This document shows positions 1 to 64,000 of a DNA stretch of 64,000 bases, in pieces. The notes below the pieces were generated by a model. It was not told the DNA's origin, ran no database searches, and worked only from the letters and a program-made list of their open reading frames with translations. This DNA is from Dolichospermum sp. DET69 (GTDB taxonomy: Bacteria > Cyanobacteriota > Cyanobacteriia > Cyanobacteriales > Nostocaceae), in the NCBI GenBank assembly GCA_017355425.1, contig CP070233.1, positions 1,032,501-1,096,500 of the forward strand, written 5' to 3'. Every line of letters begins with the position of its first letter. Positions within the stretch are counted from its first letter, which is position 1. The position numbers and the translations under genes are program-made.

Positions 1-421
1 AGACAGTTGGCATAATCAAAGTTCCCTTCAAGCCTGACCACAGATATATTTAGTCATTTTTAATTTTTAATTGCTGATATATAATTCCCATAAGTAGGTA
101 GGTGAACAGAAAAATTTAAATGTATGTGAAGAAAAGTAAAATCGCCCAAAACTCTCTTCCTGTTCCCAGTTAAGAGTTCCCTGTTCCCTTGCCCCAACGA
201 CAATTTTTAACGCCAACCTACTTATTTGATTTTCGAGATATTACGTAGGGTGGGCATTGCCCACGCACTCACACTACTTAAAATTTTACAAATATTATTG
301 ATAATTTCTGTATATCCAAAATTAATATTATCCGGACTCATAGGCAATAGGCAGAAGTAATTAAATATTCCTGGTACGTGATTATGATGTAAAAATGATT
401 TGTCCCCTGTAGTCATTATTA
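1..421. other. Intergenic, no gene seen
   Basis: I find no convincing gene on either strand. The stretch is AT-rich, with a short run of GTTCCC-type low-complexity repeats near 160-190 and one palindromic dispersed repeat near 237-284, listed separately. The promoter of the transporter gene that follows must lie here, but I cannot place its boxes with confidence. Confidence 0.6.
237..284. repeat. Palindromic dispersed repeat, copy 1
   Basis: The core GTGGGCATTGCCCAC at 250-264 is a perfect inverted repeat. It is flanked by ATATTACGTAGG on one side and ACACTACTTAAAAT on the other. A reverse-orientation copy with the same core and both flanks lies at 56943-57010, so this is a mobile or dispersed repeat and not a local hairpin. 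Confidence 0.75.
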
Positions 422-1342
422 ATGATGCATCAAAGTTCTGGTCATTGGCGTTTGGGTCTAGGTTTATCATTGGTAACTGTCTTTTTGTGGGGAGTTTTAC
501 CTCTAGCTTTAACGATAACGCTACAAGAGTTAGATGTTTTTACCGTTGTTTGGTTTCGCTTTTCAACCGCATTTATTTGTCTAGCAACTTATTTGTTGTT
601 TCAGAAAAAATTACCAACATTAGCAGAATTACGTGCTACTTCTTGGCAATTATTAGTAGTTGCTACCTTATGTTTGGCTGCTAACTATTTTCTGTTTACA
701 CAAGGTTTAGGATTAACATCCCCAGGCAATGCTGAAGTTATAATTCAATTATCTGGTGTATTATTAGGTTGCGGAGGATTAGTAATTTTTCATGAACGTT
801 ATACATTAAATCAATGGCTGGGTGTAGCTGTTCTCACTGTGGGTTTTACATTATTTTTTCATAGTCAATTAGCTAATCTAATGACATCGAAAGGTGAATA
901 TTTATTAGGTAGTGGCTTGATTGTTTTTGCTTCAATAGCCTGGGCTATCTATGCCTTATCACAAAAACAGTTATTACAATCTTTGTCTTCAGCAAAAATC
1001 ATGTTGATTATTTACGGTGGCTGTGCTTTATTATTTACACCATTTGCAAAAATCAATACTATTTTTACTTTGGATAGGTTTCATTTTTCAATTTTGGTAT
1101 TCTGTGCTTTAAATACCTTTATTGCCTATGGTGCTTTTGCAGAATCTTTAGAACATTGGCAAGCATCACGGGTGAGTTCTGTATTAGCTTTAGCTCCGAT
1201 TATTACTTTAATTTCCGGTTGGCTTATGTCAGTAATTGCTCCTAATATTATCTCTCCAGAAAATATTTCTCTCATGGGAATTATTGGAGCATTTCTAGTT
1301 GTTGCTGGTTCAATATCTATTGCTTTGGGTAAATCTAATTAA
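422..1342 (+). CDS. EamA/DMT family transporter
   Basis: A 306-residue, very hydrophobic protein with about ten predicted membrane segments arranged as two EamA-like halves. The second half begins near residue 155, after the soluble linker containing SKGEYLLGSG. Such drug/metabolite transporters sit in the inner membrane and export metabolites or amino acids; the substrate cannot be told from sequence. The usual size of the family is about 300 residues, so the gene is complete. Two adjacent ATG codons (422 and 425) compete for the start, with no clear Shine-Dalgarno. It stands alone, with repeat DNA upstream and a hydrolase gene downstream on the same strand. Family call is good; function is only general. 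Confidence 0.85.
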   Translation: MMHQSSGHWRLGLGLSLVTVFLWGVLPLALTITLQELDVFTVVWFRFSTAFICLATYLLFQKKLPTLAELRATSWQLLVVATLCLAANYFLFTQGLGLTSPGNAEVIIQLSGVLLGCGGLVIFHERYTLNQWLGVAVLTVGFTLFFHSQLANLMTSKGEYLLGSGLIVFASIAWAIYALSQKQLLQSLSSAKIMLIIYGGCALLFTPFAKINTIFTLDRFHFSILVFCALNTFIAYGAFAESLEHWQASRVSSVLALAPIITLISGWLMSVIAPNIISPENISLMGIIGAFLVVAGSISIALGKSN

Positions 1343-1600
1343 TAGGAATTATTAGCATTATTTAGATTTCATTCATGAGGAAGAATACATAATAAATACT
1401 GATGTAGATCATTAATATATTTATTATCATCTTAAAAGAACTCCTAGTAATTAACAGCAAACTCATCGGAAACAGCCTTCAATTTCGTTTCCTTGGCTTG
1501 TTGTAGGAAATATTTTGAATTTTTGAATTTTTCAACAGGGTGTTTAAATAACTACCAAAATTTGAGCCTCGCTCAACAACATCACCACACAAGTTAAGCG

Positions 1601-3370
1601 ATGAATATTTTTGGTAATTGGGGCAGCACCCTGAGAAAAAATTCTCTATTACTGGTTTTATCAATATTGCTGCCAACATTTGGGATAACTAACTCTGTTA
1701 TGGCAGCAGAACAAGTTCATGCTTCTTATTCAGCACTAGAAATTTCCATCCCTATTAGTGCCTTAGAAAGCTATGCTAAATATGGAATAATTAATGCAGA
1801 TTTAGCAGGGTATTATCAATATATTCCTACAAGTAAACTGCAAGAATTAAAGAAAATTTTAATTCAACCGCTGAAAATTAGTCCGGCTGTAGCTGCTCAA
1901 TTTCTTGACACCCAACAAGGAGAATTTATATTACAAAGGTTAGCAGAATTAATTAAAACTAAATCTGATTATCCAAAATTTGTATCTGGGTCTTTACGCA
2001 CAGCTTTAATTGCCGCAGCGGCTGAACCAGAAGGGTTAAATCTATTAAATTTATTACGTAAATATCCTCAAAATAATATTCATATTGATGTGGCTTCTAG
2101 TATGAAAATTGCTGATGAGTTAGAGAAAATGATCAGCGACACTGAAACAACTATTTCCACATTAATCCAAACATCAAAATTAGAAGCTGCTAAAATCTCT
2201 CAAACTAATTTTTCTCAATTACCAAAATTGCCAAATCCAGCAAATTTATCAATTCAAAAACAAACAATAAACTTCTTTGATTCCATTCGTAATCGGCATT
2301 TATTTACAGATATATATATTCCTAATACCCAAAGTCCTGCACCTGTTATTGTTATTTCTCATGGATTAGGTTTAGACAGTAGTAACTTTCGTTATTTAGC
2401 AAATCATTTAGCTAAATATGGTTTTGCTGTAATTATTCCCAATCATCCAGGTAGTGATGTTCAACAATTACAATCTTTAATTCAGGGTAGTAGTAATCAA
2501 GTTGCACATCCCAATGAATTTAAAGATAGACCTTTAGATATAAAATATATTTTAGATCAATTAGAGTCAGATTCACAATTTCAGCATCGGTTGAACTTAG
2601 AACAAGTAGGAATATTTGGTCAGTCTTTAGGGGGTTATACTGCCTTAGCTTTAGCGGGGGCAAAAATTAACTTTCAGCAATTACAAAAAGACTGTCATGG
2701 CGACAAATTGCGAAATACTTGGAATATGTCTTTAATGTTGCAATGTCGAGCGTTAGAATTGCCAAACCAGTCACGAGAAGAATATAATTTACAAGATCCT
2801 AGGATCAAAGCTGCGATCGCTGTTAATCCTATCACCAGTTCTATTTTCGGACAAGTTGGTTTAAGCCAAATTCACACCCCAATCATGATGATTGGTAGCA
2901 GTGAAGATACTGTTGCCCCAGCCTTATATGAGCAAATTGTCCCTTTTTCGTGGATTACTCATCCTCAAAAATATTTAGTTATGCTACTTGGTGGTACTCA
3001 TTTTTCCACCATTGGTAATAGCAATCCTGATAGTACACAAATGGCACTATCAACAGATATGGTAGGTGATGCTGAACAGGCATACAATTACATGAATGCT
3101 TTGAGTTTACCTTTCTTTCAAACTTATATAGCCGGAAAATCAGAATATCTTTCCTATCTTAATGCCGCCTATGCTCAAAGTATTTCTAGTCAGTCTCTCG
3201 GTTTAAATCTTGTCCAGTCCCTTAATCATCTCAAATTAGCACCAGTTTTAGGTGATAATCTCCAAGAAACCAACCCCGTCAAAAAAGAATTTTCTCATAC
3301 CATCATCCGCTTTGGATTTTGGATGCTGGGTATCGGTATTTCTCTCCTAGATTTGTTGGCGTTTTCCTAG
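1601..3370 (+). CDS. Secreted alpha/beta hydrolase with N-terminal DUF1400 region
   Basis: A 589-residue protein. Residues 1-36 form a signal peptide (hydrophobic [14 protein letters not shown], cleavage likely after VMA). Residues about 40-165 match the cyanobacterial DUF1400 region in style, and the rest is an alpha/beta hydrolase. The nucleophile elbow GQSLGG puts Ser near 342; the likely acid is Asp near 436 (SSEDTVAP) and the likely base is His near 467 (GGTHFS). The substrate is unknown; related proteins are annotated as lipase- or dienelactone hydrolase-like. The last 20 residues are hydrophobic and could anchor the protein in a membrane. truB starts about 50 bp downstream on the same strand, so cotranscription is possible. 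Domain call is from recognition of the motifs, not a search. Confidence 0.85.
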
Positions 3371-3422
3371 TTTTAACAATTTGTGTAAAAATACAAAAAT
3401 CTCAACTATAAAATCTAAAATT

Positions 3423-4304
3423 GTGCAAGGCTTTCTTAATTTAAACAAACCATTTGACTGGACTTCTCATGACTGCGTAGCCAAAGTCCGAAAACTACTG
3501 AACATGAAACGAGTCGGACACGCAGGAACTTTAGATCCCAAAGCTACTGGAGTATTACCGATGGCTCTGGGTAGAGCCACCAGATTATTACAATATTTAC
3601 CGGGAGAAAAGGCTTATCAAGCCACTATTCGGCTAGGGGTACAAACTACTACTGATGATTTAGAAGGGGAAATTATTGCCTCCGCACCTTGTCCAGGGTT
3701 GGATTTGGAACATATAAAAACTGCACTTGACCAGTTTATCGGTAAAATTGAGCAAATTCCCCCCAGTTACAGCGCCATTCAAGTTGATGGCAAACGCCTG
3801 TATGATTTAGCGCGGAAAGGGGAAATAGTCGAAGTTCCCGTGCGAACAGTAGAAATTTCCCAAATTCAGGTATTAGATTGGCGAGACGGAGATTTTCCAG
3901 AATTAGATGTAGCCATAGCTTGTGGTACGGGAACATATATTCGCGCCATCGCCCGTGATTTAGGTACAATATTAAATACAGGTGGCACTCTGTCCGCCCT
4001 AATCCGCACAGAAAGCAGCAGTTTTCAGATTCCCACCAGTCTCACCTTCACAGATTTAGCAACCCAAATCGAAAACGGCACATTTCAACCCATATCCCCA
4101 GACACCCCATTACAACATCTCAAATCTCTAAATTTGCCAGCAGAATCTGCAAAAAAATGGTGTCAAGGTCAAAAAATTCCCCTCAATCTTGCTATTGGCG
4201 AGTTTGTCCGAGTTTATGAAACAGAAACTAATTTTTTAGGAATCGGGAAATTACAAGATGATTTATTAATTCCCCAGATGGTATTTTATGAATATACAAA
4301 ATGA
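3423..4304 (+). CDS. truB: tRNA pseudouridine(55) synthase TruB
   Basis: TruB isomerises U55 in the T-loop of tRNAs to pseudouridine in the cytoplasm. The N-terminal signature [17 protein letters not shown] and the catalytic block [15 protein letters not shown] are intact, with the catalytic Asp in LDP at residue 38. I choose the GTG at 3423, which gives 293 residues and the usual family start just before QGFLNLNKP; the frame stays open upstream to a TTG at 3381, but those 14 residues look non-conserved. The C-terminal half (about residue 225 on) fits the short PUA-like domain of the type 1 enzyme. It follows the hydrolase gene closely and is followed by a strong hairpin terminator. Confidence 0.95.
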
Positions 4305-4307
4305 ACT

Positions 4308-4340
4308 ACCCCATCTTTCTTCGTTGAAGATGGGGTTTCT
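4308..4340 (+). terminator. Rho-independent terminator of truB
   Basis: A perfect 10-bp stem, ACCCCATCTT with AAGATGGGGT, encloses a 9-nt loop and is followed by TTTCT. It begins only 4 bp after the truB stop codon. Confidence 0.85.
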
Positions 4341-4437
4341 ACATCCCCTTAAAAAATAAAGCTGATTTTAGGCAGAGATTTAGACCGAGACTACAGTAAT
4401 ATCACCTCAAGCAATTGGAGTAAAATGCAAACATAGA

Positions 4438-4470
4438 AATCCTAGATTATTTAATCTACAATCTAGGATT
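4438..4470. repeat. Short inverted repeat
   Basis: Eleven-base arms, AATCCTAGATT (4438-4448) and AATCTAGGATT (4460-4470), are separated by 11 nt. It lies just outside the miniature element at 4475-4579 and has no gene near enough to be an obvious terminator. Confidence 0.6.
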
Positions 4471-4474
4471 CAAT

Positions 4475-4579
4475 TACAGCGGTTCTTGATTGAGTGAGGT
4501 ACACGAACCCCACCCCCAACCCCAACCCGCTCTTCGAGAGGGGGCTATGATGTACCTCATAACAGCAGGAAATGCTGTA
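4475..4579. mobile_element. Miniature inverted-repeat element, family A copy 1
   Basis: The ends TACAGC and GCTGTA are inverted, and TGAGGTAC near the left end pairs with GTACCTCA near the right. Inside is a C-rich stretch (CCCCACCCCCAACCCC) opposite a G-rich one (GAGAGGGGGCT). No reading frame is present. A second copy at 7093-7428 has the same ends and interior but carries an extra insertion. Confidence 0.65.
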
Positions 4580-4713
4580 TCGTTAATACCACGTCCATAA
4601 ACTTCTGTATTTTTGTTAAGTTAATTAACTATTGAGAAAAATACATTTTGTATCTAGACATTTTTATTATAACTGGTATAATTTTGATAGTTTCACAAAA
4701 GTAAAATTATTTA

Positions 4714-4837
4714 GAGATTTCCAATTAAAAAAATATCCCAAAATTTCTTGTGGTGCGGGCATCTTGCCCGCTAATAATACAAGGACGGGCAAGATGCCCA
4801 TCCCACAAAATTGGATAATCTTTTTTGTGGAGTTCTC
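4714..4837. mobile_element. Miniature inverted-repeat element, family B copy 1
   Basis: About 124 bp that can fold almost end to end: the left arm from GAGATTTCCA to TTCTTGTGG pairs with the right arm CCACAAAATTGG to GGAGTTCTC. Inside, GCGGGCATCTTGCCCGC and GGGCAAGATGCCC form further palindromes. Degenerate copies lie at 11060-11196 and 32907-33018. An open frame across it is not a gene. Confidence 0.65.
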
Positions 4838-5038
4838 TTATCTTGTGAGTGTGATGGGTAGCTTAGTTACAGTTTGTGAAAACGTTAGCTTATCATCAAG
4901 CTATTAGCACACTGCTAACTTATTTTTTACAAAAAGCTGTGTAAAAGTTGCACTCAAAATGATATTGGATGATTTTTTTTGTGAAATTAACTTTGGACAC
5001 GTTTTTAATCGCATATCAACTTTGTGGGGAGTAGAACT

Positions 5039-6115
5039 TTGAAAAAAGCAAAATTTTTATGTATGTTGTTACGGCCCAATTGGGTGCAATTTATAGGCAC
5101 AACCTGTTTGAGTTATATGTGGTTGACTACTGCTCTTTCAGTTACTCCTGCTTCTGCGGCTGGTGAAGTAGCTTCTAGAAACCATAGCAGTGAAGACTTA
5201 ATCACTAATCAAACCGCTTTAGAGACTAACTTACCGGATCTCAAACAAGTACTAGCGGAAAAAATAAAATTGGGAAAAAAGGCAGCATCTATTGTTGCTC
5301 AAAAACAACCACAGTTAATTGCCCAAACAAACTCTCCTGGAACTAGTGATAACAGTCCAATTGATGTTGACAACTTACGCCAGCAATTATTAATTGAACC
5401 CCTCGTTAAACCACCACTGCCAGCATCGGCAGCCAAGCGTACATATGCACCTGGACTTAGCTTTGGCGGACCCAGTGCTTTCGGCGCTGGTTGGGGTGAT
5501 GTATTCGTAGGAGCATCAGGGGCAACCAGGAGCTCTAAGAGCGGCGATAATCCTCTTGATGGGAGTACCAGCTTAGGTTTTGGTTTAGGAAATTCCCAAA
5601 AACTCGTTGGTCTAGAATTTGCCTATACTAACGGTAGTATCAAAAAGTTCGGAGCAAATGGAACTTTTGACCTCAAAGTTCACCGGATTGCTTATGCTAA
5701 AGGAACAAATCAAGTTGGTGTAGCTGCTGGCTGGAAGACCTTTGCTCAGTATGGTAATGAAGGTGTTAGAGATTCCAGTGCTTATGGTGTAGTTACAACT
5801 TACTCTCTCTTACGGCCTAACGATTCTGTTAATCCAATGCCCATCTCCTTTTCCGCAGGAGCAGGTGGTGGAGACTTCCGACAAGGTAATGCCAGCACTG
5901 GTGTATTTGGTGGAGTAGGTGTGCAAGTTCATCCCCAGGTTGGTGTAGGTTTTGGTTGGAGTGGAGTTGGTTTAAACATCGGGGCTTCCTTTGTTCCCGT
6001 GCCTACTATACCCTTAACAATTACAGCCCAGGGTGCGGATCTCACAGATAACAGCAGCGGTGGCAGAGTATTTGTGTTGAGCGTAGGTTATGGTTTCAAC
6101 TTCTTACCTAAGTAA
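5039..6115 (+). CDS. Secreted glycine-rich protein, possible outer-membrane beta-barrel
   Basis: No family recognised. The best start is the TTG at 5039: a strong GGGGAG lies 7 nt upstream, whereas the upstream GTG at 5024 would put that motif inside the gene. This gives 358 residues. A hydrophobic segment (FIGTTCLSYMWLTTALSV) followed by ASA fits a signal peptide ending near residue 45. From about residue 130 to the end the protein alternates Gly with aromatic and hydrophobic residues (LSFGGPSAFGAGWGDVFVGA, SLGFGLGNS, VGFGWSGVGLNIGAS) and finishes VLSVGYGFNFLPK, the look of an outer-membrane barrel strand. The next gene, 25 bp downstream, is also secreted, so the two form a pair. Barrel nature is inference. 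Confidence 0.6.
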   Translation: MKKAKFLCMLLRPNWVQFIGTTCLSYMWLTTALSVTPASAAGEVASRNHSSEDLITNQTALETNLPDLKQVLAEKIKLGKKAASIVAQKQPQLIAQTNSPGTSDNSPIDVDNLRQQLLIEPLVKPPLPASAAKRTYAPGLSFGGPSAFGAGWGDVFVGASGATRSSKSGDNPLDGSTSLGFGLGNSQKLVGLEFAYTNGSIKKFGANGTFDLKVHRIAYAKGTNQVGVAAGWKTFAQYGNEGVRDSSAYGVVTTYSLLRPNDSVNPMPISFSAGAGGGDFRQGNASTGVFGGVGVQVHPQVGVGFGWSGVGLNIGASFVPVPTIPLTITAQGADLTDNSSGGRVFVLSVGYGFNFLPK

Positions 6116-6140
6116 ATACTTTTTTATCTAGATAATCATC

Positions 6141-7001
6141 ATGTTAAAAATCAGAAATCTCATTTTGGCTCTCAGTCTTAGTCCCTTAATGTCCGTTGCT
6201 TGGCAATTACCAAACCAAGCGCAAATTATCGGTCCAAGTAAGGGTACCGCTGGCACTCCAAGTGGTGCTGCAACTAGTGGGTCAACAACTACCATTTTTT
6301 CCGCACCGGCTGATGGAGGTGGCGCGGCTGCTGGAGGTGGCGGTGGAGGTGGCGGTGCTGCTCCAGTAGCAGCATCACCTAATGTCAGTGTGGGACCAGG
6401 TGGTACTATTACCGTTTCACCTGCCGCAGCCGCAGAAGTTACTGCTGCTGCGGCTGCTGCTATACAGAGTGCAGCGGCTGATGGAGGTGGCACGACTGGT
6501 GGAGGTGGCACGACTGATGGAGGTGGCACTGCTGGTGGAGGTGGCACGACTGATGGAGGTGGCGCTCCTGGTGTCGCGGTTGTTGGACGTGGTGATGCTA
6601 CTGCTGCTGCTATTCTTGGCGGTGGTGCAGTCGGGCAGGCAACAGAAGCAGCAGTAACCGCAAATTTGGGTGGCGCAGGTGTTAGTTTAGCATTAGCAGG
6701 TGCGCTGACAGAAGCTCTTGGTGGTATTGTGGAATCGCCCAACGGTTCTATTCCATCAAGTTTTCCTTCAGCTCAGTTACCACAAGAGCAGCTAGTAGCT
6801 AGTAATAAAGCACTAAAAGGTTTAATCATCGCTCAGGGTGCAGCACCAACTGTAAACATTAATAAACTGAGTGATGCTATCAATGCATATAACCAAATTG
6901 TTGTAACAAGCAGTCCGGTAACTTTGCAAAAAATTTCACAAGACAAAGATTTCGTAGCCATTGGTACATTGCTCAAAAAATTAAGAGCGGCTATTGGTTA
7001 A
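6141..7001 (+). CDS. Secreted Gly/Ala-rich low-complexity protein
   Basis: Not recognised. The 286-residue protein starts with a signal peptide (residues 1-28, ending NQAQ). Residues about 50-150 are low complexity: a nine-glycine run, Ala-rich stretches, and a block of alternating GGGTT and DGGG units. The last 100 residues are ordinary sequence ending in an alpha-helical segment (PVTLQKISQDKDFVAIGTLL). It lies 25 bp after the barrel-like gene and before a strong terminator, so the two are probably one operon and may work together at the cell surface. The opposite strand shows a long proline-rich open frame that only reflects the GC-rich repeats. Fibre, adhesin or secreted structural roles are possible; none is shown. 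Confidence 0.6.
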   Translation: MLKIRNLILALSLSPLMSVAWQLPNQAQIIGPSKGTAGTPSGAATSGSTTTIFSAPADGGGAAAGGGGGGGGAAPVAASPNVSVGPGGTITVSPAAAAEVTAAAAAAIQSAAADGGGTTGGGGTTDGGGTAGGGGTTDGGGAPGVAVVGRGDATAAAILGGGAVGQATEAAVTANLGGAGVSLALAGALTEALGGIVESPNGSIPSSFPSAQLPQEQLVASNKALKGLIIAQGAAPTVNINKLSDAINAYNQIVVTSSPVTLQKISQDKDFVAIGTLLKKLRAAIG

Positions 7002-7025
7002 GAACAAACTTGATCAAACGCTTTG

Positions 7026-7068
7026 AAAAAATAACGGGGAGACACAAGAGCTTCTCCGTTATTTTTTG
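7026..7068. terminator. Terminator of the secreted-protein pair
   Basis: AATAACGG (7030-7037) pairs with CCGTTATT (7056-7063), extended by G-T and further pairs, then TTTTT. An A-run on the left side makes it usable from both strands. It lies 25 bp after the stop codon of the Gly-rich gene. Confidence 0.8.
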
Positions 7069-7092
7069 TAAAGAAAGACACAAAAGTTAAGT

Positions 7093-7428
7093 TACAGCAA
7101 ATTGTCATCAAACCCGGAACAAGAACCCCACCCCCAACCCCCCTGACAGGTGTAGGTTTTTTACAATTGGGTGAGGACAGGACTTGGAAGACAAGGCAGA
7201 CAAGGTGACAAGGGAGGAAAACCGGACAAGAAATGGATGATTGGTCATAAAACAAACCATAAATTGGGTATTTTATGGATAAAATCTTCCTTGTCTACTA
7301 TCCCTCCTTGTCTTCCTGGTCTTGCCTTTACAGAGAATATTAAAAACCTACACCTGTCAGCCCCCAACCCCCTCCCCGCAAGCGATGAGGGGGCTAAGAT
7401 GTACCTTATATGATTGGAAATCGCTGTA
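7093..7428. mobile_element. Family A miniature element copy 2, interrupted
   Basis: Same ends (TACAGC, GCTGTA), C-rich and AGGGGGCTAAGATGTACCT interior as the copy at 4475-4579. It is 336 bp instead of 105 because a separate element (7143-7360) is inserted in its C-rich tract. Confidence 0.65.
7143..7360. mobile_element. Miniature inverted-repeat element, family C, nested
   Basis: About 218 bp bounded by 19-bp perfect terminal inverted repeats, CTGACAGGTGTAGGTTTTT on the left and its complement AAAAACCTACACCTGTCAG on the right. The flanks on both sides read CCCCCAACCCCC, which may be a target duplication but could also be the natural repetition of the host element. No transposase is encoded; short open frames inside are not genes. 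Confidence 0.75.
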
Positions 7429-7931
7429 AGAGTTAGTCAAAAGGGTTTTATAAGCAAACAAGTGCAAGATTATTGACAATAAATGTTTAAAACTCTTGCA
7501 TTTTCACCTCTTCCTTCTGCCTTTTTCCTTCGTGTCCTTGGTCTCTATATCCCTCCGGTCTCGTCAGAGATACGTGGTTCATTAACTCCTGTACCGGCGA
7601 ATGGCCATTCGCCCCTACCTACTAACTTGATTCGGCAAGCCCTACTTGTGTTGACAAAAGCCCTGATGTTTTAGTTGAGAAAATCAAATACTTGAGATAT
7701 AATTGCCAAGATATCAAGTATTGAATAAGACTATTGCTGATGCAAAAACCAAGCAATGATAGTGATAGTCTTTTTGAACTCTGAAGTATTAGAAAGATTG
7801 CGTTGGGCTACAGCGTGTAAGTCTACACCAGGGATAACCGCTCCCATGCTCCTGTTGAAGTAGAAAATAAAGTCTAGCTTTGTCTAGGTTTTATATAGTA
7901 GAAAATAGGTGAAGACAACGGGGAAATAAAA
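7429..7931. other. Intergenic before lpdA, no gene seen
   Basis: No supported gene. A 63-codon open frame at 7483-7674 runs through low-complexity text (CCTCTTCCTTCTGCC) and a palindromic GGCGAATGGCCATTCGCC repeat at about 7597-7614, and is not credible as a protein. The lpdA promoter should lie in 7680-7920 but has no clear consensus. Confidence 0.5.
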
Positions 7932-9362
7932 GTGAGTCCTGGATTTGATTACGATTTAGTGATTATCGGCGCTGGTGTAGGTGGACATGGTGCTGCCTTA
8001 CACGCTATCAGTTGCGGTCAGAAAACAGCGATTATTGAAGCTGGGGATATGGGAGGAACCTGTGTAAACAGGGGCTGTATTCCTTCTAAGGCATTGCTGG
8101 CAGCTTCCGGAAAAGTTAGAGAATTACGCAATGCCCATCACCTCAAGTCTTTGGGAATACAAATTGGTAATGTCGAATTTGAACGGCAAGCGATCGCTGA
8201 TCATGCTAACAATCTCGTCTCCAAAATTCAAGGAGACTTAACCAACAGTCTCAAACGCTTGGGAGTTGATATTATTCGGGGTTGGGGTAAGGTATCTGGC
8301 ATACAAAAAGTTACCATCGTTACAGAAAGTGGTGAAAAAACCATTACTGCCCAAAATATCATCCTTTCCCCCGGTTCTGTCCCCTTCGTTCCCCCCGGAA
8401 TTGAAGTAGATGGCAAAACTGTATTTACCAGTGATCAAGGCGTTAAATTAGAAACTCTACCCAAGTGGGTAGCGATTATTGGTAGTGGTTACATAGGGTT
8501 AGAATTTTCTGATGTTTACTCGGCTTTGGGTTGTGAAATTACCTTGATTGAAGCTTTGAGTGAGTTAATGCCAGGGTTTGACCGCGATATCGCTAAATTG
8601 GCAGAACGGGTCTTAATTAACCCCCGTGATATTGAAACCAAAGTTGGTATTTATGCCAAAAAAGTCATCCCTGGTTCACCAGTAGTGATTGAGTTGGCTG
8701 ACTTTGAAACAAAAGAAGATTTAGAAGTTCTGGAAGTTGATGCTTGCTTAGTCGCTACAGGTCGTGTTCCCGCTACTCAAAATCTCGGTTTAGAATCTGT
8801 TGGCGTGGAACTTGACCGCCGCAATTTTATCCCTGTAAATGATAATATGGCGGTATTATTAGCCGGGGAAGTTGTCCCCTATCTCTGGGCTATTGGTGAT
8901 GCTACCGGAAAAATGATGTTAGCTCATACGGCATCGGCTCAAGGTATCATTGCTGTAGAAAATATGATGGGTCGTCACAAAACAGTTGACTATCGCAGCA
9001 TTCCTGCGGCCGCTTTTACCCATCCAGAAGTTAGTTATGTGGGCTTGACAGAAACAGCCGCCCATGCTTTAGGTTTAACTGAAGGTTTTGAAATTGCCAC
9101 CAGTAAGAGTTACTTTAAAGGTAATTCCAAAGCTTTGGCTGAAAATGATACTGATGGCATGACGAAGGTAATTTATCGTAAAGATACTGGCGAGGTCTTA
9201 GGTGTACACATCTTTGGTCCCCACGCCTCGGATCTAATTCACGAAGCCGCAGCCGCTATTGCTAATCGTCAATCTATCCAAACTCTCGCTTACCTGGTTC
9301 ATGCTCACCCAACGCTTTCAGAAGTTCTGGATGAAGCTTATAAACGGGCGTTAGTTAGTTAA
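7932..9362 (+). CDS. lpdA: Dihydrolipoamide dehydrogenase (E3)
   Basis: FAD-dependent E3 that reoxidises dihydrolipoamide with NAD, here most likely for the pyruvate dehydrogenase complex. The 476-residue protein has the FAD-binding GAGVGG (13-18), the redox-active disulfide CVNRGC with Cys44 and Cys49, the NAD-binding GSGYIG near 185, the second FAD motif WAIGDATG, and the C-terminal base motif HAHPTLSE. All are intact and the length is normal. It starts with GTG at 7932, 8 nt after GGGGAAA. It is followed by a 28-bp palindrome and then trpC on the same strand, an arrangement I believe is common in cyanobacteria. Confidence 0.96.
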
Positions 9363-9406
9363 TTGAAAATTATTCAGTTCTCAATTAGACATTTCCTGTG
9401 AAAGAT

Positions 9407-9434
9407 GTAGAGACGTTCCATGGAACGTCTCTAC
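9407..9434. repeat. Perfect 28-bp palindrome between lpdA and trpC
   Basis: GTAGAGACGTTCC followed by its exact complement GGAACGTCTCTAC, with CA/TG at the centre. A shorter, diverged relative is at 51018-51045. It may act as a transcription terminator or processing site, but there is no T-run. Confidence 0.75.
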
Positions 9435-9508
9435 AAAGATTCTAGAAAATACGCGTTTCTGAAGATGTCTATTATTAATTCCCAATCCAAAATCTAAAAT
9501 TAAAAAAT

Positions 9509-10408
9509 ATGCAAATCCGTCGTCGTTCACCCGGCACAGTTATTAATATTTCTATACTTCAATATCGATCCGCTATAGAAGGGGCTGCACCGAATAACAT
9601 TTTAGAAGAAATTGTTTGGCAAAAAGAAACAGAAGTTGAAAAAATGCGGGAAAGGCTACCTTTGCGGGAATTGCAAACACAAGCCCTATCTGCACCACCA
9701 ACTTGTGATTTTGTAGCCGCTTTACGTCAAGGCAAAACTAATCCGGCTTTAATTGCAGAAGTAAAAAAAGCTTCTCCCAGTAAAGGGGTATTTAGGGCAG
9801 ATTTTGACCCAGTAGCGATCGCTCAATCTTATCAAGCAGGTGGTGCTAGTTGTCTCTCTGTGCTGACAGATGTGAAATTTTTTCAAGGTAGTTTTGAAAA
9901 TCTATTGCGTGTCCGTGCTGCGGTAGATTTACCATTGCTATGTAAAGATTTTATCATCTATCCCTACCAAATGTATTGGGCGCGAATTCATGGAGCAGAT
10001 GCAGTTTTATTAATAGCAGCAATTCTCAATGATCAAGATTTGCAATACTTTATCAAAATTGCCAATAACCTAAAAATGGCAGCTTTAATAGAAGTCCATA
10101 ATTTAGAAGAATTAGATCGGGTTTTAGCTTTAGATGGTGTTTCTTTAATTGGGATTAATAATCGCAATTTAGAAGATTTTTCTGTTGACTTGCAAACTAC
10201 TTGTCAGTTAATGACAGCTAGAGGTGAACAATTACAAGCCAAGAACATTCTTGTAGTCAGTGAATCAGGATTACATCACCCAGAGGATTTAAGTGTAGTT
10301 AAAAAAGCAGGTGCATCTGCTGTACTGATTGGTGAATCCTTGGTCAAACAGCCAGATCCTCAGTTAGCAATCACCAATCTGTTTGGTTATACTGCAAACG
10401 GTTCATAG
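9509..10408 (+). CDS. trpC: Indole-3-glycerol phosphate synthase
   Basis: Closes the indole ring in tryptophan synthesis, converting CdRP to indole-3-glycerol phosphate. The 299-residue protein has the family landmarks: [14 protein letters not shown] (catalytic Lys), [55 protein letters not shown] and [10 protein letters not shown]. The first 60 residues (HNILEEIV-type helix preceded by [13 protein letters not shown]) are an extension that cyanobacterial TrpC proteins share. ATG at 9509 is the only sensible start. It is not clustered with other trp genes. Confidence 0.95.
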
Positions 10409-10475
10409 TTTAACCAAGTATGAAACCCCTCTTGTAAACCTCTCCCCGCACCCCTCCCTGACCCTCCCCTACAAG

Positions 10476-10955
10476 CTACGGTGTACACACAAGTCTTCTA
10501 GAGTTGCCCCACAACGTTTAGATCCCCCCAACCCCCCTTAAAAAGGGGGGCTAAATTCTTCAAAGTCCCCCTTTTTAAGGGGGATTTAGGGGGATCGGAT
10601 CACGTTTAGCATCCTGTCTAGAGATGTGTATACACCGTAGCCTTTATAAGGGGGGCTAAATTCTTCAAAGTCCCCCTTTTTAAGGGGGATTTAGGGGGAT
10701 CGGATCACGTTTAGCATCCTGTCTAGAGATGTGTATACACCGTAGCCTTTATAAGGGGGGCTAAATTCTTCAAAGTCCCCCTTTTTAAGGGGGATTTAGG
10801 GGGATCGGATCACGTTTAGCATCCTGTCTAGAGATGTGTGTACACCGTAGCCTTAAAAAGGGGGGCTAAATTCTTCAAAGTCCCCCTTTTTAAGGGGGAT
10901 TTAGGGGGATCGGATCACGTTTAGCATCCTGTCTAGAGATGTGTGTACACCGTAG
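10476..10955. mobile_element. Miniature element, family D, with target duplication
   Basis: A 480-bp element with perfect 15-bp terminal inverted repeats: CTACGGTGTACACAC at 10476-10490 and its complement at 10941-10955. It is flanked by a direct duplication of CCCCTACAAG at 10466-10475 and 10956-10965, as expected of a DNA transposon insertion. It encodes nothing. The left part and the first repeat unit form one long imperfect hairpin around TTAAAAAGGGGGG and CCCCCTTTTTAAGGG; the remainder is tandem amplification of the right half. Confidence 0.85.
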
Positions 10956-10959
10956 CCCC
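10540..10959. repeat. Four 105-bp tandem repeats
   Basis: The marker GGGATCGGATCACG recurs at 10591, 10696, 10801 and 10906, an exact 105-bp period. Units are nearly identical; units 1 and 2 read GTGTATACACCGTAG and units 3 and 4 GTGTGTACACCGTAG near the end. Each unit holds a hairpin of GGGGGGCTAAATTC against TCCCCCTTTTT. There are no spacers, so it is not a CRISPR array. Confidence 0.95.
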
Positions 10960-11059
10960 TACAAGGGAGGGAAAAGGAGCAGCTTTTATGATTGGAGAAG
11001 CTTTGAACTTGGTTCTTTGGATGATAAAAAAGTCCAGCTTCTAGCCGTTTTGAGTATAA

Positions 11060-11196
11060 GAGACTTCCAATTTAAAAAATATCCCAAAACTTCTTGTAGT
11101 GCGGGCCGAAAAGTCCCCTAATAATACAAGGAGGGACCAGATACCATTGGATAGCGAAGCGCTGCTGCAAGCAGTTCATTTTTTTGTGGAGTTCTC
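11060..11196. mobile_element. Miniature element, family B copy 2, degenerate
   Basis: It shares GAGACTTCCAATTTAAAAAATATCCC-like left and TTTTTTTGTGGAGTTCTC right ends and the internal CTAATAATACAAGGA with the copy at 4714-4837. The right arm is disrupted near 11151-11176 by a short palindromic insert containing AGCGAAGCGCTGCTGC. Confidence 0.6.
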
Positions 11197-11326
11197 TAAT
11201 CATAATCTTTTGCCCCTTGCCTAAAGGCAATTAGTTATTTCCTGTGTAACAATTAACTGAGGGTTAGTTAAAACTTAACTAATTGAAAATTAAAAATCCC
11301 TAAGTTGTAATTTTACAATAAATTCC

Positions 11327-11569
11327 ATGAAGCCAATTCCTTTACCCTCTCCTATCCATTACGAACTTATACTTCAACTTTTAGAAAAGCAAACAATGAC
11401 TTCTATCGGTCTGGACAAAGAACTCCGAAATCAAGTCAATCAACTAATTATTACCCTGCGAAAAGCTGCATCCCAACAAAAGCGACTCGAAGAAACTTTT
11501 CAATCTTCCTCTTTACTAATTGATCACCGTTGGTCTATTAATCATTTCGGTGATAAAGTAGATTGCTGA
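11327..11569 (+). CDS. Small conserved cyanobacterial protein, DUF5340-like
   Basis: An 80-residue cytoplasmic-looking protein with no signal or membrane segment. The start MKPIPLPSPIHYELILQLLE is of the kind I associate with a small cyanobacterial family (DUF5340), followed by a helix-rich middle (QVNQLIITLRKAASQQKRLE). Function is unknown. It stands alone before a clear terminator. The family label rests on memory of the N-terminal pattern and should be treated as tentative; that it is a real gene is more certain because of the even composition and the terminator. Confidence 0.65.
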   Translation: MKPIPLPSPIHYELILQLLEKQTMTSIGLDKELRNQVNQLIITLRKAASQQKRLEETFQSSSLLIDHRWSINHFGDKVDC

Positions 11570-11614
11570 TAAAGTGTCAACAGGCAGACAGTGGCAAAAA
11601 ATATGGTGTAGCAA

Positions 11615-11647
11615 AACCCACAATAGATTTTAGTGGGTTGTTTTTTG
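11615..11647 (+). terminator. Terminator of the 80-residue protein gene
   Basis: Stem AACCCAC (11615-11621) with GTGGGTT (11633-11639), 11-nt loop, followed by GTTTTTT. It lies 45 bp after the stop codon and 60 bp before the next gene. Confidence 0.85.
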
Positions 11648-11709
11648 GATTTTTATCCCCTAGAGGGGTTAATTTATATTGTATTGAAATTTTCAACTAG
11701 GACACAAAC

Positions 11710-12858
11710 ATGGACGATAAATTGATGCTGATGATTCCTGGTCCTACCCCAGTCCCAGAAGCGGCTTTACTAGCATTAGCCAAACACCCCATTGGCCACC
11801 GCAGCAGTGAATTTAGTAGCATGATGGCAGAGGTGACAGAAAACCTCAAATGGCTACATCAAACGGACAGTGATGTATTAATGCTAAATGTTAGCGGTAC
11901 TGGTGCTGTAGAAGCGGGAATGATTAATTTCCTTTCTGCAGGCGATCGCATTTTAGTTGGTTCTAATGGTAAATTTGGTGAACGTTGGGTAGAAGTTGGT
12001 CAAGCCTTTGGACTAAGTGTAGAAACTGTCACCGCAGAATGGGGACAACCCTTGGATCCAGCCGAATTTGCTGCCAAACTGCAAGCTGATACCAACAAAG
12101 AAATCAAAGCTGTGATTATCACCCACAGCGAAACCTCAACAGGCGTTATTAACGACCTAGAAGCTATCAACCGCCACGTTAAAGAACATGGAGAGGCTTT
12201 AATCATTGTTGATGCTGTCACCAGTTTAGGGGCTTATAACGTCCCTGTAGACGCTTGGGGTTTGGATGTAGTCGCTTCCGGTTCTCAAAAAGGCTATATG
12301 ATTCCTCCCGGTTTAGGATTTGTCTCCGTCAGTCCTAAAGCTTGGGAAGCTTACAAAACTGCAAAATTGCCTAAGTATTATTTAGATTTAGGTAAATATC
12401 GTAAAGCTACCGCTAAAAATACCACTCCCTTTACTCCTCCTGTCAACTTAATGGTGGCGCTACATACCACCTTGGGAATGATGAAAAAGGAAGGATTGGA
12501 AGCCATTTTTACCCGTCATGACCGCCAAAAAAATGCTACTCGTGCGGCTATGAAGGCGTTAAATTTATCGTTGTTTGCTGCTGATGAATGTGCAAGTCCT
12601 GCTATTACCGCTGTAGCTACCCCAGGCATCGAAACAGATAAAATTCGTTCTTTGATGAAAAAACGGTTTGATATTGCTTTAGCCGGTGGTCAAGACCATC
12701 TGAGTAATAAAATTTTCCGCATAGGTCACTTGGGTTTTGTCAGCGATAGAGATATCCTTAGCTGTATTGCTTCTTTAGAAGTTGTCCTGCCCCAAGTTGG
12801 TCATGAAAACTTCACCCCCGGTGCTGGTATAGCAGCAGCAGCAAAAGTTTTTGCATAA
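11710..12858 (+). CDS. PLP class V aminotransferase, alanine-glyoxylate/serine-pyruvate type
   Basis: A 382-residue fold-type I PLP enzyme. The N-terminus LMLMIPGPTPVPEAALLAL and GHRSSEFSSMM are hallmarks of the alanine-glyoxylate/serine-glyoxylate aminotransferase group. The PLP lysine is Lys194 in GSQKGYMIPPGLGFVSVS, and the PLP-contacting Asp is in IIVDAVTSLGAY. The likely reaction is transamination of glyoxylate with serine or alanine, fitting photorespiration. Close cyanobacterial homologues were historically named soluble hydrogenase 42 kDa subunit, a label I think is misleading. Length and motifs are complete. It starts with ATG 7 nt after a weak GGACA. Confidence 0.9.
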   Translation: MDDKLMLMIPGPTPVPEAALLALAKHPIGHRSSEFSSMMAEVTENLKWLHQTDSDVLMLNVSGTGAVEAGMINFLSAGDRILVGSNGKFGERWVEVGQAFGLSVETVTAEWGQPLDPAEFAAKLQADTNKEIKAVIITHSETSTGVINDLEAINRHVKEHGEALIIVDAVTSLGAYNVPVDAWGLDVVASGSQKGYMIPPGLGFVSVSPKAWEAYKTAKLPKYYLDLGKYRKATAKNTTPFTPPVNLMVALHTTLGMMKKEGLEAIFTRHDRQKNATRAAMKALNLSLFAADECASPAITAVATPGIETDKIRSLMKKRFDIALAGGQDHLSNKIFRIGHLGFVSDRDILSCIASLEVVLPQVGHENFTPGAGIAAAAKVFA

Positions 12859-12859
12859 T

Positions 12860-12904
12860 TGGTAATTGGTAATGGGTAATTGGTAATGGGTAATTGGTAA
12901 TTGA
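12860..12904. repeat. Heptamer tandem repeat, short array
   Basis: About six units of TTGGTAA or TGGGTAA directly after the aminotransferase stop codon. Same repeat family as the long array at 23574-23732 and short ones near 15268-15291 and 43955-43985. Confidence 0.9.
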
Positions 12905-12952
12905 TCTTCCCTTTTGCCTCTTCCCTCTTAACTGTTACCTGTCACCTCTTTC

Positions 12953-13144
12953 CTATGCCGTTTCTAGCCAATCATAAATTTGTTCTAACTGTTCTAGGGT
13001 AATTAACCCATATTGCCAAAGTGTCATGGTTAAAGAACCAGGATCTTGATCACGATTACGTAATGCTACAGCTAGGGAAGCGGCGGAAATTGCCAAATCT
13101 TCCTGGAGAAAATTAATTAGCCGAGAATATCTTGATGGTGCCAT
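12953..13144 (-). CDS. DUF2949 family protein
   Basis: A 63-residue protein whose pattern RLINFLQEDLAISAASLAVAL followed by MTLWQYGLITLEQLEQIYDWLE is that of the small cyanobacterial DUF2949 family. Function unknown; it looks like a soluble all-helical domain. ATG at 13144 is preceded by a poor Shine-Dalgarno. It converges on the aminotransferase gene, from which it is separated by the heptamer repeat. Complete for the family, which is about 60-70 residues. Confidence 0.8.
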   Translation of the reverse strand: MAPSRYSRLINFLQEDLAISAASLAVALRNRDQDPGSLTMTLWQYGLITLEQLEQIYDWLETA

Positions 13145-13837
13145 TTGTATCTTAGATTCTTGGGTAGAATTGATGATTTTAGATTGGTTATCTAATTTTG
13201 TGGGTACTCTATAGCCAGTATTTTATGTGTCACTTTGTGGGAGGTAGATTGAAAATTACAGGTTGTATAAAAAAATATTATATTCTTCTAAATAACCCTT
13301 TTTTAAAGCATTAATCTCACAGGATGTACTACCAGCCCAAGGTACTTATAATCACGGTGTAAATCCCTAGTACGGTGACTTATGTATCCCATCAGGATAA
13401 TATTTAGGTAATATTTTAACCATGATGTTAGTGTTACCATTAACATCCTCCAGTTCTTTTGTCCTGGTTTAAGTAACAAAGAGTTTATAGAATATAATCC
13501 TCTATTGGCGACCATTTACACTTGCGTCAAAAGGGAGATTTTTGTTACCAAACTCTGAAGTTATAATTTTACAGTGGTAAACAAGGAGGTTATAACATTA
13601 TTAAAAGCTCAAACTCAGTGACGATGAAGCTTTGACTTTTGCCTCTTGCCTTCTGCTATAACTAGGAAAACTTAGAATTTGATGTTATTCAGGCTACTGC
13701 TAAATATTAACCTTTTTACCACTATTTATGCCAGGTTAGGTAATATTTTTGCAAAAAAATCTGTATCATATCCGAATTTAGAATCAAAACCCATGCTATT
13801 TTTGCATAGGCTCATGATGAATAAATGTTGATACTGT
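13145..13837. other. Intergenic, about 690 bp, no supported gene
   Basis: AT-rich DNA between two minus-strand genes. An open frame on the minus strand at 13303-13515 has poor composition and no recognisable motif, so I do not call it. There is a possible Shine-Dalgarno (AAGGAGG near 13584) without a usable start after it. A small RNA cannot be excluded, but I see no terminator hairpin with a T-run. Confidence 0.45.
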
Positions 13838-14365
13838 CTACTGAATAGCTTTAGGAGTTAAAAAATCAATTTTCACCTGATTTCCTGGCTGTAAACCTAG
13901 TTCTTTGGCTCGTCCTGACCTCAGTTCAATTACTTGATCTATAAGTACATCAGGACCATAAGTAGCACAAGGTTCTCTACTGCAACCAGGAGCAGATACT
14001 TGTATATATTTAACTATACCTTTCTGGAGAAATACCATATCTAAAGCAACAGGTACATTCTTCATCCAAAATTTTACTGGTTGTGGGTTCGGAAAAATAA
14101 ACAGCATTCCTCGGTTATCTGGTAAAGCCGGTCTATACATTAAACCCATCTGTTGCTGTTTTTGTGTTCGTGCTACTTCTAACTGAATTTTTGTACCTTT
14201 AGGAAGAGTAGCAAAAGCCGAAATTGGCAAATTTTGACCAGCATTTACTGATGTTTGGGTTGATGATTCTGGTGTCACTGCTGGAGATTTAGCTGTGGTT
14301 GGGGATGAACAGCCCATCAATAAGATACTAAGTAATATTGAACATAAACTAAGCCAAGAAATCAT
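13838..14365 (-). CDS. DUF192 lipoprotein
   Basis: Residues about 60-175 are a DUF192 domain: TKIQLEVARTQKQQQMGLMYR, MLFIFPNPQPVKFWMKNV, LDMVFLQKGIVKYI, and the end VIELRSGRAKELGLQPGNQV. I choose the ATG at 14365 (175 residues), which puts a typical lipobox LLMGC at Cys19, so the mature protein should be lipid-anchored. The frame is open to a TTG at 14413, but that extension is encoded by low-complexity GGGAATA repeats. DUF192 function is unclear; some homologues sit beside other envelope or secretion genes. Next upstream on the same strand is the NblR-like regulator, 170 bp away. Confidence 0.85.
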   Translation of the reverse strand: MISWLSLCSILLSILLMGCSSPTTAKSPAVTPESSTQTSVNAGQNLPISAFATLPKGTKIQLEVARTQKQQQMGLMYRPALPDNRGMLFIFPNPQPVKFWMKNVPVALDMVFLQKGIVKYIQVSAPGCSREPCATYGPDVLIDQVIELRSGRAKELGLQPGNQVKIDFLTPKAIQ

Positions 14366-14540
14366 AAGTGATAAAGGGAATAGGGAATAGGGAAAAAGTG
14401 ATAATTTTACCAATTACCTCTTACCAAATTAGCAATTGAATTATTTACTGCAATTTAGATTCCGACTATCTTACTTAATTTATGCAAAATTGCCCACAAT
14501 TTTCGATTGTATTCGTGATTATTTCTTATTTTATGGATTT

Positions 14541-15254
14541 TCACGAATCTCTGAGGACGTAACCTACACCGCGTACAGTTTGAATCAGGCGTTTTTGACC
14601 TTCTTCTTCGATTTTGAGACGGAGATAACGAATATACACTTCAATGACATTAGACTCACCCATAAAGTCGTAACCCCAAACATTTTCTAAAATTTTGTCG
14701 CGGGTTAATACTTCACGGGGATGTTCCATTAAGAATTTTAATAGTTCAAATTCTTTCATGGTTAAGTCAATGGCTTTACTGTTATAAATAGCCCGACGTG
14801 TTCCTAGATCCAAAACCAAGTCCCCAAAGCGTAATTGCTCTGTGGTATCAATATCAGGTTTGAGATAGAGACGAATCAGCCTTAAAAAATCTTCCGAACG
14901 GTAAGGTTTCAGGATGTAATCATCAGCGCCAGCATCTAAACAGGCTATGCGATCATCTACTGTATCTCTAGCCATTAAAATCAGTACAGGGGAACGATTA
15001 CCAATATTTCTGAGATGTTTACAGAAAGATAGTCCTGATTCGCCGACAAGCATTCGATCTACAACAATTAAAGCAGGTTGGCGATGGCTTTGTTCGGCGG
15101 ACCCATCACGACAGTATTGTAATCCATTAGCTGCATCATGAGTCACAATTGCATCATAGCCAGCTTCTTGTAAATCAGAAGCTAACTGATTAGCTAAAGT
15201 TTCATCTGGTTCAATTACCAAAACAAAAACAGCGGGATTGTGGGTAGCTATCAT
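14541..15254 (-). CDS. nblR: OmpR-type response regulator, NblR-like
   Basis: A 237-residue regulator: receiver domain (about 8-125) and OmpR/PhoB winged helix (about 140-235, ending IQTVRGVGYVLRDS). The receiver is unusual. The phospho-acceptor Asp66 (IVVDRM) and Lys116 (ILKPY) are present, but the acidic pair is Glu15-Pro-Asp17 and the conserved Thr is Met94 (LILMARD). A regulator with a partly degenerate receiver and the start FVLVIEPDETLANQLA resembles NblR, which controls phycobilisome degradation under nutrient stress in cyanobacteria. NblR is reported to work without phosphorylation. The family assignment is certain, the NblR identity is my reading of overall pattern. Confidence 0.7.
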   Translation of the reverse strand: MIATHNPAVFVLVIEPDETLANQLASDLQEAGYDAIVTHDAANGLQYCRDGSAEQSHRQPALIVVDRMLVGESGLSFCKHLRNIGNRSPVLILMARDTVDDRIACLDAGADDYILKPYRSEDFLRLIRLYLKPDIDTTEQLRFGDLVLDLGTRRAIYNSKAIDLTMKEFELLKFLMEHPREVLTRDKILENVWGYDFMGESNVIEVYIRYLRLKIEEEGQKRLIQTVRGVGYVLRDS

Positions 15255-15388
15255 AGCAGTTGGGGATTGGTAATTGGTAATTGGTAATATGAGTTATAAC
15301 CTGTTACCGTGTTACTGATATTTCACACAATACTAACTCAAATTACTAATTTTCCGGTTGTACCTCTAGACAAAGTGCTGTAACTCAA

Positions 15389-16051
15389 TTATAAAAATAA
15401 TAATTTACGCTTAAGTGCTATCATACATAGTGCAACACGAGAATTAATGTCTTTTTGCTCAAATTCATCAATACCTAATTTGACTTTCAGATGTTGGACA
15501 TGATTCTGTACAACCCTTAGTGATATATGAAGACGTTCCGCTATTGCTTGATCTGTTAAGGATTCATGACATAATAGCCTGAGAATTTCCAATTCTTTCT
15601 TGTTCAAATTTAATTCTTGACGTAATTCTCTAGGCAGTTTCAATTCTCCATTCAGCGCATTTTCAACTCCTGCTAAAAAATATTTGCGTCGTTCCATTTT
15701 ATTCACAACCACAAACCCACCGCAGTGATGATTAATGAATTTGACAAGTTTTATCATCCAACTGGGTTCGCTGCTATAGATGAGGATATTTAAAGAGGAA
15801 TAAGTATCAAAAATTAATTCTAACAGTTCTAAAGAAGATTTAGCTGACTGAGAGCCAGAAGGTAAAGCAAATTGTAAATCAAGGACTATTAAATTTGGTG
15901 TTTCTATTTTTAGACGTTGTAGTGCTTCTTGAGGAGTAGAAGCGATGACACAAATAGCAGAAGAATCGAACTTTCTCAAAAAATCACAATTATTTTGCGC
16001 TACTTCTGGATGATCTTCTACAACGAGAAACCGCAGTGGCTTGACATTCAT
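15389..16051 (-). CDS. NarL/LuxR-type response regulator
   Basis: 220 residues: receiver (about 5-125; acidic Glu12-Asp13, phospho-acceptor Asp58 in LIVLDLQF, Lys in VVNKMER) and a LuxR-type HTH (about 145-205: LNKKELEILRLLCHESLTDQAIAERLHIS, VVQNHVQHLKVKLGI). The receiver has an insert after Asp58 (ALPSGSQSAKSSLE) lengthening the alpha3 region. No kinase gene lies next to it. The promoter region carries two TACGTATA boxes 20 bp apart, possible binding sites for the protein itself. Targets unknown. Confidence 0.88.
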   Translation of the reverse strand: MNVKPLRFLVVEDHPEVAQNNCDFLRKFDSSAICVIASTPQEALQRLKIETPNLIVLDLQFALPSGSQSAKSSLELLELIFDTYSSLNILIYSSEPSWMIKLVKFINHHCGGFVVVNKMERRKYFLAGVENALNGELKLPRELRQELNLNKKELEILRLLCHESLTDQAIAERLHISLRVVQNHVQHLKVKLGIDEFEQKDINSRVALCMIALKRKLLFL

Positions 16052-16070
16052 ATTCTGGGTGATGATTAGA

Positions 16071-16098
16071 TACGTATAGTTTACATCAAGTACGTATA
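16071..16098 (-). promoter_or_regulatory. Paired TACGTATA boxes upstream of the LuxR-type regulator
   Basis: TACGTATA occurs at 16071-16078 and again at 16091-16098, exactly 20 bp apart, just upstream of the minus-strand regulator gene (start 16051). Two half-palindromic boxes two helical turns apart suggest an operator, perhaps autoregulatory. This is inference from spacing only. Confidence 0.4.
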
Positions 16099-16112
16099 TT
16101 TAATCAAGACCT

Positions 16113-16145
16113 AGATCCCCGACTTCTTAAAGAAGTCGGGGATCT
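16113..16145. terminator. Dispersed AGATCCCCGACTT hairpin, copy 1
   Basis: Fifteen-base arms AGATCCCCGACTTCTT/AAGAAGTCGGGGATCT form a nearly perfect hairpin just after the HigA-like gene. The same hairpin recurs at 16948, 17820, 20466, 28622 and, degraded, 23991. It likely acts as a terminator here, but lacks a T-run and is best seen as a dispersed repeat. Confidence 0.65.
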
Positions 16146-16164
16146 GAATAATGAATAATAATTA

Positions 16165-16488
16165 TCAGACTACAATTATCTGAGCAAACTTGCGATTTTC
16201 AGGTTTAGGTTTAACTGTAATCTCTACATCACTACCTAACTTATTTAGATAGTCCATCAATCTATCAGTTGAAAAACCACTTAATCTACCTCTAATTAGT
16301 AGAGAAACTTTTGGTTGATCTATGCCTAGAATTTCGGCTGCTTGAACTTGTGTTAAATTTAGATTAGTAATGATTTCACTGATTTTACGGACTAACTCGG
16401 CTTTCAATAATCTTTCTTCAGGATTAGATAAACATAAGTCAGCAAATACATTTCCGCTACTAACCTCAACTTGATTTTCTTCTGACAT
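16165..16488 (-). CDS. HigA-like XRE antitoxin
   Basis: 107 residues with a helix-turn-helix of the XRE type at about 35-85: LTQVQAAEILGIDQPKVSLLIRGRLSGFSTDRLMDYLNKLG. This matches antitoxins paired with Gp49/HigB-type toxins. It starts 4 bp after the toxin gene ends, so toxin-first order as in HigBA operons. It should bind toxin and repress the operon promoter. The C-terminal tail EITVKPKPENRK probably contacts the toxin. No other role is suggested by context. Confidence 0.88.
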   Translation of the reverse strand: MSEENQVEVSSGNVFADLCLSNPEERLLKAELVRKISEIITNLNLTQVQAAEILGIDQPKVSLLIRGRLSGFSTDRLMDYLNKLGSDVEITVKPKPENRKFAQIIVV

Positions 16489-16492
16489 TTTT

Positions 16493-16870
16493 TTACTCCA
16501 TTTTTTCGGTAGTTTGCTGTAAATAATTTTCTTGAGCGATTTTCAATCTTTTTTTAACTAATTCTATATCTTGTTTTGGTGTAGCAATACCATGTTTTGA
16601 TTTCTTTTGAAATGAATGTAGTAAGTAGATAACACCCTCGAATTTAACAGTATAAATTGCCCTATACGTATCCCCATCAAAATCATCTACAATTTCTAAA
16701 ACACCTGCTCCAGAGAACCCGCATAAAGGTTTTGCATCAGGGTGTTTTTGGCCATGTTGTGCCAAATCAAGAGCGTAACCCATGACATCCTGTACATCTT
16801 CAGGAAACTTCTTTAAATCATTAAGGGCGCTTGCAATCCATCTGAGAGGCTTTTCTTGTTTTTCATTCAT
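16493..16870 (-). CDS. HigB/Gp49-type RelE-fold toxin
   Basis: A 125-residue protein of the phage-derived Gp49-like/HigB family: LRWIASALNDLKKFPEDVQDVMGYALDLAQHG, then GVLEIVDDFDGDTYRAIYTVKFEGVIYLLHSFQKKSKHGIATPKQDIELVKKRL. The RAIY and VIYLLHSFQKKS strands are the conserved core of these ribosome-dependent mRNA interferases. First gene of a two-gene minus-strand operon with the XRE antitoxin. ATG at 16870, moderate context. Complete by length. Confidence 0.88.
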   Translation of the reverse strand: MNEKQEKPLRWIASALNDLKKFPEDVQDVMGYALDLAQHGQKHPDAKPLCGFSGAGVLEIVDDFDGDTYRAIYTVKFEGVIYLLHSFQKKSKHGIATPKQDIELVKKRLKIAQENYLQQTTEKME

Positions 16871-16947
16871 GTAATGTTAAGTATGCTAAAACTAGCATAT
16901 TATGTCAATAAGTAATTATATGGTATTAAATATCATCTTGGTAAACT

Positions 16948-16980
16948 AGATCCCCGACTTCTTAGAGAAGTCAGGGATCT
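16948..16980. repeat. Dispersed AGATCCCCGACTT hairpin, copy 2
   Basis: AGATCCCCGACTTCTTAG with GAGAAGTCAGGGATCT, one mismatch. It lies between HigBA and VapBC and is followed by the phrase AAAAAGCGATAGCGAAGCGCGACC, also found after copy 3, so a longer unit was copied. Confidence 0.75.
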
Positions 16981-17071
16981 GAATGAATACTAGGATCGCA
17001 CAAAATCATCCTTTTCTCAAAAAAGCGATAGCGAAGCGCGACCCAGGAATTGCTCTGAAGGAATCGTATAT

Positions 17072-17515
17072 CTAACTAAAATTGAGATTGGAAGTTAATA
17101 AAAGAATATCTATCTCTAAAATAGTAGCAGATTGAGCTAATTTATCATCTGCTGTCACCAGAGAAAAATTATTAATGCTACACACTGCTAAATGTAAAGC
17201 ATCCAAAGTTCTTAAAGGCAGATCAAACCTGGATATCCAATCTCTAGCTAAACGATAATGTTGATTTTCCAATAAAACAAGACGATATAAACTTTCATTA
17301 AGGTGATTCTCAAACAATTCTGTAATCCGTCTAGCGTCATTTTGGGAAACTTCACCCATTCTTACCCTACGAGATAAAGCAGAAAATAATTCTACCTCAA
17401 CTAATTGACTAATGATTGGTTTATCTTCTTGTTTTTGTAATAGTTGTTCAACAACATTACTTAATTTTTCAGGCACATAATAAGGAACAATGGCGCTAGT
17501 ATCTAAATAAATCAA
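17072..17515 (-). CDS. VapC-type PIN toxin
   Basis: 147-residue PIN-domain ribonuclease. The acidic residues are Asp5 (MIYLDTSAIV), Glu near 43 (VEVELFSALSRR), Asp near 105 (LRTLDALHLAVC) and Asp near 122 (LVTADDKLAQSA). All four are in place. It overlaps the antitoxin gene by 4 bp (ATGA-type junction), the usual arrangement. Expected to cleave specific RNAs, commonly initiator tRNA in this family, when the antitoxin is lost. Confidence 0.9.
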   Translation of the reverse strand: MIYLDTSAIVPYYVPEKLSNVVEQLLQKQEDKPIISQLVEVELFSALSRRVRMGEVSQNDARRITELFENHLNESLYRLVLLENQHYRLARDWISRFDLPLRTLDALHLAVCSINNFSLVTADDKLAQSATILEIDILLLTSNLNFS

Positions 17516-17748
17516 TATCTTTCGTTCTCTCTTGCTTCTAATATCGTGGTACTCATTGCACTTCCTTTTAAAACTATTGATTTTCTAAAAGAGTTTAAAC
17601 TAGGAAATACTTTTTTTTCCTGTTGAGGAGGAAGAAGACGAGCAATTTCTTTTCCTTCTTTCATTAAAACAAATTGCTCACCTTTAGCGACTTGTTCTAG
17701 AAGTTTATATAAATTTTGAGTAGCTTCTTCAATTGTAATCTGAGTCAT
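17512..17748 (-). CDS. Phd/YefM-type antitoxin
   Basis: 78 residues. The N-terminal MTQITIEEATQNLYKLLEQVAKGEQFVLMKEGKEIARLLP is the DNA-binding Phd/YefM fold, and the tail should wrap the PIN toxin encoded next. ATG at 17748; Shine-Dalgarno weak. First gene of the pair and overlapping the toxin by 4 bp. Confidence 0.88.
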   Translation of the reverse strand: MTQITIEEATQNLYKLLEQVAKGEQFVLMKEGKEIARLLPPQQEKKVFPSLNSFRKSIVLKGSAMSTTILEARENERY

Positions 17749-17819
17749 AAGTTTCTCAATATTTTACAAATGTATTACAATTATATAACAGAGATAGATG
17801 TTTTGTAAATAGGGAAACT

Positions 17820-17852
17820 AGATCCCCGACTTCTTGGAGAAGTCGAGGATCT
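17820..17852. repeat. Dispersed AGATCCCCGACTT hairpin, copy 3
   Basis: AGATCCCCGACTTCTTGG with GAGAAGTCGAGGATCT. Followed by AAAAAGCGATAGCGAAGCGCGACC like copy 2. Lies upstream of the VapBC promoter region. Confidence 0.75.
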
Positions 17853-17930
17853 GAAATATCAGAATCATCCTGTTATCAAAAAAAGCGATAGCGAAGCGCG
17901 ACCTAGGAATCGCCTAAAATTATCCTTCTA

Positions 17931-17961
17931 TTGGAAGAGCGACTGTAAATTAGGGTATAAT
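17931..17961 (+). promoter_or_regulatory. Candidate sigma70-type promoter of the split TA operon
   Basis: TTGGAA at 17931-17936 and TATAAT at 17956-17961, spacer 19 bp, lie 70 bp upstream of the ATG at 18033. The perfect -10 box supports it; the spacer is slightly long. Confidence 0.5.
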
Positions 17962-18032
17962 GTGGAGGGATATTGCAGACTAAAGCAATTGTGGGTCACT
18001 ATTAATGACTATTAACTCAGGAGGGTTCAACA

Positions 18033-18062
18033 ATGCAGGTTGATACAATACTAGTTGACACT
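18033..18062 (+). pseudogene. Antitoxin gene, 5' fragment cut by IS
   Basis: An excellent Shine-Dalgarno AGGAGG (18019-18024) lies 8 nt before ATG at 18033, which begins MQVDTILVD. The frame then runs straight into the end of the TnpB element. The matching 3' part appears on the other side of the element at 19666-19861, followed by a MazF-type start. I infer that this is the start of an antitoxin gene split by transposon insertion. Confidence 0.6.
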
Positions 18063-18069
18063 CTCAGGT

Positions 18070-19395
18070 CTAAAGACACTGAGATTCTGCGGACAGAGTA
18101 AGCTTAGGGCTTAATACCCAAAGTCTAATTCTCGCTGCGTTCGTCAAACAACGCCTACCCAGTAAGCCCAAGTCTAAGCTTAGATTGCTGGCTACTTTTC
18201 TTAGAATGTTCGCTGCACCATTTAAATCAGCGTTAACAATTGAACCATTAGCTGACTGATACAATCCACGTTTAACGCGCTTACCCGATGCTTTCCACCC
18301 TTCTGGTTTTTGACCATAAACGGGTAGGGAGTCTCCATCCAAGAAAGATGCTTTTGACGTATAAGATTCTTCAGTTTCTTGAAATCTAATTCCGTGTAAA
18401 TCACATAATTGTTTTAGTCGGTCTTTGAGTTTACCTAACGGCATTTGGACAAACTTTTGATTATTAATTCGCCCCATGTTAGCGTTAGATTTAAATCCGT
18501 CATTCCAGCCGATTACTAATGTACCAATGCCGTATTTTAAGCAATGATCAATAATTAGTTTTGCAGCTTTATTAACCCCATCTTTCATTTGATGGTTGCG
18601 TTTACGGGTCACACGGTCTAGCCAATTATCCCAATAAGCCTCCGGTTTTCCTTCTTTTCGTGTTGATACTTTTTTGTTCCAAATCTGGTTCATCGCCTTC
18701 ATTGCACGGGCATCAATCAATAAAGAATTGCCCAAAGTATCAACACAAGCCGCTAAATTTTCAGCCGTTCCCAGGTCAATAGACAATGCCTGATGGATGT
18801 CTAAAACGTGGTTTTGTCTTTCAACTTCATAAGACATTTCCAGATAAAAAACACCGTTTTTAGGTAAGATGGTGAACTCTTTAACCTTTGATATATCTAT
18901 GTTTGACGGCATTGGTAGGAAAAATTCAGAAATTCCAAACCATCTTTTAACTGTTAGTCCCAACGAAAATCTGATCTGTCCATTGACTAGAGTTAGCTTT
19001 TGTGTCCCACTATTAGGATAAGTAACTTTAAAAAGTTTAGAGCCTGTTAGATAGCCGGGAGCTTTGGGCTTAAAGTGTAATTGACCTTTGATGAATAAAG
19101 AACGTAATTCTTTAAAAGATTTAAAAGCCTCAGCTACAGACAATAAAGTTTGTTGTGCGGGGACGGATGGCATTGATTGAGCGACCATAGTTTTAGAAAC
19201 TGAAGGCTCATAAATCAAATCAAACTTACCCGTTAAAAGTTTTCCAGTTTTAAAAAATGTTTGTCTAGCAAAATAAACACCACTGTTATAGAGCCTACCC
19301 GACTGTTGACAAAGATATTCTAAAATTGCCTTTATCTCATTGTCGGGAGACAACAAAACCTGTTGTACTCCCATTGATTTACTAACTTTAGACAT
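18070..19395 (-). CDS. tnpB: TnpB family RNA-guided nuclease
   Basis: 441 residues. The split RuvC nuclease is complete: Asp207 (LSIDLGTAENL), Glu343 (EESYTSKASF) and Asp390 (VNADLNGAANI). N-terminal wedge-like region, about residues 1-200. The zinc-ribbon cysteines usually found between the Glu and last Asp motifs are missing (TSKASFLDGD and GKRVKRGLYQSANG), a state I associate with a large cyanobacterial subgroup. The stop codon lies inside the right-end hairpin, typical of these elements, whose guide (omega) RNA is expected to overlap the 3' end of the gene. TnpB proteins cut at empty donor sites guided by that RNA. ATG at 19395. Confidence 0.92.
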   Translation of the reverse strand: MSKVSKSMGVQQVLLSPDNEIKAILEYLCQQSGRLYNSGVYFARQTFFKTGKLLTGKFDLIYEPSVSKTMVAQSMPSVPAQQTLLSVAEAFKSFKELRSLFIKGQLHFKPKAPGYLTGSKLFKVTYPNSGTQKLTLVNGQIRFSLGLTVKRWFGISEFFLPMPSNIDISKVKEFTILPKNGVFYLEMSYEVERQNHVLDIHQALSIDLGTAENLAACVDTLGNSLLIDARAMKAMNQIWNKKVSTRKEGKPEAYWDNWLDRVTRKRNHQMKDGVNKAAKLIIDHCLKYGIGTLVIGWNDGFKSNANMGRINNQKFVQMPLGKLKDRLKQLCDLHGIRFQETEESYTSKASFLDGDSLPVYGQKPEGWKASGKRVKRGLYQSANGSIVNADLNGAANILRKVASNLSLDLGLLGRRCLTNAARIRLWVLSPKLTLSAESQCL

Positions 19396-19454
19396 TGTTC
19401 GGGTTGCAATGTTATGATATTATTATCATAGCATACTAATATTCAATTGTCATC

Positions 19455-19589
19455 ATGTCTAGAAAAAAAGGTACTGTTATTTATTTGTCGGAAGAAGACA
19501 AAGCAAAGTTAGAACAGATTGCTGCAAGCTGGGGGGTGTCTCAGTCATCGGCCACACAAAGACTAATTAGAGAATACAAGTTAGCTTAG
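19455..19589 (+). CDS. Small ribbon-helix-helix (CopG-like) protein
   Basis: 44 residues, beginning MSRKKGTVIYLSEEDKAK: a short basic arm, one strand (GTVIYLS), then two helices (EEDKAKLEQIAASWGV and SSATQRLIREYKL). This is the ribbon-helix-helix DNA-binding fold in its minimal size. It is divergent from tnpB with 59 bp between the two starts, inside the same pair of IS hairpins, and followed by its own hairpin. I infer a repressor of tnpB or of the element. ATG at 19455 lacks a strong Shine-Dalgarno. Confidence 0.7.
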   Translation: MSRKKGTVIYLSEEDKAKLEQIAASWGVSQSSATQRLIREYKLA

Positions 19590-19594
19590 GAAGG

Positions 19595-19621
19595 CACACG
19601 GCGGTTAAAACCGCCCGTGTC
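19595..19621 (+). terminator. Hairpin after the RHH gene
   Basis: ACACGGCGGTT pairs with AACCGCCCGTGT with one bulged base, starting 6 bp after the stop codon. The trailing sequence is only modestly T-rich. Confidence 0.6.
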
Positions 19622-19665
19622 ACTTATATCTCAGGTCTAAAGACGCTGAGTTTTACGTTTACCGG

Positions 19666-19861
19666 ATGCTCTTATAAAAGGTTACTTGAAAAAATCCGTC
19701 AGCTAGTTCCTGAACAAATTGTACTAGTTGAAAACTTTATTGATTCTCTATACCAACATAACAGAGAAAATAGTCTGACTCTAGCTGCGGTCAAGCTTTC
19801 TGAGCCAACTCTACAAAAAATCTGGGATAACCCTGATGATGCTGAGTATGACAAATTATAA
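19666..19861 (+). pseudogene. Antitoxin gene, 3' fragment
   Basis: An open frame without a start codon, reading KRLLEKIRQLVPEQIVLVEN, FIDSLYQHNRENSLTLAAVK and ending KIWDNPDDAEYDKL. The acidic C-terminus and the overlap with the start of a MazF-like gene are those of a MazE-type antitoxin. It is out of contact with its likely 5' part (18033-18062) because of the intervening TnpB element. Confidence 0.65.
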
Positions 19862-19952
19862 ATTTGGGGATGTTATTTTAGTACCCTTTCCTTTCACTAA
19901 TCAGACTACTACTAAAAAACGTCCAGCAGTGATTGTTAGTTCCAAATCCTAA
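19848..19952 (+). pseudogene. MazF/PemK toxin, truncated
   Basis: Starts at ATG 19848, overlapping the antitoxin frame, and reads MTNYKFGDVILVPFPF then TKKRPAVIVSS, the first strands of a MazF/PemK-family RNase. It stops after 34 residues where about 110 are expected, at a junction (near 19945) with unrelated DNA. Inactive remnant. Confidence 0.75.
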
Positions 19953-20216
19953 CAGAGTGCTGAAAGTAGTCAAAACAGCAGCACGGGCAATCTTAAGCAT
20001 TTGAATGAATCCTTCTTTGATGGCTAACTTGTTGCTTTCACCGATAGTATTTTTCCCCACAAAAAAAATCAATGTGTATCCCCGCAGAAAAATGTGCGAA
20101 CTCCCGCAAATAAAATTGCGAACTTACGAACCCATCTAAAAACCCAAATCTGATTTTCCAAACAGGGAAAGAATTAGGAATCAGCTTGTCTCAAAATAAT
20201 CCCTGATGATCAGGAG
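19953..20216. other. Unidentified gene fragment
   Basis: On the minus strand the frame reads KNTIGESNKLAIKEGFIQML and ARAAVLTTFSTLL, fused at its end to the MazF remnant. It looks like part of a real protein, but I do not recognise it. The right part (20080-20216) holds no feature beyond the start region of the next small gene. Confidence 0.35.
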
Positions 20217-20222
20217 TTGATT

Positions 20223-20462
20223 ATGAAATTATCAGAAATGTATCAACAACAATTAGCAGAAATTAAAAAACAAGAACGAGAAGAAGGTGTATTAAGAGAA
20301 CGTCGAGCTATGATTGAAAGTATCCTACAAGTACGTTTTGGAGAACTTGATTCAGAATTAGCCACAATTATTGATCAAGTAATTGCTATGACTAGGGAAG
20401 AATTTACTCCTTTGCTTTTACAATTATCTCGTGAAGAGTTATTAGCAAGATTTACAAATTAA
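20223..20462 (+). pseudogene. C-terminal DUF4351-like fragment of an Rpn-type nuclease
   Basis: 79 residues from ATG 20223 (AGGAG upstream). The segment RRAMIESILQVRFGELDSEL, then FTPLLLQLSREELLARF, matches the C-terminal domain (DUF4351) found behind Rpn/PD-(D/E)XK nucleases. The nuclease part is missing, so this is a truncated gene, although the short form could still be translated. Related full-length but different Rpn proteins are at 55.8-60.0 kb. Confidence 0.6.
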
Positions 20463-20465
20463 ACT

Positions 20466-20498
20466 AGAACCCCGACTTTTCTAAGAAGTCGGGGTTCT
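20466..20498. repeat. Dispersed hairpin, copy 4 (GAACCCCGACTT)
   Basis: AGAACCCCGACTT with AAGTCGGGGTTCT, loop TTCTAAG region. Compensatory base changes relative to copies 1-3 (GATC to GAAC on both arms) show that the stem is maintained. Lies 4 bp after the DUF4351-like fragment. Confidence 0.75.
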
Positions 20499-20500
20499 GA

Positions 20501-21006
20501 ATGAATACAGAGGTAATGGACAGAATTGAATTAGAATCTGATTTAGATATAGATTTAATTTTAGATAAATTGACAGCTTTAGGACAGGAAATTAGAAATA
20601 AATTAAGCAATATTCGAGATTTAACTGAGAAAATGGCAGTAACTCCCATACTTCAAAAAGGATTAGATATAGGCATAAAAACCACAATACAAGAATTAGT
20701 AAATTCTGGAAAATTAACTCTACAAGTAATTACAGAAATTCAGCCTCTTCAAGAACCACAATTCAACAGTATTTGGATTGAACAAAGAGAGGAAATTTAC
20801 CGCTTTTTCCGTGAAGCATTGAATAATGTCATCCAACACGCTCAACCACCTCACGGTACGGCTACCCAAGTATTTGTTAGTTTAGAGCAACAGGGAGATA
20901 AATGTACTTTAGTAATAGCAAATGATGCAGCTATTTTATCATCTACTTATACACCCAAAAAAGGCGGCTATGGTACTAAAATCATGGATACTATAGCCAA
21001 TGAACT
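20501..21006 (+). pseudogene. Histidine kinase fragment, C-terminus removed by IS insertion
   Basis: About 168 residues of a NarL-type sensor kinase C-terminus. REALNNVIQHAQP is the N-box and GGYGTKIMDTIANEL the G-box of the HATPase_c domain. The N-terminal sensor and phospho-acceptor regions are absent or greatly reduced, and the last strands are lost where the frame enters an IS200/605-type right end at 21007. The frame continues to 21151 only through transposon DNA. Non-functional as a kinase. Confidence 0.75.
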
Positions 21007-21250
21007 TTTGACACTCCCCGGTCTAAAGACGCGGGGATTCTATAGAGAGTTTCAGTCTATATCTCTCAGTTATCCCAGCTTCAGGCATTGCCTTAAATAT
21101 TTGGGTTCTTGCCCTGATCCTGTTTGCCATTACTGGCAGAATCATCTCTGACAAGCGTAACTTTCCGAGAGTCCCCCGGTAGGTTTTTAATGTCTTTGCT
21201 GACAATTTAATTGTCTCACGAATATGGATTAAAATTTGAAATAATTTCAA
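21007..21250 (-). mobile_element. IS200/IS605-type remnant with TnpB C-terminus
   Basis: Right-end hairpin CCCCGGTCTAAAGACGCGGGG (21016-21036) with the same GTCTAAAGAC loop and the same GTGTCAA border as the intact element at 18 kb. On the minus strand the short frame ends LKLSIESPRL, the usual close of cyanobacterial TnpB proteins. The rest of tnpB is gone, so this is a deletion derivative. Confidence 0.7.
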
Positions 21251-21317
21251 ATTTTTAAATTAATGTCAATGCAGGATAAAGGAAAGCCTCTAGCCTTCAT
21301 CCCTTGTCTAAAGCACA

Positions 21318-21344
21318 GATGTAGCTTCCTAAGTCAGCTACATC
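21318..21344. repeat. Hairpin between IS remnant and nadK
   Basis: Perfect 9-bp stem GATGTAGCT/AGCTACATC with a 9-nt loop. No T-run. It lies 140 bp downstream of the end of nadK on the other strand, and may be the left-end relic of the adjacent transposon or a terminator. Confidence 0.55.
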
Positions 21345-21481
21345 TTCAAGGGTTTTCGGCATTTCCCTTATAAATGGTGTATGGGAAATATCAGTTTTAC
21401 CCAATGGAGAAGTGCAAGTTACGCTAAGTTGGCGTTTACCGCCCAAAATTGCACTAAGCATTGATTACTAACTACCAATAA

Positions 21482-22399
21482 TTAAGGTAATTCCACAGAA
21501 TTGGGTTTAGCAATATGTGGTAAACCCCAACCGAGTTTTTCCCGCAGAACACGGAAAAATTCCGGTGACTGGAGACGAATAAATCGGGCGCTATAGGGCG
21601 ATCGCTCTAAATATACCCGATCTTCTGACATTACATAACATCCACCATTGCCATCTACCACCATCACCAATCGCTGAATGTTGACAGGATAGATATTAAC
21701 TGGTTCACTATCAGGGAATACCAAAGCCCTAGAAGCTAGGGAATGGGGACAAATGGGGACTAACTGCAATACAGGAACACCAGGAGTAATCACTGGACCA
21801 CCTGCGCTTAATGAATAAGCTGTAGAACCCGTTGGGGTAGAAACAATAATCCCGTCAGCCGCAATATCCACAGGTGAATGTCGTCCTACCGCAATTTCAA
21901 AATGGCACATACAAGTTAAAGGTTCTCGATGTAGCACCATTTCATTTAAGCAGAGGGCTTCCCACATCACAGTATCTCCTCGGAGAACTTTGACGGTGAG
22001 CATGGCTCTATCTTCAACTTCATATTCACCAGCCATTGCTTGTTCTATGGCTTGGGGCAATTGGTTGAGATAAGTTTCTGTCAAAAATCCCATGTGACCA
22101 GTATTAACTGTCAGCATGGGGATACCAGAGGGGGCGACTAGGCGTGATGCTGCTAACACAGTTCCATCTCCCCCTAACACCACGGCAAATTTCATGTCTG
22201 AGTCAAAGCCAGGGGGCGTAAGACCTTCAATGGGGGTGTGAAAGACAGGACTATCTGGTTGAGAATAGCCCAATATACCACCGATGCTCGCTGTGATGTA
22301 CACATCCCAACCAGCAGCAGTAAGTTTGTCTTTTAGTTCAATAGCGACACTACTCGCTATTGGTTTAATATCGTTGTAGATAATGCCTACTTTCGGCAC
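21482..22399 (-). CDS. nadK: NAD kinase
   Basis: Phosphorylates NAD to NADP. The signature [11 protein letters not shown], the substrate loop [13 protein letters not shown], the NE/D motif [11 protein letters not shown] and the glycine-rich [21 protein letters not shown] are intact. I take the GTG at 22399 as start (305 residues, beginning PKVGIIYND as in relatives); the frame is open to another GTG at 22450, adding [17 protein letters not shown]. Cyanobacteria usually have two NadK genes, so this may be one of two. Next upstream on the same strand is ycf39, 84 bp away. Confidence 0.93.
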
Positions 22400-22482
22400 A
22401 CTCAAATATCCAAGTTTAAGGGATGATTTTTCTGTATCTAATAGTTGCACATTTTTGATTCATGTCACCATTAGTCTTACAT

Positions 22483-23484
22483 TTATTGACTATTGGCTTT
22501 GGAAGATGGTTTAAAAGGAGTTTTTTTACTTTTCAGCTTTTTATTTTTGGCTTTCTCATAATCTAACTGTTTCAGCTTGTTCATAATTCGGCTGAAATAT
22601 TCTTGTAGATATGCTTCCAGGGTGGTAGTTTCTTGTTTATCTAACCCAAAAACAGTATATACTTCGTCCATATTTTCGGCATTTAGAGCTTTACCACCTG
22701 CTAAAACTTCTGTAAAGGCTAATCTATCAGCAACATTCCATCCCCATTGAAAGCAGCGCAGTAAACTTTGTACAGTTCGTAGTAAAGCAATGGGCATTCT
22801 GGTAACTTTTGCGTCTCTATCAGATAAGCGTTCACAAAGATTAATAATTTCCTCAGCACTCCAAGCGCGAGTTCCCACTAGAGGAAAGGCTTGTTTTTCT
22901 GTTGCTGGCACAGTCAAAGCCCGAACAGCAAATTTAGCAATATCCTGAGTGTCCATGTAGCCAATAGGTGAAGATGTCCCTGTCACCCATACTGGTTGTT
23001 TTTCTAAAATAGGTACGCCATACTGACCAATTAACCCTTGCATAAATCCAGCTAAACGTAAAATTGTATAGTTTAAACCAGATTCTGCTAAAAATGCTTC
23101 TGTACATCGCTTAATTTCCATTAGCGGTACATTGGGGTATTTGTCAGCATCGAGAATTGAAAAGAAGATAAACCTTTCTACACCAGCGGCTTTGGCTGCT
23201 TGAATTAATGCTACTTTACCATCCCAATCTACCTCTTTAATAGTCAGGGAATCTGTAGCCCGGGATGTAGAAGCATCAATAACTGCGGTTACATCTGTTA
23301 ACGCGTCCGTTAGGGTTTGTGGATTACACAAGTTTCCCCGGACCAGTTCTGCACCCCATTCTTTGAGAAAAGCAGCTTTTTTAGGACTGCGAACTAAACA
23401 GCGAACTTTGTAACCTTCATCAATTGCCCGACGAGCTACTTGTCTTCCCAAAGTGCCAGTTGCACCAACTATTAATAATGTCAT
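22483..23484 (-). CDS. ycf39: Ycf39/HCF244-type PSII assembly factor
   Basis: An atypical SDR/NmrA-like protein of 333 residues with the NADP-binding GATGTLGRQVARRA at the N-terminus and the family phrases ELVRGNLCNPQTL, VIDASTSRATDS, FIFFSILDADKYP and LAGFMQGLIGQY. Ycf39 (HCF244 in plants) helps deliver chlorophyll to newly made D1 at photosystem II and pairs with Hlip proteins. The last 30 residues are a lysine-rich tail (KAKNKKLKSKKTPFKPSSK) that looks species-specific. Its upstream region contains a 159-bp heptamer array, only 90 bp before the start codon. Confidence 0.9.
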   Translation of the reverse strand: MTLLIVGATGTLGRQVARRAIDEGYKVRCLVRSPKKAAFLKEWGAELVRGNLCNPQTLTDALTDVTAVIDASTSRATDSLTIKEVDWDGKVALIQAAKAAGVERFIFFSILDADKYPNVPLMEIKRCTEAFLAESGLNYTILRLAGFMQGLIGQYGVPILEKQPVWVTGTSSPIGYMDTQDIAKFAVRALTVPATEKQAFPLVGTRAWSAEEIINLCERLSDRDAKVTRMPIALLRTVQSLLRCFQWGWNVADRLAFTEVLAGGKALNAENMDEVYTVFGLDKQETTTLEAYLQEYFSRIMNKLKQLDYEKAKNKKLKSKKTPFKPSSKANSQ

Positions 23485-23573
23485 GGGGTTGGTTATATAT
23501 CTTAATGTTTATGAGAAGAATCTTAACAGAATTAGTTATCTAAATAAAACTTTACATTTTTTTCATAAAATTT

Positions 23574-23732
23574 GGTAATGGGTAATGGGTAATGGGTAAT
23601 GGGTAATGGGTAATGGGTAATGGGTAATGGGTAATGGGTAATGGGTAATGGGTAATGGGTAATGGGTAATGGGTAATGGGTAATGGGTAATGGGTAATGG
23701 GTAATGGGTAATGGGTAATGGGTAATGGGTAA
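23574..23732. repeat. Heptamer (GGTAATG) tandem array, about 22 units
   Basis: An almost pure run of the 7-mer over 159 bp between petM and ycf39. Seven-base units shift frame and helix phase with each change in copy number. No spacers, so not CRISPR. A minus-strand frame across it gives only a repeated LPITHYP peptide and is spurious. Confidence 0.98.
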
Positions 23733-23788
23733 GAAATAATATATAGTCTTCCCCCATTTCTCCCATCTCCCGTACCCCTAGTATCCTT

Positions 23789-23893
23789 CTATTCTTCTGC
23801 GCCTTGAATTTTGAGTAACAAAGCACCGATTGCCCAACCTACGAAGATTAGACCGAAAGATAGCATCGCTGCATTTAAGATTTCGCCACCCAT
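23789..23893 (-). CDS. petM: Cytochrome b6f complex subunit PetM
   Basis: A 34-residue single-span membrane protein, reading [20 protein letters not shown] and ending [10 protein letters not shown], which is PetM almost letter for letter. PetM is a small peripheral subunit of the thylakoid cytochrome b6f complex. ATG at 23893 has a strong AGGAGA 9 nt upstream. It is the first gene of the minus strand after the pdxA intergenic region and stands apart from the other b6f genes; petG is found at 42.9 kb. Confidence 0.95.
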
Positions 23894-23990
23894 TTGCTGT
23901 AATTCTCCTTATTCTTTGTACACTAGGTCTATAAGAACTCTTGATTAGACCTTTATGAATAATTTTAAACTAATTTAGCCAGGCCAGGCA

Positions 23991-24014
23991 GATCCCCGAA
24001 AGAAGTCGGTGATC
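23991..24014. repeat. Degraded AGATCCCCGA hairpin, copy 5
   Basis: AGATCCCCGA and TCGGTGATCT remain of the dispersed hairpin; the CTTCTT of the left arm is deleted. It lies 30 bp before pdxA. Confidence 0.55.
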
Positions 24015-24046
24015 TAGTTCCATCCATTCTATCAGGTATAAATTTT

Positions 24047-25081
24047 ATGTATCAAATAAATAAACGTCCCCGTTTGGCACTGACCCTAGGAGATCCTGCC
24101 GGTATTGGTTCTGAGGTGATTTTGAAGGCTTTAGCAGATCCAGAAGTTACTCAAAACTGCGATCTGGTGGTGGTAGGTAATAGAAATTTACTCACTAGCA
24201 GTTATGAAAATATTAGTAAAAATATTGATAATTCCCTAGCTTTGGTAAATCCTGCTGAGTTGTCTATTGTTGATGTGCCGAATGTTGGTGAAATTATTAT
24301 TGGTGTAGGTAATGCAGCTAGTGGTGCGGCGAGTTTTGCTTATATGGAATATGCGATCGCTCAAACTTTGGCAGGTGAGTTTGATGGAATTGTTACCGGA
24401 CCCATTGCTAAATCGGCTTGGAAGGCGGCAGGTTACAATTATCCAGGACAAACGGAACTTTTAGCCGCAAGGGCTGGTGTAGACCGTTTTGGGATGTTGT
24501 TTGTAGGGCGATCGCCTTTTACTGGTTGGACACTGCGAGCAATACTAGCCACCACACATATTCCTTTATGTCAAGTAGCTGCTACGTTAACACCGCAGTT
24601 ATTAACTCAGAAATTAGATTTGTTGATGGAATGTTTAGAGGATGATTTTGGGATTAAAAATGGGAGAATTGCGATCTCCGGTTTAAATCCCCATAGCGGT
24701 GAAATGGGACAACTAGGAACAGAAGAAATAGATTGGTTAATTCCCTGGTTGGAGTTAGAACGCCAAAAACGTCCGCATTTCCAGCTAGAAGGACCTATAC
24801 CCCCAGATACAATGTGGGTTAAACCGGGAATGGCTTGGTATGGTAATTCTCCCATTCAAAATCCGGCTGATGCTTACTTGGCACTTTATCATGATCAAGG
24901 TTTAATTCCGGTGAAGTTGATGGCTTTTGATCGGGCTGTCAATACTACTATTGGTTTACCGTTTGTGCGAACTTCTCCAGATCATGGAACAGCTTTTGAT
25001 ATTGCGGGAAAAGGGATTGCTGATGCTACAAGTATGAAAGCAGCAATACAGTTAGCGATGGAGTTGGTGAAGCAGAGATGA
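24047..25081 (+). CDS. pdxA: 4-hydroxythreonine-4-phosphate dehydrogenase
   Basis: Pyridoxal phosphate synthesis (DXP-dependent route). 344 residues with [21 protein letters not shown], the substrate region [12 protein letters not shown], the metal-binding TTHIPL and GLNPHSGE, and the long signature [18 protein letters not shown], then [18 protein letters not shown]. The metal-ligand histidines are all present. Length is normal. Single gene on the plus strand. Confidence 0.96.
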
Positions 25082-25103
25082 AGCTAATATCTATATTAGT
25101 TAC

Positions 25104-25275
25104 TTACGAAACATTATTGATAATTTCCTTGACTAATTCTGTCCGATTTGCTCATTGTTGTAATACTTGAATAAATTCATGATCAAAGTAATTTCGATAT
25201 TTAGCAATGACTAAACATACTTCTTGAGGATCATCATTATGGTTATATTCTACTTGGATTAGTGCTGGTAAAATC
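25104..25275 (-). pseudogene. Short gene remnant with in-frame TGA
   Basis: A minus-strand frame reads ILPALIQVEYNHNDDPQEVC, LVIAKYRNYFDHEFIQVLQQ, then TGA, then ANRTELVKEIINNVS and a final TAA. The text on both sides of the TGA looks like one continuous protein end, so I read TGA as a mutated Trp codon. The 5' part is absent (stop upstream). Family not identified. Confidence 0.5.
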
Positions 25276-25649
25276 TATTTGGTTATCGCGTTGGGGTGGG
25301 GGAATTATGCAATTTTGTCAGAATCATGATATCCAGGATTTAAGGATGTACAAAATGGCTTATTAGTGGGTATGAGGATTTTTGGGATTTGAGGAAGGAT
25401 GTGGGTTGATAGAAGGAAATGATAATGATTTATGACATTTTGGTAATATAATAGAGAGAGTGAACAGGAAAATCTTGAATTTCATTAAGATTGAATAATT
25501 CATCAATAACAATCCTGAAAATCCTCAAATCCTGAAAATCCTGATTCTGACAATTAAAACCTGTAACTCACAGATAATTCATCAATAACAATCCTGAAAA
25601 TCCTCAAATCCTGAAAATCCTGATTCTGACAAAAGGAGAAAAATAAATT
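25276..25649. other. Repeat-rich intergenic region
   Basis: Contains no gene. Holds two direct copies of a 57-bp text beginning AATTCATCAATAACAATCCTG at 25496 and 25575, 79 bp apart, both built from the dispersed ATCCTGAAAATCCT motif. Related text follows HepT at 26300 and surrounds the Rpn genes at 55.7-60 kb. Confidence 0.7.
25496..25631. repeat. Direct repeat of ATCCTGAAAATCCT text
   Basis: Two near-identical 57-bp copies at 25496-25552 and 25575-25631, the second ending 19 bp before the MntA start. The repeat places a possible promoter or operator right upstream of the TA pair. Confidence 0.85.
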
Positions 25650-25940
25650 ATGGGAATTGAAGAATTATTATTACCATTTCGTGAAGAAATATTAAAACTT
25701 GCCACTAAATATGGTGCTTATAATTTGCGGGTGTTTGGTTCAGTTGCTAGAGGTGAAGCAACACCAGATAGTGATGTAGATTTTTTAGTAGAATTAAACC
25801 CCCAAACCAGTTTATTTGACTATATCAGCTTACAGCAAGATTTAGCATCATTATTAGGAAGAAAAATTGATATTGCTGAACCTGATAATTTACATGAATT
25901 AATTAAAGATCAAATATTAAAAGAGGCTGTAATTTTATGA
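25650..25940 (+). CDS. mntA: MntA-type nucleotidyltransferase antitoxin
   Basis: A 96-residue minimal nucleotidyltransferase. The catalytic pattern GSX10DXD is Gly30-Ser31 ... Asp42-Val-Asp44 in VFGSVARGEATPDSDVDFLV, and a third acidic residue is in KIDIAEPD. In type VII TA systems this protein silences the HEPN toxin by AMPylating its active-site tyrosine; the founding example is from Aphanizomenon. AAGGAGAA lies 10 nt before ATG. The gene overlaps hepT by 4 bp. Confidence 0.9.
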   Translation: MGIEELLLPFREEILKLATKYGAYNLRVFGSVARGEATPDSDVDFLVELNPQTSLFDYISLQQDLASLLGRKIDIAEPDNLHELIKDQILKEAVIL

Positions 25941-26272
25941 AAAATGAGCGTTTATATCTAAGTAACATTCAGGAATGTATTGAACGTATAGAGGAATATA
26001 CAAAAGGTGGTAAAGAAGAATTTATGCAAACTAAGATGATTCAAGATGCTGTAATTCGCAATTTTGAAATCATCGGCGAAGCAACAAAAAGATTATCACC
26101 TGAGTTAAGAAATAATTATGTTAACGTTCCTTGGCAGCAAATGGCAGGTTTAAGAGATGTTTTAATTCATGACTATTTAAAAGTAAATGTTAATTTAGTT
26201 TGGCAAATTATTGAGCAGAATTTATCTGATTTAAAAATCCAAATTATAGCTATTTTAAATGATTTACCTTAA
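25937..26272 (+). CDS. hepT: HepT-type HEPN ribonuclease toxin (DUF86)
   Basis: 111 residues, all helical. The HEPN motif RX4HXY is intact: Arg73, His78 and Tyr80 in GLRDVLIHDYLKV. Tyr80 would be the residue modified by MntA. HepT proteins are RNases that cut tRNA 3' ends or mRNA. The start codon overlaps the mntA stop codon (4 bp). Both genes look functional. Confidence 0.9.
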   Translation: MKNERLYLSNIQECIERIEEYTKGGKEEFMQTKMIQDAVIRNFEIIGEATKRLSPELRNNYVNVPWQQMAGLRDVLIHDYLKVNVNLVWQIIEQNLSDLKIQIIAILNDLP

Positions 26273-26340
26273 CCTTAAATTTCAAGTAAAAAGCTTGATG
26301 AATAACAATCCTAAAAATCCTTAAATCCTGATTCTGACAA

Positions 26341-26366
26341 AAAAAGGGTTTAGCATTGCTAAACCC
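26341..26366 (-). terminator. Minus-strand terminator
   Basis: Nine-base perfect stem GGGTTTAGC/GCTAAACCC with a 3-nt loop and, on the minus strand, a trailing run of seven T. It should end transcription of the minus-strand nuclease-fold gene 150 bp away. Confidence 0.88.
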
Positions 26367-26513
26367 CTACTACGATATTGTCTTAAATGATTCGGGTTAT
26401 TCTAATCTTCCAAAGATGACTTAATTACTCATCTTCTCTCAACCCTTCAGGTAAACGAGTGCGAATAATGTTACAAATAGGACGGTCAGAACTATCTATA
26501 TAAGCAGCTTCAA

Positions 26514-27293
26514 TTATATAGTTGTTGTTAATTTAACAATCACCGGGAAATGGTCAGAAGGCCATACCCCTTCCCACTGTTGACGATCAATAATTACTTC
26601 TTCTATCTGAAAAGAGCTATCGCAATATATAGTATCAATAGCATCCCAGGCTTCACCCGTAAAATCGTGAAAAGTTTTCTGTTGTTCTAGGGGAAGTGTA
26701 GCTAGAGGATCTTGTAATTTTTTACCATTTTCCAGAGGTAATAGGAAATTTTGCCGTTCTGGACTGTCAGGATTAGCATTAAAATCTCCCATTACCAAAA
26801 AATAGTTTTCCGGTGTAAATTTACCTAATCGTTGATGAATTAAATTTGCACTTAACTCTCTAGATTGGGGATTTTCATGATCTAAATGGGTATTTAATAT
26901 TGTTAAAGAAACACCAGGATTACTAACTGCAAAATTAGCCCAAGTAGCCATCCGTGGTAAACGAGTTCCCCAAGTAATACTACCAGGAATTTCTGGAGTA
27001 TCACTGAGGTAAAAATCTTCAGTTTGTTGAAGTTTTAAATATTGTGGTTGATAAAAAATTGCACAGTGTTCACTTGTTCCTGTACCAGTGCGATCGCCCC
27101 CAATAATGTTATATTCCGGTAACAGGGCTTGTAAATCAGCCAGTTGATGAGATTTACCCTCCTGTGTACCTAGTAAATCCGGTTTGTAGTGTTGGATTAA
27201 AGAAGCGATCGCCCCCACACGCTTTTGCCACTGACGCACCCCTGGATCTGGTTTGTCATAGCGGAGATTAAAAGTCATAACAGTAATTTGCAT
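26514..27293 (-). CDS. Endonuclease/exonuclease/phosphatase family protein
   Basis: A 259-residue EEP-fold protein: MTFNLRYD (Asn catalytic), LLGTQEGKSHQLADL (metal-binding Glu in QE), LNTHLDHENPQSR, MGDFNANPDSPE and the final PSDHFPVIV with the Asp-His pair. All catalytic blocks are present. No signal peptide. Closest general resemblance is to secreted-DNase/sphingomyelinase-like or exonuclease III-like phosphodiesterases; the substrate cannot be decided. Single gene, minus strand, with terminator at 26341. Confidence 0.88.
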   Translation of the reverse strand: MQITVMTFNLRYDKPDPGVRQWQKRVGAIASLIQHYKPDLLGTQEGKSHQLADLQALLPEYNIIGGDRTGTGTSEHCAIFYQPQYLKLQQTEDFYLSDTPEIPGSITWGTRLPRMATWANFAVSNPGVSLTILNTHLDHENPQSRELSANLIHQRLGKFTPENYFLVMGDFNANPDSPERQNFLLPLENGKKLQDPLATLPLEQQKTFHDFTGEAWDAIDTIYCDSSFQIEEVIIDRQQWEGVWPSDHFPVIVKLTTTI

Positions 27294-27530
27294 AAATATT
27301 TTTTAGAGCAGATAGTGTAATGAGAAATATTAAAAGAATATCCTGTAGCCGGAAAAAATTAAAGCTTTTATCCGAGGCTTGAGTAGACACGAATCTCAAA
27401 AAAGGCTTTGGCTTCAATATCTACCGATTAATAACCTTGATCATCTAATCAAGCCCCAATATCATCACTTGGGTAATGGACGGATGCGACTAAGTTGTTA
27501 AGCTATCACAGCAATTATATTTTTCAAAGT

Positions 27531-28250
27531 TTAAATCGTGGTGTTTTCTGGTGGATCAAACTTATAGCCATAACCCCGCACCGTCTTAATAAACTCCGGC
27601 ATACTAGAATCAGCTTCCATTTTCTTGCGTAATTGACCAATATGCACATCAACAACCCGGCCATCTCCCACATACTCACAACCCCAAATCTTTTGGATTA
27701 GTTGAGTACGACTCCAGGCTTGTCCAGGATGGGTAGCGAGGAAATACAAAATATTAAACTCCAAAGCGGTTAAGGCCAAAACTTTATTATTGAGTGTTAC
27801 CTCTCGCGCTTCTGAGTTAATAGCTAACTGGTTAAAAGTGAGGCGTTGTGAGACACCAGGTTGGATATAACGAACCCGTCTTAATAGGGCTTCTACCCTA
27901 ACTTCCACCTCAGCTAGACTAAATGGTTTAGTTAAAAAATCATCTGCCCCAGCAGCCAAAACTTTAATTTTATCAGCTTCATCATTGCGACTGGTAAGCA
28001 TCATGACTAAGACATTGGTACGACTTTGCATTTCCTGGCAAAGTTTATAGCCATTTGCATCTGGTAAATTCCAATCGAGAATCACTAAAGCCGGATTTAA
28101 TTTTTCAAAGGATATAAGCGCAGTTTTACCATCTGGGGCTGATTCTATTTCATATTTCCGACTCAAAAAACGCTGGATGAGATTGCGGACACTGGCATCA
28201 TCATCTACAATGAGAATCTTGGATTTGGTTGTGGAAAGCGTATCCATCAT
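27531..28250 (-). CDS. OmpR-type response regulator
   Basis: 239 residues from ATG 28250: receiver (about 10-125; Asp17-Asp18, phospho-acceptor Asp59 in LVILDWNLPD, Thr in MMLTSRND, Lys in FLTKPFS) and OmpR winged helix (about 145-235, ending IKTVRGYGYKFDPP). Fully conserved receiver, unlike the NblR-like protein. The frame is open 54 codons further (to 28412), but that text does not resemble receiver proteins. Another ATG follows directly at 28247. No kinase next to it; role unknown. Confidence 0.88.
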   Translation of the reverse strand: MMDTLSTTKSKILIVDDDASVRNLIQRFLSRKYEIESAPDGKTALISFEKLNPALVILDWNLPDANGYKLCQEMQSRTNVLVMMLTSRNDEADKIKVLAAGADDFLTKPFSLAEVEVRVEALLRRVRYIQPGVSQRLTFNQLAINSEAREVTLNNKVLALTALEFNILYFLATHPGQAWSRTQLIQKIWGCEYVGDGRVVDVHIGQLRKKMEADSSMPEFIKTVRGYGYKFDPPENTTI

Positions 28251-28621
28251 AATGCGATCTATTATTGTTTTGGCAATTTGCTGTGATGATAGATGCTGCT
28301 GAAATTGGGTTTTTGAAAGTAATTTTACTCTCAATCCCTGGTTACTCATAGCAGGAATGTTAAAAGTCTTTTCGTATCTGATAACGCAGCAGGGATCTGT
28401 AGATAAAGCCAAGCTCCGCTAAAGCCATATTTTATAATTACTGAATCTCATCTCCTAGCTAGAAACTGCTATAGCTAAATATTCCATGAAGTTTATGCAA
28501 ACTTTAGACATCTTACCCTTTAACAGAAGTATAAGTAATGGACAATTTTGGTATTTTTTTAAGATTTTTTTGTATCAATTATATCCAAGAATAAACCAAA
28601 GTTCTATATATTCAAAATATT

Positions 28622-28655
28622 AGATACCCGACTTTTCTAAAAATCGGGTATCTTT
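28622..28655. terminator. Hairpin terminator (AGATACCCGA), copy 6
   Basis: AGATACCCGACTTTT/AAAATCGGGTATCT with a short loop, then TTTTT. A diverged member of the dispersed AGATCCCCGACTT hairpins that has become, or always was, a usable terminator. It lies 70 bp downstream of moeB on the plus-strand reading. Confidence 0.65.
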
Positions 28656-28725
28656 TTATTCAGATCAGATTAAGGATTGCTAGAGGAATTTCTGTGAGCA
28701 TCATCAACAATCCCGCACAAAACTA

Positions 28726-29898
28726 TTAATACTGAGGAACGGAAGCATCTACTTCTTGACTCCAAGCATTAATTCCCCCTTTGACATTTGTACCATTAAT
28801 ACCCGCTTCTTTGAGGATACCCAAGGCTTTGGCTGAACGTCCACCCAGTTTACAATGAGCAATTAAGCGGTGTCCATTGAGTAATTCTTTCACTTTAGCC
28901 ACACCATCACCATTTTCAATATCTGGTAAAGGGACTAAAACTGAACCAGGAATTTTTGCAATTTCATACTCATGAGGATTACGCACATCTAGCAGCACAA
29001 AGTCCTTTGCACCACTATCTAATAATGCCTTCAATTCCTTGACAGTCATTTCTTTAATTTCCATCTGCTGTTTCGCTTCTTCGGCTTTAGCTTGGGGAAT
29101 ACCACAGAATTGTTCGTAATCTATGAGTTTGTCAATAACTGGACGGATAGGGTTAGGACGCAGTTTCAACTCCCGGAATTTCATATCCAAGGCGTTATAA
29201 AGCACCAGTCTACCGCTCAGGGTAGTACCATTACCCAAAATAATTTTGACTGTTTCTGTGGCTTGAATAATCCCAATCATTCCTGGTAGAATTCCTAAAA
29301 CTCCACCTTCTGCACAGGAAGGAACCATTCCTGGTGGTGGTGGTTCGGGATATAAGTCACGATAGTTGGGACCACCTTCGTAGTTAAAGACGGTTGCTTG
29401 TCCTTCAAACCGGAAGATAGAACCATAAACGTTGGGTTTATCTAACAAGACGCAAGCATCATTCACTAAATACCGTGTAGGGAAATTATCAGTTCCATCC
29501 ACAACGATATCGTAAGGACGAATAATATCGAGGGCGTTTTCTGCACTCAGCCGAGTTTCATACAAATCAACCTGACAATGGGGGTTAATTTCATGAATCC
29601 GGTTTTTTGCTGATTCGATTTTGGGTTTACCTACCCAGGATGTCCCATGAATAACTTGACGTTGCAAGTTGGAGGTATCCACAATATCAAAATCAACAAT
29701 ACCAATGCGGCCAATACCTGCGGCTGCAAGATATAGCAGCAGTGGTGAACCTAGTCCACCGGTACCGATACACAGGACACTAGCGGCTTTGAGGCGTTTT
29801 TGTCCTTCTACTCCCACTTCTGGTAAAATCAAGTGGCGGGAGTAGCGTTCGTAGTCGTCTTTTGTCAACTGGATTTCATCCAGATTGGGATTTAGCAT
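28726..29898 (-). CDS. moeB: MoeB/ThiF-type adenylyltransferase fused to rhodanese
   Basis: 390 residues. Residues 1-265 are an E1-like adenylyltransferase: RYSRHLILPEVGVEGQKRL, nucleotide loop GTGGLGSPLLLYLAAAG, DxxD-type VDGTDNFPTRYLVNDAC, and PSCAEGGVLGILPGMIG. Residues 285-390 are a rhodanese domain with active Cys in AHCKLGGRSAKAL. It should activate the C-terminus of a sulfur carrier (MoaD/ThiS/CysO-like) and load sulfur for molybdopterin or thiamin synthesis. Upstream on the same strand is a wrecked M67 metallopeptidase gene, a frequent partner of such enzymes. Confidence 0.93.
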   Translation of the reverse strand: MLNPNLDEIQLTKDDYERYSRHLILPEVGVEGQKRLKAASVLCIGTGGLGSPLLLYLAAAGIGRIGIVDFDIVDTSNLQRQVIHGTSWVGKPKIESAKNRIHEINPHCQVDLYETRLSAENALDIIRPYDIVVDGTDNFPTRYLVNDACVLLDKPNVYGSIFRFEGQATVFNYEGGPNYRDLYPEPPPPGMVPSCAEGGVLGILPGMIGIIQATETVKIILGNGTTLSGRLVLYNALDMKFRELKLRPNPIRPVIDKLIDYEQFCGIPQAKAEEAKQQMEIKEMTVKELKALLDSGAKDFVLLDVRNPHEYEIAKIPGSVLVPLPDIENGDGVAKVKELLNGHRLIAHCKLGGRSAKALGILKEAGINGTNVKGGINAWSQEVDASVPQY

Positions 29899-29945
29899 AG
29901 CAGTTGTAGAAGTCAGCGCGGAGTATTAATGTTAACTTAAATTTG

Positions 29946-30142
29946 ATAAATTTATTCAGTTCAATTGTCTCGGCTGGAAATTGGTGGTTCTCATTAAAAG
30001 TCTAGTTTTACAGTTTACCAGCTTGAACATTTTGTAGGGATAATATCACACAAGACTATTCTAGACAAGTACATATTTTATGCCATTCTGATGGTATAGC
30101 GGGATGATCGGAATGGGAATGATAGATCCCAATAATATTTAA
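29946..30142 (-). pseudogene. M67 (JAB/MPN+) metallopeptidase remnant
   Basis: On the minus strand the frame reads LNIIGIYHSHSDHPAIPSEW, the JAMM metal-binding core (HxH followed by SxxD-like text), then CVILSLQNVQAGKL, two in-frame stops, and TFNENHQFPAETIEL, which fits the C-terminus of cyanobacterial M67 peptidases. The first two thirds of the gene are missing and the rest has at least three stops. The break coincides with the end of the HNH gene, 9 bp away, so arrival of the Septu-like pair probably destroyed it. These peptidases often trim sulfur-carrier proteins used by MoeB-like enzymes. Confidence 0.7.
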
Positions 30143-30150
30143 CTTACTGT

Positions 30151-30789
30151 TTAAGGGTTATTTAATCTTTTACTTAAATACCAAAAAATATATTGGCAAT
30201 ATGGACTATATTTGCCTTCTGCATCTTTGCTACTCAGTTCTTCTAGTGTCTTTTTGATGGCTTCTTTTGACCAAGTTTTTTTAGTAAACTTTTTATTCAA
30301 CGCATTAATCACAGTAAATAATTCGGTTTGACGATTATCCTTGAGAGTTTGAAGGTTAAGATTTAAAATTTCATTTAAATCAGAATTGATATTTTCATCA
30401 TCAGAAGAAATTTTTCCAGTAGAACTATATCTAATCTGATTTTCACAATTTTTACTAGAATCGGCTGGATTAATAGTTATTTCTGCATCACCTTTTCTTG
30501 GATTACAATGCTGATTATCCTTTTTGCTACCACGATTACCTGAACAAGAAGCAAGGAGATTTTTATAATTTATTTGTAATTCTGGATATTTACTTTGTGG
30601 TTCCCAATGCTCAATTTCCATATTTTCTTCAGATATTCGTCGCATACAATAGCAACAAATATAACCTTGTTCAGTTAGCAATGCCTTTTTTAAAGGTTCT
30701 TTTGGATGATATCCGTCATAATTTGCCCCGTCTATTTGTCGGTATTTTAGAAGGCAAGGAGGTTCTATTCCTTTGATAATGCGTTTCAT
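30151..30789 (-). CDS. ptuB: HNH nuclease, Septu PtuB-like
   Basis: 212 residues. The HNH core is CCYCMRRISEENMEIEHWEP, then NLLASCSGNRGSKKDNQHCNPRKGD, with Cys pairs for a zinc and His in IEHWEP. This is the TIGR02646-like family that forms the nuclease partner of PtuA in Septu and of some retrons. It overlaps the ATPase gene by 4 bp. No reverse transcriptase is nearby, so Septu and not retron is the better reading. Start at ATG 30789. Confidence 0.82.
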   Translation of the reverse strand: MKRIIKGIEPPCLLKYRQIDGANYDGYHPKEPLKKALLTEQGYICCYCMRRISEENMEIEHWEPQSKYPELQINYKNLLASCSGNRGSKKDNQHCNPRKGDAEITINPADSSKNCENQIRYSSTGKISSDDENINSDLNEILNLNLQTLKDNRQTELFTVINALNKKFTKKTWSKEAIKKTLEELSSKDAEGKYSPYCQYIFWYLSKRLNNP

Positions 30790-32156
30790 TCTACCCTGTT
30801 TAAAAAGTCAATAAGTGTATGAGCTTTGACTATATCTAAATCATTTTCTCCCAATGATTCAGATAACTTTTGCAGTTCTAGTTTAGCTCCTTCTAAGTTA
30901 TCATTATCTATCATTTCAAAACATTTGTCTATTCTTTCCTGCATTTTTACAGGTCTTTTTTCTACACCCATAACTTCAAACAGAATTGAATTACTGTCTC
31001 TCCCAAAAGTGTGGGGTGTAAAGTCTACAATTTTTGAATCTTCTAAAATAAATACGTTTTCTCGGTTCACTTCACTCAAGACTTGGGGTGAATGAGTTGT
31101 AACAATAAACTGACAATTTGGGAATGTTTTTCTAAAACTGGGAATGACAATTCTTTGCCATTGAGGATGTAAATGTAAATCTATTTCGTCAATTAATATT
31201 ATTCCTGTTCCTTTTTCTAGTAATTCTGAAGGATTTGTAATACTAGGATTCAATATTGCTAACCTTCGTGCAATGTCGACTACTATCATTAGTAATGTTT
31301 TTTCACCATCGGAAAGTTGATCTAATTTAAAGTTTTCACCATTTTTTTTAATAACTAATGCAGGTTTACTTAAACGACGAATACCACCTTCTCTGTTAGA
31401 ATTTGCACGCACTATGTGTAAATCGGAAAATTCGGCATTAGGAAAGCCTGCTAGAAATGTTTCTAATGCTTTTCTTATGATTTGAAGACGTGGATTTCTA
31501 AAGTCATTATCCTGTGTTAATCTAACTTCATTTTCATATTCTTCTTCTTCTTTAAACCAATATAAGAAATCTCTAAAATCATTTATATTTTCTGAAAAGG
31601 CTTTTTGATAACCAATAAGCCGACTTCCATAAGTATTTTCTCTCTCTTCTTCACTCATCTCATTGATGGCTGAAGATTTTATAAATATTCGGTTTGTTTG
31701 ATAATAAACTATAATTGACAAAGGATAATTATTATTATTATCGGTTTCCATGATCGAATTTTCAATCAAAAAATTGGTTAAATTATCACTATCATCTGTT
31801 AGTTTTAAAATTATTTCTTTAATATAATTATCTACTTCTTTATTGTTTGGTTTAAATTGAGTTTTATCTCTATTTTTACCAACTTCCCAGTAGAGCTGAT
31901 TCTGTAAGTCAACTTTAACACGAGTAGATATAAAAGTCTTATTGAAATTTATGTTAATATCATCGTCTTGCAGATAAAACTCATCACCTGATCTTAATCT
32001 AGATACATATTCATATAAAAGTATAGCAATACTATCTAAAATAGATGATTTACCAGAACCATTAGATCCAATGAACACAGTCAAATCAGGAGGAAGCATT
32101 AATTTAAGTTCTCGAAAACCTCGAAAGTTTTGTAAATGTAGTTCTTCAATACGCAT
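30786..32156 (-). CDS. ptuA: AAA/SMC-like ATPase, Septu PtuA-like
   Basis: 456 residues. Walker A GSNGSGKSS (30-38) follows the RecF-like start MRIEELHLQNFRGFRELKL; ABC signature LSDGEKTLLMI; Walker B IILIDEIDLHLHP with the following switch His in VTTHSPQVL. The long middle (about 60-280) should form the coiled-coil and inserted regions. Together with the HNH partner it makes a two-gene antiphage module in which ATP loss is thought to release nuclease activity. The C-terminal 70 residues (GVEKRPVKMQERIDKCFEMI) look like the PtuB-binding tail of the family, an inference. Confidence 0.83.
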   Translation of the reverse strand: MRIEELHLQNFRGFRELKLMLPPDLTVFIGSNGSGKSSILDSIAILLYEYVSRLRSGDEFYLQDDDININFNKTFISTRVKVDLQNQLYWEVGKNRDKTQFKPNNKEVDNYIKEIILKLTDDSDNLTNFLIENSIMETDNNNNYPLSIIVYYQTNRIFIKSSAINEMSEEERENTYGSRLIGYQKAFSENINDFRDFLYWFKEEEEYENEVRLTQDNDFRNPRLQIIRKALETFLAGFPNAEFSDLHIVRANSNREGGIRRLSKPALVIKKNGENFKLDQLSDGEKTLLMIVVDIARRLAILNPSITNPSELLEKGTGIILIDEIDLHLHPQWQRIVIPSFRKTFPNCQFIVTTHSPQVLSEVNRENVFILEDSKIVDFTPHTFGRDSNSILFEVMGVEKRPVKMQERIDKCFEMIDNDNLEGAKLELQKLSESLGENDLDIVKAHTLIDFLNRVE

Positions 32157-32229
32157 AATTATAAATAGAAAACAATTGTAAATTTACAATACCAAGAAAA
32201 TATTAGTTATTCTTCCACCTTTAGATAAT

Positions 32230-32802
32230 TTAATAATTACCTAATCCATTTTCTGTAACCACGGTTTTCAAGGGTTTGTCCCAAGTATCAATAGGTAATT
32301 TAGATAAATAAGCAAAGTCAAAAACTACTCCGATTGTTGGTTTTTTAGCCCAATCTGGAGAATTTAACAACCTGTCATAATATCCCCCACCATAACCTAA
32401 GCGGTATCCTTGGATATCACAACCCACGCAGGGAACGAGAATTAAATCTACTGACTCGATTTCAATTATTGGCGCTTCGGGGTGTGGTTCTGTAATACCA
32501 TAACTACCTATATTCATAACGTCTTCAGGTTGCCAAGAATGCCAAACTAGGGATTTATCAACACAACGGGGAAAACCCCAACGTTTGTCAGTGTTGGTAT
32601 ATAGCGAGCTAATATCAGGCTCTTGGCGAAAGCTGAAAAAAGCTAGAATTGTATTTGCTTGATTAAATATAACTGAGTTTTGGATGTTAGTAGTGAGGCG
32701 ATCGCTCTTTTCTCTCCATTCTAATAATGTCATTGATTGGCGTTTTTTGAGTAGCGTCCGTCGCAGTTCTTTTTTATTTAGTTGTGAATTTATTTTCTGC
32801 AA
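32230..32802 (-). CDS. 5-formyltetrahydrofolate cyclo-ligase
   Basis: 190 residues. KKELRRTLLKKRQSM at the N-terminus, ILAFFSFRQEPDIS in the middle and the ATP/folate-binding VDLILVPCVGCDIQGYRLGYGGGYYDRLL near the C-terminus are diagnostic. The enzyme (MTHFS) converts 5-formyl-THF to 5,10-methenyl-THF using ATP. Length is normal. Same strand as, but 74 bp from, the Septu-like ATPase gene. Confidence 0.93.
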   Translation of the reverse strand: MQKINSQLNKKELRRTLLKKRQSMTLLEWREKSDRLTTNIQNSVIFNQANTILAFFSFRQEPDISSLYTNTDKRWGFPRCVDKSLVWHSWQPEDVMNIGSYGITEPHPEAPIIEIESVDLILVPCVGCDIQGYRLGYGGGYYDRLLNSPDWAKKPTIGVVFDFAYLSKLPIDTWDKPLKTVVTENGLGNY

Positions 32803-32906
32803 GGCGATTCAATTATTTTGAATTTTAATTAAATTGGCGCTTAGAAACCGCGTCTACACAGGCAAAACCCAGATAGTGCGTGGGTTCAAATTTTTTATCT
32901 TTGTTT

Positions 32907-33018
32907 AGGGACTTCCAAATAAAAAAATGTCCCAAAACAGACGCAAAAATTCTCTCTCTGTGTTCTCTGTGCCTCTGTGGTTCGTTTATTGGGATAATTT
33001 ATTTCTTGGAAGTCCCTT
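32907..33018. mobile_element. Miniature element, family B copy 3
   Basis: Ends AGGGACTTCCAA and TTGGAAGTCCCT are a perfect 12-bp inverted pair, followed inward by AAAAAATGTCCCA and TGGGATAATTT. The interior is unlike the other copies. Confidence 0.6.
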
Positions 33019-33073
33019 AGTCCGCGAAGGCGGACTTTGTTTGTGTAGCCGCGAATTCTATTCGCCGGGACTA

Positions 33074-34018
33074 TTATGCAGCGTTTTTGCGCCACCAATC
33101 AATGGTATTTTTCAAGCCTTCTCTAAATTCTACCTGAGCAGTAAAGCCAAAAGCCTGTTTTGCTCTTTCGGTATCTAAACAACGTCGAGGTTGGCCATTA
33201 GGTTTGTCGGTTTCCCACACAAGTTCACCTTCATATTCCATCAATTCGCATATTAAGGTAATTAAATCTTTGATAGAGATTTCATAACCAGTTCCTAAAT
33301 TCACTGGTTCAGCATCATTATAAAACTGAGTTCCCATGACTATTCCCCGGGCTGCATCTGTAGAATACAAAAACTCACGAGTAGGAGAACCATCACCCCA
33401 AACAGGAAGTTGTTTTTCTCCTCTAGTTTGGGCTTCTTGCACTTTGCGAATTAAAGCCGGAATCACATGAGAACTGCTGGGGTTGAAATTATCTTCTGGT
33501 CCATACAGGTTCACTGGTAGGAGATAAATCCCATTAAAGTCATACTGCTGACGATAGGATTGCAGTTGCACTAAGAGGGCTTTTTTCGCTACTCCATAGG
33601 GAGCGTTAGTTTCTTCTGGATAACCATTCCAGATGTCATCTTCTTTAAAGGGTACAGGAGTAAATTTAGGATAAGCGCAGATAGTTCCTACACAAACAAA
33701 CTTTTCTATTCCCTGTTGATAAGCTGCATGGATTAGCTGAGTCCCCATGATCAAGTTATCGTAAAACAACTCACCTGGTTTTTCTCGGTTCAGACCAATA
33801 CCACCGACATGAGCGGCTAGGTGAATGATAATATCCTGTTGGTCTGCTGCGCGTTGGCAATTTTCCCAAACACGTAAATCACAATCATGCGATCGCGTGA
33901 CTGTAATTTTCTCACGATTAGCACCATTTTGACACAGTTGGTCTATTACCTGACGACCGAGGAAACCCGCACCACCAGTAACAAGAATCCGTTTATTTTC
34001 TAATTCTAAAGCAGTCAT
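33074..34018 (-). CDS. fcl: GDP-L-fucose synthase
   Basis: Epimerase-reductase that makes GDP-L-fucose from GDP-4-keto-6-deoxymannose. 314 residues with the NADP-binding [13 protein letters not shown]-like [20 protein letters not shown] and the Tyr-Lys pair [27 protein letters not shown] is typical. It follows gmd by 20 bp on the same strand, so the two consecutive pathway steps are co-expressed. Confidence 0.94.
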
Positions 34019-34038
34019 ATTATTATCCTTGATCTGAA

Positions 34039-35118
34039 TTAAAAGTGCAGAGATCCTAGTTCTTGACGGGTAGTAGCAATATCCTGAGGTGGTTTTGATC
34101 CATTACCATTGGCAGCAATGCAACCCAAAGCTTGTAAATCAGATTCCACCATGAGAGAAACAAGTTCGGGAAATGTTATAGATGGTTTCCAACCTAGCTT
34201 TTGCTGTGCCTTAGCTGGATCACCAATGAGCAAATCCACTTCCGCAGGACGCAAATAACGTTCATCGAACTCTACGTATTTTTGCCAATCGAGATTAACA
34301 TAACTAAATGCTAACTCTAGAAACTCTTTGACTGAATGGGTTTCACCAGTAGCTACTACATAATCATCTGGTTGTTCTTGTTGCAACATTAACCACATGG
34401 CTTTTACATAATCTTTGGCATAACCCCAATCTCGCTTAGAGTCCAAATTACCCATGAAGATATTTTTTTGTTTACCAGCGACAATGCGGGCTACGGCTCT
34501 AGTTATTTTGCGGGTAACAAAGGTTTCACCTCTTCTGGGAGATTCATGATTAAAAAGAATACCATTACAAGCAAATAAATTGTAAGATTCACGGTAATTT
34601 ATTGTTTGCCAGTGGGCGTATACCTTAGCACAAGCGTAGGGACTGCGGGGATAGAAGGGTGTGGTTTCACTTTGGGGGACTGCTTGTACTAAACCATACA
34701 TTTCCGATGAACCAGCTTGATAGAAACGGACTTCAATCCCCGTCCGATGTTGATAGTCGCGGATTGCTTCTAACAAACGCAATGTACCCATACCTACAGC
34801 ATCTACTGTATATTCTGGAGAATCGAAACTCACTCTGACGTGGGATTGGGCGCCCAAGTTATAAATTTCTGTAGGCTTAACTTCTTCTAAAATCCGTCGC
34901 AGTGTAGTTCCATCCGTCAAGTCCCCATAGTGGAGAAACAGTCTTGCATCCTCATTATGGGGATCTTCGTACATATGATCAATCCGGTCTGTATTAAAGG
35001 TGGAAGTCCGACGAATAATCCCGTGGACTTCATAACCTTGTTCTAGTAATAACTCTGTTAAATAGGAACCATCTTGACCAGTAATACCAGTAATTAAAGC
35101 CCGTTTTCTTTGTGTCAT
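34039..35118 (-). CDS. gmd: GDP-mannose 4,6-dehydratase
   Basis: First step to GDP-fucose and related deoxysugars. 359 residues with [30 protein letters not shown], the Tyr-Lys pair in [14 protein letters not shown], and [20 protein letters not shown]. Complete. Upstream, after 400 bp, are a sugar transferase and a glycosyltransferase on the same strand, so this is an exopolysaccharide/O-antigen sugar cluster. Confidence 0.96.
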
Positions 35119-35523
35119 GCTTGGTGATACCTCGTTGTTTTTAGTTAAAAATCACAAACTGTCTGATATAAATTAGCAGTTAATTGGCAGAACCGCGTGA
35201 TAGGATAGTTATTAGTCGCTATCAAAAGTTAACGGTCAGCAAATATTTGTGCTAGAAAACACTTTAACAAATAATTATCAGTTTAGTTTAGTTAAAATTT
35301 CACATTCTTGATTCTACGTATATTAATTATTGTCTGTGCTAAAAAAATATTTGCTAGTGGATATATACTTAACACGGCTTAATTATTTAATTCGTCGGGT
35401 AGGGGTAAAGCAATACTTAACCCAACCGTTTTGAGTATATGTAAAAAAAAATTTATACTTTTGCCATGAAAAATAGTTTTTGGGGCATAATATTGCCCCA
35501 TAACAGGTAATTTGCGTACTTAC
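35119..35523. other. Intergenic between gmd and sugar transferase
   Basis: No gene. A palindrome TGGGGCA-TAATAT-TGCCCCA at 35481-35500, 24 bp after the sugar transferase stop on the minus strand, may cut the cluster into two transcription units, though it lacks a T-run. The gmd promoter is expected in 35130-35400, which is AT-rich. Confidence 0.5.
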
Positions 35524-36285
35524 TTAGTAAGCTCCTTTATTTTTGGGCATAATGACAACATTAACTGTTTTCAGGATGATCCACAAATCAAGCCAAAAAT
35601 TCCTAAAATTGACATAGTGTAAGTCTATTTGCACCCGTCGGGGATAAGGAATATCATTACGTCCAGACACTTGCCATAAACCAGTAATTCCGGGACGAAT
35701 CGTTAAAACATGATTGATATAATCACCATATTTTATTAATTCTTCCGCTACTAAAGGTCGTGGACCAACTACACTCATATCTCCTTTGAGAACATTCCAA
35801 AATTGGGGAAACTCATCTAAGCTGGTAATTCGCAAAAAATGTCCAATTTTAGTGATTCTAGGGTCTATTTTTAGCTTAAAATTGTCTTCAAATTCTTCTC
35901 GCAGGTTGGGTGATGTTGCCATCATTTCGACGAGAATTTCGTCGGCATTGTTGACCATGGTGCGAAATTTAATACAATTAAAGCTATGGTAGTTTTTGCC
36001 TACCCGTTCTTGAACATAAAAAATCGGACCTTTTGAGCTTAGGGCTATTAATAAGGCCAATATTATGTAAAGGGGAGAACACAAGATCAAGACCGACAAT
36101 GAAAAAACTATATCAAATAGTCGTTTAAAAAACTCTCCGTATAAACCCTGAAAAGATAAACTTCTGGATTTCACCTTTGGCTGTTTAACTTTTTGACCAC
36201 GTTTTGATAAAACAGCCATAGATGTACTGTTTTCCTTACGCGGGTATCGCTTGCCGGAGAGGAGTGAACTCTGGGCAGTCATCAT
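35524..36285 (-). CDS. Bacterial sugar transferase (WbaP/WcaJ-like initiating enzyme)
   Basis: 253 residues. One membrane segment (FDIVFSLSVLILCSPLYIILALLI, about 65-90) then the sugar-transferase catalytic domain: GPIFYVQERVGKNYHSFNCIKFRTM, KIGHFLRITSLDEFPQFWNVLKGDMSVVGPRP and RPGITGLWQVSGRND. It should transfer a sugar-phosphate to undecaprenyl phosphate to start a repeat unit. The N-terminal 50 residues are basic and variable. It follows the glycosyltransferase gene by 110 bp. Confidence 0.92.
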   Translation of the reverse strand: MMTAQSSLLSGKRYPRKENSTSMAVLSKRGQKVKQPKVKSRSLSFQGLYGEFFKRLFDIVFSLSVLILCSPLYIILALLIALSSKGPIFYVQERVGKNYHSFNCIKFRTMVNNADEILVEMMATSPNLREEFEDNFKLKIDPRITKIGHFLRITSLDEFPQFWNVLKGDMSVVGPRPLVAEELIKYGDYINHVLTIRPGITGLWQVSGRNDIPYPRRVQIDLHYVNFRNFWLDLWIILKTVNVVIMPKNKGAY

Positions 36286-36394
36286 ACTCCTTTATAATCC
36301 ACACCACACATAGTCCCAATCTTAAAGCTAAAAGACAGTAATTTTGAGGAAAAATTCCTTGTCTTCTGACAAGATAAATACAAAAGGCTGATGT

Positions 36395-37537
36395 TTACTT
36401 TAGGTAAACTCTTTTTTCACGACATTCATTCACAAAACCTAGATAACGTTCTGCAAAAACCTGGCGAGAGAATTGATTAGCGTGTGTTTGTATATACTCG
36501 TAATTGTATAAATGCTGATAAGCTACAAATTTTTCTACGGCATCTACTAAAGCTCCTACTGTTTGGATTTTAAATAATATACCAGTTCCTGTATCAGGAT
36601 GAGTACGAATATCTCTAACTGTTTCTAATGCACCACCTACACCTAATGCAATTACAGGAGTGCCACAAGCTTGGGCTTCAACTAAGGCAATCCCAAAATC
36701 TTCGCAAGCCGCATAAACAAAGGCTTTGGCACGAGCCATATATTCTTTGACAATATGATCGGGTTGCCATCCTAAAATTTGAATATGTGGTTGGGCTATT
36801 TCCCGGATTTTGTTCACTTCGGGACCTGTGCCAATAATAATCAAAGGTTTTTTTAGGTGGTTAAAAGCCTCGACAATTAAGGAAACTTGTTTATAACTCA
36901 CTAATCGGGAAACTATCAGGTAAAAATCCTCTTTTTCTGGAGAAAATAAACATTCATCAAGGTTAACTGGGGGATAGATCACGGTTGCTTCCCGCCGATA
37001 GCAACGCCAAATCCGTCTGGCTGTGTGTTGGGAGTTGGCAATGAAATAATCTACCCGGTTAGCACTAATTACGTCCCATTGCCGTAAGTTATGGAGGATG
37101 TAGCGTGTAATCCAGCCAATTCCTCCTTTGCCTAGTTTACTTTGGTTGAGATAATCAAAGGTTAAGTCCCATGCGTAGCGCATAGGGCTATGGCAATAAC
37201 AAATATGCAATTGATTAGGCGTGGTTAAGACTCCTTTAGCTACAGCATGAGATGAAGATAAAATGATTTCATATTCTCGCAAATCCAATTGCTCAATGGC
37301 CAAGGGTAATAAGGGTAAATATTTTTGGACTCCTTGACGCGCTTGAGGAAAGTTCTGTAAAAACGTTGTGCCAATTTGACGTTTGTACAAATAACTTTCT
37401 GGATTGGTGGATTCAAAATCTATCAAGGCATACAAATCAGCATCTATGTGATTTAATATTTCCTGAACTACGAGTTCTGAACCACCTGTAGCTTGTGGGG
37501 TTAACCACTCATGAACTAAAGCATATTTTAAAGACAC
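36395..37537 (-). CDS. GT4-family glycosyltransferase
   Basis: 380 residues in a GT-B fold. ALVHEWLTPQATGGSELVVQEIL at the start, CYCHSPMRYAWDLTFDYL in the middle, and the C-terminal donor site SRLVSYKQVSLIVEAF and EDFGIALVEAQACGTPVIALGVGGALETV with the EX7E motif. It probably adds a hexose in the same exopolysaccharide or O-antigen pathway as the downstream genes. Donor and acceptor not known. Confidence 0.92.
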   Translation of the reverse strand: MSLKYALVHEWLTPQATGGSELVVQEILNHIDADLYALIDFESTNPESYLYKRQIGTTFLQNFPQARQGVQKYLPLLPLAIEQLDLREYEIILSSSHAVAKGVLTTPNQLHICYCHSPMRYAWDLTFDYLNQSKLGKGGIGWITRYILHNLRQWDVISANRVDYFIANSQHTARRIWRCYRREATVIYPPVNLDECLFSPEKEDFYLIVSRLVSYKQVSLIVEAFNHLKKPLIIIGTGPEVNKIREIAQPHIQILGWQPDHIVKEYMARAKAFVYAACEDFGIALVEAQACGTPVIALGVGGALETVRDIRTHPDTGTGILFKIQTVGALVDAVEKFVAYQHLYNYEYIQTHANQFSRQVFAERYLGFVNECREKRVYLK

Positions 37538-37782
37538 AGTTAACTTGAATGGGTGGAAGGTAATTAAACAAATTTAATGAGGTGATCTTCAGTATTCCTG
37601 ATTCTCATAAGAATACCCGGTAAGTGGGAAACTCAGCGGCTTGACCTAGAAATGGGAAAAGACCCAGATTGAATATAAGATACAATCCTACCAAAAGATG
37701 TTCCATCAGAGATACTCCAACCTGATAACCTCAGAGATAAGGGTGATTTTCCCACTTTTAGTTATTGAGGAATTAGGAAGTT

Positions 37783-38715
37783 ATGCGGATTCTGGTGATT
37801 GGTGGAACTCGTTTCATTGGTGTGTACTTAACTCAACTACTGATGAAGGCTGGACACGAGGTGGTTTTGTTCAATCGTGGTAATCATTCTGCACCTTCAG
37901 GAGTAGGACAAATTATAGGCGATCGCACTGACTCAATACAACTTAAAGAAAAGTTAGCACAAGAAACTTTTGATGTCGTTTTTGATAATAATGGTAGAGA
38001 ATTAACAGATACTCAACCCCTGGCAGATATTTTCCAAGGACGAGTAAAACACTTTGTCTACATGAGTTCGGCTGGGGTATATCTCAAATCTGAGCAAATG
38101 CCCCATATAGAAGGGGATACTGTTGATCCTCAGAGTCGTCACAAGGGTAAGCATGAAACGGAAGCTTACTTGCAACAATTAGGCATTCCCTTTACTTCTA
38201 TTCGTCCTACTTATATCTACGGGCCGCAAAATTATAATCCTTTGGAAAGTTGGTTTTTTGATAGAATTGTGCGCGATCGCCCGATTCCGATTCCTGGTAA
38301 TGGTATGCACATCACCCAGCTAGGCCATATTCAGGATTTGGCTCAAGCGATGACCCAGATAATTGGTAATGAAAAGGCAATTGGGGAGATTTATAATATA
38401 TCAGGCGATCGCTTTGTCACTTTCGACGGTTTAGCTCGCGCTTGTGCTGTGGCTGCTGGTAAGTCTGCCAATGATCTGAAAATCGTCCATTATGACCCCA
38501 AAAAGTTTGATTTTGGTAAACGCAAATCTTTTCCTATGCGGGTTCAGCATTTCTTTGCATCGGTGAATAAGGCACAAATAGAATTAAATTGGCAACCTCA
38601 ATATGATTTAATTTCTGGTTTACAAGATTCTTGGAAAAATGATTATTTACTCAATGGACAAGATCAATTAGAAGTTGATTTTTCTGTAGATGATGAGATT
38701 TTGAAGGGCGGTTAA
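37783..38715 (+). CDS. CSP41-like NAD-dependent epimerase/dehydratase
   Basis: 310 residues, atypical SDR with GGTRFIGVYLTQLL and FVYMSSAGVYLKS, HKGKHETEAYL, and TYIYGPQNYNPLESWFF. The pattern is that of chloroplast stem-loop binding protein CSP41 and its cyanobacterial relatives, RNA-binding proteins derived from sugar epimerases. It could still be an active epimerase. ATG at 37783; GAGG at 37767-37770 upstream. Divergent from the glycosyltransferase cluster. Confidence 0.85.
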   Translation: MRILVIGGTRFIGVYLTQLLMKAGHEVVLFNRGNHSAPSGVGQIIGDRTDSIQLKEKLAQETFDVVFDNNGRELTDTQPLADIFQGRVKHFVYMSSAGVYLKSEQMPHIEGDTVDPQSRHKGKHETEAYLQQLGIPFTSIRPTYIYGPQNYNPLESWFFDRIVRDRPIPIPGNGMHITQLGHIQDLAQAMTQIIGNEKAIGEIYNISGDRFVTFDGLARACAVAAGKSANDLKIVHYDPKKFDFGKRKSFPMRVQHFFASVNKAQIELNWQPQYDLISGLQDSWKNDYLLNGQDQLEVDFSVDDEILKGG

Positions 38716-39195
38716 AAACCGCGTCTACACAGGCAAAACCCACCTGCGTGGGTTCTAAGTTTTTAATTTTTTCTTGATCTTTGTAAATCCTTAATTGTCT
38801 GATAGCGGAGCGTGGCGCAAGCCATATCAGGATGCCCAGGATTAGAGGATTTTCAGGATTTTGTTTGCCTATTTATCTGCATATATTTTGGATTTTTCCA
38901 GATGAGTTTTTTCTTCATCCTGAAAATCCTTAAATCCTGTAAATCCTGATTCAGACAATTGACATTTTCTGGCTTTGAATTTTTTCCATAATGACCGAAA
39001 AATTTTAGATTTTAGATTTTAGATTTTAGATTGGGAATTTTCGGTACAGGTTCCCCGCCCCTTCAGGGCGGAATTCATCCAAAATACTCGCTGCGCTGCG
39101 TACGCTTCGCTAACGCCAATCTAAAATCCTCAAGCTCCACATTTTAGGGTGGAGTAAATCCAAAATCCAAAATCGTAAATCCAAAATTGACTGAC
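38716..39195. repeat. Repeat-rich intergenic, no gene
   Basis: Contains AAACCGCGTCTACACAGGCAAAACCC-type text also found at 32840-32880, a 32-bp palindromic insert CTGATAGCGGAGCGTGG...TATCAG at 38799-38830 (second copy at 56786-56817), AATCCTGAAAATCC repeats, and GCGCTGCGTACGCTTCGCTAACGC near 39092-39115. No protein or RNA gene seen. Confidence 0.7.
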
Positions 39196-40581
39196 CTATT
39201 TAACTTGAGTTGAAACTGTTAAAACTTGTGGTGGTGTCGCATCAGGTGGATAAATAAGGTCAACTTGTAATAAAGAAGTATTACCTGGTTTTATATTCAA
39301 TGTTGCCAAAGGTTCTCCTATTTCACCACGCTTTTGCACTAAATGGATAAATTTATTTTGCCATTTTCCTTGTTCTTTATAGCGTAAGCGCACAGTTCCC
39401 CTGAAGAAGACTTGACGCGCTGGCAGCTTGAAAAAGCGTAGTCCGGACTTACTTAACTCGTTCTCTTTTATGGGAGTTTGGATCGCAATACTCACAGTTT
39501 GTTGCTTTTGAGTATTGTTGTATAAAGGTAGCTTGAGACTATATTGAATCCCATAATTACCATGAGCGTAATAAGCGGTGTCAGGATAGCGCACTAACAT
39601 AGGTGCAGTTTGAATTTGATTTGTTCCCAACATTCCCCCATGTAATGTACTTAAACCGTAGGAAAACGCTGCACCAGGTTGAGGAATGGTTAAATAATTG
39701 CTTTTAGGTTCATCTACTAGATCTGCTACCCATCGAGAACCTTTAGATACTCCAGCTACACGTCCGTAAACTCCTGGTTTATTGTTTCCTACTATGGGAG
39801 TAGGAACTTTATCTCTAGGGGTAGATAATTCACCATTATCTAATAAATTTTGCCATTCTGCTAAATTGGGCGATCTCTCACTACCATCAGTATTTATCCG
39901 GGCAAACATTGCCAAACTGGCGGCATAAACATTACCATTACTTCGCAATCGCAGATATGTAGAACGACCATTAATGGGTGGCGTAAGTCCTTGTACGGGA
40001 ATTGGTAAATTTAATAACATCTGACTTTTCCCTGGAGGAATGACAATTTGTGGGGGAACAATATCTTGTCTTTTTCCTCTCAAAATATCAGACATGACTC
40101 GACTACCAGGCCCAGAAAAAACTGTTCCTAAGTCATTGGCAAGTAAAGATGGTATTTCCTTAAATGGGGCATCTGGTTGACTTAAATAACTCGCACCTTG
40201 CAATATATTTACTGTCACTGGTTGAGAACCAGGATTATGTAAGATGATGCCCAAATACAAAGAACGTAAATTGTCTGGTGCAATGACTCCTTTGTCGTCA
40301 CGCAGGCTATCAGCTTTCGCAATATGATGGGCAAAAATATCAAACTGTCCGCGCAAGGGAAAATCTAAATGGGCTGATGTGACTTTTTTCCCTGCTGCTG
40401 GAAAGGTAGAAAGTAAAATTCCTTCTTTTAATACCAGTTCTGGACTATTGCTATTAAAGACCGGTACTAAATCCAATTTTCCTGGCAAAGGACGTACTGA
40501 TTGTATTTGTAATATTTCTTCTGGTGGTGGTGTCACAGGAACAGCTTGAGCAAGAGTGAAAGCAAGTAATAGTGGCAACAT
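39196..40581 (-). CDS. DUF3370 family secreted protein
   Basis: 461 residues. A short N-terminal signal-like segment (MLPLLLAFTLAQA) and the cyanobacterial DUF3370 pattern: EILQIQSVRPLPGKLDLVPVFN, HHIAKADSLRDDKGVIAPDN, LYLGIILHNPGSQPVTVNIL and GGMLGTNQIQTAPMLVRYPD. Predicted beta-rich extracytoplasmic protein, function unknown. Complete by family length. Minus strand, 34 bp before the peptidase gene ends, so it may share its transcript. Confidence 0.82.
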   Translation of the reverse strand: MLPLLLAFTLAQAVPVTPPPEEILQIQSVRPLPGKLDLVPVFNSNSPELVLKEGILLSTFPAAGKKVTSAHLDFPLRGQFDIFAHHIAKADSLRDDKGVIAPDNLRSLYLGIILHNPGSQPVTVNILQGASYLSQPDAPFKEIPSLLANDLGTVFSGPGSRVMSDILRGKRQDIVPPQIVIPPGKSQMLLNLPIPVQGLTPPINGRSTYLRLRSNGNVYAASLAMFARINTDGSERSPNLAEWQNLLDNGELSTPRDKVPTPIVGNNKPGVYGRVAGVSKGSRWVADLVDEPKSNYLTIPQPGAAFSYGLSTLHGGMLGTNQIQTAPMLVRYPDTAYYAHGNYGIQYSLKLPLYNNTQKQQTVSIAIQTPIKENELSKSGLRFFKLPARQVFFRGTVRLRYKEQGKWQNKFIHLVQKRGEIGEPLATLNIKPGNTSLLQVDLIYPPDATPPQVLTVSTQVK

Positions 40582-40619
40582 AATACTGAGTAAATTTCTT
40601 GAAACAGACGTGAATATTT

Positions 40620-41402
40620 CTAGAGAAGTGCCAAGTTGTTCATGATCAAAACGAAATCAGCAATTATTTCCAGCAAATTTTCTGGATTTAAAATGGGAAC
40701 ATGAACAAAAATACACTTAATTGACAGTTGGGACTGGTGTAAATAGTCCAAGATTGAATAATAAAGTCCCTCGCAAACAAACTTACCACAGTCGTAGCTA
40801 ATCTCAACTGCTGCTGTTTGGACTAATAATTTTTCGATATCAACGGTGGTTTGTAAGATATTTTCGGGAGAATTTATAGACTCTTGGGGCAAGATGCCTG
40901 TGTTACTGGCAAAGACTTCTACAGTTAATTGTGAACGACTTGCAGCCATGCCACAACAAATAATATAGTCGGGTTGGATGTCATGAATTTTGGCAATGAC
41001 GCGAGAACTAGATTGTTGCACGTCTACCGGCAAACGGTGCAAAAAATTTAAATCATGGGGGAGTGATGCCATTTTGGCTAGTGCGAGTAACAAGTCATCG
41101 GATGAATTTGACTTTTGTTGACTTAACCAAATGTCAGTGTTACTGGCAAAGACTTCTACAGTTAATTGTGAACGACTTGCAGCCATGCCACAACAAATAA
41201 TATAGTCGGGTTGGATGTCATGAATTTTGGCAATGACGCGAGAACTAGATTGTTGCACGTCTACCGGCAAACGGTGCAAAAAATTTAAATCATGGGGGAG
41301 TGATGCCATTTTGGCTAGTGCGAGTAACAAGTCATCGGATGAATTTGACTTTTGTTGACTTAACCAAATGTCAAAAGAAGTTAATAGTATTTTTTTGTGC
41401 AT
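40620..41402 (-). CDS. Pyroglutamyl-peptidase-like (C15) protein with internal duplication
   Basis: 260 residues. The start KKILLTSFDIWLSQQKSNSS, the body DYIICCGMA..SR, the Cys block GKFVCEGLYYSILDYL and the His block IFVHVPIL follow the layout of C15 pyroglutamyl peptidases, with the nucleophile Cys in FVCEG and His in VHVP. Residues 10-88 are repeated exactly as residues 89-167, from a perfect 237-bp DNA duplication that stays in frame. Without it the protein would be 181 residues, near the size of small C15-like cyanobacterial proteins. The duplicated fold may be inactive. Ends 34 bp before the DUF3370 gene starts, same strand. Confidence 0.7.
   Translation of the reverse strand: MHKKILLTSFDIWLSQQKSNSSDDLLLALAKMASLPHDLNFLHRLPVDVQQSSSRVIAKIHDIQPDYIICCGMAASRSQLTVEVFASNTDIWLSQQKSNSSDDLLLALAKMASLPHDLNFLHRLPVDVQQSSSRVIAKIHDIQPDYIICCGMAASRSQLTVEVFASNTGILPQESINSPENILQTTVDIEKLLVQTAAVEISYDCGKFVCEGLYYSILDYLHQSQLSIKCIFVHVPILNPENLLEIIADFVLIMNNLALL
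40900..41373. repeat. Perfect 237-bp direct tandem duplication
   Basis: 40900-41136 and 41137-41373 are identical as far as I can read, base for base. Zero divergence means a very recent event or an assembly/culture artefact. Confidence 0.95.
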
Positions 41403-41468
41403 AATAAATATTATTTAGAATTAGAATAATAGAATGCCCTCCCTCATAAATTTACAAGGAGCAGCTAA

Positions 41469-42104
41469 ATGCCAGTGATTGCAGTTGTTGATTACGATAT
41501 GGGAAATTTGCACTCTGTCTGCAAAGGATTAGAAAAAGCTGGTGCAACTCCTCACGTTACTTATTGTTCTCAAGAGTTGGCAAAAGCAGATGCTATAGTT
41601 TTGCCAGGAGTGGGAGCATTTGATCCGGCTGTACAACATTTGCGAGCGCGTGGTTTGGAAAAACCTATTAAAGATGCGATTGCTTCTGGTAAACCTTTTT
41701 TGGGTATTTGTCTAGGATTACAAATTTTGTTTGAATCCAGCGCCGAAGGAACTTTACCAGGGTTAGGAATTGTGCCGGGAAAAGTCCGCCGTTTTCGTTC
41801 TCAACCGGGAATGACAATTCCCCACATGGGTTGGAATCAACTCCAACTCAACCAACCAAAAAGTCTTTTGTGGGAACATTTGCCTATCGATCCTTGGGTT
41901 TATTTTGTTCATTCCTTCTATGTTGAACCAACAAATCCCCAAATTCGGGCTGCAACTGTTACTCATGGTGATCAAACTTTTACGGCGGCGATCGCTCATG
42001 AAAATATCATGGCGGTTCAATTCCATCCTGAAAAATCATCAAATGTGGGGTTGCAAATTCTATCTAATTTTGTGGCTCAAGTCCGCGAAAAAGTTTTTGC
42101 TTAA
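41469..42104 (+). CDS. hisH: Imidazole glycerol phosphate synthase, glutaminase subunit
   Basis: Class I glutamine amidotransferase that feeds ammonia to HisF in histidine synthesis. 211 residues: VVDYDMGNLHSVCKGLEKAG, LPGVGAFDPAV, catalytic Cys81 in GICLGLQILFE, and the His-Glu pair in AVQFHPEKSS. AAGGAG lies 8 nt before ATG. hisF is not in this window. Confidence 0.96.
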   Translation: MPVIAVVDYDMGNLHSVCKGLEKAGATPHVTYCSQELAKADAIVLPGVGAFDPAVQHLRARGLEKPIKDAIASGKPFLGICLGLQILFESSAEGTLPGLGIVPGKVRRFRSQPGMTIPHMGWNQLQLNQPKSLLWEHLPIDPWVYFVHSFYVEPTNPQIRAATVTHGDQTFTAAIAHENIMAVQFHPEKSSNVGLQILSNFVAQVREKVFA

Positions 42105-42170
42105 TAAAAGTTTGCAATATTTTCAGGTGTTTATTTACTCAAATTTCAAGCATTTAATGATCAATAACTA

Positions 42171-42731
42171 ATGAGTCTGAGAATTTACGGGAATCGTCTG
42201 CTTAAAACCTTACCAGGTGAACATACCAGACCTACCAGTGCGCGAGTACGGGAGGCATTATTTAATATTTGGCAGGGAACAATCGCTGGTTGTCGCTGGT
42301 TAGATTTGTGCGCCGGTAGTGGTTCTATTGGTGCGGAAGCTTTATGTCGGGAAGCCAGCGTTGTGATCGGTATTGAAGAATCAAGTCTTGCCTGTGCCAT
42401 AATTCAAGAAAATTGGCAACAGGTAGCCAAGCCAGAACAGAAATTTCAGTTATTACGGGGAAACGTCACCCAACAGTTAAAAAAATTATCAGGTCAAAAA
42501 TTTGACAGAATATATTTTGATCCACCTTATACTAGTGGATTATATGAACCAGTATTAGAAGCGATCGCTCAATATCAGCTTTTAGATTCCCAAGGAGAAA
42601 TAGCCGTCGAACATCGTTACCGAAATTGGCAACCATCAAACATTTCCAACTGGGAAATCTGCCGTCAAAAAAGTTATGGTAAAACAACTTTGACATTTTA
42701 TCAGGAACAGGGAACAGAGAACAGAGAATAG
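42171..42731 (+). CDS. rsmD: 16S rRNA (guanine(966)-N2)-methyltransferase RsmD
   Basis: 186 residues. SAM-binding WLDLCAGSGSIGAEALCR, the catalytic DPPY at 117-120 in FDRIYFDPPYTSG, and N-terminal TRPTSARVREALFNIW. RsmD methylates G966 in 16S rRNA. The final residues (QEQGTENRE) come from a GGAACAGAGAACAGAGAA repeat, so the gene has been extended slightly into repeat DNA. It follows hisH by 66 bp. Confidence 0.94.
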   Translation: MSLRIYGNRLLKTLPGEHTRPTSARVREALFNIWQGTIAGCRWLDLCAGSGSIGAEALCREASVVIGIEESSLACAIIQENWQQVAKPEQKFQLLRGNVTQQLKKLSGQKFDRIYFDPPYTSGLYEPVLEAIAQYQLLDSQGEIAVEHRYRNWQPSNISNWEICRQKSYGKTTLTFYQEQGTENRE

Positions 42732-42872
42732 GGGGAAGAATTTTCTTCTTCTTGATAGCACCGCGTGGTGTAAGCCATACTCCTGAATCATAACTGTAGG
42801 GGCGTATTGCTATACGCCCCTATTGATTTCTATACGGGCGTATTGCTATACGCCCCTACTCCTTAATTAATA
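42732..42872. repeat. Short repeats between rsmD and petG
   Basis: GGGGCGTATTGCTATACGCCCC occurs twice (about 42798-42822 and 42836-42857); each copy is an inverted repeat, and they may end both converging genes. Text GATAGCACCGCGTGGTGTAAGCCAT at 42755-42780 resembles the palindromic inserts at 38799 and 56786. Confidence 0.65.
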
Positions 42873-42986
42873 TCAGCCGCCTAGTTCGTTAGGACGCTTG
42901 TATTGTCTATAGGCAGCGTAGAATAAACCGCTTAAAGTTACAAAAACCAAACCAAGCACAATGCCAGATAGTAGGGGTTCAACCAC
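42873..42986 (-). CDS. petG: Cytochrome b6f complex subunit PetG
   Basis: 37 residues: [20 protein letters not shown] then [16 protein letters not shown], an essentially exact PetG. It is a single-span subunit needed for b6f assembly or stability. Starts with GTG at 42986, with AAGGAGAC 8 nt upstream. Divergent from the cytochrome gene that follows at 43162. Confidence 0.96.
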
Positions 42987-43161
42987 TGTAAGTCTCCTTG
43001 TTGTAATTATTGAAAGATTCGTTCCCTGTTTTCTATTTTACCAAATTTGGCATGAATCCCGCATCTCATATCCCTTTTAAATCTAAATAATAGATAAAAA
43101 TCATCATTTGTACTTGCGAACACAATCAAGAAATTTTAAGATATGTGTAGGAAATTAAAAC

Positions 43162-43560
43162 TTGCACATTGTCAAAGCAACCCTTTTGGATAACCAGCTA
43201 ATCAAACCTGAAACTCTGATTCAACAGATCGTTATCTTTGCCGTAGCGATGCTGATAGCCACGCCTTTAATCCTTTTTGGCATTGAGATGGTAAAAGCCT
43301 CTGATCCTTATGTCAAAAGTGTTCTCTCCCATCAGGGAAACCCTGTACAGGGAAAAGCTATTTTCCAAATTAACTGTGCTGGCTGTCATGGTTTAGAAGC
43401 AAACGGCCTAGTCGGTCCAAGCTTGCATGAAATCTCCAAATATAAATCCCGCTATGGGCTGATTCATCAAGTAACTAGCGGTGAAACTCCTCCCATGCCC
43501 AAATTCCAGCCCAGTGTCCAAGAAATGGCAGACCTTTTAAGCTACTTAGAAAGCCTGTAA
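43162..43560 (+). CDS. cytM: Membrane-anchored c-type cytochrome, CytM-like
   Basis: 132 residues. One N-terminal membrane anchor (about 22-42: IVIFAVAMLIATPLILFG) and a mono-heme cytochrome c domain: CAGCH with Cys72, Cys75, His76; axial Met likely in PPMPKF. EMADLLSYLESL at the end is typical of cM. Cytochrome cM is thought to divert electrons under stress or link to respiration. Start is uncertain: TTG 43162 (GGAA upstream) or TTG 43186, which gives MDNQLIKPE, the form I recall from relatives. Lies opposite petG. Confidence 0.82.
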   Translation: MHIVKATLLDNQLIKPETLIQQIVIFAVAMLIATPLILFGIEMVKASDPYVKSVLSHQGNPVQGKAIFQINCAGCHGLEANGLVGPSLHEISKYKSRYGLIHQVTSGETPPMPKFQPSVQEMADLLSYLESL

Positions 43561-43693
43561 ATTTTTGTGCATAATGACTATAAATATCCTAAAAATACTG
43601 ATATTTTAAATGTCGAGATGGTTCATAGAACATCTTTATAGGATTTCTCTTATAAAAAACCGTTTCTCAACGCAAAAATAAATTGAGAACCCT

Positions 43694-43921
43694 ATGTCAA
43701 ATCTAGTTAAAGGTAAATCCCATCGTCGACTAAAACGCCAACTACTCATCGTCATGTTGGTGATTTTCGCTTGGAGTGTGGCTATGGGCTGGATATTGGG
43801 ATTAGCCACTAGTGCCCACAGTGCAAATTCTGCGGACTCAGTTGGTACTATTAATGTCGGATCCGCACAACACCAACTAGGACTTGATAAGTATAATTTT
43901 CGCAGCCTCACTCCAGAGTGA
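43694..43921 (+). CDS. Small membrane protein, unknown
   Basis: 75 residues: basic N-terminus (KGKSHRRLKRQ), one membrane segment (LLIVMLVIFAWSVAMGWILGLA), and a polar tail (SAHSANSADSVGTINVGS). No family recognised. Composition and position after cytM suggest a real gene, but a chance frame cannot be ruled out. Weak Shine-Dalgarno. Confidence 0.5.
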   Translation: MSNLVKGKSHRRLKRQLLIVMLVIFAWSVAMGWILGLATSAHSANSADSVGTINVGSAQHQLGLDKYNFRSLTPE

Positions 43922-44228
43922 GAGTAGGGAGGCAGGGGAAAAGATTTTTCCTACCCATTACCCATTACCCATTACCTATTACCTATGATCTCTTTTAACT
44001 TCTTCCTGGTTCTAAGGGCAAAATGATACGATAAAGCAGTTCACCCATTAAAATAATAATTAAAACCAATCCTTCTTTAAAATGATTGGGTTATTTTCAT
44101 TATGTTTTTGAGTAAATGCTCATTTTCCACCCATCCATCCACAAAACGGCTGGGTTGCATTAAATGTCTATAATCATATAGCCAAAGCTTAAATATCCAT
44201 CCTCCTTGATTTAATTCTATAAACTGCC

Positions 44229-47009
44229 ATGCTAAAACTTTTGTTGGGCGATCCCAACGCTCGTAAACTTAAAAAATACCAACCTTACATTACAGAAATT
44301 AACCTCTTAGAGGAAGACATTAAGCCACTGTCTGATGAACAGTTAAAAGCTAAAACCGTCGAGTTTAAACAAAGGTTAGCCAATGGCGAAACACTAGATG
44401 ATATTTTACCTGAAGCCTTTGCTGTTGTTAGAGAATCAGGGCGGCGGGTGCTAGGGTTGCGGCACTTTGATGTTCAATTACAGGGTGGTATAATTCTGCA
44501 TACTGGGCAAATTGCAGAAATGAAAACCGGTGAAGGGAAAACTTTAGTAGCTACTTTACCAAGTTATTTAAATGCCCTGACAGGTAAAGGTGTTCACGTA
44601 ATTACCGTTAATGATTACCTGGCACGTCGGGACGCGGAATGGATGGGTCAGGTACATCGGTTCTTGGGGTTAAGTGTGGGGCTAATTCAGTCCACTATGA
44701 CCCCCAGTGAACGCCAAAAAAACTATCAGTGTGATATTACCTATGTCACCAACAGCGAGATTGGCTTTGATTATCTCCGGGATAATATGTCTACTTCCAT
44801 GGCTGAGGTGGTGCAACGTCCCTTTAATTTCTGTGTTATTGACGAGGTAGACTCGATTTTAGTTGATGAGGCACGGACTCCATTAATTATTTCTGGTCAG
44901 GTGGAAAGACCGACAGAAAAATACTTACAAGCAGCGGAAATTGCGTTTGCGCTCAAAAATGAGGAGCATTACGAAGTTAATGAGAAGGATCGTAACGTTC
45001 TTTTGACGGATGAGGGTTTTGCCGAATCGGAAAATCAGTTGGGTGTAACAGATTTATTTGACCCGGAAGACCCTTGGGCGCATTTTATGTTTAATGCGAT
45101 TAAAGCCAAGGAATTGTTCCTCAAGGATGTGAATTATATTGTCCGCAATGATGAAGTTGTGATTGTGGATGAATTTACAGGTCGGGTATTACCTGGACGA
45201 CGTTGGAGTGATGGTTTACACCAAGCTATTGAAGCCAAGGAACACGTAGAAATTCAGCCAGAAACCCAAACTTTGGCAACAATTACCTATCAAAACTTGT
45301 TTTTGCTTTATCCCAAGTTAGGGGGAATGACAGGAACTGCAAAAACGGAAGAGGTAGAGTTTGAGAAGATATACAAACGGGAAGTGACGATTATTCCCAC
45401 TAATCAGGTTAGAAGACGGGAAGACTTGTCTGATATGGTGTTTAAGACTGAACCAGGTAAGTGGGGAGCGATCGCTAAAGAATGTGCCGAAATGCACGAA
45501 AATGGTAGACCTGTGTTAGTGGGTACAACTAGCGTCGAAAAATCTGAACTTCTTAGCCGACTCCTCAAGGAAATGAACATTCCCCACGAGTTACTGAACG
45601 CTAGACCAGAAAACGTGGAACGGGAAGCGGAAATTATTGCTCAAGCTGGACGCAGTGGTGCTGTAACTATCGCTACCAATATGGCAGGACGGGGTACAGA
45701 TATCATTCTCGGTGGTAACTCTGAGTATATGGCGCGGTTAAAACTCCGGGAATATTTTATGCCCCGCATTGTTAGCCCTGAAGATGATGAATTTGGTGTA
45801 CAACGGGCTTCTGGACTACCTATGGCTGGTAGTGGTGGTGGTCAAGGTTTTGTTCCTGGGAAAAAGGTAAAAACTTGGCGGGCTTCTCCAGAAATTTTCC
45901 CCACCAACTTAAAAAAAGAGACAGAACAGTTGTTGAAAGAATCCGTAGAAGTAGCTGTAAAGGCTTATGGTGAGCGGAGTTTATCAGAACTGGATGCAGA
46001 GGAAAAGGTAGCGGTAGCCGCAGAAAAAGCCCCTACTGATGACCCGGTAATTCAGAAATTGCGGTCAGCCTACCAGCAAGTTAAGCATGAATATGAAGAA
46101 TTTACGACCACTGAACATGATGATGTGGTAGGTAGAGGTGGTTTGCACGTTATTGGTACAGAACGTCACGAATCACGACGGATTGACAACCAGTTGCGCG
46201 GACGGGCGGGCAGACAAGGCGACCCCGGAACGACAAGATTCTTCCTCAGTTTAGAGGATAACCTATTACGCATATTTGGGGGCGATCGCGTTGCGGGCTT
46301 GATGAATGCTTTCCAAGTGGAAGAAGATATGCCCATTGAGTCGGGGATGTTAACCCGCAGTTTGGAAGGCGCACAGAAGAAGGTAGAAACCTATTACTAC
46401 GACATCCGTAAACAGGTGTTTGAGTATGACGAGGTGATGAATAACCAACGTCGGGCTATCTATGCAGAACGTCGCCGGGTGTTGGAAGGTCAAGACTTGA
46501 AGGAACAGGTAATTAAATACGCGGAAAAAACGATGGACGACATCGTTGATTATTACATTAACCCTGATTTACCTTCGGAAGAATGGGAGTTAGAAAAGTT
46601 GGTGGATAAGGTGAAGGAGTTTGTTTACCTGTTGGCTGATATGCAGTCTGTCCAGTTGGAGGACATGGTAATGATGGAGATTAAAGCTTTCCTCCATGAA
46701 CAAGCGCGAATTGCCTACGATATGAAGGAAGCGCAAATTGACCAAATTCAACCGGGTTTAATGCGTCAAGCGGAACGGTTCTTTATTCTCCAACGCATAG
46801 ATACTTTGTGGCGGGAACATTTGCAACAAATGGATGCTTTGCGTGAGTCGGTTGGTTTGCGTGGTTATGGTCAAAAGGACCCGCTGATTGAGTATAAGAG
46901 TGAGGGTTATGAGTTGTTCCTGGATATGATGGTGAATATCCGCCGTGATGTGGTTTATTCTCTGTTTATGTTCCAGCCTCAAGCGCAGCAAACTGCTGAG
47001 ATGGTTTAA
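44229..47009 (+). CDS. secA: Preprotein translocase ATPase SecA
   Basis: 926 residues. Motor of the Sec pathway at the plasma and thylakoid membranes. Walker A GEGKT at 101-105, Walker B DEVD in [20 protein letters not shown], preprotein cross-linking region, motif [14 protein letters not shown], and [29 protein letters not shown]. An insert about 520-620 ([20 protein letters not shown]) is a cyanobacterial trait. The C-terminus ends at QAQQTAEMV without the zinc-binding tail, also normal for cyanobacteria. ATG at 44229, strong downstream terminator. Confidence 0.98.
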
Positions 47010-47026
47010 GGATTTTTTCTCGCTAC

Positions 47027-47060
47027 AGACGCAGAGAGGGTTTTCTGCGTCTTTGTTTTA
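47027..47060 (+). terminator. Terminator of secA
   Basis: Perfect stem AGACGCAGA/TCTGCGTCT with an 8-nt loop and TTTGTTTTA tail, 18 bp after the stop codon. Confidence 0.9.
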
Positions 47061-47089
47061 TGTTCATGAAAAGCTCACCCAATCTCTCT

Positions 47090-47281
47090 TAGAGGATGTT
47101 TGAAAAGTTTTTAATGTATAAATAAACCCCTCTTGTAAACCTCTCCCCGAAGCGGGGAGAGGCTTTGAAACCCCCCTTCCCAGCCTTCGGCACGCTGCGC
47201 TAACGTAGGGAAGGGGGGCAGGGGGGTTAGGTTTTTGGAGATTATCGGTTTCATCTAATACTTTTCAAACAACCTCTTAGA
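47090..47281. mobile_element. Miniature inverted-repeat element, family E
   Basis: TAGAGGATGTTTGAAAAGT on the left and ACTTTTCAAACAACCTCTTA on the right are inverted with one mismatch and one gap. The interior contains hairpins CTCTCCCCGAAGCGGGGAGAG and CCCCCCTTCCC/GGGAAGGGGGG, the latter with GCGCTAACG-type text in its loop. No coding capacity. Confidence 0.65.
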
Positions 47282-47348
47282 GATCCCGTAGGGTAGGCGC
47301 AAAGGAAGAAAGATATTTGAGTTAGGATAAGAGGAAAGGGGATATTTT

Positions 47349-47591
47349 ATGATTTATCTTTCTGCTACTGAAGTTAAACAAAATTTTGCCGAATTTTTAG
47401 ATCAAGCTCAGAAAGAACCTGTTACTATTCAAGGTCAAGAGCAAGATTTAGTGGTTGTGCTGTCTGTTGTGGAATATCAAAAAATTAAGGGGTTATTAAA
47501 GGCAGAGTTTCAGCATTTTTGTGATCAAGTTGGGAAAGCTGCTGAAGCTAAAGATATGACTGAAGAAATGCTTAATGAGATTCTTAAATGA
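47349..47591 (+). CDS. Phd/YefM-type antitoxin
   Basis: 80 residues: MIYLSATEVKQNFAEFLDQAQKEPVTIQGQEQDLVVVLSVVEYQK, a Phd/YefM DNA-binding fold with a short helical tail. GAGGAAAGG lies 8 nt upstream. The stop overlaps the start of the next gene by 4 bp. No toxin of the usual RelE/Doc/PIN kind follows directly; instead a second antitoxin-like gene comes next, so it may regulate a three-gene operon. Confidence 0.82.
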   Translation: MIYLSATEVKQNFAEFLDQAQKEPVTIQGQEQDLVVVLSVVEYQKIKGLLKAEFQHFCDQVGKAAEAKDMTEEMLNEILK

Positions 47592-47839
47592 GTAAATTTG
47601 TGAGTTCGATTAATTTACAATTATCACCTGATTCTTTAAGTCAGGGTGAGTCGGCTATTCGTCAGGATTTAGCTTTACAGTTATATGCACAGAATATTTT
47701 TACTTTTGGTCAAGCGCGACGTTTGGCTAATTTATCTGTTTGGGAATTTCAGCAGCTTTTAGGACAAAGGAAAATTGAACGACATTATAATGAATTTGAT
47801 TTATTGGAAGATGTTAAGACTATTCAAGAAGGTTTTTAA
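47588..47839 (+). CDS. UPF0175 family antitoxin-like protein
   Basis: 83 residues with the UPF0175 pattern QDLALQLYAQNIFTFGQARRLANLSVWEFQQLLGQRKI and the ending ERHYNEFDLLEDVKTI. This family is a helix-turn-helix-like partner of DUF3368 PIN proteins. Overlaps the upstream Phd gene by 4 bp and is 5 bp from the PIN gene. It probably is the direct antitoxin. Confidence 0.85.
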   Translation: MSKFVSSINLQLSPDSLSQGESAIRQDLALQLYAQNIFTFGQARRLANLSVWEFQQLLGQRKIERHYNEFDLLEDVKTIQEGF

Positions 47840-47844
47840 TAATT

Positions 47845-48330
47845 GTGACTGTTATTTGTAATGCTACACCTCTAATTAACTTTGCTGCTATCAATCGTCT
47901 AGATATTTTGAAGGAGGTGTTTGGACAAGTTATAATTCCCCAAGCTGTTTATGATGAAACAACAGTTTCAGGATTTTTTTGGTCACAATTTATTTTACAA
48001 GCAGTTACTTCTGAATGGCTACAAGTTCGCACTATCTCAAATATAGACCCTATTATTTCCCCCGAACTAGATGATGGAGAACGAGAAGCTATTGCTTTAA
48101 CTCTTGAAATGGGTATACATAAAATTCTCTTAGATGAACGGGATGCTCGTAAAGTAGCTCAAAGTATAGGATTACGATTAATTGGTACTCTTGGTATTCT
48201 TTTATTAGCCAAAGAAAAACATATTATTCCTGAAATAAAACCGTTACTTGATGCGATGATTGATGTGGCTCAATATTGGGTAAATCAGAATCTGTATGAA
48301 CAAGTTCTAAGGCAGACAGGAGAGCTATAA
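47845..48330 (+). CDS. DUF3368 PIN-like toxin
   Basis: 161 residues, PIN-fold RNase of the DUF3368 class: ICNATPLINFAAINRLDIL (Asn/Asp position), VYDETTVSG, LDDGEREAIALTLEMG, ILLDERDARKVAQSIGLRLIGTLGILLLAK. GTG start at 47845. Toxin of the three-gene operon. The first acidic residue is Asn6-Ala-Thr rather than Asp, usual for this class. Confidence 0.85.
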   Translation: MTVICNATPLINFAAINRLDILKEVFGQVIIPQAVYDETTVSGFFWSQFILQAVTSEWLQVRTISNIDPIISPELDDGEREAIALTLEMGIHKILLDERDARKVAQSIGLRLIGTLGILLLAKEKHIIPEIKPLLDAMIDVAQYWVNQNLYEQVLRQTGEL

Positions 48331-48374
48331 AATAATAATATCAAGATTAACTAAATAAACATCAAATCTGTTAA

Positions 48375-48635
48375 TTACCATTGCCATTCAGCTTTATCCC
48401 ATTCTGTTGTATTGATCTTATCTAATAGGACATCATCTTGTTTTTCTGCCATTTCTGTAAATGCTTTTTCCCAACCTTTTCTTATTTGTGTAACTGGGCG
48501 AATAATCAGATGATTTCCTTTAACTTCTATTTCTACTTCTGAGTTAATTCCGCTTTGTTCTAATAGGGTTTTGGGAATGCGTAAACCTTGAGAATTGCCG
48601 ATTTTGACTATTCGGGTTTTAATTGCTTTACCCAT
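48375..48635 (-). CDS. MazE/AbrB-type antitoxin, orphan
   Basis: 86 residues: KAIKTRIVKIGNSQGLRIPKTLLEQSG then EVEIEVKGNHLIIRP is the AbrB/MazE swapped-hairpin DNA-binding domain. The tail (KAEWQW) should contact a toxin. No mazF-like gene lies beside it, so either it is orphaned or acts as a regulator. ATG at 48635. Confidence 0.85.
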   Translation of the reverse strand: MGKAIKTRIVKIGNSQGLRIPKTLLEQSGINSEVEIEVKGNHLIIRPVTQIRKGWEKAFTEMAEKQDDVLLDKINTTEWDKAEWQW

Positions 48636-48830
48636 TTTATTTTTTGGGGATAGTTTGGTAGTTACATTGTAATTACAAGAATAGGAATAGTCAAGTATAC
48701 GGGTATAAGTGATGGTATAAAACTCAGAAATGGGTTAAGATTTTATTAATCTTCTAGACGTGGAAATACGGAGAGTTTTTTGGCTGTTTATGTTATACTA
48801 CTTTCAAAAACTACCTTATCTAATCAAATA

Positions 48831-49493
48831 ATGGAAATTATACTCAGCACTAACCAACGATTGTTGTATGAAAAAATAATAACTAGAAAAGTATTGCGGT
48901 CAATTAAATTTCTTATAAACAAGAGGGATAGGATAAATACCATCAGCGATATATATGATTTTGTGGACAATATAACCAACCATCCAACACAGGATTTAAA
49001 GGCATTTGAAGTTAATCTTAACCTTGTCAGTTTGAAAATAGCAGAAATTTTGTGGATCAAAGAAATCTTTATTAGCAGAAATATTATTGAATCATTATTA
49101 TTTTCATTAATCAAAGATCCTCATGTTAATAATCCTATTGAAAAATTTTTGTACCTCATTGAAGATTATGGTTTACATAGACCAGGACTTGTTATTTATC
49201 CTATTCATTCATTTGGTATACTCGGTTTAGGTTATGCTCGTTTTTTCACAAAAAGTAAAGCATATTTTTTATTGGAGGATGCAGGTATAGCAATTACGCC
49301 TCAGTCAAATTCTAAAGAAGTTGTTTATTCATTACTAGAAGAAATTCCCTTTAAAATGGGAATTCAAGAAAAAGTGCCTATAGATTCCATAGAACATTAT
49401 ACAAGAAGTCGTTCTCTAGGATGGTTAACTAACAATCCATTGTTATTTGTCAGGGTGAACATTTTTAAGGGAGGATACTATGAAAATCAGTGA
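48831..49493 (+). CDS. Hypothetical protein, unknown
   Basis: 220 residues from ATG 48831 (the frame is open to a TTG at 48780). No motif recognised. Mostly alpha-helical by composition, very AT-rich codons, no signal peptide or clear membrane segment, though LHRPGLVIYPIHSFGILGLG in the middle is hydrophobic. The C-terminus (SRSLGWLTNNPLLFVRVNIF) is not suggestive. Lies alone between orphan antitoxin genes, so an accessory origin is likely. Confidence 0.5.
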   Translation: MEIILSTNQRLLYEKIITRKVLRSIKFLINKRDRINTISDIYDFVDNITNHPTQDLKAFEVNLNLVSLKIAEILWIKEIFISRNIIESLLFSLIKDPHVNNPIEKFLYLIEDYGLHRPGLVIYPIHSFGILGLGYARFFTKSKAYFLLEDAGIAITPQSNSKEVVYSLLEEIPFKMGIQEKVPIDSIEHYTRSRSLGWLTNNPLLFVRVNIFKGGYYENQ

Positions 49494-49628
49494 TTATAAA
49501 CTAGATATATTATAATTAAATTATCAGTCAAGAGTCCTGACTTTTTCAAATCATGTTAGCAATGTCTACCCTTGACTGACTTTTATTTTCCAATAACATA
49601 GTATTTAACAATGCTAGGAAAAAATATT

Positions 49629-49826
49629 ATGACTACATCTATTGCTGACCAAGTTATTGAACAATTAAAAATCATGCCTCAAGACTTGCAATATCAAGTC
49701 CTAGAATTTGCCCGCAATTTGACAAGTTCAAAAATCAAAGGTGTTCCCGGTAAACAATTACTGCGTTTTGCAGGTTCAATACCCAAAGAAGACTTACAGC
49801 TAATGAGTGAAGCAATAGAAGATTAA
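49629..49826 (+). CDS. DUF2281-like antitoxin, orphan
   Basis: 65 residues from ATG 49629 (frame open to 49611): TTSIADQVIEQLKIMPQDLQYQVLEFARNL, the DUF2281/VapB-like pattern of antitoxins that precede PIN toxins. No PIN gene follows; the next gene is on the other strand. Probably a survivor of a lost TA pair. Confidence 0.72.
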   Translation: MTTSIADQVIEQLKIMPQDLQYQVLEFARNLTSSKIKGVPGKQLLRFAGSIPKEDLQLMSEAIED

Positions 49827-49835
49827 TCAATAAAC

Positions 49836-50966
49836 TTATCCCACCAAAACTGGTGATTTATACAGTTCAAATATTGATTGACTATCAGGTGAATTCCTGA
49901 TTTCATCTATCATAAATTCAATCATCGTTTTAGCAATTGAGCATTGCAAAATACCCGCAGAATCGTAAACTCTCTCACTAGGAATTGCTTCAGTAATTGC
50001 AATCTGATTGCACTTGCGATCAAATTGACAACTGCGACAAACTTCTCCTCTTTGTATCCGATTATTGGTAACATTGGCAAAAGCCAGAGATTGAAAAATT
50101 TCGCTCACTGTTTGTTGAAAAATATTACCCATTAAACCTTCTGGTAAATAAGCATCACCATGAGGATAAACATCACCATTAGTATTCACAATCCAAGCCC
50201 AATCATGAATGTAGGGATTATAAATGTCAATTGTAGAGTTGACTAAATATCTCACTGCTGCTTGAAAATACTCATTAAGTGGTTGCACAGTAATATTAGA
50301 AATTTGGTTAAATTGAGCTTTTGCAACTAGTTTCAAAGCATTAATTGTTTGCTGATAAGTTAATAATAAATGACTCATTCTTGCAGGAACAATTTCCCGA
50401 CTGCTATGAATAGGTAAAATTCGATAATCTATTCCTAATTCATTATAAAACTGATAAGTTTGCACTGCTTTATCTACATTTAGCGCGTGCAGAACAGAAA
50501 TTCCACCAACGGGAATTTTTCGATCTAATAAAATTTGTAAATTATCTAAAACCTGATCTTGAGAAACTTTACCAGCAATATCAAGTCGCTGTTCTCCAAA
50601 TACATCTAAGGAAAATCCTAGATGTATTTCTAGTTCTTCCAATAAATCTAAGGTTTTAGAGGATATTTTAAATAAATTACTCTGAACAGTAGTTCTCGTA
50701 TCAATCCCATTATTAGTAAAATATTTATCTCTGAGTTGACAAATTGCTCGAAGGTAATTATGGGGTAATAAAAGTGCTTCACCTCCATGAAAAATGAGAG
50801 ATAAGGGAAAGTTTTTTTGTTGCTTAATTATATAAGCTGCCATATTTTTGAAAAAAAACTCTATTTCCTCTAAAGACATCCGATCTTTATTTGCTAGTTC
50901 ATCATATTCATAGCAATATGTACATCTTAAATTACATAATTTGCTCAATTTCATAATTAGGTGCAT
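49836..50966 (-). CDS. Radical SAM/SPASM peptide maturase, GrrM/OscB-like
   Basis: 376 residues. Radical SAM cluster CX3CX2C at Cys11, Cys15, Cys18 (LCNLRCTYCYE), then SLIFHGGEALLL and the TIM-barrel body. The C-terminus carries a SPASM domain (GEVCRSCQFDRKCNQ ... LQCSIAK) for auxiliary clusters. The gene directly upstream on the same strand encodes a protein with Trp-X-Asp/Gln and Phe-X-Asn motifs, the substrate pattern of three-residue cyclophane enzymes such as GrrM/OscB in cyanobacteria. I infer it crosslinks aromatic side chains there. ATG 50966 has AAGGAA 8 nt upstream. The radical SAM family is certain, the specific subclass is inference. Confidence 0.82.
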   Translation of the reverse strand: MHLIMKLSKLCNLRCTYCYEYDELANKDRMSLEEIEFFFKNMAAYIIKQQKNFPLSLIFHGGEALLLPHNYLRAICQLRDKYFTNNGIDTRTTVQSNLFKISSKTLDLLEELEIHLGFSLDVFGEQRLDIAGKVSQDQVLDNLQILLDRKIPVGGISVLHALNVDKAVQTYQFYNELGIDYRILPIHSSREIVPARMSHLLLTYQQTINALKLVAKAQFNQISNITVQPLNEYFQAAVRYLVNSTIDIYNPYIHDWAWIVNTNGDVYPHGDAYLPEGLMGNIFQQTVSEIFQSLAFANVTNNRIQRGEVCRSCQFDRKCNQIAITEAIPSERVYDSAGILQCSIAKTMIEFMIDEIRNSPDSQSIFELYKSPVLVG

Positions 50967-51017
50967 TATTTTAAATTCCTTAATTTCGTAATATATAGTG
51001 GGTTTTATATAATCGTT

Positions 51018-51045
51018 ATAGAGACATTATAGGGAACGTCTCTAC
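51018..51045. promoter_or_regulatory. Hairpin between precursor and maturase genes
   Basis: TAGAGAC/GTCTCTA arms with a 12-nt loop lie between the two genes (gap 87 bp). It is a diverged member of the GTAGAGACGTTCC palindrome family at 9407-9434. In this position it could lower maturase expression relative to precursor, as often seen in RiPP operons. Confidence 0.5.
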
Positions 51046-51053
51046 ATAATTTT

Positions 51054-51707
51054 TTATCGTTGAATTTGTTGAATTTGTTGAAGTTTTAGTTCTTGTTGAT
51101 TAATCTTTTGTAAGGTGTCACGCACTACTGAATTAGGTAAGGTACGTTGCACATTAGTAAATCTAGAATCTATTGCACTACCGCGTGACCAATCTTTCCA
51201 ACCTCCTTGGTCTGTCCATGAAGATTGATCCCATGAACCATCAGCAGCAGCAGGATTTTTCTTCCCTAAATCAAATATAGCCTGATTGATGACTTTGCCT
51301 TGAGCGACTTCAATAATTAAATTGTTGGAAAGTTTGTATTGACCATCAGGTGCAATTGTTTTTTTGCCATTTTTATCAACAACAAATATCTGTTTACTAT
51401 CAATTAGAATTGTTTCTGCACCTAATTGATTAGCTAATTTTTGATCTTTAACAACAATCAAATCATATTGCTTAGTTGTACGCAATTGACGGATTTGTCT
51501 CAATTTTACGGAATTTTGGGCTATTGGATTGGGACTTGCTGACGCTACGGGAATTAAGTATTGATCTAAGCTGCTTAATAGTTGGTTTGCTAAACCACTT
51601 TGAGTAGTTAATGGGATAAAAGCAGTTAAAATTAGGGCTGTTTGTCCTAATTTTTGTCTAGTTATATGGTGATCTTTTTTGTTGCTATTATTATCTTGAA
51701 TAGACAT
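51054..51707 (-). CDS. Candidate cyclophane-type RiPP precursor with long leader
   Basis: 217 residues from ATG 51707, chosen because a clear GAGGAG lies 7 nt upstream; the frame is open 50 codons more. Residues 18-42 are a hydrophobic signal-like segment (LGQTALILTAFIPLTT). Residues about 60-150 are a mixed alpha/beta region of unknown fold. Residues 156-185 hold the suspected core: Trp159-Asp-Gln, Trp164-Thr-Asp, Trp170-Lys-Asp, and Phe183-Thr-Asn, each aromatic-X-Asp/Asn/Gln, spaced by Gly/Ser. Such tripeptides are crosslinked by three-residue cyclophane-forming radical SAM enzymes. Known GrrA/OscA precursors are about 90-120 residues and Gly-rich, so this longer form is unusual. A Gln-rich tail follows (residues 190-217). 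Next gene is the maturase. Confidence 0.65.
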   Translation of the reverse strand: MSIQDNNSNKKDHHITRQKLGQTALILTAFIPLTTQSGLANQLLSSLDQYLIPVASASPNPIAQNSVKLRQIRQLRTTKQYDLIVVKDQKLANQLGAETILIDSKQIFVVDKNGKKTIAPDGQYKLSNNLIIEVAQGKVINQAIFDLGKKNPAAADGSWDQSSWTDQGGWKDWSRGSAIDSRFTNVQRTLPNSVVRDTLQKINQQELKLQQIQQIQR

Positions 51708-52143
51708 GGTATATCTCCTCAGTGTGTTAAAGTAAATACAAGGATAAAAGAGATCAATGAAAATACTAAATTCAGAAATTATGAACTGTTTTACATCTAT
51801 TATCAGCACAAAATATTCGTATTCACAGATATATTCATGCTGAAAATAGCCGTACAAAAATACAGCGTTTACGTAAGATTCAAGTCAACTTGATACTAAG
51901 AAAATGCTTATGCAGTAGGGGTTTTGCTAAACCTTGGTGACAGGACTAGTGGACTTTTGAAAAAGTTCCCATGTAAAAGTTAAAATGGTTTTTGAACCGG
52001 GTTAAAAAAGTTAAGTATGACTATACTATGGCAAAAATCACTCTAAAAGTATCAGAGAAACTATCTCAACCACTAGCAGAAATAGATAATAAACGGATTA
52101 AATATTGAATTATGATGATTAAAGCCAGTAAAAATAAATAAGT
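51708..52143. other. Intergenic with antitoxin-like micro-ORF
   Basis: A possible 26-codon remnant at 52028-52108 reads MAKITLKVSEKLSQPLAEID, the start of a DNA-binding antitoxin-like protein, then stops. The rest has no gene. The precursor promoter lies on the minus strand between 51720 and 51850. Confidence 0.4.
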
Positions 52144-52914
52144 ATGACAGAAAATATTGATATAAAAGCCAGTTGTAACAACGTAATTATAGTATTGGTA
52201 GAACCAGCCGGTCCATTGAATGTCGGTTCAGTGGCCAGAGTTATGAAAAATTTTGGCTTATCTAAATTAATATTAGTCAATCCTCAATGCGATCGCTCAT
52301 CTTCTGATGCTATAAAAATGGCAGTTCATGGCAAAGACATTTTAGAATCTGCGGTCATAGTAAACACATTACCAGAAGCATTGCAGGGGTGTGTCCGGGC
52401 CATTGCTACCTTTGGCCGTGAATACAGTGGACAAAAACCCCTAGAAACACCCCGCATGGCTTTACCCTGGTTATTAGCAGAAACCCAAAAGCCCGTAGCT
52501 TTAATTTTTGGTAGGGAAGATAGAGGATTAACCAATGAAGAATTAAATTATGCCCACAAATTAGTTTTTATTCCCACCAATCCAGAATATCCATCTTTGA
52601 ATTTAGCGACTGCGGTTTCTATTTGTTGTTATGAATTGTCACAATCTACGGATTTATTTATAGATAAAAATATACCTGCTTCAGAAGTTGCTCCTTTAGA
52701 TGCTATGGAAGCTTATTATCAACAATTGGAATCTCTATTGCTTTCCATTGGTTATCTTTATCCCCATACCGCAGCTAGTCGCATGGAAAAGTTTCGCCAC
52801 CTGTATAATCGGGCTTATTTACAAACTGATGAAGTAGGAATGTTACGAGGGATTTTACGGCAGGTAGAATGGGCAATTAATAGGCAAAAACCTGAAAAGG
52901 GTGATCATAGCTAG
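52144..52914 (+). CDS. trmJ: tRNA (cytidine/uridine-2'-O-)-methyltransferase TrmJ
   Basis: SPOUT-class methyltransferase, 256 residues. The N-terminal IIVLVEPAGPLNVGSVARVMKNFGL (motif 1), VALIFGREDRGLTNEEL (motif 2) and IPTNPEYPSLNLATAVSICCYEL (motif 3) are intact. The C-terminal helical part is that of TrmJ, which methylates ribose 32 of tRNAs. The tRNA-Met gene lies 13 bp beyond the stop on the other strand. ATG at 52144 follows an AT-rich leader. Confidence 0.92.
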   Translation: MTENIDIKASCNNVIIVLVEPAGPLNVGSVARVMKNFGLSKLILVNPQCDRSSSDAIKMAVHGKDILESAVIVNTLPEALQGCVRAIATFGREYSGQKPLETPRMALPWLLAETQKPVALIFGREDRGLTNEELNYAHKLVFIPTNPEYPSLNLATAVSICCYELSQSTDLFIDKNIPASEVAPLDAMEAYYQQLESLLLSIGYLYPHTAASRMEKFRHLYNRAYLQTDEVGMLRGILRQVEWAINRQKPEKGDHS

Positions 52915-52926
52915 AATTTGGCAAAG

Positions 52927-52999
52927 TGCGCCCTGCTGGAATCGAACCAGCCTGAAGACGAATTATGAGTTCGTTGCCTCCCCAATCGGCCAAAGGCGC
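52927..52999 (-). tRNA. tRNA-Met (CAU)
   Basis: The minus strand folds as a full cloverleaf: acceptor GCGCCTT/AGGGCGC (one G-U), D-stem GCC/GGC with loop GATTGGGGA, anticodon stem ACGAA/TTCGT with loop CTCATAA, and T-stem GCTGG/CCAGC with loop TTCGATT. Anticodon CAT; A at the discriminator position (52927); CCA is not encoded. The loop matches elongator tRNA-Met of plastids and cyanobacteria rather than tRNA-Ile(CAU) or initiator. Confidence 0.93.
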
Positions 53000-53242
53000 T
53001 TATTTACTTGGATTTTAACCTTGTATTTCCAGTTTAGTCATTGATTTATGACTTTACTTTAACTACAGTACACTATTGTACCATAATTTGGCAACCTATA
53101 AACAATTATCAAGAACATTTCTAGAACTTTATCCCCTATCACGGGTATGGGTGGTAAATTTTGCTAGGATTAACAAGGCCAAATTCAAAAATCCCTAGTA
53201 GCATATATAGTAACTAAATCTAAATTTCTATTCCCTAGTCAC

Positions 53243-53541
53243 TGACTCAACCCTAAAGGGATTGAGCTTGCAAAGAACAAACTTTGCAACGTAAGCAGCG
53301 ACTAGCTCACTGAGACTAATCCTGATACGCACTTCCAAATACTTCCCCAGTTTGGATTATCTGCAAGGCTGTTTGTTCAGTCGTTGGTTAAAGACAAGAC
53401 ATTTTGGATTAGTTGGGCGAGGGGACTTAAACGGGTTTGCTGATTCCTGGGATTATATCCATTCAAAAATCAGCATTTAAATACCACAGTGAATAAATTC
53501 ACTCGTGTTGCTTCCCTCTCAGAGCTAAAGCCACTGAGTTT
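53243..53541 (+). mobile_element. Noncoding IS200/605-type element with structured RNA (HEARO-like)
   Basis: About 300 bp, no coding frame. Left hairpin CTCAACCCTAAAGGGATTGAG (53246-53266) and right hairpin CTCAGAGCTAAAGCCACTGAG (53518-53538); the latter shares the CTCAG...CTAAAG...CTGAG layout of the TnpB element ends at 18 kb. Inside, further pairings fit a conserved RNA: GCAAAG/CTTTGC (53270/53282), ACTAATCC/GGATTAGT (53315/53406), GCTGATT/AATCAGC (53439/53468). Size, shape and host suggest a HEARO/omega-RNA element without its IscB or TnpB gene. Not verified by covariance search. Confidence 0.6.
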
Positions 53542-53561
53542 CCCACATACCGCGAGGTCTT

Positions 53562-54257
53562 ATGAAAATAAATACTACTGTACTACTAACCTTAATTTTG
53601 TTAACTCTGATGTTGGGAGCCGGTTCTGCGAGTGGTTTTTTAGGCTTTACCTTAGGAAGTATGGCACTTAAGGGTGTCACTACACCAGATGGTCGTCCTG
53701 CAACTAAATTTAAAAGCAGCAAGGCTAATAACCCCCAGGAGGAAAGTGTAGCTTTTTTAAAAGAAGAAGATATTCTCAAAGTTGTGAAATCACGAATTAA
53801 CGACAAAAACAAAGGTAATAAACCAGACAAATCAGAAGAAGAAGAGATTAAAATTACCAAGCCCCAGCCAAAGGAAAAACCCGTAGTAGAAGAAACTTCT
53901 CAACCAGGATTTCCTGTGACTGCTGAAAGTGAAGGTGTAACTATGTCTGTAAAATCTATTCGCTATTCTGGTGGTGATTTACTACTAAAAGTGAATATGC
54001 AGAATAAAGGTAGTGATTCTGTGCGGTTTCTCTATAGCTTTTTAGATATTACCGACGATAAAGGCCGAACCTTGAGCGCAATTACAGAAGGTTTACCCGC
54101 AGAACTTCCCGCAAAAGGTGCGGAATTTAAAGGTACAATCAGCATTCCTACCGCTTTACTTGATGATGTTAAACAGATATCTCTGTCTTTGACTGATTAT
54201 CCTGCTCAAAAACTCAAGTTACAATTGTCTGATATTCCTGTAGAAAAAGGTAATTAA
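53562..54257 (+). CDS. Secreted or membrane-anchored protein, unknown
   Basis: 231 residues. An N-terminal signal or anchor (TTVLLTLILLTLMLGAGSASGFLGF, about 5-32), a charged low-complexity linker (about 60-115, rich in K, E, P), and a C-terminal beta-sandwich-like domain (about 118-228: GVTMSVKSIRYSGGDLLLKVNMQNKGSD...). The pattern is known in cyanobacteria as conserved hypothetical, function not known. It starts 24 bp after the structured IS-like element, so that element lies in its promoter or leader. The CorC-like gene follows at 54 bp. Confidence 0.72.
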   Translation: MKINTTVLLTLILLTLMLGAGSASGFLGFTLGSMALKGVTTPDGRPATKFKSSKANNPQEESVAFLKEEDILKVVKSRINDKNKGNKPDKSEEEEIKITKPQPKEKPVVEETSQPGFPVTAESEGVTMSVKSIRYSGGDLLLKVNMQNKGSDSVRFLYSFLDITDDKGRTLSAITEGLPAELPAKGAEFKGTISIPTALLDDVKQISLSLTDYPAQKLKLQLSDIPVEKGN

Positions 54258-54311
54258 GATTCGCTTCTGGATTTTCTTCTCCCGGTATCAAATTCTAAAC
54301 TATCTTAGACA

Positions 54312-55658
54312 GTGAGTGCTTTTTCTACCTTAAGTTGGACAGATACGGGACTACGATTGTGTAGCGTGCTAGTGTTGATTGCTATCAATGCTTTTTTTGT
54401 GACGGCGGAGTTTTCAATGGTGACAGTGCGACGAACTCGGATCCAACAGTTAGTGCAAGCTGGGGATATTCGAGCGATCGCTGTGGAAACATTACAACGT
54501 AGTATTGATAGACTACTATCTACAGCCCAACTAGGTATCACCCTTTCTAGTTTGGCACTGGGTTGGATTGGAGAAGGGACAATTGCTGTATTAGTAGAAA
54601 AATGGCTGCATTCCTGGCCTTTACCGTTGAGAATGAATTACTTACTAGCTCATTCTTTATCAGTCCCTATTGCCTTTTTTGCCATTGCTTACTTACAAAT
54701 TGTCTTAGGAGAATTGTGTCCAAAATCGGTAGCAATGTTGTATTCAGAACATCTAGCTAGGCTTTTGGGTCCATCAGTTAAATCAATAGTCCGTTTTTTC
54801 AGTCCTTTTATCTGGGTTCTTAACCAGTCAACCCACTGGCTTTTACGATTGTTTGGAGTTGAATATACAGGTCAAAGTTGGCGGCCGCCAGTGACACCCG
54901 AAGAATTACAATTAATTATCTCTACAGAACGGGAATCTTCAGGTTTAGAAAATGCCGAACGAGAATTATTAAATAATGTTTTTGAGTTTGGGGATATTAC
55001 CGCTGAAGACATCATGATTCCTCGGACTAGTATTATTGGTATTCCCATAACTGCCAGTTTTCATACATTACTTGAGGAAATAGCATCTACTGGCCACTCT
55101 CGGTATCCTATCATTGGCGAATCGTTAGACGATATTCGGGGAATAGTTTATTTTCAAGATTTAGCACCACCTTTAGCTTTAGGAAAAATCACCCCAGAGA
55201 CAGAAATTCAACCGTGGATGCGTCCGCCCCGATTTGTACCAGAACAAACTCTTTTAAGTGAACTTTTGCCAATGATGCAGCAAGAGAAACCCGCTATGGT
55301 GATGGTAGTTAATGAATTTGGGGGAACTGTAGGACTGGTAACTATTCAAGATATTATTGCTGAGATTATTGGTCATGCAGGTGAACTTGACAGCAGCAAT
55401 GATTTACTGATCCAAATGGTAGACCAACAGACGTTTTTAATTCAAGCGCAAATTAATTTAGAAGAAGTTAATCAAGTCTTACATCTCAATTTACCCTTAA
55501 CTAGAGAATATCAAACTTTGGGGGGATTTTTGCTTTATCAATGTCAAAAAATTCCGAATAAGGGTGAAATATTTAATTATGACAATCTTGAATTTACTGT
55601 TATATCGGTTTTTGGTCCACGTCTTCACCAAATTCAAATTAGGGTTTTAGATTCTTAG
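54312..55658 (+). CDS. CorC/HlyC-type transporter (CNNM and CBS domains)
   Basis: 448 residues. N-terminal CNNM (DUF21) membrane domain, about 1-195: ALNAFFVTAEFSMV-like AINAFFVTAEFSMVTVRRTR, and about four membrane spans; then a CBS pair (about 225-345: ITAEDIMIPRTSII, GEKPAMVMVVNEFGGTVGLVTIQDII), then a CorC_HlyC domain (about 360-445). Such proteins are linked to magnesium or cobalt export; the old label hemolysin is misleading. GTG start at 54312, stop at 55658. Lies 54 bp after the previous gene, so likely an operon. Confidence 0.9.
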   Translation: MSAFSTLSWTDTGLRLCSVLVLIAINAFFVTAEFSMVTVRRTRIQQLVQAGDIRAIAVETLQRSIDRLLSTAQLGITLSSLALGWIGEGTIAVLVEKWLHSWPLPLRMNYLLAHSLSVPIAFFAIAYLQIVLGELCPKSVAMLYSEHLARLLGPSVKSIVRFFSPFIWVLNQSTHWLLRLFGVEYTGQSWRPPVTPEELQLIISTERESSGLENAERELLNNVFEFGDITAEDIMIPRTSIIGIPITASFHTLLEEIASTGHSRYPIIGESLDDIRGIVYFQDLAPPLALGKITPETEIQPWMRPPRFVPEQTLLSELLPMMQQEKPAMVMVVNEFGGTVGLVTIQDIIAEIIGHAGELDSSNDLLIQMVDQQTFLIQAQINLEEVNQVLHLNLPLTREYQTLGGFLLYQCQKIPNKGEIFNYDNLEFTVISVFGPRLHQIQIRVLDS

Positions 55659-55775
55659 AGTTAAGTGAAAAATTAATTTTTTTTGTCAGAATCAGGATTT
55701 ACAGGATTTTAAGATTTACAGGATGTTTATTGGGTATACTGTTCAAGTGATAAAAAGTTGTTTAGACAATAATTT

Positions 55776-56726
55776 TCATACATCTTCTAACCACTTTTGC
55801 AAATCGTCTATAGTATCTAAATCGAATATTTCCTCTCCTAAAGATTCAATTATTTCTAAATTTAAACTTCTAATTCTGGTTTCTAATTCCATCCCAATGC
55901 TGCCAAATTTTCTATTAATTTGACGGATAATTAAATTTTTTTCTCTTTCAATTCCTCTTTCAATTCCCCTTTCGATTCCTTGTTCAATTCCTTGTTCAAT
56001 TCCTTGTTCCATCCAAGTAGTAACTATTTGCATAACTTTTTCCTTTTCTTTTGGTATAAATGAACTTACTTCGGCTTCAAATGTCTGTTCTTCTATTTTA
56101 TTCAATCTCAAATATGTGTCAATAAACCCTGATATCAATTGCATTTTTGCTGGGTTTAGTTTTAATGTCACTAATAACCTTAAACATTCTGCTTTTACTT
56201 TTGGCCTATCTGCTGGTTCTATGTTCATTTTTGACATTAACGCAGATGCTACTGGATTTTGACTATTTAAAAAATCTCTCCAGTTGAGACGATTTAGTTG
56301 TACTACTTGATAATTAAATTTTAGCACTTCTAAATCAGGAAAGTTAATTTCATAGTTATTAACTGCTACTTTTTTCGGTACATCATAAGAAAATATAACG
56401 ATAGGATATACTGGTAAGTCAAATTTTTGGTGTAATTTAGCAAAGTAGTTAAATAGCCTTTTATTGAATTTTGATTTTGCACCAGATTCTGCTTCAATAT
56501 GAACTAGAAAGTAAAAAGGTTTACCTAAAAATTTTACTTTAGCTACTAAATCGGCTTCATGTTTATCTCCTGTTGTCACATCGGTAAATAGTTCTTTATC
56601 TAATAATGTAACTGAGTTGGTGTCTAGATATGTCAGAACTTGGGGAAAGAAGAGTTCTATAAATTCTATAAAAAACGTGGATATTAATTCTTTAAATAAG
56701 CGATCATGATCTATACTTTCGGTCAT
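55776..56726 (-). CDS. Rpn family PD-(D/E)XK nuclease, copy 1
   Basis: 316 residues from ATG 56726 (frame open further through repeat DNA). Rpn/YhgA-like fold: IDHDRLFKELISTFFIEFIELFFPQVL, TGDKHEADLVAKVKFLGKPFYFLVHIEAES with the PD-(D/E)XK residues Asp and Glu, then NKRLFNYFAKLHQKFDLPVYPIVIFSYD. A stretch of five GIEQ/GIER tetrapeptides (about 235-255) precedes the helical C-terminus ending LQKWLEDV. Near-identical copies are at 58041 and 59048. Rpn proteins promote RecA-independent recombination or act in defence; the ancestral role is debated. Confidence 0.85.
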   Translation of the reverse strand: MTESIDHDRLFKELISTFFIEFIELFFPQVLTYLDTNSVTLLDKELFTDVTTGDKHEADLVAKVKFLGKPFYFLVHIEAESGAKSKFNKRLFNYFAKLHQKFDLPVYPIVIFSYDVPKKVAVNNYEINFPDLEVLKFNYQVVQLNRLNWRDFLNSQNPVASALMSKMNIEPADRPKVKAECLRLLVTLKLNPAKMQLISGFIDTYLRLNKIEEQTFEAEVSSFIPKEKEKVMQIVTTWMEQGIEQGIEQGIERGIERGIEREKNLIIRQINRKFGSIGMELETRIRSLNLEIIESLGEEIFDLDTIDDLQKWLEDV

Positions 56727-56785
56727 GTTTTTGTCAGAATTAGGATTCACGGGATGTTTATTAGTGACGATATTCTGTATTTTGT

Positions 56786-56817
56786 CTGATAGCGTAGCGT
56801 GGCGCAAGCCATATCAG
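56786..56817. repeat. 32-bp palindromic insert, second copy
   Basis: CTGATAGCGTAGCGTGGCGC...TATCAG; differs by one base from the copy at 38799-38830. Both sit inside AATCCTGA-type repeats, as if inserted into the same target text. Confidence 0.8.
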
Positions 56818-56942
56818 GATTTACAGGATTTTAAGATTTACAGGATGTTTATTGGGTATACTGTTCAAATGATAAAATCTTGAGAATAAAAGTCTATTAA
56901 TCACCTATTTTTAATATATAGGAATCATAACTGATATTTGAA

Positions 56943-57010
56943 AAATTTTAAGTAGTGTAGCAACGCCCACCGGATAAGGATTTTGGTGGGCATTGCCCAC
57001 CCTACGTATA
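56943..57010. repeat. Palindromic dispersed repeat, copy 2 (inverted)
   Basis: GTGGGCATTGCCCAC at 56986-57000 followed by CCTACGTATAT, and ATTTTAAGTAGTGT at the other end: the reverse complement of the copy at 237-284. Lies downstream of the VapBC-like pair. Confidence 0.75.
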
Positions 57011-57037
57011 TTTCATAAATTGCTTTGAAAATAATTT

Positions 57038-57460
57038 TCAGTTTTCAAAAGGATTAAAAACTAAAATGTCTATTCCTTTAAAATCTTTTGTATTACGAGT
57101 AACTAAAGTATAGCTATGATATTTGGTTGTAGCAGCAATCAGAGAATCTAATGGTGGTAACTTTCTGCCTTTTTTCTCTAATTCTCCTAGTAATTCTCCC
57201 CATAATAAAATTACTGATAAGTCTATGGTTAAAATTCTTTCCTCAAATCCCATCAATAATTCATTCTCAAACCATGCTTGAATATTCTTTTTTCGTAAAG
57301 ATTCAGGAAGTTTTTCAATTCCTTTTCTAATTTCTCCCATAGTGATTACACTCAGAAAAAGATTTTCGGGATCTAATCTTTGAAGCCACTCAATTACTTG
57401 TTTATTAGGTTGTTTAGCGATCAATTCAGAGACAATATTTGTATCTAAAATATATTTCAT
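57038..57460 (-). CDS. VapC/FitB-type PIN toxin
   Basis: 140 residues: YILDTNIVSELIAKQPNKQV (Asp5), VITMGEIRKGIEKLP (Glu near 43), LPPLDSLIAATTKYH (Asp near 105) and LVTRNTKDFKGI (acidic position). Complete PIN domain of the FitB/VapC type. Overlaps its antitoxin gene by 4 bp. It sits between Rpn copy 1 and copies 2 and 3. Confidence 0.9.
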   Translation of the reverse strand: MKYILDTNIVSELIAKQPNKQVIEWLQRLDPENLFLSVITMGEIRKGIEKLPESLRKKNIQAWFENELLMGFEERILTIDLSVILLWGELLGELEKKGRKLPPLDSLIAATTKYHSYTLVTRNTKDFKGIDILVFNPFEN

Positions 57461-57678
57461 AACTCTATGTTGCGGTTATCAAAGTCTTTTTGACGTTCTA
57501 AATCTAAATCCGCACCAACCAGAGGAGAATTCTGTAAGCATTCTACTAAGTTTTTTGATTTGGTTTTCCGTGGCTGATTTTCTATTTGTCTGCTTAAATA
57601 AGAGATTAATTCAATCTTTTCCTCTGTGGTTAAATTATCCACTTCTTTTAAGAATATCTCCAAAGTTAAATTGCTCAT
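57457..57678 (-). CDS. VapB-type antitoxin
   Basis: 73 residues: LTLEIFLKEVDNLTTEEKIELISYLSRQIENQ, a short helical N-terminus, then a charged tail ENLVECLQNSPLVGADLDLERQKDFDNRNIEL-like that should wrap the PIN protein. No classical RHH strand is obvious. Identity rests on the 4-bp overlap with the PIN gene. Confidence 0.78.
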   Translation of the reverse strand: MSNLTLEIFLKEVDNLTTEEKIELISYLSRQIENQPRKTKSKNLVECLQNSPLVGADLDLERQKDFDNRNIEL

Positions 57679-58040
57679 TTTAATTTCCCTTTTGTAACAG
57701 CATCAAAATTGATTTCCTCTTTCTCTCTATTATAATATATTTCTATGATTAATACCTTTAAAGGATCAAGAATACGTCTTATTTCTTTTTCATGAGCAGT
57801 CAGTAGGGCTGGATATACAAATCAACTCATAATAATACCAATATTAAATTTCATGATCTTCAATGTCTGATGATCAATTAAAAAATTAATTTTTTTTGTC
57901 AGAAATGGCCATAGCTTGCGTGACGACGTAGGAGTCATACGCCTCCCGTCAGGAATACGAGATTTACAGAATGTGAAGATTGACAGAATGTTTGTTGGGT
58001 ATACTGTTCAAATGATAAAAAGTTATTTAGCCAATAATTT
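57679..58040. other. Intergenic before Rpn copy 2
   Basis: No gene. Holds the 3' flank text of the Rpn unit (GTTGGGTATACTGTTCAAATGATAAAAAG) from 57990 and, near 57906-57945, a palindromic AAATGGCCATAGCTTGCGTGACGACG insert. AT-rich otherwise; the VapBC promoter is expected at 57680-57760. Confidence 0.6.
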
Positions 58041-58967
58041 TCACACATCTTCTAACCACTTTTGCAAATCGTCTATAGTATCTAAATCGAATATTTCCTC
58101 TCCTAAAGATTCAATTATTTCTAAATTTAAACTTCTAATTCTGGTTTCTAATTCCATACCAATGTTGCCAAATTTTCTATTAATTTGACGGAGAATTAAA
58201 TTTTTTTCTCTTTCAATTCCTCTTTCAATTCCTTGTTCAATTCCTTGTTCCATCCAACTAGTCACTATTTGCATAACCTTCTCCTTTTCTTTGGGTATAA
58301 ATGAACTTACTTCGGCTGCAAATGTCTGTTCTTCTATTTTATTCAATCTCAAATATGTGTCAATAAACCCTGATATCAATTGCATTTTTGCTGGGTTGAG
58401 TTTTAATGTCACTAATAACCTTAAACATTCTGCTTTTACTTTTGGTCTATCTGCTGGTTCTATGTTCATTTTTGACATTAACGCAGATGCTACTGGATTT
58501 TGACTATTTAAAAAATCTCTCCAGTTGAGACGATTTAGTTGTACTACTTGATAATTAAATTTTAGCACTTCTAAATCAGGAAAGTTAATTTCATAGTTAT
58601 TAACTGCTACTTTTTTCGGTACATCATAAGAAAATATAACGATAGGATATACTGGTAAGTCAAATTTTTGGTGTAATTTAGCAAAGTAGTTAAATAGCCT
58701 TTTATTGAATTTTGATTTGGCACCAGATTCTGCTTCAATATGAACTAGAAAGTAAAAAGGTTTACCTAAAAATTTTACTTTAGCTACTAAATCGGCTTCA
58801 TGTTTATCTCCTGTTGTCACATCGGTAAATAGTTCTTTATCTAATAATGTAACTGAGTTGGTATCCAGATATTTCAGAACTTGGGGAAAGAAGAGTTCTA
58901 TAAATTCTATGAAAAACGTGGATATTAATTCTTTAAATAAGCGATCATGATCTATGTTTTGAATCAT
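58041..58967 (-). CDS. Rpn family PD-(D/E)XK nuclease, copy 2
   Basis: 308 residues from ATG 58967, almost identical to copy 1 except at the N-terminus (IQNIDHDRLF) and in the GIEQ/GIER stretch, which here has three units instead of five. It lacks nothing in the nuclease core (EADLV, HIEAES). The intergenic unit after it matches copy 1 and copy 3, so the duplicated block includes flanking DNA. 80 bp separate its start from the end of copy 3. Confidence 0.85.
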   Translation of the reverse strand: MIQNIDHDRLFKELISTFFIEFIELFFPQVLKYLDTNSVTLLDKELFTDVTTGDKHEADLVAKVKFLGKPFYFLVHIEAESGAKSKFNKRLFNYFAKLHQKFDLPVYPIVIFSYDVPKKVAVNNYEINFPDLEVLKFNYQVVQLNRLNWRDFLNSQNPVASALMSKMNIEPADRPKVKAECLRLLVTLKLNPAKMQLISGFIDTYLRLNKIEEQTFAAEVSSFIPKEKEKVMQIVTSWMEQGIEQGIERGIEREKNLILRQINRKFGNIGMELETRIRSLNLEIIESLGEEIFDLDTIDDLQKWLEDV

Positions 58968-59047
58968 TTTGTTGTCTACATCAGGATTTACAGGATGTTT
59001 ATTGCATATATTTTTCAAGTGATAAAAAGTTGTTTAGTTAATAATTT

Positions 59048-60034
59048 TTACACATCTTCTAACCACTTTTGCAAATCGTCTATAGTATCTAAATCAAATA
59101 TTTCTTCTCCTAAAGATTCAATTATTTCTAAATTTAAACTTCTAATTCTGGTTTCTAATTCCATCCCAATGTTGCCAAATTTTCTATTAATTTGACGGAG
59201 AATTAATTTTTTTTCTCTTTCAATTCCTCTTTCAATTCCTCTTTCAATTCCTTGTTCAATTCCTCTTTCAATTCCTTGTTCAATTCCTCTTTCAATTCCT
59301 TGTTCAATTCCTTGTTCCATCCAACTAGTCACTATTTGCATAACTTTCTCCTTTTCCTTGGGTATAAATGAACTTACTTCGGCTGCAAATGTCTGTTCTT
59401 CTATTTTATTCAATCTCAAATATGTGTCAATGAACCCTGATATCAATTGCATTTTTGCTGGGTTGAGTTTTAAGGTCACTAATAACCTTAAACATTCTGC
59501 TTTTACTTTTGGCCTATCTGCTGGTTCTATGTTCATTTTTGACATTAATGCAGATGCTACTGGATTTTGACTATTTAAAAAATCTCTCCAGTTGAGACGA
59601 TTTAGTTGTACTACTTGATAATTAAATTTTAGCACTTCTAAATCAGGAAAGTTAATTTCATAGTTATTAACTGCTACTTTTTTGGGTGTATGGTATGAAA
59701 ATATAACGATAGGATATACTGGTAAGTCAAATTTTTGGTGTAATTTAGCAAAGTAGTTAAATAGCCTTTTATTGAATTTTGATTTGGCACCAGATTCTGC
59801 TTCAATATGAACTAAAAAGTAAAAAGATTTACCTAAAAATTTTACTTTAGCTACTAAGTCGGCTTCATGTTTATCTCCTGTTGTCACATCGGTAAATAGT
59901 TCTTTATCTAATAATGTAACTGAGTTGGTATCCAGATATTTCAGAACTTGGGGAAAGAAGAGTTCTATAAATTCTATGAAAAACGTGGATATTAATTCTT
60001 TAAATAAGCGATCATGATCTATACTTTCGGTCAT
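59048..60034 (-). CDS. Rpn family PD-(D/E)XK nuclease, copy 3
   Basis: 328 residues, starting MTESIDHDRLF like copy 1. The repeat stretch has eight GIEQ/GIER units, alternating Q and R, the longest of the three; the rest differs by few residues (SFYFLVHIEAES, SYHTPKKVAV). The repeat is 12 bp long per unit, so length changes keep the frame. It comes directly after the dynamin-type gene on the same strand, 65 bp away. Confidence 0.85.
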   Translation of the reverse strand: MTESIDHDRLFKELISTFFIEFIELFFPQVLKYLDTNSVTLLDKELFTDVTTGDKHEADLVAKVKFLGKSFYFLVHIEAESGAKSKFNKRLFNYFAKLHQKFDLPVYPIVIFSYHTPKKVAVNNYEINFPDLEVLKFNYQVVQLNRLNWRDFLNSQNPVASALMSKMNIEPADRPKVKAECLRLLVTLKLNPAKMQLISGFIDTYLRLNKIEEQTFAAEVSSFIPKEKEKVMQIVTSWMEQGIEQGIERGIEQGIERGIEQGIERGIERGIEREKKLILRQINRKFGNIGMELETRIRSLNLEIIESLGEEIFDLDTIDDLQKWLEDV

Positions 60035-60099
60035 GTTTTTGTCTGAATCAGGATTTAAGGATTTATAGGATGTTTATTGTCAATATTACTTGAAAGTCA

Positions 60100-61761
60100 C
60101 TACTTGAGCAATCTCTTAATCTCCTGCTTTATCTCCTGACGTTTATTTTCAATTTGAGTTAATATCTCATGTTTAGACTGGTCAAAATTTCTCAATTCTT
60201 GCTGATTATTTTCAATATCATTTAATTCCTTATTATAGAAACTTATAGCTTCTTCAATGTTTAATTCATACTCTTTTAGCATTTCTTCAGCTACCTTGGC
60301 AAACTCTTTTCTTACATGGTTTCTAGCATTACGTAGCTGACGTTGATTTTCTTGATCATCGTATTCTTCTTTTGCTGTCATAGCTGCATCAAATAAGACA
60401 CCAGCACCAGCAATAAATGGTCCTAAACCTTTAATGAATTTAGCACCATTAACAGCACCCCAAGGTTTAAATTTAAAACCCAGAAATTTTCCTATATTAT
60501 AAACTAAATCTCTGGATACTTTGGATGATAATTTCCCAAGTTCTTCCAAGATTTTACCACCTTGTTTTTCTAATATTGATTTTCCAAATTTATCAACAAT
60601 ATTTGGATCATTAATCCTCTTACCATCTACTAAATTAATAGTTATTTCCCTATCAATAGTTTTACCTAATGGAGAGTTTTGTAATTATTCTAATTTATAT
60701 TGAAGGGTTGTTAATTCTTCTTCTAAAGCAGCTTGAATTTTTCCTATAGTTTTCTCTGACAAAGTAGTAATTTCTTGTGTGACTTTTTCTATTTCTACTT
60801 TAATTTCTTCCTTCGTATGGTATCCATCAATCATACTAGCTATTTTTTCACCTAGCATGATCACTTCATATTTAAGTTTAGCTAATTCAGAACGATAAGC
60901 GTTTCTCGCTCTAGTTTGAGATGCTTGTATTATGTTTTTTTTGCGTCGTAATATCTCTAATAAATCACGAGTTGTTTTATCACCTGTACTTAAAAAGTTT
61001 AGTGATTTCTCTAGAGTATCAACAGCACGATGTAAAGGAGTAACTAATTTAGCAGAAAGTTCATTTTTTTGAATTAGCTTTTGCAGAGAATCAAGAAAAT
61101 CATTAAAATTAGATTTAGTTTGTAAAGATTGCTGATATTTAATATATTTAGGATCTTTGGATTTGAGGTAGGAATCAGCATCAATAAAACAGGTGTAAAA
61201 TTGTTGAGGATAAAATGATTCTATAACTTGTGTAATTGTTGATAATAAATCTTGGGGACTTCCTGATTCACGACTCATTTTATTAACTACTAACACCATT
61301 TGGCAAACTCTTTGCATTTGGTTAGCTACTGTTTGGAAAAATGCTGCACCTTGGGGATTAAATAGTTCATTGGGAACGACAAACACCAATAAATCACATT
61401 TAGAAATTCTTTCTAGAGTAATATCATCATGTTCTGTATTACCTGCATAAATTCCTGGTGTATCTAATAGTAATACATCTTGCCAAGCATATTCTGTAAC
61501 TTTATCAGTACATATTTCTGCACTAATTCTCACACTTCCATCTCCAGTTAAGGCTTTAATTAAGGTAGATTTACCAGCATTGTACTGTCCAATAAAAGCA
61601 ATAGATAGTTTTTTCTGTTGTTGATATTCTTCCCAGAAGTCTTGAAAATTATCAACTAATTTTTTAACTTCATCTTCTGTCCGAACTTCTAAAATATCTA
61701 TTGTTTCTTGGCAAAGTTGGCTAACTTTTTGGGATTTAGCATTAAATTGAAAACTTGACAT
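60100..61761 (-). pseudogene. Dynamin-like GTPase (LeoA-like), one in-frame stop
   Basis: Two frames, 60685-61761 and the open frame ending at 60100, are in the same phase and separated only by a TAA at 60685-60687. Read through, the protein would be 553 residues, near the size of LeoA-like dynamins. P-loop GQYNAGKST (58-66), DTPG at 100-103, NKMS near 160; helical stalk; and in the C-terminal part KPWGAVNGAKFIKGLGPFIAGAGVLFDAAMTAKEEY, a probable membrane-touching segment. TAA could derive from CAA or GAA by one change. The 358-residue part starts with ATG 61761 and GGAGAA upstream. Either a recent pseudogene, a sequencing error, or programmed readthrough. Confidence 0.8.
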
Positions 61762-61782
61762 TGTTTTATTCTCCTTGGGTAA

Positions 61783-63906
61783 TTATTTCAATTTTTCAAC
61801 ATCTTTTTGCATTTGTTGCTTTATTTTTGCAATTTCATGGCAACTCTCATCTAATTTTTGAATTATTTCCGACAATCCCTGATTATATATTGTCATTGGA
61901 GAAACTACTTTAGTCTCATATTCAATTATATTCTTAAACAATGAATCTTGATAGGCTTTTATAGTTATCTCTCTTTTTTGTTTCACCTGTTGTTTCAGTG
62001 AATATTTTTCTTCTTTAATATCCTTTTTGTTATTTTTATCCTCATCTGCTTTTTTCCTGTCACCAGCAACACTCGTACCTATACTAGCAACAGTAGTAAC
62101 TATCCCTGCTCCAACAACCCACCCTCCTGGATTCCACCAATTTGCTGCTACAAAAAGTGCTGCACCCACAGCACCAATACCTACACCAACCCATTTTATT
62201 AACTTTCCTGTATCATCTTTGGTAATGTTACTAAAATTCATTTCCATATCAATCTGAATATTTTTCAAATCATATTCATATTCCTGTTCAAATTCCTGAA
62301 ATTTTTCTCCTAAATCTGAAAATATTGACTCTATGCAAGATTTCATAATTTCTTCAATATTTTTTTCATTAACTATTCCTTTCCATGCTCTCTGTCTTCC
62401 ATTGATATCTATATCTGAATAATTATCAACAAAATTACCTATTTGATTTTCAATCAGATCATATAAAGAGTCACATTTATCTTTGATTTTTCTATCACCT
62501 TCTTTTTTGACTTCTGCAAATATCTCTTCTATCTCTCCTTGTTTCTGTTTCATGAATTTCAACTGAACAGATAACAGAGATTTGTGAACAGTTAATTTTT
62601 GATTAGTTAAATCTATAAAATATTCCAAGCTACCAGCAAAACTTGATAAGCGTAAATCTCGACCATTTGTATAAATTTGATAGGCAATTAAAGAATATAA
62701 TTCCTCTATTTTACTTAACTCCCAAAGCTGACTACTATACTCTTGATATTCTGCTTGCGTACTTAAAAAACCAGATTGAGCATGAATAGGAACTATATCT
62801 ACATTATCTAAATTCAAATGTTCCTTAATGTGACTTTGAATATGATTTTTATGTTGTGATAACCTATTTTCATCAAATACCATTTCTGGAATATCAAGGA
62901 ACATTTCTAAATCTTCTAAGTTATTAGCAATATCATGTTTAATATTGAGAATCACAGCAAAATATTTATTGATTTGTTGCAATTGTGCCATTGCTTGAAA
63001 TTCACCAGGTTGTACAGAATCATCACTGGTTAAAAACAAAACGATATCAGACTGATCAATAATATCATTAGCTTTTTGTGTATCATCATCACCTTGATAA
63101 GCCTCAATTCCAGGTGTATCCAGTAACCGTAAACCTTGCCAAGAATATTCTGTTACATCTCTGGTTGTACGTTGTGAACCTTTACCAATTGTGCTACCAT
63201 TACCGCGAGTTAGTGTTTCTCGTAAGGTACTTTTACCAGCTTTAGTTCTGCCAAATAAAGCAACTGTAAAATTTTTTAGCTGTTTTCTTTTCTTATCTAA
63301 AGAAATAACTAAATCTTCTAAACTATCTTCCGATATTTTTTTAATATCAGATTGAATTTTTTTGAGAGTCTCTGCAAATTGGAATTGTTCAGAACCTTTG
63401 ATTTTCAAAATTTCATGGCTAACAGCTTCAAGGTCGTTATTAAGTTGTGTAATTACTATTTCTATTTTCTTTGTATATCTAATACTGAGATTATAAGTAG
63501 ATTTAGCTGTCTTTGAACAGTTTTTTAATGCCTCTTCAAATTCAGCTTGAGATACTTTAACTTTTGGGATTTCTACTTGATAATTAGATGTATTTCCGTG
63601 ATTTTCATATTTGTTAGATTGAGAATAATTATAGTTATTTTTTGGAAATAAATCAAAACTATGATACCAATTTGGATCAAAAGTTTTGATTTGTTTTCCG
63701 TAAATTTTTACACTCTTAATAGGTGTTAGGTTTAAATGGGCTATTTCTCTCATGATAACTGGTAACAGTTGATCTTTTTTTGTAACTGCTACTGACTCCA
63801 GGGCTATTTTGAGACAATCATTTTTAACAGAGACTTTGGCAATAATGCCGTCAAAAGTTAAGGATTGGTTAAGACTATGAGCAATATCATCTGGATTAAT
63901 CTGCAT
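61783..63906 (-). CDS. Dynamin-like GTPase with membrane segment
   Basis: 707 residues. A 110-residue N-terminal region of unknown fold, then a GTPase: P-loop GRTKAGKST (219-227), DTPG at 263-266, NIKHD near 318. Long coiled stalk, then two hydrophobic stretches (about 575-620: GVGIGAVGAALFVAANWWNPGGWVVGAGIVTTV) that would insert in membrane, then a charged linker and helical end. Paired with the neighbouring LeoA-like gene, 21 bp apart, as bacterial dynamins often are. Suggested roles are membrane fusion or repair, including under phage attack; not shown here. ATG at 63906. Confidence 0.85.
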   Translation of the reverse strand: MQINPDDIAHSLNQSLTFDGIIAKVSVKNDCLKIALESVAVTKKDQLLPVIMREIAHLNLTPIKSVKIYGKQIKTFDPNWYHSFDLFPKNNYNYSQSNKYENHGNTSNYQVEIPKVKVSQAEFEEALKNCSKTAKSTYNLSIRYTKKIEIVITQLNNDLEAVSHEILKIKGSEQFQFAETLKKIQSDIKKISEDSLEDLVISLDKKRKQLKNFTVALFGRTKAGKSTLRETLTRGNGSTIGKGSQRTTRDVTEYSWQGLRLLDTPGIEAYQGDDDTQKANDIIDQSDIVLFLTSDDSVQPGEFQAMAQLQQINKYFAVILNIKHDIANNLEDLEMFLDIPEMVFDENRLSQHKNHIQSHIKEHLNLDNVDIVPIHAQSGFLSTQAEYQEYSSQLWELSKIEELYSLIAYQIYTNGRDLRLSSFAGSLEYFIDLTNQKLTVHKSLLSVQLKFMKQKQGEIEEIFAEVKKEGDRKIKDKCDSLYDLIENQIGNFVDNYSDIDINGRQRAWKGIVNEKNIEEIMKSCIESIFSDLGEKFQEFEQEYEYDLKNIQIDMEMNFSNITKDDTGKLIKWVGVGIGAVGAALFVAANWWNPGGWVVGAGIVTTVASIGTSVAGDRKKADEDKNNKKDIKEEKYSLKQQVKQKREITIKAYQDSLFKNIIEYETKVVSPMTIYNQGLSEIIQKLDESCHEIAKIKQQMQKDVEKLK

Positions 63907-64000
63907 AAATCAGTGATTTTTATACTAAGCAACTGAGTGGTAATCATAATATAATTACTTAGTCAAAGCAAGTAGATTTCATAAAACGAATAGGTGCGTT
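63907..64000. other. Window end, no gene seen
   Basis: AT-rich; likely contains the promoter of the dynamin-like gene pair. Confidence 0.5.

Follow-up and report, generated by a model that had tools for sequence, protein, structure and literature searches.

The window, which is the whole stretch of 64,000 nucleotides analyzed here, carries on its minus strand a pair of genes that looks like a precursor gene followed by the gene of its radical SAM/SPASM maturase. The precursor (51054..51707, defined by its ORF translation and by homologues) is a protein of 217 aa without Cys, and the sequence AGGAG lies 7 bases upstream of its ATG. After a gap of 87 bases follows the maturase of 376 aa (49836-50966), recognized by its Pfam domains and by alignment. 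This two-gene cassette probably makes a secreted protein in which Trp is stapled to nearby residues by the radical enzyme. The gap contains a hairpin with a 12-bp stem (51017..51046, minus strand), and none of 200 shuffles folded as stably (-15.5 kcal/mol, z -3.39); as a possible attenuator, this hairpin could lower the expression of the maturase relative to the precursor. One of its arms, GTAGAGACGTT, occurs again at 9407-9434, where it makes up each arm of an inverted repeat. Inspection by eye of the ORFs listed around the pair revealed neither a protease gene nor a dedicated exporter gene. A SecA-like ORF of 926 aa, also recognized by eye, lies about 3 kb away on the opposite strand (44229-47009); it is probably a housekeeping gene, yet its product is the motor on which export of the precursor would depend.

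The maturase contains the radical SAM cluster motif CX3CX2C at residues 11-18 (50913..50936, minus strand), which is present in all 35 aligned enzymes, and SPASM auxiliary cluster cysteines at positions 310, 313, 319, and 342 (49941..50039, minus strand), which are present in 15/15 enzymes. In the larger alignment, each SPASM column holds Cys in 34 or 35 of 35 sequences, and the sole exception is a GrrM whose Cys at 310 is shifted by one place. The window enzyme scores above both Pfam cut-offs (Radical_SAM, 61.6 bits against 29.5; SPASM, 26.9 against 21.5). Thus, the clusters named in the earlier note are confirmed, with the refinement that just four SPASM cysteines are conserved. SPASM domains follow a cysteine pattern of GX4C plus CX2CX5CX3C. 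The GX4C cysteine and the fourth cysteine of CX2CX5CX3C are absent from the 34 family enzymes and from one GrrM, and with only four cysteines conserved, a single auxiliary cluster would be expected. Loss of the GX4C cysteine was considered as a unique trait and dropped, since this cysteine is also missing from a cyanobacterial GrrM that scores above its cut-off. The first cluster cysteine is residue 11, which leaves the maturase no room for an N-terminal recognition domain.

The GrrM/OscB membership suggested earlier does not hold for this enzyme, which reaches 71.2 bits against a TIGR04261 cut-off of 310. No match above this cut-off was found in the window's own genome, and the window precursor matched neither the GrrA/OscA precursor family nor any other family in an NCBIfam search at E 0.1. 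The best NCBIfam match of the enzyme is DynA (NF041298) over residues 4-320, with 105.1 bits against a cut-off of 450. GrrM, FxsB, XyeB, AmcB, and YhhB are likewise below cut-off (the best of them AmcB, 76.3 against 425), and the enzyme falls far under all curated family cut-offs listed. Each of the 15 enzymes scanned matches, among other families, DynA, DarE, GrrM, AmcB, YhhB, and FxsB, four of which are named as cyclophane-forming. All 15 match DynA at E <= 1e-10 (best 4.5e-51), and the best GrrM match has an E-value of 2.2e-30; from these best E-values, the other 14 enzymes presumably also fall below the DynA and GrrM cut-offs. Weaker matches include heme d1 and viperin-type enzymes, and the phage-family search returned general radical SAM families and one family of unknown function, and nothing else.

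The precursor can be divided into an export segment, a middle domain, a core, and a tail. Residues 1-57 (51537..51707, minus strand) form a hydrophobic export segment with an SGL..QL motif and an A-x-A at 55-57 that, judged by eye, resembles a signal peptidase I site. Among five aligned precursors, Q36, S37, G38, L39, Q42, L43, A55, and A57 are invariant in this segment. Residues 98-142 (51282..51416, minus strand) form a conserved beta-like domain (..DGxYxLSxGxII..GxI..), supported by alignment and by omega values and present in the clade A precursors described below; inspection by eye found no such domain in clade B or Bradyrhizobium precursors. Pfam and phage-family searches with the window precursor matched no family, and neither NCBIfam nor Pfam detected a Nif11 leader on it. 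The best match to a known structure (E 0.015) was judged to be due to chance.

The gene pair is under purifying selection. Against a 78%-identical homologue in a relative (G058), omega is 0.145 for the maturase, 0.16 for the middle domain, and 0.18 for the core, and it rises to 0.43 in the export segment, 0.51 in the linker, and 0.64 in the last 14 residues; all of these are rough values, as the segments are short. For the segment 188-203, which contains the tail motif, the value of 0.46 comes from 16 codons, too few to carry weight. The domain looks no less constrained than the core, which favors a function in the product or during maturation over that of a passive spacer. The extra middle domain to which attention had been drawn is an inherited and conserved part of the precursor, as both the clade A alignment and its omega indicate. 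Furthermore, in two proteins of genome G012, the unit of domain, core, and tail motif is repeated inside one protein.

The core (residues 157-185; 51153..51239, minus strand), delimited by alignment and by residue counts at position +2, contains all four Trp of the precursor within 15 residues. WDQ (159-161; 51225..51233) and WTD (164-166; 51210..51218) are identical in the G058 homologue. In WKD (170-172; 51192..51200), W170 is invariant among the five aligned precursors, as are W173 and R175 of WSR (173-175; 51183..51191), a fourth Trp triplet on the same minus strand that had been overlooked. The FTN triplet (183-185) is present as the earlier note reported, together with WDQ, WTD, and WKD near the C-terminus, but as a crosslink site it fails, since it is not conserved and reads LSN in the G058 homologue.

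A W-X-[QEDRN] rule holds across the family. Among 59 distinct 7-residue Trp contexts from 37 precursors, the residue two places after Trp (W+2) is D, E, N, Q, or R in 53, and the same residues occur 22, 11, 23, 13, and 13 times at offsets -2, -1, +1, +3, and +4, respectively. These W+2 counts overstate independence because of shared ancestry and because near-identical contexts are counted apart; the other offsets serve as internal controls. Gln (19) and Glu (17) together account for 36 of the 59 contexts, followed by Arg (9), Asp (7), and Leu (3), with Asn, Lys, Cys, and Trp once each. In 27 representatives standing for 36 precursors, 39 of 53 Trp are followed at +2 by D, E, N, or Q, a value not reached in any of 10,000 shuffles of the cores. 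The core boundaries were set by hand and enclose 53 of the 54 Trp of these proteins. An orphan precursor (L043) was excluded from the shuffle test and from the Trp-context counts, and the precursors of L050, L051, and L054 were left out as identical to those of L035, L034, and L036. In clade B, Phe obeys the +2 rule to a lesser degree than Trp (32 of 51 at +2, compared with 9-20 of 49-51 at other offsets); as a general site, Phe was rejected, with no +2 excess over all 27 representatives (26/78). A fixed spacing with a variable middle residue is as expected from an enzyme that links residue i to i+2.

These counts bear out the view that aromatic-X-acid/amide triplets are a conserved feature of the precursors. 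Triceptides are recognized by aromatic-X-X3 triplets in a precursor adjoining a radical SAM/SPASM gene, and this arrangement is found here. By the criterion of the earlier note, homologues of the precursor that lack such triplets or do not adjoin a radical SAM gene would count against the reading, and such cases were found in part. The orphan L043 lacks Trp altogether, and about 6 kb of sequence to its left and right contain no maturase; the Nostoc precursor L036 lies beside a maturase and contains WKL alone. However, by eye, 17 of the 18 maturase loci of the window's clade have at least one Trp/Phe-X-[DENQR] core site in a neighboring precursor.

A conserved motif follows the core. In the window, this is VRDTLQKI (195-202; 51102..51125, minus strand), which we propose as a follower or recognition element; in the leave-group-out test it scores 19.9, a value reached by 0 of 1000 shuffles. 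The Gln-rich tail noted earlier has a conserved part, which holds this motif. In clade A, the motif resembles V[RKQE][DE]T[LF]..I and was recovered behind the core in 11 of 18 leave-group-out tests, with at most 22 of 1000 shuffles scoring as well. The other seven tests gave no significant motif at that place: two have the motif as expected (103 and 175 of 1000 shuffles), and in another (G012a) it was scored elsewhere (16/1000). In clade B, 15 of 16 precursors contain SA[VL]..F..[LIQ] (SAVDTFRSL-like), a pattern that was fitted by eye and is missing from the G658 precursor. By pattern, the tail motif is also missing from the Nostoc and Bradyrhizobium precursors. A single motif shared by both clades was considered and rejected, as no clade A precursor scores significantly with the clade B motif (best 55 of 1000 shuffles); the profile-to-profile match is weak and at most suggestive (589/20,000), so that the tails carry two motifs that are perhaps related. 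The clade B motif is common to precursors with signal peptides and precursors with Nif11 leaders, which suggests that it is a C-terminal recognition element.

To place the pair in its family, we compared 35 loci. At 34 of them, the enzyme has an assigned neighboring precursor, while the flanking genes vary; which ORF is the precursor was judged by eye, on the basis of position and sequence. The reading of the pair as a long precursor adjoining a radical SAM/SPASM enzyme is thereby supported. When 34 family enzymes were placed in a tree together with one GrrM, the GrrM sat on a very long branch, and the family split into clade A, which includes the window (17 rows, support 93/92), and clade B (17 rows, 84/97); neither split earns the star of the tree tool. 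The tree was built without the enzyme of L089, which was found later, and without an enzyme fragment in G635 (L071), which is counted among the 35 loci. With L089, clade A comprises 18 loci, each with a precursor ORF upstream on the same strand, and its precursors consist of a long hydrophobic segment (SGL..QL, A-x-A), the conserved domain, and the core. Clade B comprises 17 loci, 16 with an assigned precursor and one (G635) with the enzyme fragment only. Its precursors place the core behind either an ordinary-looking signal peptide or a Nif11 leader ending in GG (L047, L068, and L074). In these three, Pfam Nif11 is above cut-off, and the same precursors bear the family core and tail motif; that of L068 also matches TIGR03798 (48.6 bits, cut-off 32.3). 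The Bradyrhizobium precursor has a short basic leader. Collectively, these loci form a family without a curated name. Its precursors have in common the putative site of stapling and a tail motif, of which there are two versions, and differ widely in the rest.

Among 16 sampled genomes of the genus, the enzyme was found in the window's own genome, and the other 15 had no match. Of 211 genomes sampled from Nostocaceae, the window's family, which takes in loci sequence-identical to Nostoc, Calothrix, and Plectonema records, 22 contain it (E <= 1e-50); in the phylum sample, it was found in 9 of 386 genomes with a narrower profile (E <= 1e-30). An alignment scan of genome contigs yielded six loci, including one in Bradyrhizobium uaiense; a Clostridium locus (L039), which matched over 46 residues, was set aside because its radical SAM enzyme is probably unrelated, and L038 is the same contig as L047. 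A single-sequence scan of the contigs confirmed no relative, and a search for plasmid-borne copies gave no match. The precursor profile matched 12 times in 6 of the 386 genomes, and 10 of the 12 matches lie near a maturase. The other two are the orphan L043 and an unexplained match in G486 (E 4.9e-5, 54 residues), which was left out because no radical SAM ORF was flagged in L049. The orphan (L043, 6423-7025) is a homologue of the N-terminal part and the domain, and its genome has two complete pairs elsewhere. At another locus (L040, 5031-12243), a tandem array combines two near-identical maturases with four full-length precursors and a short copy; two of these precursors repeat the domain-core-tail unit internally.

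The pair lies at an exchange site (49820-52144) adjoining a methyltransferase gene and tRNA-Met. The flanking methyltransferase gene was found in all 16 genus genomes, and the corresponding loci of seven relatives were inspected, none of which shows a trace of the gene pair. In five of the seven, the two flanks adjoin an interval of 53 to 954 bases that takes the place of the window's 49820-52144 and contains small toxin-antitoxin-like genes (by eye) or nothing recognizable; for the remaining two, no second flank turned up within 1.5 kb. Since the flanks are joined without the pair in relatives, the pair behaves as a cassette, either gained here or lost there. Elsewhere in the window, near-identical short plus-strand ORFs (55723-55923 and 57916-58188) are likely copies of one element, and the former is antisense to an ORF of 343 aa (55776-56807) that, by eye, looks like an Rpn/PD-(D/E)XK nuclease.

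Two further proteins accompany maturases at other loci. Downstream of six clade B maturases (L061, L067, L068, L069, L070, and L074) lies a conserved protein, about 295-320 aa long, in which HLDSWD is followed further on by HDAS; in L047 it is fused to two other maturases (5172-7388 and 7385-9544). By eye, it looks like an iron/2-oxoglutarate oxygenase; Pfam gave no match for this part in three stand-alone copies and the two fusions. Directly 3' of the maturase in Calothrix and Plectonema (L034, 7191-7652; L035, 7185-7616) is a protein with YHGSPHKL close to its N-terminus that is weakly similar to DUF6886, below cut-off, and by eye perhaps has an ADP-ribosyltransferase-like fold.

The reading that we favor, with a probability of about 0.6, is that the cassette yields a secreted crosslinked protein with cyclophanes between Trp and residue i+2, formed by a maturase that is guided by the tail motif. 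The CX3CX2C cluster of the maturase would cleave SAM, and a hydrogen atom would be abstracted from the residue at +2 of each core Trp, namely, Gln, Asp, Asp, and Arg. The resulting radical carbon, most likely C-beta, would then be joined to the Trp ring to give up to four three-residue cyclophanes. The substrate might be found partly through the post-core VRDTLQKI and possibly through the small middle domain. Subsequently, the precursor would be exported by means of its N-terminal hydrophobic segment, on the assumption that a Sec-type route accepts a chain that already carries crosslinks. The crosslink and its atoms, the recognition role, and export are what we infer from the conserved features of the pair.

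Related chemistry is known. At i+2, C-beta of Arg or Asn is bonded to C6 of Trp by XncB, and C-beta of Asn or Asp is bonded to C7 of Trp by OscB (PMC11002830). WTD, WKD, and WSR would fit this chemistry directly, whereas WDQ would require linkage to C-beta of Gln. Gln and Glu, the commonest +2 residues in the present family, are not among the linked residues described in the accessible part of that source. Putative Aro-Xaa-Xaa-Asn and Aro-Xaa-Asn motifs have been reported in other clusters (PMC9062424), and the accessible part of that report gave no match to the present precursor-maturase family. Among the titles and abstract openings listed for openly accessible literature on triceptides, cyclophane-forming enzymes, GrrM/GrrA, dynobactin, and follower peptides, none describes the family, an absence of little weight as most subscription papers lie outside this coverage.

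The most serious rival, which we consider unlikely, is that the same W-X-[QEDR] sites undergo another reaction, such as C-N or C-O bond formation, closure of a longer ring, hydroxylation, or desaturation. The closest curated profile, DynA, does not represent a three-residue cyclophane family, and the longer ring of dynobactin is an example of such an outcome. Gln and Glu at +2 are also unusual relative to the enzymes described in the accessible part of PMC11002830. In contrast, the +2 signal is sharp and single, and the counts of 13/59 at +3 and at +4 argue against a longer ring. It is improbable that the precursor is instead a secreted structural or adhesive protein that uses its Trp motifs for binding while the enzyme modifies something else. 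The orphan homologue, with neither Trp nor a neighboring maturase, would fit such a protein, but the pairing at 34/35 loci, the several precursors beside duplicated maturases in G012, and the Nif11 leaders of sister-clade precursors speak against it.

An ordinary GrrM/OscB triceptide system with an enlarged precursor would explain the similar type of enzyme, the loss of the GX4C cysteine as in cyanobacterial GrrM, and the aromatic-X-acid sites with which that idea began. We regard it as very improbable, because the enzyme does not reach the family cut-off (71 bits against 310) and shares 25% identity over 183 residues with a GrrM above cut-off, because GrrM stands on its very long branch, and because the precursor has a conserved motif behind the core and no family match. 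A thioether (sacti/ranthipeptide) maturase is scarcely credible. Cys pairs do occur close to the Trp site in several clade A precursors, such as WIECIGPYC in G012, and the PapB profile weakly matches 15/15 enzymes; however, the window precursor has no Cys, which excludes such bonds there, 15 of 27 representative cores also lack Cys, and the Cys pairs would be compatible with disulfides formed after export.

Returning to the tail-guided cyclophane reading, we would class the family, from these sequences, as Gln/Glu-type cyclophane RiPPs with a post-core motif, often carrying a domain. A bolder version, which we offer tentatively and hold to be possible but doubtful, is that the family is steered from behind, with the C-terminal motif recognized and the N-terminal part free to vary. 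For the window, this version would imply three or four rings from Trp to Gln, Asp, or Arg in an untrimmed secreted protein of about 160 residues, with Gln and Glu as new linking residues. If the cyclophane reading is correct, it would add a further family of maturases, one that has no curated name and occurs in 22 of the 211 sampled genomes of the window's family, and would extend i to i+2 crosslinking to Gln and Glu. Such crosslinks would then be set in a domain-carrying secreted protein and not in a small peptide. Moreover, a C-terminal recognition motif would provide a handle for stapling chosen sites in foreign proteins, and a convenient one because the N-terminus stays free.

Among known systems, DynA is the best match of the window enzyme, yet at 105 bits against a cut-off of 450; the dynobactin precursor and its bonds are of another kind. 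Similar to Nif11-leader RiPPs (TIGR03798), the clade B precursors of L047, L068, and L074 combine a Nif11 leader with the family core and tail, and the window precursor lacks this leader. GrrA/GrrM (OscA/OscB, TIGR04261) is closer in several respects: it is also cyanobacterial, both enzymes have a four-Cys SPASM domain without the GX4C cysteine, and the GrrA precursor, like that of the window, has a hydrophobic export segment. The score of the window enzyme and the lack of a family match for its precursor set the two systems apart. In the triceptide systems (XncB, OscB, and MscB), too, aromatic-X-X3 triplets are found in a precursor that accompanies a radical SAM/SPASM enzyme. Linkage of Trp to Asn, Asp, or Arg at i+2 belongs to their known chemistry, according to the accessible part of PMC11002830, whereas here Gln and Glu dominate (36/59). 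In contrast to triceptides, the core of the present precursors lies inside a protein, before a conserved tail motif, and in clade A it is accompanied by a conserved middle domain.
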